IMG/VR virus record: IMGVR_UViG_3300010151_000177
Coordinates: 1 to 23,392 of that record
Strand: one strand, 5' to 3'
Source: a virus
Length of the DNA stretch: 23,392 bases
The notes beneath the pieces are model-generated. The model did no database searches. It saw nothing but the letters and a program-made list of their open reading frames with translations, and was not told the origin of the DNA. A program made the translations under genes and the position numbers. How positions within the stretch are numbered: position 1 is the stretch's first letter; each line of letters begins with the position of its first letter. Below are positions 1-23,392 of the stretch, piece by piece.

Positions 1-3
1 AAA

Positions 4-279
4 ATGAGTGAAAAATTTAAAAGTTTCAAATCTGAGTTAAAACAGTTAATGGAAAAGTATGGTGATACTTGTATTACATGCGAGTTGAGTGGAGAGGGAT
101 TTGGTCTTAAAGGTCAAGGTTGTTGGGGAGCCGGGTTGGGAGTTAATGTGGAAATGAGATTATCAATTACTGGTGAAGATGGTCACATAGAAGAACACGT
201 TATGGAAGAAGGTCAGTCTTGGTTAAGTGCAGAAGAATTAAAAAAAACATTATTTAGGCTTACAATACAATCAATATGA
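4..279 (+). CDS. Hypothetical protein, 91 aa
   Basis: Small protein of unknown function, opening with ATG three bases into the window. It is mixed in charge, with a Gly-rich centre (GEGFGLKGQGCWGAGLG, about residues 30-46) and two Cys near residues 23-27 that might suggest a beta-sheet core; no motif is recognised. The C-terminus is uncertain: the gene passes through a run of eight A (240-247), and if one A is skipped the reading frame instead continues as a plausible sequence (HYLGLQYNQYEYYGKAEASV) to a stop at 332-334. So the true protein may be about 110 aa and the annotated last dozen residues may be out of frame. It is the first gene in view and has no visible promoter within the window. 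Confidence 0.6.
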   Translation: MSEKFKSFKSELKQLMEKYGDTCITCELSGEGFGLKGQGCWGAGLGVNVEMRLSITGEDGHIEEHVMEEGQSWLSAEELKKTLFRLTIQSI

Positions 280-334
280 ATACTATGGAAAAGCAGAAGC
301 AAGTGTAGTTCACATTGCAAGGAGAGACATGTAA

Positions 335-577
335 GAGTATTTAAAACCAAAAAGAAAAGCAGAACGAGAGTTTTACAATGATAATAAATGGGGATTTACT
401 ATTGGTATTGAATATTCACCAATCCTTTGGACTCTTGGGTGGAATAATGGTTTTACCAAAGGTAGTTCTAGGTATGAAAGTTACATAGTTGGAATGAAAG
501 ATGTTAATACCAAAGAAACTCGTAGGTTGAATGCCGAATTAGGGTTACGTAATATTAATATGAAACACTCAAAATAA
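335..577 (+). pseudogene. Gene remnant or start-less ORF after an in-frame TAA
   Basis: This frame encodes about 80 protein-like residues (for example FTIGIEYSPILWTLGWNN, then an Arg/Lys-rich tail ending MKHSK) but has no ATG near its beginning. It directly follows the stop TAA at 332-334, and the stretch before that stop (242-331) is open in the same frame, so 242-577 is one open frame broken by a single TAA. The aromatic- and glycine-rich composition looks coding rather than random. Possible readings are a decayed gene, a sequencing error, or a non-ATG start. The overlapping ATG ORF at 378-488 in another frame is less convincing. Confidence 0.35.
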
Positions 578-626
578 GTATTTTAATAAAAATATTTTAA
601 TATTTAGATTAAAGGGTAATTGTATT

Positions 627-881
627 ATGAAACAACTTGGCGATATAGTATATGAATTAGTTGATAATTTAATAGAACATATTGATACATTAAATCATAA
701 ATCTACAGATTTAGAAAATAGTATATTGAATGATGATAATGAAGCCAGTATACTTTTTAAAAAAGGTTTGATAAAGGTTTATAAAGATGAGGCTAATACG
801 TTAGCTTGTTTATTAAAAGAAATTATGAATGAGTTTATAGTTAATCACATTCAATCAAATAGTAAAGATTATAGTTCTTAG
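627..881 (+). CDS. Hypothetical helical acidic protein, 84 aa
   Basis: Small, largely alpha-helical protein of unknown function. It is rich in Leu, Ile, Asp, Glu and Asn with heptad-like spacing (YELVDNLIEHIDTLNHK near the N-terminus, and ANTLACLLKEIMNEF near residues 57-71), suggesting a helical bundle or coiled coil. No catalytic motif is visible. The start is supported by a purine-rich AAAGGG 11 nt upstream. Its stop lies 6 nt before the 5' end of the tmRNA, so it may share a transcript with the RNA genes. The upstream gap (578-626) is nearly pure A/T and shows no clear promoter. Confidence 0.65.
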   Translation: MKQLGDIVYELVDNLIEHIDTLNHKSTDLENSILNDDNEASILFKKGLIKVYKDEANTLACLLKEIMNEFIVNHIQSNSKDYSS

Positions 882-887
882 AAATAT

Positions 888-1213
888 GGGGATGACTGGA
901 ATTGACATGATGATGGCAATAGTAAGTTCAGTAAGGGTGATGACCTACATCAACCGTTTAAGTGGAAACACTTCTCTTGCGATGGCTGCCTAGTAGGTAA
1001 GTAACGCGCACCATACTACTGAGTATGCTTGTAGGTGGGTTAGGTGTAAAAGGAAGCAGATGGTATGATAAGGTAATGATAGAAAACCGCCAAACACCCT
1101 ATTGTTTGTAAATCCTATCAGTTTTGGAAGTTTAGAAAAACTTATCCTATGATACTGTAAAATGCTTATTATGAAAACATAAATGGACGTGGGTTCGACT
1201 CCCACCATCTCCA
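888..1213 (+). ncRNA. ssrA: tmRNA (transfer-messenger RNA), one-piece
   Basis: tmRNA rescues stalled ribosomes: alanyl-tmRNA enters the A site and a short internal frame adds a degradation tag. Seen here: the 5' acceptor strand GGGGATG (888-894) pairs with CATCTCC (1206-1212), including a G3.U wobble, the alanyl-tRNA synthetase identity element. The D-like segment CTGGAATTGAC matches the conserved tmRNA start. The T arm is GTGGG (1189-1193), loop TTCGACT, CCCAC (1201-1205), preceded by the conserved GGAC. A PK1-like hairpin (936-955) stands before the tag frame. With the conserved A at -4 (960), the resume codon is GGA at 964 and the tag reads GNTSLAMAA followed by two TAG stops (991-996). 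The ending AMAA fits Clp-protease degrons. CCA is not encoded. At about 326 nt it is slightly short but complete. Confidence 0.93.
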
Positions 1214-1219
1214 CAAAAG

Positions 1220-1291
1220 TGCAGGATAGAGCAGCGGTAGCTCACAAGGCTCATAACCTTGAGGTCGAGGGTTCGATTCCCTCTCCTGCCA
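1220..1291 (+). tRNA. tRNA-Met(CAT), initiator-like
   Basis: A full cloverleaf folds by eye. Acceptor: 1221-1226 pairs with 1284-1289, with a U1-C72 mismatch (1220/1290). D stem GAGC/GCTC (1229-1232/1240-1243), anticodon stem CAAGG/CCTTG (1245-1249/1257-1261), loop CTCATAA with anticodon CAT at 1252-1254, variable loop AGGTC, T stem GAGGG/CCCTC with loop TTCGATT, discriminator A. CCA is not encoded. The unpaired 1:72 position and the A11:U24 pair are hallmarks of bacterial initiator tRNA, and the segment GAGCAGC...GGTAGCTC...GGCTCATAACC closely resembles tRNA-fMet. However, the three G:C anticodon-stem pairs of initiators are reduced to two here (29:41 is A-U). It lies 6 nt after the tmRNA, so co-transcription and processing are likely. 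Confidence 0.92.
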
Positions 1292-1310
1292 CAATTGTTA
1301 ATAAAAACAA

Positions 1311-1589
1311 ATGCATATGAATTGGGATAGTATAGATTTAACAACAAAAATTAAATGGTTGGGACGACTGATGAGTAATTGCACAGAGGGTACTTTTGAA
1401 ACCCAAGATTCCCACATAGTTCGAGCTCTTATTACTGGTTCTGAAAATGCATATACACATGAAGATTTAAGATTTGATATGAAAAATGGTCATTGGAAGT
1501 TTTTAAGATATACTTGGGAAACTGCTATTAAGAACCAAAAAAACAATGATGTAATATCTCAGATTAAAAACCGCTACAAATATAAATAA
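1311..1589 (+). CDS. Hypothetical protein, 92 aa
   Basis: Small protein of unknown function with many Trp (WDS, KWLGR, HWKF, YTWET) and a basic C-terminus (NRYKYK). The middle (residues about 30-60) reads as a mixed helix/strand region. There are two in-frame ATGs, at 1311 and 1317; the second gives MNWDSIDL and is equally plausible, since neither has a clear Shine-Dalgarno sequence. It starts 20 nt after the tRNA. I do not recognise the family. The coding end contains TATAAATA only because of the Tyr-Lys-stop codons. Confidence 0.6.
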   Translation: MHMNWDSIDLTTKIKWLGRLMSNCTEGTFETQDSHIVRALITGSENAYTHEDLRFDMKNGHWKFLRYTWETAIKNQKNNDVISQIKNRYKYK

Positions 1590-1603
1590 TCCAACCAAAA
1601 AAA

Positions 1604-1694
1604 CTTTAACAAAATCTTAACATATTAAATTAGGAATTTCAACTGGAATTTCGTATCTTTAAGTATAGGAAGTGGGGAAGTTGTGAGATGAGGG
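1604..1694 (+). promoter_or_regulatory. Repeated promoter and 5' leader, copy 1
   Basis: First of three near-identical upstream elements (others at 2227 and 4438). The -7 box TATCTTTA (1654-1661) fits the Bacteroidota consensus TAnnTTTG except for its last base; the -33 region here is TTAG (1630-1633), 20 nt away. Just downstream comes a conserved leader, AGGAAGTGGGGAAG then TTGTGAGATG, ending at 1690. That ATG opens a 9-codon frame (1688-1717, MRGFLKIKN) which stops 3 nt before the kinase start at 1721, an arrangement that could couple translation. The A/T-rich upstream part (TTAACAAAATCTTAACATATTA) is shared with copy 3. Confidence 0.7.
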
Positions 1695-1720
1695 GATTCT
1701 TAAAAATTAAAAATTGAAAA

Positions 1721-2182
1721 ATGAAACAGATTATATTAACAGCGGGTTTACCAGGTGCAGGGAAAACTACAACATTGAAAAAATCCGAGTATAAGGATTT
1801 TCCAGTCGTTGACCCAGATGAGGTCAAAAAAACTCTACCGGGTTATGACCCCAAAAATCCACATTTGGTTCATGCAGAATCATTGAAGATTGCAAGGGAA
1901 ACTCATTTGATGTTTCTTGCAATGGGTACATCTTTTGTAGTAGATGGTACTGGTACTAATGTTGAAAAATACATTGGTTGGATAAACGAGGCTAAAGAAT
2001 TGGAGTATGAGGTGGTGTTACTCTACATAAAAGTAAAAGTTGCCACAAGTCTCGAACGAAATGCTCAACGAGAGCGACAAGTCAAAGTAAGTGTTATCAG
2101 AGAAAAGGCGTTGGTGATAAACCAAAGTACAAAACTACTTGGTTCATTATGTGATAAGTTCATAACGGTTGAAAATGATTAA
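1721..2182 (+). CDS. P-loop kinase, AAA_33 / zeta-toxin-like
   Basis: A 153-aa nucleotide-binding protein. The Walker A motif GLPGAGKTT spans residues 9-17 right at the N-terminus, followed by VVDPDEVKK (29-37), where zeta-type and polynucleotide kinases carry an Asp for substrate/Mg binding, HAES (51-54), the strand VVDGTG (73-78), and an Arg-rich lid (RNAQRERQ, 113-120). This order is typical of small P-loop phosphotransferases (AAA_33, zeta toxin, T4 PseT kinase domain). The substrate cannot be read from the sequence; nucleic acid 5' ends, a nucleotide or a sugar nucleotide are all possible. It lacks a phosphatase domain. It is the first of three genes sharing the repeated promoter/leader. 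No antitoxin-like gene is adjacent, which argues against a classical toxin pair. Confidence 0.8.
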   Translation: MKQIILTAGLPGAGKTTTLKKSEYKDFPVVDPDEVKKTLPGYDPKNPHLVHAESLKIARETHLMFLAMGTSFVVDGTGTNVEKYIGWINEAKELEYEVVLLYIKVKVATSLERNAQRERQVKVSVIREKALVINQSTKLLGSLCDKFITVEND

Positions 2183-2226
2183 CCGTTATTTAGAATCATT
2201 ATGTATTAAAAAAACTTATCAAAAAA

Positions 2227-2290
2227 TTTTGAATTGTCACCGGAATTTCGTATCTTTATATTGTAGGAAGTGGGGGAGTTGTGAGATGGG
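2227..2290 (+). promoter_or_regulatory. Repeated promoter and 5' leader, copy 2
   Basis: Second copy. TTTTG (2227-2231) and TATCTTTA (2251-2258) are separated by 19 nt, a good Bacteroidota sigma-A-type promoter. The conserved leader TAGGAAGTGGGGGAG then TTGTGAGATG runs from 2264 to 2288. The ATG at 2286 opens a six-codon frame (MGGVIH) ending with TAA at 2304-2306, 17 nt before the start of the VWA gene. The upstream TTAACA-rich arm of copies 1 and 3 is not clearly present here. Confidence 0.75.
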
Positions 2291-2323
2291 GGGAGTTATT
2301 CATTAAAAGTTAAAAATTAAATT

Positions 2324-4405
2324 ATGACAAAAAACAAATATTCTAGTTACTGGATTGATTCTGATTTCTTCAATCCAAATACAGTTCACGATGACGATAA
2401 TTCAAAAAAGTCATCTGATTTAATGGCGTTATCCTCGTATAAACGAGCGATATCTAATTTTGTTAATATCGTAACAAACAAAAATATAGATGTCAAATTT
2501 CGGACAAGTGGTGATTCCTATACAGATGGGAACACTGTTACTATTTCAAGTAAGATTAATGAATCGGATTTTGACCCAATCGTTGGATTGGCTCTTCACG
2601 AAGGTTCTCATATTAAACTTACTGATTTTAGTATTTTGAAAAGATTGATGGCTGATGATTTTGAATATCCTATTGATGGTAACTATTTGAAATCAATAAA
2701 CAAAAAGTATGGTTCAACGGTTGACCATTTTGCTAATTACTACATAAGAGGTAAGGTTAAAGATTTGGTAAATGTAATTGAGGATAGAAGAATTGATTAT
2801 TACATATACACTACTTCTCCTGGGTATAAAGGGTATTACCACTCAATGTACAAAAAATATTTCCATTCAAAAATAATTGATAAAGGATTGAAATCCTCTG
2901 AACATCGTACTGATGATTGGGAATCTTACTTGTTTCGTATTATCAATATCACAAATGAAAATCGTGATTTAGATGCTCTTCCAAAACTTAGAGAAGTTTG
3001 GAATCTAATTGATATTAGAAACATTGGTAGATTAAAAAATACTACTGAAGTATACAAAATGGCTTGTGAAATTTTCAAAATTGTTGAAGATTCATTACCA
3101 ACACCCGAGAAAAGTGATAAAGACGAAAACGAAGGTGAAGGTGGTGGTGGTGAAGGTGGTGATGGTACTAATGATTCTGAATCTGATGATTCTAATGGTG
3201 GTGGTACTGATGGTTTTCAAAATACTAGTGATGATTCCAATAGTGAAAGTGGTGAAAACAAACAAGATTCTATGGGTGAGGATGATTCCAAAGGTGACGC
3301 TGAAGGGAATGATTCAAAAACCAACAAAGGTGATGGTGAGTTATCGCCAAGACAAAAGAAAATGTTAGAAAACGCCATTAAGAAACAAAAGAAATTCCAA
3401 GATGGTGATATCTCTAAAAAAAGAGTTTCTAACGCTGATAATAAAAAAATAGATGTATTATCAAACGCCGGGATTGAATCCAAGATGGCGGGTGAGGGTT
3501 ATGAATCTAATAGTTATTGGCATAAAAACAAAAAAACTGCAGTTATTGTAGTTCGTAAGTTTACAAAACAATTGATAGAATCTGATATTTTGGATATAAC
3601 TACTAACTACAAGTGGGGGTTTGAAAAAAATGAGGAAGCAGTATCCAAAGGTATTCAGTTGGGAACTATGTTAGGTCGTAGATTAAAAGTTAGGTCTGAG
3701 GAACGTTCTTTGACTACACCACGAATGAAAAGTGGTAAAATATCACCAAGACTGATACACGAATTGGGAATGGGTAATACTCAAATATTTGACCATACTA
3801 TTATTAATAGACATAAACCAACTTTGATTCATATTTCAATAGATGCAAGTTCATCAATGGGTGGAACACTATGGTTGAACTCACAAAGTTCAGCGATTGC
3901 AATTGCAAAAGCCGCTTCAATGACAAACAATATGGATGTTGTTATATCATATAGAGGTACTAAATGTGACAATCGTACAGTTAATCCACTTGTATTGATA
4001 GCGTATGATTCAAGAGTTGATAAGTTTTCAAAAATACCACAGTTGTTCAAACATATCAGACCGAGTGGTTGTACACCAGAGGGGTTATGTTTTGAAGCTA
4101 TCATGGATGAGTTATCAAGTGTAAATAGAAATACAGATACATTCTTTATTAACTTCTCAGATGGTTATCCTGGATTTAGTAATTCAGATATAGATTATGG
4201 TGGACTTCCCGCTGTTGAACATACAGCAAAACAAGTTAAGAAAATCGTTAAATCCGGAGTTAAAGTTTTATCTTACTTCCTACATGGTGAATATTCTAGA
4301 GGTGGTGGTGAAAACTTCAAAAGAATGTATGGTAAATCTGCTAAGGATGTTGATGTTACCAATTTATTACAATTAACTAAAACCTTGAATAAATTGTTTG
4401 AATAA
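2324..4405 (+). CDS. CobT-like VWA protein with HExxH motif
   Basis: A 693-aa protein with three parts. Residues about 1-250 carry LALHEGSHIKLTD with an HExxH zincin-type motif (H92-E93-H96) and, downstream, NVIEDRRID (150-158), the arrangement of gluzincin-like metal sites and also seen in CobT-like proteins. Residues about 258-345 form a low-complexity linker of Asp, Glu, Gly, Ser and Asn. The C-terminal part is a von Willebrand A domain with a complete MIDAS: DASSS (D507, S509, S511), T584 in GCTPEG, and D613 in FSDGYPG. In bacteria such proteins partner MoxR-type AAA+ ATPases (CobS-CobT, RavA-ViaA types), and the next gene is exactly that ATPase. I infer a metal-dependent remodelling or chaperone role rather than cobalt chelation. 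It has its own promoter/leader copy and no overlap with its neighbours. Confidence 0.85.
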   Translation: MTKNKYSSYWIDSDFFNPNTVHDDDNSKKSSDLMALSSYKRAISNFVNIVTNKNIDVKFRTSGDSYTDGNTVTISSKINESDFDPIVGLALHEGSHIKLTDFSILKRLMADDFEYPIDGNYLKSINKKYGSTVDHFANYYIRGKVKDLVNVIEDRRIDYYIYTTSPGYKGYYHSMYKKYFHSKIIDKGLKSSEHRTDDWESYLFRIINITNENRDLDALPKLREVWNLIDIRNIGRLKNTTEVYKMACEIFKIVEDSLPTPEKSDKDENEGEGGGGEGGDGTNDSESDDSNGGGTDGFQNTSDDSNSESGENKQDSMGEDDSKGDAEGNDSKTNKGDGELSPRQKKMLENAIKKQKKFQDGDISKKRVSNADNKKIDVLSNAGIESKMAGEGYESNSYWHKNKKTAVIVVRKFTKQLIESDILDITTNYKWGFEKNEEAVSKGIQLGTMLGRRLKVRSEERSLTTPRMKSGKISPRLIHELGMGNTQIFDHTIINRHKPTLIHISIDASSSMGGTLWLNSQSSAIAIAKAASMTNNMDVVISYRGTKCDNRTVNPLVLIAYDSRVDKFSKIPQLFKHIRPSGCTPEGLCFEAIMDELSSVNRNTDTFFINFSDGYPGFSNSDIDYGGLPAVEHTAKQVKKIVKSGVKVLSYFLHGEYSRGGGENFKRMYGKSAKDVDVTNLLQLTKTLNKLFE

Positions 4406-4437
4406 TGAAAAAAAAGTCAAGTGTAACTTTAACGTTT

Positions 4438-4530
4438 CCTTAACAAAACCTTAACATATTACATTTGACTTTCTCACTGGAATTTCGTATCTTTATATTG
4501 TAGGAAGTGGGGAAGTTGTGAGATGAGAAA
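4438..4530 (+). promoter_or_regulatory. Repeated promoter and 5' leader, copy 3
   Basis: Third copy and the best promoter: TTTG (4464-4467), 20 nt, TATCTTTA (4488-4495). The leader TAGGAAGTGGGGAAG then TTGTGAGATG ends at 4525 and is identical to that of copy 1 from AGGAAG onward. The ATG at 4523 opens a five-codon frame (MRKNN) ending with TAG at 4538-4540, 47 nt before the ATPase gene. The upstream arm (CCTTAACAAAACCTTAACAT) closely matches copy 1. Confidence 0.75.
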
Positions 4531-4587
4531 AAATAATTAGTTAAAACATTGAAAATTAATAGTTAAACATTTAAAATTTTATATATT

Positions 4588-5871
4588 ATGGCAAAATCAC
4601 AGAAGTTTGTATTTTTGAAAGTTGAAAGATTGGACAACAGAGATTTAATTCTTGTTGATTCAGTTGGAAACAAATTTATCATTCCTGAGATGAATGATAA
4701 AAGTACGTCACTCTATAAACGTGGAGTGGCAGCGGCTAACGCTCCGCATAAATGGTGTTTTAAAGTTAGGGTTTGTGGGAATCTCACAGATGGGATAATT
4801 AAGGTTAACCGAGTTCCCGCTGAAAAGTTTAATGAGGCAGAACCCGTTACTAATTTTAATAAACCAAATGGTGGAATTGAAAAATGGAGAATGGGTAATA
4901 CTAATACATCAAACAAAAAAGTAGAATCAGTCGCAGCTCCGGTTGGTGAGGAATTTATGAATTTTATTCATACTGAGGCAAAAGACCTCAAACCACGAAT
5001 GTTGTTTATGACAGAATTGAAATGGAAATATCTTATCCGTAACATATTACGTGGTAAAAATATTATGATGACTGGACCAAGTGGTTGTGGAAAAACAATG
5101 GCGGCTAAAGCGGCTGCAAATTCCATTGAGGGTTACAATATGGAAATCTTCAACTTAGGTTCTACTCAAGACCCTCGTATAACACTGATTGGAAACACTC
5201 AGTTTGATACTAAAAAAGGAACGGTGTTCAACCAAAGTCCTTTTGTGAAAGCGATTCAAACTCCGAATATGGTTGTTGTTCTTGATGAACTTTCAAGGGC
5301 TCACCCAGAGGCTCACAATATTCTTATGAGTGTCTTGGATGATGGTCAAAGATATTTGAGAATTGATGAGGCTAGTGATTCACCAATAATCAAAGTAGCA
5401 GAGGGTGTTTCCTTTATCGCTTCCGCCAACATAGGAAATGAATATACTGCAACTCGTCAATTGGATAGAGCTATCGTTGATAGGTTCACTATCATAGAAA
5501 TGGATACTCTTACCATGGAAGAGGAAACTAAACTACTTAATATGATGTATCCATCAGTTGATGAAGAGGTTTTAGAAAATGTGGCTGAAATTACTTCAAT
5601 GACTAGAGGTGAGGTTAAAAAAGATGTTCCAAAACTAACGAATAGTATTTCAACTCGTTCCGCTGTTGAGATTGGTTCATTACTTTATGATGGGTTCTCA
5701 TTAGAAGAAGCTGCAGAAATTACAATTTATCCTTTGTTTGATGAAAGTGGTGGGGCTGAATCTGAAAGAACATACATTAAACAATATGTTCAAAAGTTTG
5801 TTTCATCACCTGAAAATGATGATTTATTTAATACTGAAAATGACGATTTAACAAATCCGTTTAATACCTAA
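4588..5871 (+). CDS. MoxR/CobS-type AAA+ ATPase
   Basis: A 427-aa AAA+ ATPase. The N-terminal ~110 residues are a separate, probably beta-rich region of unknown role. The ATPase core follows: Walker A GPSGCGKT (163-170), Walker B VVVLDELSRA (D233, E234), sensor-1 ASANIGNEY (N281), and LDRAIVDRF with R294 and R299 as likely arginine-finger/sensor residues. The order and the ANxGNEYxxTRxLDxAxxDRF signature are typical of MoxR/CobS ATPases; CobS-like genes are known in T4-like cyanophages. Together with the upstream VWA protein it makes an ATPase-VWA pair expected to remodel or insert cofactors into a target protein. The acidic tail repeats ENDDL twice (416-424), possibly a partner-docking segment. 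A hairpin terminator follows 15 nt after the stop. Confidence 0.88.
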   Translation: MAKSQKFVFLKVERLDNRDLILVDSVGNKFIIPEMNDKSTSLYKRGVAAANAPHKWCFKVRVCGNLTDGIIKVNRVPAEKFNEAEPVTNFNKPNGGIEKWRMGNTNTSNKKVESVAAPVGEEFMNFIHTEAKDLKPRMLFMTELKWKYLIRNILRGKNIMMTGPSGCGKTMAAKAAANSIEGYNMEIFNLGSTQDPRITLIGNTQFDTKKGTVFNQSPFVKAIQTPNMVVVLDELSRAHPEAHNILMSVLDDGQRYLRIDEASDSPIIKVAEGVSFIASANIGNEYTATRQLDRAIVDRFTIIEMDTLTMEEETKLLNMMYPSVDEEVLENVAEITSMTRGEVKKDVPKLTNSISTRSAVEIGSLLYDGFSLEEAAEITIYPLFDESGGAESERTYIKQYVQKFVSSPENDDLFNTENDDLTNPFNT

Positions 5872-5885
5872 ATGTTTTAACTATT

Positions 5886-5916
5886 GGTAATCCTCTAAAT
5901 GGGGGGTTACCTTTTT
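5886..5916 (+). terminator. Rho-independent terminator after the AAA+ gene
   Basis: Stem 5886-5894 (GGTAATCCT) pairs with 5903-5911 (GGGGTTACC with one further G), containing three G.U pairs, with an 8-nt loop and a TTTTT tract (5912-5916). It closes the kinase-VWA-ATPase region. Confidence 0.75.
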
Positions 5917-5920
5917 AAAC

Positions 5921-5956
5921 AATATCTATATTTATGATTTGATAATCATAGATATT
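5921..5956 (+). other. Long AT-rich inverted repeat in the intergenic gap
   Basis: AATATCTAT (5921-5929) is the exact reverse complement of ATAGATATT (5948-5956), and nested inside ATGATT (5934-5939) matches AATCAT (5944-5949, partly overlapping the outer arm). It lies between the terminator and the next gene. It could be an operator, a second weak terminator or a processing hairpin; there is no T-run after it. The rest of the gap to 6003 holds no clear promoter. Confidence 0.4.
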
Positions 5957-6003
5957 TTATTACAGGCTTGAATTTACTAATTTTATAAAAAAGGATTTAA
6001 ACA

Positions 6004-6372
6004 ATGAATGAAAATCTAACAAAAGAAGAACAAGTTGCTTTAGAAAAGGCGATTGATGATGCCGAAAAGGTATATTATGAAAATGCTGATTCATGGACTG
6101 AAATGGATGAGGATTACTTTAACGCGTTAAGGGAAGAGTATAATAAAACCGAGGATGAAATAGGCCCACGGAAATTTAAATCATTTATCCATAGCGAGTT
6201 ACCATTATATATACTGATTTTTCCGGCCGGAAGGCAACACAATGGTGAAACTATGGTACAATACTACCATACTATAACAGAGGATTTAGAAGTAGGTACT
6301 TGTAATGGTTCTTACAAATTGATTACAGAAACAGAATTATTTGAAAAATTTAATATTAAATACAATAAATAA
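6004..6372 (+). CDS. Hypothetical acidic protein, 122 aa
   Basis: Unknown function. The N-terminal half is strongly acidic and helical (residues 5-55, many Glu/Asp), then a more hydrophobic strand region (LPLYILIFPAG, about residues 67-77) and a C-terminal mixed region with TCNGSYKLITETELFEKF. The layout suggests a small soluble globular domain following a charged helix. The start has AAAAAGG 9 nt upstream. It is first in a run of eight small genes (6004-8640) that probably form one operon after the upstream terminator. Confidence 0.7.
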   Translation: MNENLTKEEQVALEKAIDDAEKVYYENADSWTEMDEDYFNALREEYNKTEDEIGPRKFKSFIHSELPLYILIFPAGRQHNGETMVQYYHTITEDLEVGTCNGSYKLITETELFEKFNIKYNK

Positions 6373-6381
6373 AAGGGAACG

Positions 6382-6582
6382 ATGGCGTATTACATTACAA
6401 AAGTTAAGATTATTACTACCGATGACAAAGGTAGACAGAAGAAAAGTGTAGAACAATATTTAGTAAAAGCAGTTTCGGTAACAGATGCAGAAACTAAAAT
6501 CCACGAAGAATTTAAAAATGATTCAATAGATTTTGAAGTCACAGCTGTAGTTGAAATTAAAATTGTAAAAGTAATTAATTAG
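6382..6582 (+). CDS. DUF4494-like small protein
   Basis: A 66-aa protein that resembles the DUF4494 family as I recall it: an N-terminal YYITKVKI strand, a Lys-rich turn (DDKGRQKKSVEQYLVKAVSVTDAE is the region, residues 14-37), then a Glu-rich helix and a final strand (FEVTAVVEIKIVKV). The family is small, of unknown function, and found mainly in Bacteroidota genomes and their phages, so it is also a host clue. The start is supported by AAAAGGGAACG immediately upstream. Compact beta-alpha-beta fold expected; no catalytic residues seen. Confidence 0.65.
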   Translation: MAYYITKVKIITTDDKGRQKKSVEQYLVKAVSVTDAETKIHEEFKNDSIDFEVTAVVEIKIVKVIN

Positions 6583-6585
6583 GGG

Positions 6586-6816
6586 ATGGTAATGGAGTTC
6601 ACAACAGGTTCTATGATTATCATATCAGCTTTTAAAAAATTTAAAGTAGGTAAGATTTTAGAAAAATCAATATCCAAAAATGGAATGGTCTATATGGTGA
6701 AAGCTGAAGATGGTAAGGTTTATGAAAATATATGCATAGACGCTAAGAAAAATACTGTATTTATACATTCAAGTTTTACTAATTCATTTTTAAAATCTAA
6801 AAAAAATGGAAAATAG
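6586..6816 (+). CDS. Hypothetical small basic protein, 76 aa
   Basis: Unknown function. Residues about 9-45 alternate hydrophobic and polar residues and read as a small SH3-like beta barrel (FKVGKILEKS, MVYMVKAEDGKVYENI), a common fold of small phage proteins; the C-terminus is Lys/Ser-rich (NSFLKSKKNGK). There are two candidate starts: ATG at 6586 abuts the AGGGG at 6581-6585, whereas ATG at 6592 (MEFTTG) places that purine run 6 nt upstream and is arguably better. It overlaps the next gene by 11 nt, suggesting translational coupling. Confidence 0.6.
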   Translation: MVMEFTTGSMIIISAFKKFKVGKILEKSISKNGMVYMVKAEDGKVYENICIDAKKNTVFIHSSFTNSFLKSKKNGK

Positions 6817-6988
6817 AAGAGCTCAAGAAAAAATAAATGAACTACGCCGGAGAATACGTTCTCATATGAGGGAACATAATTCAATAGTGAGTAAAGAAGG
6901 TTGGGAAGCTGGTAGTGATAAACGAAAAATGATGTCAAATTTAAATCAAGAAATATTTAAAATAAACTGCAATTATGGAGATAAGTAA
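6806..6988 (+). CDS. Hypothetical Arg-rich helical peptide, 60 aa
   Basis: Unknown function. The first 22 residues (NRRAQEKINELRRRIRSHMR region) form a strongly basic amphipathic helix and the rest is mixed. Such small basic proteins can bind nucleic acid or a host protein, but nothing here decides it. It overlaps the upstream gene by 11 nt and the downstream gene by 14 nt, so it belongs to a coupled run. It reads as genuine because both neighbours keep this compact spacing. Confidence 0.55.
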   Translation: MENRRAQEKINELRRRIRSHMREHNSIVSKEGWEAGSDKRKMMSNLNQEIFKINCNYGDK

Positions 6989-7271
6989 AAACAAGTTTAC
7001 ACGACTTAAAAAGAAAGTTTTGGATAGATACCCAAACGCAAAAATTAAGGTCAATAATGGGGGTAAATTTTACGTTTCAGATGGTACTGGGAATGAATTA
7101 GAATCTGAATACATGGTGCCGCCACAGAAAACCATAAAGATGGCATGGTATTGGTTGAGTCAAATCATAAAGACTAACCAAAACATACAAAGAACACATC
7201 CAAATAGAATGGACTTGACTGTATTTGAACGGAAGTTTAATAGAATAGCTAGACGAAACAGGAAGAAATAA
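6975..7271 (+). CDS. Hypothetical very basic protein, 98 aa
   Basis: Unknown function. It is Lys/Arg-rich throughout, with a basic N-terminal helix (KNKFTRLKKKVLDRYP), a short beta hairpin (IKVNNGGKFYVSDGTG, about residues 24-39), and a basic C-terminal helix ending RRNRKK. The overall charge suggests binding to nucleic acid or ribosomes, but no named domain is recognised. It starts inside the previous gene (14-nt overlap); GGAG stands 5 nt before the ATG inside that gene. A short hairpin follows its stop. Confidence 0.6.
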   Translation: MEISKNKFTRLKKKVLDRYPNAKIKVNNGGKFYVSDGTGNELESEYMVPPQKTIKMAWYWLSQIIKTNQNIQRTHPNRMDLTVFERKFNRIARRNRKK

Positions 7272-7287
7272 TTCGGTTTAACCGAAT
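7271..7287 (+). terminator. Short perfect hairpin, possible terminator
   Basis: ATTCGGT (7271-7277) is the reverse complement of ACCGAAT (7281-7287) with a TTA loop, overlapping the end of the upstream stop codon. The sequence after it is T-rich (ATACTTTTATATTTATTTT) rather than a clean T-run, so termination may be partial; it could also be a processing site. Confidence 0.45.
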
Positions 7288-7334
7288 ATACTTTTATATT
7301 TATTTTAAACATTAGATAACACAATAAATTAACT

Positions 7335-7619
7335 ATGAGAAAAAAATCATTTAAAGGTTCGGTCAATCATTCATTGGCTATGTCACGAGAAAGTAGAGAA
7401 CGTCAAAAAAAATTAGGAGACAGTTATTCAAGTATTGATTTTGAATTTACCAATGGAATTAATGAATTCAACTATAAAGACAAAAGTATTCCAATTGGAA
7501 ATTTAAAAGTAGGAGATAGGAAACTTAATTTAACGGTTGCTGAATGTAATCGGGTAATATCTACCCTAGAAGATGCAATTGCAGCTCACCGCAAGAAAAT
7601 TAAATTAGGACTATACTAA
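7335..7619 (+). CDS. Hypothetical protein, 94 aa
   Basis: Unknown function. A basic N-terminus (MRKKSFKGSVNHS, then SRESRERQKKLG) precedes a region that reads as strands (IDFEFTNGINEFNYKD; KSIPIGNLKVGDRKLNLT) and a C-terminal helix (ECNRVISTLEDAIAAHRKK). The C-terminal helix with a preceding LTVAECNRV is reminiscent of small phage proteins with a regulatory or binding role, but I cannot name a family. It follows a 63-nt gap containing the hairpin at 7271 and an A/T-rich stretch without a recognisable promoter. Confidence 0.6.
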   Translation: MRKKSFKGSVNHSLAMSRESRERQKKLGDSYSSIDFEFTNGINEFNYKDKSIPIGNLKVGDRKLNLTVAECNRVISTLEDAIAAHRKKIKLGLY

Positions 7620-7629
7620 ACTTAAACGT

Positions 7630-8076
7630 ATGCGACCAATTAAACCATCTAAATTATTTGAAGCATTAGGTATAGGTGACCCTGATATGGAAACTGCACG
7701 AGAGTGGGTTACTTATAAACGATTTGAAGAGGCTGTCCCCGATTTACTAACACTTGAAGAATTTGTGACTTGTATCTATAAAAAAGTAGTTAGTGATGAT
7801 TCCAAACCACACCGGTGGTTTTCAGAAAGATACCTTACTACAGAATATTTTCATACCGATATTGATGCTACACGGGAATACATAAGTGAATTTCTTAATA
7901 ATATGCTTGTATTACAACAACGTATTGATAGAGTAAAATATAAACATTTAGTAGAATTTATAAGATTGGTAGTGGTACATTTAGGCTCAGAAAAAAAAGT
8001 ATTGCCTAAACAAGTTTTAGAGTTTTTAAACAAAATACATAAGACAAAAGGAAATTTAGATGATACTTATAAATAA
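7630..8076 (+). CDS. Hypothetical helical protein, 148 aa
   Basis: Unknown function. It is almost entirely helical by composition. Residues about 15-60 are acidic (DPDMETAREWV; FEEAVPDLLTLEEF), followed by a Trp/His/Arg/Tyr-rich segment (HRWFSERYLTTEYFH, about 61-75) and hydrophobic helices in the C-terminal half (EYISEFLNNMLVLQQRI; KHLVEFIRLVVVHLG). No metal-binding or catalytic motif is evident. It lies 10 nt after the previous gene and 5 nt before the next, consistent with one operon. Confidence 0.65.
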   Translation: MRPIKPSKLFEALGIGDPDMETAREWVTYKRFEEAVPDLLTLEEFVTCIYKKVVSDDSKPHRWFSERYLTTEYFHTDIDATREYISEFLNNMLVLQQRIDRVKYKHLVEFIRLVVVHLGSEKKVLPKQVLEFLNKIHKTKGNLDDTYK

Positions 8077-8081
8077 GTAAT

Positions 8082-8282
8082 ATGGATAAGATACCAGAAC
8101 CATATAGAAGTAGAATTAATGAAATCTTAAAATCATCCAACGATACTATTAAGATACTTCATGACTTAAAAATATATCTACTGAATGAAGGTTACTTTAG
8201 AGAATTAACCACAGACCCCGCTTGGTTAGCTAATGAAATCTATAAACAGTCTCTAAAAAATCGGAGGGCTAAAAATGACTAA
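8082..8282 (+). CDS. Hypothetical small helical protein, 66 aa
   Basis: Unknown function. It reads as two or three helices (EPYRSRINEILKSSNDTIK; ILHDLKIYLLNEGYF; DPAWLANEIYKQSLKN) with a basic end. Its stop overlaps the next gene by 8 nt, and the CGGAGGG upstream of that next start lies within its last codons, which indicates translational coupling. It starts 5 nt after the preceding stop, with no room for a separate promoter. Confidence 0.6.
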   Translation: MDKIPEPYRSRINEILKSSNDTIKILHDLKIYLLNEGYFRELTTDPAWLANEIYKQSLKNRRAKND

Positions 8283-8640
8283 TTACGATTACTGGGATAA
8301 TGATGAATTCAAATTCTTTAATACATTATCAGATAATGATAAATTACTTTATATTTATGATTTAATGATAAGTGAATTTACTGATGATTATGAGTTTGAT
8401 TATAAAACTGAATACAATAACGATGTTGAAAATGATGCTAAGCAATTTGTCGCTGTCAGCTTAAACAACGGGCGTGTTAAAATAGCAGGGCCGAGTCTTG
8501 AGGTGGTGCACAAAATATCAAATTTGATGATGGTAAATGGTATGATATTTACAGACTCAGATATTGATATTGATGACGATGATAATGTAATATTGTCATT
8601 TGCAATTGTAGGAAAGTCACATCCATTATCATTAAACTGA
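8275..8640 (+). CDS. Hypothetical highly acidic protein, 121 aa
   Basis: Unknown function. It is very Asp/Asn-rich: residues 3-55 are acidic and aromatic (YDYWDNDEFKFF; EFTDDYEFDYKTEY) and a second acidic run, DSDIDIDDDDN, lies near residues 94-104. Between them KQFVAVSLNNGRVKIAGP and a helix SLEVVHKISNLMM read as a small alpha/beta domain. Strong negative charge can indicate DNA mimicry or binding to basic partners, but that is only a possibility. The start has a good Shine-Dalgarno sequence (GGAGG, 8 nt upstream). It is last in the small-gene run and is followed by a short hairpin. Confidence 0.65.
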   Translation: MTNYDYWDNDEFKFFNTLSDNDKLLYIYDLMISEFTDDYEFDYKTEYNNDVENDAKQFVAVSLNNGRVKIAGPSLEVVHKISNLMMVNGMIFTDSDIDIDDDDNVILSFAIVGKSHPLSLN

Positions 8641-8657
8641 CAATTTGTCATGTTTTT
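8638..8657 (+). terminator. Short hairpin with T-run, possible terminator
   Basis: TGACA (8638-8642) pairs with TGTCA (8646-8650) across a 3-nt loop, starting in the stop codon of the upstream gene, and is followed by TGTTTTTC. The stem is only 5 bp, so it is weak, but its position at the end of the small-gene run and before the Hsp20 gene fits. The gap to 8727 is otherwise extremely A/T-rich, with a possible -33-like TTTTG at 8672-8676 but no good -7 match. Confidence 0.45.
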
Positions 8658-8727
8658 CACATCGGTACATATTTTGATTATACTATATATATAATATTAT
8701 TTACTAACAATTTTAAAAAAAGAATTT

Positions 8728-9069
8728 ATGCTTACATTAACACCTTACAACGATTTTTTCAATGATGCGTTTGATACAATTTTAACACGCTCAAAACAAA
8801 TACCTAGCTACACAGTGGAAAATGATGAACTCATTATGAGTTTTGATGTTCCTGGTTTCTCTAAAAAAGACCTGAATATAAGTGTAGAAGATTGTATAAT
8901 ACACATTAAAGGTAATACCGACACCCGTGAAATTTCAAAAACATTCAGGGTTGGTACTGAGTGGGATTTATCAAAAACCAATGCTACCGTAGAAAGTGGT
9001 GTATTAAATATCACTGTTCCAAAATTTGAAGAAAGAAAAAAGAAATTTATTGAAATTAAAGTTAAGTAA
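8728..9069 (+). CDS. hsp20: Hsp20 / alpha-crystallin small heat-shock protein
   Basis: A 113-aa ATP-independent holdase chaperone that keeps unfolding proteins soluble. The alpha-crystallin domain occupies about residues 28-113: the strand ELIMSFDVPGFSKKDLNISV, then IIHIKGN, FRVG, and the family signature ATVESGVLNITVPK with G91-V92-L93. The short tail carries I-x-I (I108-E-I110), the motif that docks into neighbouring dimers. The N-terminal arm is short (about 27 residues), so oligomers may be small. Small heat-shock genes are known in T4-like cyanophages. Its stop overlaps the next ATG by one base. With ClpP and GroES nearby it suggests a phage-borne protein quality-control set. Confidence 0.92.
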   Translation: MLTLTPYNDFFNDAFDTILTRSKQIPSYTVENDELIMSFDVPGFSKKDLNISVEDCIIHIKGNTDTREISKTFRVGTEWDLSKTNATVESGVLNITVPKFEERKKKFIEIKVK

Positions 9070-9269
9070 TGTTTTGCAAAGAAGTTGTGACTGTACGAGA
9101 TTCGTTATATTTGGTAATACGAAAGATTAAGATTGAAAGTAAGCCAATAGTGCAAACATGGAAGGAACATCTTAGGGCTGATATAGTGTTTAAGAAAGAA
9201 CCATATTATTATTTTTGTAAATTAATTGATGAGATTATCCCTGAGGAAGTTGTATCAGTACAAGATTAG
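9069..9269 (+). CDS. Hypothetical protein, 66 aa, coupled to hsp20
   Basis: Unknown function. It begins at TAATG, overlapping the Hsp20 stop by one base, so it is translationally coupled to it. The protein is mixed charge with strands at the start (EVVTVRDSLYLVIRKIKI), a central helix (WKEHLRADIVFKK), an aromatic stretch (EPYYYFCKLI) and an acidic end. Two Cys (residues 3 and 50) are present. The coupling suggests a role alongside Hsp20, but this is inferred from position only. A strong terminator follows 22 nt after its stop. Confidence 0.6.
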   Translation: MFCKEVVTVRDSLYLVIRKIKIESKPIVQTWKEHLRADIVFKKEPYYYFCKLIDEIIPEEVVSVQD

Positions 9270-9291
9270 ATTTAACATTATTTTAACAGAA

Positions 9292-9318
9292 GGAGGCTTA
9301 ATAAGCTTCCTTTTTTTT
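9292..9318 (+). terminator. Strong rho-independent terminator
   Basis: GGAGGCTTA (9292-9300) pairs with TAAGCTTCC (9302-9310), one G.U pair, followed by eight T (9311-9318). This is the clearest terminator in the window and ends the Hsp20 transcript. Confidence 0.88.
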
Positions 9319-9367
9319 ATTAGTTAAGTAGTATTTAGCTACTTGGCAGAGAATCCGGGTAAGGTTT

Positions 9368-9466
9368 ATGATGTTTGGAAATTACTTTCTTTTATTATAT
9401 TTATTAGTATCAATGGGGTTGTTTTACAACTCCATTACTCCTTTAAAAAGAAATAATTTATTATAA
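9368..9466 (+). CDS. Possible 32-aa membrane peptide
   Basis: A short frame with a good ribosome-binding site (GGGTAAGG ending 4 nt before the ATG). The product starts MMFGNYFLLLYLLVSMGLFY, one hydrophobic span of about 16-18 residues, then a polar basic tail (NSITPLKRNNLL). A second ATG at 9371 is equally possible. It lies in an otherwise empty 240-nt gap between a terminator and a large membrane-protein gene, and its stop codon falls inside the TATAAATA at 9462. Single-span phage peptides are often lysis or exclusion factors, but nothing proves that here. It may also be a chance frame. Confidence 0.4.
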   Translation: MMFGNYFLLLYLLVSMGLFYNSITPLKRNNLL

Positions 9467-9469
9467 ATA
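9462..9469 (+). promoter_or_regulatory. T4-type late promoter sequence TATAAATA
   Basis: An exact match to the T4 late promoter consensus TATAAATA, 40 nt upstream of the membrane-protein ATG at 9510. Late promoters of this family are read by RNA polymerase carrying gp55, and a gp55-like gene lies at 12634. The match sits in A/T-rich sequence, so chance is possible; its position ahead of a gene run with no other visible promoter is the main support. Confidence 0.5.
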
Positions 9470-9509
9470 CAGTTTCAGGATTTAATAAAACTAAAAATCG
9501 GTAAAAAAA

Positions 9510-10505
9510 ATGAAAAAATATTTAAATAAAAAAACTGGATTTATTTTATTGATGATTATCAGTACATTTGGACTTGTAGGTTCAGCCGCTTACTATTCGG
9601 TACTTGGGTTAAGTTCGTTATTTGCAGGAGCTTCATTCGCAGTAATAATCATGGCAGGTACATTAGAATTTTCTAAAATAATAGTAGCATCGTATTTACA
9701 TAATCATTGGAAAATCGCGGGTTGGATGAAATATTATCTTACCGTAGCCGTAGCCATTTTAATGATAATAACATCAGTGGGCATATATGGATTCTTAACA
9801 TCAGCTTATCAGAAAACATCTGATAAATTAGCTATAATTGATAAACAAGTACAAGTTATTGAATTAAAAAAAGATAGATTCCAAGAACAACTTGGTGGGT
9901 ATGTTACAGAAAAGGAACAACTAAACACATCAATATCGGAATTATCAAAAGGTTTATCAAACAATGTAATTCAGTACAAAGACAGAGAAACTGGTCAAAT
10001 AATCACTACAACATCATCATCAACTCGTAGAGTATTGGTAAAACAATTGGATGATTCAAAAGAACAACGTAATTTAATATCACAAAAAATAGAAGTGATT
10101 ACAGATTCAATAACATCATTGGAATTGAAAATATTAGATTTAGAATCAAATAACGAATTAGCTGCCGATGTAGGCCCGTTAAGATACCTTTCAAAGATTA
10201 CAGGTAAATCAATGGATATAATTGTTAATTGGTTTACATTAGCAATCGTATTTGTATTTGACCCGTTAGCAATAGCAATGGTTATAGCGTTAAATAAACT
10301 AATTAATGGCCCACCCAAACCACTTGAATCAGAAGTTAAGGTAGCTCCCAAAGAAGAAGAAATCATAGTGGTAAAGAAGGTTGATAAAGTAAAACCTAAA
10401 AAGAATGTTAAAAAAGAAGAACCACCAAAACCAACAAAAAATATATACGGAGAACCTACTAGAAAAAAATATAGCGACGGGGATAATGCAAATACTGGTA
10501 AATAA
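9510..10505 (+). CDS. Multi-pass membrane protein with coiled coil
   Basis: A 331-aa predicted inner-membrane protein. Three hydrophobic spans occupy about residues 11-31, 33-60 and 76-97; a long heptad-rich coiled coil follows (about 100-215, Gln/Glu/Lys-rich), then a fourth span (about 239-262) with VFDPLAIAMVIAL, a motif I associate with a recurring phage membrane-protein type. The cytoplasmic tail (about 266-331) is rich in Lys, Pro and Glu. Function unknown; the topology could suit a membrane-anchored scaffold, superinfection exclusion or lysis control. The region between the third and fourth spans would face one side as a rod. It lies behind a late promoter sequence and before the ClpP gene. 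Confidence 0.75.
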   Translation: MKKYLNKKTGFILLMIISTFGLVGSAAYYSVLGLSSLFAGASFAVIIMAGTLEFSKIIVASYLHNHWKIAGWMKYYLTVAVAILMIITSVGIYGFLTSAYQKTSDKLAIIDKQVQVIELKKDRFQEQLGGYVTEKEQLNTSISELSKGLSNNVIQYKDRETGQIITTTSSSTRRVLVKQLDDSKEQRNLISQKIEVITDSITSLELKILDLESNNELAADVGPLRYLSKITGKSMDIIVNWFTLAIVFVFDPLAIAMVIALNKLINGPPKPLESEVKVAPKEEEIIVVKKVDKVKPKKNVKKEEPPKPTKNIYGEPTRKKYSDGDNANTGK

Positions 10506-10506
10506 A

Positions 10507-10538
10507 TTTGGATTATTCAAATATTTTTTGTATATTAG
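10507..10538 (+). promoter_or_regulatory. Candidate Bacteroidota-type promoter before clpP
   Basis: TTTG (10507-10510), 20 nt, TATATTAG (10531-10538), resembling the -33 TTTG and -7 TAnnTTTG pattern with one mismatch in the -7 box. It starts just after the stop of the membrane-protein gene and ends 28 nt before the ClpP start. Spacing agrees with the three repeated promoters upstream, but no conserved leader follows. Confidence 0.5.
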
Positions 10539-10566
10539 TTAAAACAAAACAAAACAGTTATATTTT

Positions 10567-11205
10567 ATGAGTGATTTATATAATGAAAACAGAACAAGTT
10601 CTACAAACACAGAAGTATCATACACAGAAACCAATTCAGCTGAAAAGGAAAAATATTTTCAAGAGTTTAGAGAATTTGATTACGGTATTGATATTAAGGA
10701 TAATATAATAATAATACAAGATGTAATTCAATCAGGTCAATTATTTGATTTTGTTTCAAAAGTTAGGTTATTAAAAAAAATAAACCCTAACCTAAAAACG
10801 ATTACGTTACTATTGAATTCATCAGGTGGGGATGTTGTTGAAACACTGGGTTTAATAGATTACATAAGAAGTTTAAGAGACAGTGAAAACATCAAAGTTA
10901 ATATTGTATGTAGAGGAATGGCTATGTCAGCTGCAGCAATGTTACTTGCATCAGGTACTGGTATTAGAGTAGCATCAAAACATTCTAAAATTATGGTTCA
11001 TCAACTTTCATCATATGCTGGGGGTAAATTGGGTGATTTAAAATCCAATGCTAAATTCGCAGAACAATTGGAAGATGATTGTAATTGTATTTTGGAAGAA
11101 TGTACAAATAAAAATAAAAGTTGGTGGCAAGATATTCAACAAAATGATTACTTCTTGTCATCACATGACGCATTAGAATTAGGTATAATAGATAAAATTA
11201 TTTAA
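10567..11205 (+). CDS. clpP: ClpP-like serine protease
   Basis: A 212-aa peptidase of the ClpP/S14 fold. After an acidic N-terminal ~45 residues it shows LLLNSSGGDVVETLGLIDYI (substrate-cleft strand), GMAMSAAAMLLASG with the nucleophile S121, IMVHQLSS with H145, and QNDYFLSSHDALELGIIDKI with D194. The spacings S-H (24) and H-D (49) match E. coli ClpP (25 and 49), so the triad is complete. Phage ClpP-type enzymes serve either as prohead maturation proteases or as partners of host Clp ATPases; no capsid gene is in view to decide. It is 3 nt upstream of a GroES-like gene, pointing to a shared proteostasis role. It lacks an evident propeptide with a recognised cleavage site. Confidence 0.9.
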   Translation: MSDLYNENRTSSTNTEVSYTETNSAEKEKYFQEFREFDYGIDIKDNIIIIQDVIQSGQLFDFVSKVRLLKKINPNLKTITLLLNSSGGDVVETLGLIDYIRSLRDSENIKVNIVCRGMAMSAAAMLLASGTGIRVASKHSKIMVHQLSSYAGGKLGDLKSNAKFAEQLEDDCNCILEECTNKNKSWWQDIQQNDYFLSSHDALELGIIDKII

Positions 11206-11208
11206 ATT

Positions 11209-11514
11209 ATGAAGATGAATTACAAACCTTTAGGGGATAGAGTCGTAATAGAGATAGTAAAACGACATGATGAAAAAACAAAAGGTGGGTTATATAAACC
11301 ATCTGGCTCTGAAACAACAATGTTAGGAGAAGTAATAGCAATTGGTGGTGGGTTATTTACTCACACCGGTGACAGGATACCAATGAGTGTAACTGTTGGA
11401 GACATGGTACTATTAGAGGGTACTGGATTTAAACACAAAAATGGTGGTAAGACATACCACATTTATAGAGAGAGTGAGTTATTAGCAATATTAAATGAAA
11501 ACGTAACTGATTGA
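11209..11514 (+). CDS. groES: GroES-like co-chaperonin (gp31 analogue)
   Basis: A 101-aa Cpn10 protein that would cap the host GroEL ring, as T4 gp31 does. Family features in order: NYKPLGDRVVIEIV at the start, the mobile-loop region KTKGGLYKPSGSE (about 23-35), GEVIAIGGG, PMSVTVGDMVLL, and the C-terminal YRESELLAIL. The usual hydrophobic tripeptide of the mobile loop (as in GGIVL) is LYK here, which may alter affinity for GroEL. A second ATG at 11215 gives MNYKPLGDRV, closer to the family start, and may be the true start. It follows the ClpP gene by 3 nt. Full length; no truncation seen. Confidence 0.93.
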   Translation: MKMNYKPLGDRVVIEIVKRHDEKTKGGLYKPSGSETTMLGEVIAIGGGLFTHTGDRIPMSVTVGDMVLLEGTGFKHKNGGKTYHIYRESELLAILNENVTD

Positions 11515-11589
11515 TACTCAGTTAGTTACACTATCACTATCATCGCAACACATTGATAATCAATTAGTTAACAATAATAAATAAAAGTT

Positions 11590-12363
11590 ATGATACACAT
11601 TTTAGATGAAAATCAAATTCAAGACAATTACAATAAGTTCAGAAAATTAATCAATCAAACATTTACTGGACAACGACTAGAATCGTTAAACAAGATGTAC
11701 GATACATTAGAGGATAGAATCGTACTAACACCCGCGTCATCAATGGAGCATTTTCATAATGCATTCGCAGGAGGTTACATTGACCACGTTCTTCGTGTAA
11801 CACGTAACGCTATTAAGTTATATGAATTATATAATGAAGTTGGTATAGGATTTGGTGAGTTCACAAGAGAAACAGTAATTTTCACAGCCATTCACCACGA
11901 TTTAGGTAAAGTGGGTAATGAGACAAATAGTTGGTATATACCAAACGATTCACAATGGCATATAGAAAATCAAGGTAAGATTTACAAATCAAATGATGAT
12001 ATGAACTTTATGAATATTAATGGTAGAACATTTTATATGTTAAACCACTATGGCATTAAAGTTGAAGAAATTGAATGGTTGGGGATTCAACTTACAGATG
12101 GCATATATGATGAAGCTAACAAAGAGTATTATATGTCATATGCTCCTGGTAAAGCACTTAAAACATCATTTCCATATCTTATGCACCAAGCTGATGTTAT
12201 GGCAACACGATATGAATATGAAAGATGGTTACGTTCAAAAAAGCCTAAACTATCAAATAAAAACGTTGGTGGAAGACCTACAAAAAAACAAAAATTAGAA
12301 AATATAAAAATGCCAGAAAAACTTGATTTCAAATCTATTTTTGGTGAAGTAAATGAGAAATAG
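11590..12363 (+). CDS. HD-domain phosphohydrolase
   Basis: A 257-aa metal-dependent hydrolase of the HD superfamily, which typically removes phosphate from nucleotides. Metal ligands are visible in order: H66 in GGYIDHVLRV, H103-D104 in AIHHDLGKVGNE, a possible H153 in MLNHYG, and D202 in MHQADVMATRYEYERW. The C-terminal ~40 residues are basic (KKPKLSNKNVGGRPTKKQK) and likely lie outside the fold, perhaps for nucleic-acid or protein contact. Similar uncharacterised HD proteins occur in T4-like phages. Substrate unknown; a dNMP, (p)ppGpp or cyclic nucleotide are possible. A 75-nt gap separates it from groES; the next gene starts 2 nt after its stop. Confidence 0.85.
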   Translation: MIHILDENQIQDNYNKFRKLINQTFTGQRLESLNKMYDTLEDRIVLTPASSMEHFHNAFAGGYIDHVLRVTRNAIKLYELYNEVGIGFGEFTRETVIFTAIHHDLGKVGNETNSWYIPNDSQWHIENQGKIYKSNDDMNFMNINGRTFYMLNHYGIKVEEIEWLGIQLTDGIYDEANKEYYMSYAPGKALKTSFPYLMHQADVMATRYEYERWLRSKKPKLSNKNVGGRPTKKQKLENIKMPEKLDFKSIFGEVNEK

Positions 12364-12365
12364 TT

Positions 12366-12656
12366 ATGGAATATGTTATAATAACATTAATAATCGTAAT
12401 AATATTGTTGATATACGGTATTCATAATTTAATGATAAAGTATGAAACATTAGAGGATGAAGTATTAGAATCTGATACATTCATAGAAACCATAATCACA
12501 CCCATTCAGAAAGCATATCTTAGAATGAAAGCAATAGATAGAATAGGTTCTTTTGAATCTGATGATGAAACTGGTTTCATTTTTGAAGAAATAAAATCAA
12601 CAATGGAATTACTAAACAAAAGGTTTAATTTAGATGGCACGGAAGAGAAAGAATAA
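12366..12656 (+). CDS. Single-span membrane protein, 96 aa
   Basis: Unknown function. The N-terminus is a strong membrane span (YVIITLIIVIILLIYGI, about residues 3-19), followed by an acidic helix (YETLEDEVLESDTFIETI) and a C-terminal helical region (YLRMKAIDRIGSFESDDETGF, EEIKSTMELLNKRF). The topology is a short membrane anchor with a cytoplasmic helical domain. It starts 2 nt after the HD gene and overlaps the sigma-factor gene by 23 nt, so it is tightly coupled to both. Anchoring of a partner to the membrane is possible, but no family is recognised. Confidence 0.7.
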   Translation: MEYVIITLIIVIILLIYGIHNLMIKYETLEDEVLESDTFIETIITPIQKAYLRMKAIDRIGSFESDDETGFIFEEIKSTMELLNKRFNLDGTEEKE

Positions 12657-13350
12657 AAGGTATTTTACTAGCATTACCGAAATGGCTATAAACGCGTACA
12701 ACACTTGTGACGACCAACGTTTAAAAAATAAAATCTACAATAGGTTTATACATTATCCATTTGACAAGTTAGCAGAAAATGTGATACATACATATAAAAC
12801 ATATTACTTTGATGTACCCTATGTAGATGTAAAAGCTAGTGTTGTTGCATTTTTGAATGAAAAAATCCATAAATTCAATGGTGGTAAGGGTAAAGCATTT
12901 TCTTATTTTACAGTAGTAGCTAGAAATTATTTATTTAATGAGAATAATGCTAACTACGCTAGAATGAAATCCAGAGATGATGTATCAAAAATAGATACTT
13001 CAAGAAACATAACAAATGAAGTGGAACACCAAAGTATCAGAGAATCAAAATCCGATTTCATGGACCAGTATGTTAGATATGTGGATTTACATTTATATGA
13101 TTTATTCGCAAAAGACAGAGATAGAGCAATCGCAGACAGTATAAATGAACTATTCAGAAAACGAGCAGATTTGTATTCATACAATAAGAAAGCGCTTTAC
13201 ATACTTATTAGAGAGAGAACTGGTGTTCATACACAATATATTACAAAAGTCGTTGGTAAAATGAAAAAACTTTATGTAGAATTATATATAGAATATAATA
13301 AAGGTGGATATTTACCACTTGACTACACGTTAAATGAATACAATGGATAA
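12634..13350 (+). CDS. gp55: gp55-like late-transcription sigma factor
   Basis: A 238-aa protein resembling T4 gp55, the divergent sigma that directs host RNA polymerase to late promoters. The best match is a sigma region-2-like segment, about residues 73-103: FLNEKIHKFNGGKGKAFSYF then TVVARNYLFNENN, corresponding to the INFD...AYF...N.F pattern of this family. The C-terminal part (about 160-230) has basic helices (SYNKKALYILIRERTGVHTQ) that may resemble a DNA-binding region 4-like helix-turn-helix (YITKVVGKMKKLY). The start is very basic (MARKRKNKRYF). It is longer than T4 gp55 (about 185 aa). The baseplate genes follow directly. Overlaps of 23 nt upstream and 17 nt downstream suggest coupling. 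Confidence 0.75.
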   Translation: MARKRKNKRYFTSITEMAINAYNTCDDQRLKNKIYNRFIHYPFDKLAENVIHTYKTYYFDVPYVDVKASVVAFLNEKIHKFNGGKGKAFSYFTVVARNYLFNENNANYARMKSRDDVSKIDTSRNITNEVEHQSIRESKSDFMDQYVRYVDLHLYDLFAKDRDRAIADSINELFRKRADLYSYNKKALYILIRERTGVHTQYITKVVGKMKKLYVELYIEYNKGGYLPLDYTLNEYNG

Positions 13351-13714
13351 AGATACACAACTATTTAAAGGTAAATCATTTTCAGACATAATGGCTGATA
13401 TCTATACTAATTCAAAAAAGAAAGATAGACAATTGAAATTACTAATAGCTCAATTAGAACCATTAGTAAAAGATATTAATGATGCTACGGTAGTAGTTCC
13501 CTTAATTAAGGAATATATGGAAGTCGCAGTTAGGAATGATGAACAGATAGTTAAACTAGCCGCAATCATACAGAGAATGATGAAAGATGTAAATTCAGGA
13601 GACACAGATGGTGGTTTTGGATTATCGGAGGATGAGAAACGGCAATTATTAGAAAATGCAAAAGAGATTGATGATAAAATTGATTCTCTTAAAAATGATG
13701 GAGATGATGAATGA
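13334..13714 (+). CDS. Hypothetical helical coiled-coil protein, 126 aa
   Basis: Unknown function. Residues about 25-85 form long amphipathic helices (KKDRQLKLLIAQLEPLVKDI; VVPLIKEYMEVAVRNDEQIV; KLAAIIQRMMKDV), followed by a Gly-rich turn (DTDGGFGL) and an acidic C-terminal helix (SEDEKRQLLENAKEIDDKID). Similar small helical proteins lie next to baseplate hub genes in other T4-like phages, perhaps as assembly factors, but I cannot assign a name. ATG at 13343 (MDKDTQLF) is an alternative start. Its last four bases overlap the gp5-like start (ATGA). Confidence 0.6.
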   Translation: MNTMDKDTQLFKGKSFSDIMADIYTNSKKKDRQLKLLIAQLEPLVKDINDATVVVPLIKEYMEVAVRNDEQIVKLAAIIQRMMKDVNSGDTDGGFGLSEDEKRQLLENAKEIDDKIDSLKNDGDDE

Positions 13715-14826
13715 GTGTAGTGAAAACTGGTGAGGTATTTGATGTAATATTAACAGATGATAATTTATATGCTATAAAAGTTATACTAAATGAAAGTGGT
13801 GGTTCAACAAAATTAGCGTTTCCATTAGACACTAGCATAAAACGAATACCATTAAAAGGTGAAATAGTTTTACTATACTCATCAATAAGTGTTGACGCTA
13901 GTAACGGCCCTCGTGGTTCACAATTGTATTATGGTAATCCAATCCCAATGCACCAATCACCAAATAATAATGCAGCACCAATGGTACTAGTACCAAAACC
14001 ACAATCTGGTGGATTAGGTGGTTCTGTTGGGGAAATGATAGCGATATCAATGGGAAATGGAACTCCAAGTAATACTGATGACACTAAACACGATTTAGGG
14101 GAAGGTTTCACAGAAGATTCAACCATAAGCCCATTACAACCTTTTCTTGGAGATGTTCTAATAGAAGGTAGATTCGGCCATTCTCTTAGATTTGGATATA
14201 CACCACAAACAAGTCAAACCACTAAAAATCCATCTTGGTCATCAAATAACGATTCAGACCCAATAACTATATTATCAAATGGTAGAGGTACACTTGGTGA
14301 TAATAACAAATTTATCATAGAAGACATTGACGATGATAAGTCATCAATATGGTTAACATCATCACAAAAGGTAAGATTAAAAACATCACAAAAAAATATA
14401 GGTACTGGTGTAAAAAATCAATCTGAATATAAAGACCCATCTATACTAATAACATCAAATAGAATACTTCTAAATTCTAAAAAAGAACGTATAATACTTA
14501 GTAGTGCTGAATCCGTAAACGTTGCAACACCCAATTGGGCAATGGATTTAGATAAGTTATTTACTGAAATCCAAAATTTAGTTGATAACGTAATAAAATT
14601 AAATGAGAATGTAGAGAAAGCACATGACGAGTATGGTGCAATTGCAGAAGCTGCAGCTGCCATGACACATACATCGGGTATGGTAGGTTCACCAACAGGC
14701 CCACCTATTAATATAGCGTCTTTTTTGATGTCCAAAATAAAATCTGTGTCTAACAAAACACAAAGTACACAAATTAAAGAGACAATAAAACAAATACAAT
14801 CTAAAATCAAACAAATGGAACAATAA
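13711..14826 (+). CDS. gp5: gp5-like baseplate hub / tail needle protein
   Basis: A 371-aa structural protein for the central hub of the contractile-tail baseplate. An N-terminal beta-rich OB-like region (about 1-75) precedes a Gly/Pro/Asn-rich stretch (75-140). The recognisable core is PLQPFLGDVLIEGRFGHSLR (141-160), then DPITILSNGRG (183-193), FIIEDIDDDKSSIWLTSSQK (201-220), a pattern shared by gp5-type hub proteins of T4-like phages. The C-terminal third is helical with an Ala-rich segment and a Lys/Gln coiled coil (340-371). T4 gp5 (575 aa) has an internal lysozyme domain; none is seen here, as in cyanophage relatives. It overlaps the previous gene by 4 nt. Confidence 0.82.
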   Translation: MSVVKTGEVFDVILTDDNLYAIKVILNESGGSTKLAFPLDTSIKRIPLKGEIVLLYSSISVDASNGPRGSQLYYGNPIPMHQSPNNNAAPMVLVPKPQSGGLGGSVGEMIAISMGNGTPSNTDDTKHDLGEGFTEDSTISPLQPFLGDVLIEGRFGHSLRFGYTPQTSQTTKNPSWSSNNDSDPITILSNGRGTLGDNNKFIIEDIDDDKSSIWLTSSQKVRLKTSQKNIGTGVKNQSEYKDPSILITSNRILLNSKKERIILSSAESVNVATPNWAMDLDKLFTEIQNLVDNVIKLNENVEKAHDEYGAIAEAAAAMTHTSGMVGSPTGPPINIASFLMSKIKSVSNKTQSTQIKETIKQIQSKIKQMEQ

Positions 14827-14869
14827 CAAAACCAAACATTTTAATATTTATATAAAAAATGATTATAAT

Positions 14870-15352
14870 ATGAAAGCAAGACAATTATCTAAGTTAGTAG
14901 AGGCAATAGTTAGAAAGGTTATTAGAGAAGAGTTAAAACCAATTATAATGGAGCTTAACGAAAATAAACGAACTAAAACTAAAAAAACTATTACTAAGAA
15001 AACTAAAAAGAAAGTTGACCCATTTGATGTATCTAATGTATTAAACGAACATAGAGTAAAATCCAAACCCAAAATGAAGTTTGCAAAAGACTCTATGATT
15101 AATCAGTTATTAACAGAAACATATGATAACGATGAATGGCGTGATATGAATGGTAGTAATTCGTTCACATCTCAGAATGCACAAGCATTTGGATACGGAA
15201 GTCAAACTACAACTCCAACTAACATGACCCCATCAGTTGACCCAGAGGGTAGACCTGTGAATGTTGACTTGGAAGGTACTGCAGTGGGAGCAGCATTGAC
15301 AAGAGATTATTCAGCTTTAATGAAAAAACTAAATACTAAAAAGGGTGTATAA
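14870..15352 (+). CDS. Putative virion protein with basic N-terminus, 160 aa
   Basis: Unknown function, probably structural by position between gp5 and gp25. Residues 1-55 are extremely basic (REELKPI, then a Lys/Thr-rich run from about 33 to 48), then a polar region, and a Gly/Asn/Thr/Gln-rich stretch (NGSNSFTSQNAQAFGYGSQT, about 94-113) followed by DPEGRPVNVDLEGTAVGAAL and a C-terminal helix (YSALMKKLNTKKG). T4-like marine phages often carry a similarly placed small structural protein. The 43-nt gap before it is A/T-rich (TTTATATAAAAAATG) with no exact late promoter sequence. It ends 4 nt before gp25. Confidence 0.65.
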   Translation: MKARQLSKLVEAIVRKVIREELKPIIMELNENKRTKTKKTITKKTKKKVDPFDVSNVLNEHRVKSKPKMKFAKDSMINQLLTETYDNDEWRDMNGSNSFTSQNAQAFGYGSQTTTPTNMTPSVDPEGRPVNVDLEGTAVGAALTRDYSALMKKLNTKKGV

Positions 15353-15356
15353 CTAA

Positions 15357-15797
15357 ATGGCAAAACCAACAAAAGGGATTTTTTATAATCCATTGGATTT
15401 AGATGATAATGTGGGTATTGGTGTAACCTTACCGTTTGGTAAACAAGGTGGTGGGTTCAAACTAAGTTATACAACAGCCGTACAAGCATTATCAAATCTA
15501 AAAAATTTATTATCAACACGTAAAGGTGAACGACACTTTCAACCCGATTTTGGTACAAATCTACCATCTTTATTATTTGAACCAATGAATGGTAAATTAC
15601 AAACTCGTGTAGATGAGGTATTGAGAGAGGACATTGGTTTATGGTTACCTTACATAGTAATTGACAAGATAGAAACAGATTTAGATTACGATAGACATAT
15701 GGTTAGAATAAATATGAGATTTAGAATTACCGAGCAAGGAGCTAACCAAGAATTAACATTTACAATAGACCCAGTTGGTTTAACTGCTATAGAATAA
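15357..15797 (+). CDS. gp25: gp25-like baseplate wedge protein
   Basis: A 146-aa baseplate protein that helps initiate sheath assembly. The family core (GPW/gp25) is clear: TAVQALSNLKNLLSTRKGER (40-59), FQPDFGTNLPSLLFEPMN (61-78) with the conserved R..GER..PDFG pattern, then EVLREDIGLWLPYIVIDKIE and strand pairs VRINMRFRI and LTFTIDPVG at the C-terminus. T4 gp25 is 132 aa, so the protein is full length with a short N-terminal extension. It stands 12 nt before the gp6 gene, in the gp25-gp6 order usual for T4-like phages. No lysozyme activity is expected despite the family name. Confidence 0.93.
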   Translation: MAKPTKGIFYNPLDLDDNVGIGVTLPFGKQGGGFKLSYTTAVQALSNLKNLLSTRKGERHFQPDFGTNLPSLLFEPMNGKLQTRVDEVLREDIGLWLPYIVIDKIETDLDYDRHMVRINMRFRITEQGANQELTFTIDPVGLTAIE

Positions 15798-15809
15798 CGG
15801 ATATTTGAT

Positions 15810-17762
15810 ATGCCAAAAAATAATAAAAAATATGATTTAGTTCAAAAGGATGTTAGTTTAATTGGAAGGGATTTTGGACAATTCAGAAAAAATCTAATAG
15901 ATTTTGCTAAAACCTACTACCCTAACACTTATAATGATTTTAATGAATCATCACCCGGTATGATGTTCATTGAAATGGCCTCATACGTTGGTGATGTATT
16001 ATCATTTTATACAGATACACAATTAAGGGAATCACTACTAACAAATGCGGAAGAGAAGATAAATTTATTTAATCTTTCAGCGGCCTATGGTTATACCCCA
16101 AAGAATTATGTACCAGCTACAACAAACCTAGATGTATTCCAGTTAGTACCATCTATTGGAACTGGTGACAATGTTAAACCCGACATGAACTACGCTCTTA
16201 GGATAGCAGATGGGATGACAGTGGGTTCTTCTGAATTCGGAGAAGTAAACTTTACAACTACACAAGCTGTTGACTTTAACGTATCATCATCATTTGACCC
16301 CATGGAAGTTTCAGTTTATCAAATTGATAATACTACAAATACACCAACGTATTATCTTTTGAAGAAATCTGTTAAAGTATCAAGTGGTACTGTAAAAACA
16401 AAAACATTCACGTTTGGGTCACCACGTATATATGATAAGATAAAAATAACAGATGAAAGTATAATAAGAATAAAATCAATTACAGATAGTGACAACAATG
16501 ACTGGACAAAAGTGCCGTATTTAGCACAAGATTTGGTATTTGAACAAGTTGAAAATAACTCCGACAATTCAGTAGATTTTTCATTATACAGTGATGACAC
16601 ACCATACTTACTACAACTAAAACGAGTTCCAAGACGATTTACAACAAGATTTGAAGATGAAAGTAACATAGTAATACAGTTTGGAGCTGGTATATCTTCA
16701 AATGCGGATGAAGAGATACTTCCAAACCCAGACAACGTGGGTTCTGCACTATATAATATAGTAGGGGGGTTAGACCAAGGTATTGACCCATCTAACTTTT
16801 TATATACAAAGACATATGGAGTTGCCCCATCAAATACAACACTAACTGTAAACTACGTGGTTGGTAACGGTGTTACGGATAATGTACCAGCAAAAGACCT
16901 AGTAAACATAACAAGTGTAACTTCAACGGTATCAAATGAAAGTACTTTAGATTCTGATTTACTTAGATTTGTTAGAAACTCTGTAGCGGTGACCAACCCA
17001 GAACCCGCACGTGGTGGTAGAAGTAAGGAAGGTGATGAAGAGATTAGACAGAATACTATGGCGTATTTTGGAGCACAAAATAGGTCAGTAACACGAGAAG
17101 ATTATGTAATGAGATGTTACGCACTTCCAACACAATTTGGCTCTGTCGCAAAAGCATATGTAACAACGGACTTTCAGTTAGAGTTACCACCTGCGGGAAG
17201 TATTAACAACCCACAACCATCAGTTGAGATACCAAATCCGTTAGCATTGAATTTATATACATTGGGATATAACCATCAAAAGAAATTAACTCAATTAAAT
17301 TCTGCAACTAAAAACAATCTTAAAAATTATATATCTTATTACCGTATATTAACAGATGCGGTTAATATTAAAGATGCATTTATTGTTAATATTGGTATTG
17401 ATTTTGAAATTAGAGTTTTACCTAATTATAATTCAAATGAGGTTTTGTTGAGATGTATTGACACACTTAAAGATTATTTTAATATTGATAACTGGAGAAT
17501 AAACGAACCAATCTATCTATCTAAAATATACGCCTTACTTGATAATATCACAGGTGTTCAGTCTGTAGTACGACCTGACACTAATGGAAATGGTGGATTA
17601 GAAATACATAATAAATTTAACGGAAGTTACGCTCCTAATAAGTATAGTATTAAAGGAGCAACTAAGAATGGTGTTATACATCCACCAAAAGACCCGTCTA
17701 TATTTGAAATAAAATTCCCAGACGCAGATATACGAGGTCGTGTAATAACAGCCTCATTTTAA
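15810..17762 (+). CDS. gp6: gp6-like baseplate wedge protein
   Basis: A 650-aa protein, close to T4 gp6 (660 aa), forming the iris-like ring that links baseplate wedges. The N-terminus is characteristic: FGQFRKNLIDFAKTYYPNTY then NDFNESSPGMMFIEMASYVG, DVLSFYTDTQLRESLL, LFNLSAAYGYTPKNYVPATT. The middle is beta-rich; near residues 393-435 comes RGGRSKEGDEEIRQN and RSVTREDYVMRCYALP, typical of the gpJ/gp6 family; then LTDAVNIKDAFIVNIGIDFE and a C-terminal NGGLEIHNKF region. An in-frame start with ATATTTGAT upstream has weak Shine-Dalgarno support. The following gene has a strong one (AAGGAGA). Confidence 0.92.
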   Translation: MPKNNKKYDLVQKDVSLIGRDFGQFRKNLIDFAKTYYPNTYNDFNESSPGMMFIEMASYVGDVLSFYTDTQLRESLLTNAEEKINLFNLSAAYGYTPKNYVPATTNLDVFQLVPSIGTGDNVKPDMNYALRIADGMTVGSSEFGEVNFTTTQAVDFNVSSSFDPMEVSVYQIDNTTNTPTYYLLKKSVKVSSGTVKTKTFTFGSPRIYDKIKITDESIIRIKSITDSDNNDWTKVPYLAQDLVFEQVENNSDNSVDFSLYSDDTPYLLQLKRVPRRFTTRFEDESNIVIQFGAGISSNADEEILPNPDNVGSALYNIVGGLDQGIDPSNFLYTKTYGVAPSNTTLTVNYVVGNGVTDNVPAKDLVNITSVTSTVSNESTLDSDLLRFVRNSVAVTNPEPARGGRSKEGDEEIRQNTMAYFGAQNRSVTREDYVMRCYALPTQFGSVAKAYVTTDFQLELPPAGSINNPQPSVEIPNPLALNLYTLGYNHQKKLTQLNSATKNNLKNYISYYRILTDAVNIKDAFIVNIGIDFEIRVLPNYNSNEVLLRCIDTLKDYFNIDNWRINEPIYLSKIYALLDNITGVQSVVRPDTNGNGGLEIHNKFNGSYAPNKYSIKGATKNGVIHPPKDPSIFEIKFPDADIRGRVITASF

Positions 17763-17775
17763 GGAGATATAAAAA

Positions 17776-18873
17776 ATGATATATAGAATATACGGACAAA
17801 AAGATACTACTATTTATGAACCATCCACTCGTGTTCAACAAAATACCGGTGTAGATGAGATATTAGAAGTAACCAAGTTCTATGACGAATTAACTGAAGA
17901 AAACTTTGAAGGTAATAGTAGGGTATTGATTAAATTTGATATATCATCTATATCTGAATCCGTAGCGAGCGGGGATATTTCAGGTAGTATTAAATACTAT
18001 CTAAACCTAATATCAACTGAACAAAATGAAGTTCAATCAGAATATGAATTACAAGTTTATCAAGTATCCCAAAGTTGGTCGGAAGGTATCGGTCAGTTCT
18101 ATGATAATCCAATAACTAAATATGGAACATCTTGGCAATATAGAACTAATGATGATAAATGGACTACTGGGTCATTCACATCGGGTACTATTGGAACAAA
18201 CGCATCTCAATCTGGTGGTGGAACTTGGTTTACTGCGTCAGCAAATAATACAACATATTCACAGACATTTAATAAAAGTACAAATGATTTAAAAGTAGAG
18301 GTAACTGAATATGTTAGTGATTGGATTACTGGTTCAAGAACAAATGATGGATTCATAGTAAAACGAACTGATTCACAAGAAACGGGTTCTGTAAGACATG
18401 GTTCATCTAAATTCTTTTCAAGTGAAACACATACTATATATGTACCAACATTGGAAGTTAGATGGGTTGATTCATCATTTGTTACAGGTTCATTACAAGA
18501 ATTAACAGCAGAAAATATATTATTGTATTCCAAAACTCTGTTAGCAGAATATAAAGAACTGTCAAGAGCTAGAATTAGAATCGTTGGTAGAGAACGATAC
18601 CCAACAAGAACATTTTCAACATCATCAGCTTATACAACTGTTAAGTATTTGCCTACAACGACATATTACCAAGTTAGAGATGTTGAAACAAATTTGGTTA
18701 TAATACCATACGATACAACATATACAAAAGTCAGTTGTGATTCAACTGGTAATTATTTTGATTTTAGATTCAATACGTTACAACCTGAAAGGTTCTATCA
18801 ATTTGAATTTAGAGTGGATAGAAGTAGTAGAAAAGAATTTTTTAATGGTTATGTATTTAAAGTAGTTAGATAA
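17776..18873 (+). CDS. Tail/baseplate protein with DNRLRE-like domain
   Basis: A 365-aa structural protein of uncertain place. Residues about 1-235 resemble DNRLRE/CBM-like beta domains: DTTIYEPSTRVQQNTGVDEI then SRVLIKFDISSIS near 48-60, a conserved Trp/Tyr-rich middle (YQVSQSWSEGIGQF; YGTSWQYRTNDDKW) and VTEYVSDWITGSRTNDGFIV. The remaining ~130 residues are another beta-rich unit (VIIPYDTTYTKVSCDSTGNY; QPERFYQFEFRVDRSSRKEF). Such domains bind surfaces or form fibre-like structures. It occupies the place where T4-like phages have gp7/gp8-type wedge genes. Excellent ribosome-binding site AAGGAGA 7 nt upstream. Its stop overlaps the next start by one base. Confidence 0.75.
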   Translation: MIYRIYGQKDTTIYEPSTRVQQNTGVDEILEVTKFYDELTEENFEGNSRVLIKFDISSISESVASGDISGSIKYYLNLISTEQNEVQSEYELQVYQVSQSWSEGIGQFYDNPITKYGTSWQYRTNDDKWTTGSFTSGTIGTNASQSGGGTWFTASANNTTYSQTFNKSTNDLKVEVTEYVSDWITGSRTNDGFIVKRTDSQETGSVRHGSSKFFSSETHTIYVPTLEVRWVDSSFVTGSLQELTAENILLYSKTLLAEYKELSRARIRIVGRERYPTRTFSTSSAYTTVKYLPTTTYYQVRDVETNLVIIPYDTTYTKVSCDSTGNYFDFRFNTLQPERFYQFEFRVDRSSRKEFFNGYVFKVVR

Positions 18874-19766
18874 TGGGAATAATAAAACGTAATAATTCTA
18901 AACAGATAATATCATACACAGATGGTGACTATGGTGAAGTAACTATATCAGGTGACACTACTGTATTTGATGTTGATGATTATAACCGTACAATAGATGG
19001 ATTATCAGATGAGTTGTTAATGGATACTCCCGATACGACACCACGTATCGTTAGTAGTAACTTTGTAGATAAAGAACTTATATTCACTGAAGATGACTTG
19101 ACTAAGGTAAGTATGAGACTAGCCGGAGCTGGTACTAATATTAAATGGCTAAAGCTCCCAGACTTTTTCACATTGATGCCATGGGGCAAAACACCAAGAC
19201 ATAAGATTATTTGGAACTTTGGATTAATGGCCGCAAGTGCACAATCACCAGGTGAGATACACGCATTATACCCATCAAATTTTATAGATGCCCATAAATA
19301 CGATGTATACTATAGGCCACCACTAGAGATAGGAACACAGATTTATGGACAAGGTACTAATAATGAACCAATAAAACTACCTCAATATGTTGGTGATAAT
19401 AATGCGTTTTTTGCAATAGAATCGTTTGACTTTAAAAAAGATACAAGATTAACCCCGAGTGGTTCTACAGATTTATCAGTTAGATTGGATTTCGCAAACC
19501 CACGGTTTTTACAACAATTCCACCACGATATGATAAACGCAAAGGATGTTCTCGTACCCCCATCACCATCTATGGCGGCCGCAGGAGTGGCGTTTAACGA
19601 CCACGGCTTAAGTGCGTATAACAATACAGATTTTACTGGTGGTATAATTGAGGTTGACTCTGATGGTCAAGTGGTACAACTTTGGCGAATAGAAAAAGAA
19701 TACACGGGTGGCACTCATTATTCCGGCCCGGGGGTATGGATTGATATAAAACCCAAACTACCATAA
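18873..19766 (+). CDS. Putative baseplate/tail structural protein, 297 aa
   Basis: Unknown exact role; structural by position. The start overlaps the previous stop (TAATG). The N-terminal ~75 residues are acidic and polar (TDGDYGEVTISGDTTVFDVD; LLMDTPDTTPRIV), the middle contains WLKLPDFFTLMPWGKTPRHK and IIWNFGLMAASAQSPGEIHA, then a Tyr/Pro-rich stretch (YDVYYRPPLEIGTQIYGQ), and a C-terminal beta region (TGGIIEVDSDGQVVQLWRIE, GPGVWIDIKPKLP). No catalytic motif. It is not recognised by name, but its place and mixed beta content are consistent with a wedge or outer baseplate component unique to this phage group. Confidence 0.7.
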   Translation: MGIIKRNNSKQIISYTDGDYGEVTISGDTTVFDVDDYNRTIDGLSDELLMDTPDTTPRIVSSNFVDKELIFTEDDLTKVSMRLAGAGTNIKWLKLPDFFTLMPWGKTPRHKIIWNFGLMAASAQSPGEIHALYPSNFIDAHKYDVYYRPPLEIGTQIYGQGTNNEPIKLPQYVGDNNAFFAIESFDFKKDTRLTPSGSTDLSVRLDFANPRFLQQFHHDMINAKDVLVPPSPSMAAAGVAFNDHGLSAYNNTDFTGGIIEVDSDGQVVQLWRIEKEYTGGTHYSGPGVWIDIKPKLP

Positions 19767-19778
19767 AAGAAGATATAA

Positions 19779-22700
19779 ATGGCAATAGATAGATTTCAAG
19801 ATGAAGACATATTAATAAATTCTAAGGTACCTGAAGAAAATGTACAAGTTTATTCTAGTTTGGATATTTCAAAAATGGGCCCTAAGACTGTACCATCTAC
19901 ACCACAATCAGATTCCATAACAGAAGTACATATATATTCAGCTGGAAACTTATTACAATCAAACACCCCAGTACCTTTAAAAACTATAAATGGTGATATA
20001 ATACTTGACCCAGAGAATGATGTACGGCAATCAACTATAGAAAAGGGTTATTATAGTTTAGTATATAACTTTCTAACACCAGTATCTCCAACGGGTCTAA
20101 AAATAGAAAGAATATCAGGGGATGGCACTGAAATAGAATTATCAACAATAAACCCATTAACCTTAGCTGAACGAAATGCAATATTTTGGTTTGATGACGC
20201 TGAAGAAGTATTACCAGGATTCTACCCACATAAAGATAACTTAGTTTTAAATTTTGGAAATAACGAACTTGCTGTAATAACTGATATAAGTTATCATAAC
20301 AACCCACGTATTGGTGAAGATACAGTATCAGTGGATTACCCAACAAGTTCATCCATCGATGGAGATGCTACGACATTCTACCCAGTACTCCAAGATACGG
20401 ATGAAAATTTTTGGGTTGAGTTATATGACAATGGTACGGGTAAAGCTAATAAAACTACGGGAAGAGCAGCCAAATTCACAGCTGTCCGTAACACATCTGG
20501 TAATATAATACTACAACAAGAATTGGACAGTTTCGGAGACCCAAAGTTTTACAATAATGATGATACTGATGTAGAAAGTTTTTATAATATAAACCCAGAT
20601 GAAATATTTAATGGAGATGAAGTTCCTGCGTTCGCAAAGGTAAGATATTATGACGCGGGGGTAAATCAAAATAGTATAAAAAATATTGTTGTAAAATTAT
20701 ATAAACCATTAAAAGCAAGTCTAGAGTCGTTAAACTGTAAAATTGATAGAGTAGTATGTGATTCTTATATTGAAAGAATATTAGTATATCCAACAGAAAC
20801 CGTTGTTACCGTAGGTGATTTCTCACCACCAAATTGGAAAATTGATTCTGGTAATCATGGTAAATCACAAGGAACTGATTTAAAATCTTGGAATCAATTA
20901 TTAGATGCGAACCTATCAACATCACAACAGATAATAAACAAATATATTAGTTCATCTTTTGGTGAGATGGATGTAAACATAGATTATTCAGAATTAGATA
21001 ACTTTGTTCACTATTCATCCGCCGTAGAGAGAGTAAAAAACTTTAAATATAAAATTCAGTTAATAGAATCATATGACGCTAGAATCACCACCCTAAGCAG
21101 TGTTAGTGGTTCTCACGCTTTAACTAATATATCACAATCAATAGATAGAAAAAATGCAGTAATAAGTGGGTTTGATGGTTTTGAATATTGGATGTATTAT
21201 GAATCTACGGGTTCTTTATATACACATTATAGTTCATCGGTATATCAAGTAACACCTTGGCCAAAAGAAACTGTATATCCATTAAAGTTAGAACATTCAA
21301 CATCATCTACAGCAATAACATATTACAATAGTTTAATAGATACATCCACTACATATGATGTATTTAATGATTCAAGGCTAACAAAATCTATACCAATATC
21401 ATTAGCAAGTGATACCTTGAACGCAGATTATGTTTTATTTGTTGATATGATTGGCCATCACTTTGATATTACTTGGAGTTATATTAAAAAATTAACAAGT
21501 CTAAGTGATAGAGAAGAACATCCACATGATGGTATTCCAAATGAATTACTGTATGATGTAGCTAAATCCGCCGGTTGGCAATTACAAAATGGTAAACAAG
21601 CCACTGAATTATGGAAATACGCAATAGGAAAAGACCAAAGTGGTAATCCAATTCAAAGTGGTTCATTAGCGTCTAAAGCAGATGAACAAATCAATTATGA
21701 AGTATGGAGAAGAATAGTAAACAACTTACCATATTTACTAAAAACAAAGGGAACAGCACGTTCAGTTAAAGCTCTTATAGCAACCTATGGTATACCACAA
21801 TCCTTTTTAAACATAAAAGAATATGGTGGACCTGTAATAGAACCAGATGAAATTGTAGTTAGACCAATATACGAACATGACAAGTTTGTGTATATAGTAA
21901 AAATGGATGATACTAACAATTACATATCAGTACCTTGGGGTAATATAAATGATTTAAACCCAAACACCTATGTATTAGATACCACAAATCCAATAGATAC
22001 CATTGAGTTACAATTTAAACATACTAACACTGGAAATAAACACGTATTATTAAGTAAAAGTGGAAGCGCATCAAATGCGGTAGATTTCTTGGTTTTATTA
22101 GAACCAACTGCATCTAAAGCAAATAGAGGTAATATACATCTTTATTTAAGTGGTAGTGGTGGTTATAAGTCAGCATCAATTAGTGATGTGCCAGTATTTG
22201 ATAACAAGATGAGTAGTTTATTCTTAAAAAGAGATACATCGGTAAATGATATTCATCAAAACAATAGTTATACACTTCACTATCGTAGACAGAGAAATGG
22301 AGAAATAGCTGTTAGAGCATCGGCGAGTATATCTGTTAGTGGTAATGCTACTGCATCATTTAACCCAGCATGGACGGGTAGTGGAACATTTTTTGTTGGT
22401 AACGCTGATACTGGAAGTTCTACACTACCAAGTTTAGTTGGTTCATCAAATTATATAAATGGGTTCGTTCAAGAGATTAGATATTACACAGACCCATTAA
22501 ATGATACGGCAATGGATGACCATACGTTATCAAGAATGTCTTATCATGGAAATTCACCAACTGCATCTTACTTTGATTTGAAGTTTAGATTTTTACCAAG
22601 TAGTGAATTAACAACAATAACAAGTCCAGATACCGTAGCATCAAAACACCCAAACCAGAATATAACAACTACATCAGCGGGTGCAGTATTATCAGCATCT

Positions 22701-23392
22701 ATAGTTGGTGTGGCATCAGATAACTTAAATGGTGTAACTGATACATATTATACAAAAACTCCAAGTGTAGGCCCTAACAACATATCAAATAATAAAGTTA
22801 GAGTTGAGAGTAGTACCTTGAGTGGGATATTAGACCCAGACCACAAAAAAGAAAAATCAAGATATGATACAGCTCCAGTTGATACAAACAAACTTGGTGT
22901 ATTTTTATCCGCTACGAATATGTACAATGAAGATGTTTTAAATCATACTGGGTTTTTTACAATTGATGACTATATAGGTAACCCAGATTCAAGAAATGGT
23001 TACCACGATACAAATGTGGAATTAGAACATCTACGTAGACAAGTATTTAAAAAATATAGTTCTAAAAATCTAATCAATACAGTTATTGACATTTTAACAA
23101 GATTTGACTTTACTGTATTCCAACAAATAAAACAAGTACTACCTGCAAGAGTAGATTATGATTATGGTATATTGATAGAACCACATATATTAGAACGACC
23201 AAAAGTAACATCAAATTTAAGTATTAGTTACACTAAGCCCCAATATAATACAACAATAAAAATAATAGATGGAATATCACCGACTGGTTCATATAATACA
23301 TATAATGGTACAATATCATCAGATAATATCTATAACGTAACAGCATCAAGAGCGGATATCGTGAGTATAGGTAGTTCATCACTAACACCACA
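19779..23392 (+). CDS. Very large tail/baseplate protein, LamG-like region (partial)
   Basis: An open frame from ATG at 19779 to the window edge, at least 1204 aa with no stop, so the 3' end is missing. The start has AAAGAAG 9 nt upstream and is 12 nt after the previous stop. The N-terminal ~600 residues are beta-rich and hard to name. Near residues 645-685 is LPYLLKTKGTARSVKALIAT followed by YGIPQSFL, a motif reminiscent of tail protein I-like baseplate components. About residues 735-910 form a laminin-G/ConA-like sandwich (TIELQFKHTNTGNKHVLLSK; NIHLYLSGSGG; YTLHYRRQRNGEIAVRASAS; NGFVQEIRYYTDPL). Its size and position suggest a gp7-like or wedge-to-fibre protein that could touch the host surface. 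Function inferred. Confidence 0.8.
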   Translation, partial: MAIDRFQDEDILINSKVPEENVQVYSSLDISKMGPKTVPSTPQSDSITEVHIYSAGNLLQSNTPVPLKTINGDIILDPENDVRQSTIEKGYYSLVYNFLTPVSPTGLKIERISGDGTEIELSTINPLTLAERNAIFWFDDAEEVLPGFYPHKDNLVLNFGNNELAVITDISYHNNPRIGEDTVSVDYPTSSSIDGDATTFYPVLQDTDENFWVELYDNGTGKANKTTGRAAKFTAVRNTSGNIILQQELDSFGDPKFYNNDDTDVESFYNINPDEIFNGDEVPAFAKVRYYDAGVNQNSIKNIVVKLYKPLKASLESLNCKIDRVVCDSYIERILVYPTETVVTVGDFSPPNWKIDSGNHGKSQGTDLKSWNQLLDANLSTSQQIINKYISSSFGEMDVNIDYSELDNFVHYSSAVERVKNFKYKIQLIESYDARITTLSSVSGSHALTNISQSIDRKNAVISGFDGFEYWMYYESTGSLYTHYSSSVYQVTPWPKETVYPLKLEHSTSSTAITYYNSLIDTSTTYDVFNDSRLTKSIPISLASDTLNADYVLFVDMIGHHFDITWSYIKKLTSLSDREEHPHDGIPNELLYDVAKSAGWQLQNGKQATELWKYAIGKDQSGNPIQSGSLASKADEQINYEVWRRIVNNLPYLLKTKGTARSVKALIATYGIPQSFLNIKEYGGPVIEPDEIVVRPIYEHDKFVYIVKMDDTNNYISVPWGNINDLNPNTYVLDTTNPIDTIELQFKHTNTGNKHVLLSKSGSASNAVDFLVLLEPTASKANRGNIHLYLSGSGGYKSASISDVPVFDNKMSSLFLKRDTSVNDIHQNNSYTLHYRRQRNGEIAVRASASISVSGNATASFNPAWTGSGTFFVGNADTGSSTLPSLVGSSNYINGFVQEIRYYTDPLNDTAMDDHTLSRMSYHGNSPTASYFDLKFRFLPSSELTTITSPDTVASKHPNQNITTTSAGAVLSASIVGVASDNLNGVTDTYYTKTPSVGPNNISNNKVRVESSTLSGILDPDHKKEKSRYDTAPVDTNKLGVFLSATNMYNEDVLNHTGFFTIDDYIGNPDSRNGYHDTNVELEHLRRQVFKKYSSKNLINTVIDILTRFDFTVFQQIKQVLPARVDYDYGILIEPHILERPKVTSNLSISYTKPQYNTTIKIIDGISPTGSYNTYNGTISSDNIYNVTASRADIVSIGSSSLTP

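Follow-up and report, generated by a model that had tools for sequence, protein, structure and literature searches.

Phage-encoded tmRNA is already known, and one phage tmRNA with measured transcription is reportedly very highly expressed. Such genes occur in 402 of 18,146 phage genomes (PMC9004378). Full tmRNAs with tags differing from the one described here are carried by mycobacteriophages Bxz1 and Wildcat, Bacillus phage G, Streptomyces phage Tomas and methylophage Melnitz. The Melnitz tmRNA, unlike the present one, is a two-piece molecule with a glutamine riboswitch, and the roles proposed for it are upkeep of the hijacked translation machinery or the tagging of host proteins for recycling (PMC9004378). 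The one-piece tmRNA of Bacteroidota, as found in Ferruginibacter and Chitinophagales MAGs with the tag GNTQYAMAA, shares with the gene described here the tRNA-like domain, G3.U70, the A at -4, the one-piece order, the GNTQ-AMAA tag pattern, a UUUUGAC-type D loop and, in some hosts, a boxA-like leader. The phage gene differs from it by an earlier resume codon, by an element replacing the PK1 region and by Leu at position -5 of the tag.

The window, that is, the whole stretch of DNA analysed (23,392 bp), is a complete IMG/VR record. It is a contractile-tail contig with T4-like baseplate wedge genes, which bears out the T4-like phage setting proposed in the initial annotation. Its ssrA gene probably represents a functional accessory tmRNA maintained by the phage, which would rescue ribosomes together with host SmpB and add a degradation tag close to that of the host. 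It belongs to a phage lineage in which one tag residue, constant elsewhere, is usually replaced.

Anatomy of the tmRNA gene

ARAGORN calls a one-piece tmRNA at 888-1214 on the plus strand of the window, with the tag GNTSLAMAA followed by two stops, and the Rfam model RF00023 matches 888-1216 over all 374 model positions (1-374) with 72.2 bits (E 1.4e-26) against a gathering score of 47 bits. In both, the 5' acceptor strand comes first, as in one-piece genes, and the model of permuted two-piece tmRNA (RF04321) has no match over its cut-off within the window. The complete tmRNA with a tRNA-like domain recognised in the initial annotation is confirmed by these two significant matches, and the anatomy given there (G3.U, T arm, PK1-like hairpin, A at -4, tag and two stops) proves right. 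The features are as follows.

888 to 1214, plus strand: tmRNA gene (ssrA), one-piece; ARAGORN, RF00023 (72.2 bits), 94% identical copy in contig L002
888 to 894, plus strand: acceptor stem, 5' strand GGGGAUG, including G3 of G3.U70; G3.U in 5 of 5 helix-compared relatives
929 to 1157, plus strand: H2, CAGUA (929-933) pairing with UACUG (1153-1157)
938 to 952, plus strand: compact PK1-like hairpin UGAUG-ACCUA-CAUCA; conserved, at most a possible pseudoknot given its short loops
960, plus strand: A at -4 of the resume codon, counterpart of E. coli A86; A in 14 of 14 clade members and 72 of 72 hosts
961 to 972, plus strand: hairpin AGUG-GAAA-CACU at the resume codon; its 4 pairs do not vary among 12 sequences, loop GAAA or GCAA
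964 to 996, plus strand: tag frame GNTSLAMAA and two UAG stops; resume codon GGA at 964
978 to 1008, plus strand: H5 (978-981 with 1005-1008) across the tag end; pair 981-1005 at a silent codon position
1009 to 1046, plus strand: helix behind the tag (1009-1012 with 1043-1046); compensatory changes among relatives
1189 to 1205, plus strand: T arm GUGGG-UUCGACU-CCCAC; stem preserved in L035 by a change of U-A to A-U
1206 to 1212, plus strand: acceptor stem, 3' strand CAUCUCC; read from sequence, as is the next feature
1213, plus strand: discriminator A1213

The 3' end (...CUCCACAAAA) lacks an encoded CCA, and neither a terminator nor a clear sigma-70 promoter was found at the gene. The PK2-PK4 region aligns poorly to RF00023, with low posterior probabilities, apart from the compensated helix after the tag. 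Plain RNA folding gives an unremarkable energy (z -1.17), so that the evidence for the tmRNA consists in the family match and covariation rather than in stability. Two pseudoknots were considered and are not claimed: pairing of the ACCUA loop with UAGGU after the stops, since a local hairpin that covers the stops accounts better for this stretch, and a compact H-type PK1, which is not asserted because its loops are too short.

Conservation in a phage-only clade

A tmRNA family with tags of the form GNTx[L/Y/F]A[M/L]AA emerged when 2.9 million viral contigs were scanned by pattern. In the tmRNA tree, the window and eleven phage sequences constitute one clade with a support of 1.00; another phage clade carries the tag GNTQLALAA (support 0.99). 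Among the INPHARED isolates, matches to the window tmRNA were limited to a short stretch or to its tRNA-like 3' end, and the lineage is so far confined to metagenomes. Descent from the hosts using GNTQYAMAA is suggested by the tag and gains no resolution from the tree, in which these hosts are not neighbours of the phage clade. The resume codon starts at 76-79 in the window clade against 82-103 in 72 Bacteroidota tmRNAs, indicating a short 5' domain, and a nearly invariant element, GGGUGAUGACCUACAUCA, stands where the hosts have the PK1 region. In E. coli experiments PK1 could be replaced without loss and A86 could not be changed (PMC2481249); a reduced PK1 is therefore compatible with function. 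All clade members have G3.U and the A at -4.

The nearest contig (L002), from another metagenome, carries a tmRNA that is 94% identical to the window copy and has the same tag, while the 200 bases upstream of the two genes agree at 52%, that is, at the level of shuffled sequence (53%). Twenty differences separate the two tmRNAs. Two of them go together: G to A at 981, the third and silent base of the codon for Ala-6, and C to T at 1005, the base with which it pairs in H5. Of the twelve phage relatives compared, seven have A-U here and five G-C, so that the pair is formed in all of them with the residue unchanged. Compensatory changes are also found in the acceptor stem, the T stem and the post-tag helix, and overall pairing in the relatives reaches 94.8%, against at most 49% when the partners are slid by 1-3 columns. 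The tag pattern GNTx[L/Y]AMAA is retained by 14 clade members, with bases varying at silent positions. Because of the compensatory changes, including those of the invariably paired H5 position at a silent Ala third base, selection acts, on the evidence of sequence comparison, on the fold of the window tmRNA as well as on its reading frame. The initial view that retention of the wobble pair and an intact tag argues for function is thus strengthened by the relatives, which on comparison of host and phage ssrA sequences keep the fold, the resume site and the tag frame.

The same observations bear on two readings in which the gene would have no role of its own. The tmRNA occupies the position of the tRNA cluster in relatives L004 and L009, with the same small ORF (1311-1589) downstream, and several relatives have no tmRNA. 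The gene might consequently be a passenger of the tRNA cluster without a selected role, an improbable reading given its 94% conservation beside diverged flanks and its compensatory, tag-preserving changes. The existence of relatives without tmRNA does mean that the gene is dispensable for the phage lineage. The other reading is a remnant of an attachment site or host contamination, since ssrA often serves as an attachment site (PMC11915505). Such remnants usually comprise the 3' end only, whereas the window holds the whole gene with its 5' acceptor strand and tag; inspection of the listed window ORFs revealed no evident integrase, and in independent contigs the gene has phage genes on either side and belongs to a phage-only clade. 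This reading is also contradicted by compensated full-length copies in several phages, and we regard it as the least credible of all.

Probable ribosome rescue and the residue at -5

By sequence, the window gene is a complete tmRNA: its tRNA-like domain bears the identity pair for alanine, and it has a resume site and a tag frame as well as helices under selection. Its place where relatives have tRNA clusters, next to an initiator-like tRNA, also speaks for a functional gene. No SmpB was found in 20 phage records, many of them fragments, so host SmpB must serve; its use fits both this absence and the Bacteroidota-like tags. The host is presumably a member of Bacteroidota, judging from the tags and from similarity to a Flavobacterium phage (43%, one baseplate protein) and a Microcystis phage (50%). 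During infection, host RNase P and CCA enzyme would mature the phage tmRNA, AlaRS would charge it with alanine, and host SmpB would carry it to ribosomes that have stalled on broken mRNAs. Such a ribosome would then switch to the tag frame, add GNTSLAMAA and stop, and would thereby be freed for phage translation. The tag, which is close to GNTQYAMAA, would direct the protein fragment to a protease of the host, probably ClpXP.

An RNA that mainly titrates SmpB, and so blocks trans-translation in the host, would also fit the absence of SmpB from the phage records examined. An RNA resembling only a domain of tmRNA, like that of mycobacteriophage DS6A, inhibits tmRNA, perhaps by SmpB titration (PMC4131195). 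A decoy has no need of a tag, yet the tag frame, the resume site and H5 are all conserved here, and we consider a decoy function improbable.

The initial annotation had seen in the AMAA ending a possible address to a particular protease. This ending is ordinary in Bacteroidota, being present in 25 of the 72 sampled tags, and GNTQYAMAA is the tag of one host clade, to which a Ferruginibacter and a MAG of Chitinophagales belong; AMAA therefore does not make the tag special. The residue preceding AMAA, at -5, is Tyr or Phe in 72 of 72 sampled Bacteroidota tags. Among 395 Bacteroidota genomes, the pattern GNTxLA[ML]AA is found in none and its Tyr form in 12, while viral contigs have about 23 Leu, 3 Tyr and 1 Phe at this position (Fisher 2.5e-7 for 12:0 vs 3:22, which is not a literal probability because the viral contigs are related). 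Sequences L141-L143, with the Tyr form, are sister to the window and L002 inside the window clade, indicating that residue -5 has changed at least once inside phages. Leu is found in two separate supported phage clades and is kept through silent changes (CTT/CTC). The replacement of Tyr or Phe by Leu is a recurrent phage change, which may alter the degradation rate or the protease. Loss of the aromatic residue is less likely to be a general rule of phage tags, since L141-L143 have Tyr and both L163 and L040 have Phe.

Besides simple rescue, the phage tmRNA might compete with the host tmRNA, as the initial annotation had suggested, and rewrite the tag, with Leu at -5 stabilising or redirecting the rescued proteins and sparing phage polypeptides or host factors. 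The distribution of Leu described above speaks for such rewriting, as do other phage tmRNAs likewise devoid of the aromatic residue (GxQVEMAMAA, ...YEMRIAA). On the other hand, the part of the tag bound by ClpX, the C-terminal AA and the preceding Met or Leu, is unchanged, Tyr has been kept or regained in L141-L143, which belong to the window clade, and L040 has a tag ending in FALAA. In proteobacteria, residue -5 of the tag is known to belong to the SspB site. The SspB adaptor has been reported from certain proteobacteria only (PMC8138137). We regard tag rewriting as possible, if on the unlikely side, and simple rescue as the preferred reading.

Tags without the aromatic residue also occur in permuted two-piece tmRNAs of L030-L033, which match RF04321 with 64-68 bits and encode GTQVEMAMAA or GEQVEMAMAA.

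L030, 1523-1817: permuted tmRNA
L033, 963-1256: permuted tmRNA, also present in L031 and L032

These genes are phage-borne and have an AMAA-ending tag like the window gene, and differ from it in gene order, genomic position and the tag GxQVEMAMAA. L030 and L032 have AAA ATPase and membrane-protein genes in common with the window. Since their tmRNA sits at a different genomic place, it was likely acquired separately; none of 158 Bacteroidota genomes had a permuted tmRNA over the cut-off. A more general and more speculative proposal is that phage tmRNA lineages bear tags one step from those of the host (Tyr or Phe to Leu or Met at -5), retaining rescue and shifting protein fate in favour of the phage, and that the permuted-tmRNA relatives have reached a similar end. 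Closely related phage tmRNAs that differ, from one another and from Bacteroidota tags, by Tyr or Leu at one position of an RNA otherwise visibly selected constitute a natural experiment, and the alternatives of rescue only and changed protein fate are directly testable in the GNTx[L/Y]AMAA family.

Other phage tmRNAs show further variation. One-piece genes with unusually long tags occur in L034 (3164-3553, GETKVISIAPVAQYEMRIAA) and L040 (1501-1895, DEKSDFTFEDAMSFVGGEFALAA). In the crAss-like phages cr10_1 and cr60_1 (L128, 640-1025; L129, 636-1082), the phage-borne tmRNA is, unlike that of the window, read as permuted by ARAGORN, with tags GNNFVTDYTQLAVA and GNTSYVMDYTRLAA.

Genomic surroundings

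Three further features of the window are considered here.

874 to 882, plus strand: leader motif GTTCTTAGA, resembling GTTCTTTGA about 15 nt upstream of Bacteroidota ssrA
1220 to 1292, plus strand: tRNA-Met(CAU), initiator-like; ARAGORN, initiator identity from the nucleotides themselves
10567 to 11205: ClpP-like gene; PF00574 match

The ClpP-like gene had been proposed as a partner of the tmRNA, a link not upheld by the relatives, in which the two do not co-occur. The gene is present in relatives without tmRNA (G002, G003, G004 of 168 kb, and G008) and absent from most tmRNA-bearing ones, including G006 (174 kb) and G015 (138 kb). Its product resembles ClpP and ClpP-like head maturation proteases in the PF00574 match and in Ser and His residues aligned with those of E. 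coli ClpP, used as a yardstick. The protein falls below the NCBIfam ClpP cut-offs, and its best PHROG match is a head maturation protease. Together with Hsp20 and GroES genes within 3 kb (8728-11514), it makes up a small protein-quality module.

The motif GTTCTTTGA occurs about 15 nt upstream of ssrA in 27 of 72 hosts, against 9 of 620 background windows, and the leader motifs GTTCTTAGA and GTTCTTTGA are perhaps boxA-type antitermination elements. A boxA-like GTTCTTTGA is located at the same place in phages L016, L017 and L035, and it is possibly a general leader of phage and Bacteroidota ssrA genes.

The tRNA-Met(CAU) gene begins 6 nt behind the tmRNA and is absent from the sister contig L002. 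Its initiator-like marks are a U1/C72 mismatch, A11:U24 and GG/CC in the anticodon stem.

Downstream, an exact repeat, AATTTCGTATCTTTA, is found at 1647-1661, 2244-2258 and 4481-4495, preceding the kinase, VWA and AAA genes, and its first two copies are followed by a shared GGAAGTGGGGRAGTTGTGAGATG leader; AATTTCGTATCTTTA and GGAAGTGGGGRAGTTGTGAGATG are likely phage promoter and leader repeats. The P-loop kinase near the tmRNA (1721-2182) has an AAA_33/Zeta_toxin Pfam match and a PHROG polynucleotide kinase match, is absent in L002, and may be a kinase of the RNA-repair type that was inserted recently. At 2324-5871, a VWA-type protein and, next in order, a CbbQ/CobS-like AAA ATPase form a MoxR-type pair that is conserved in most relatives.
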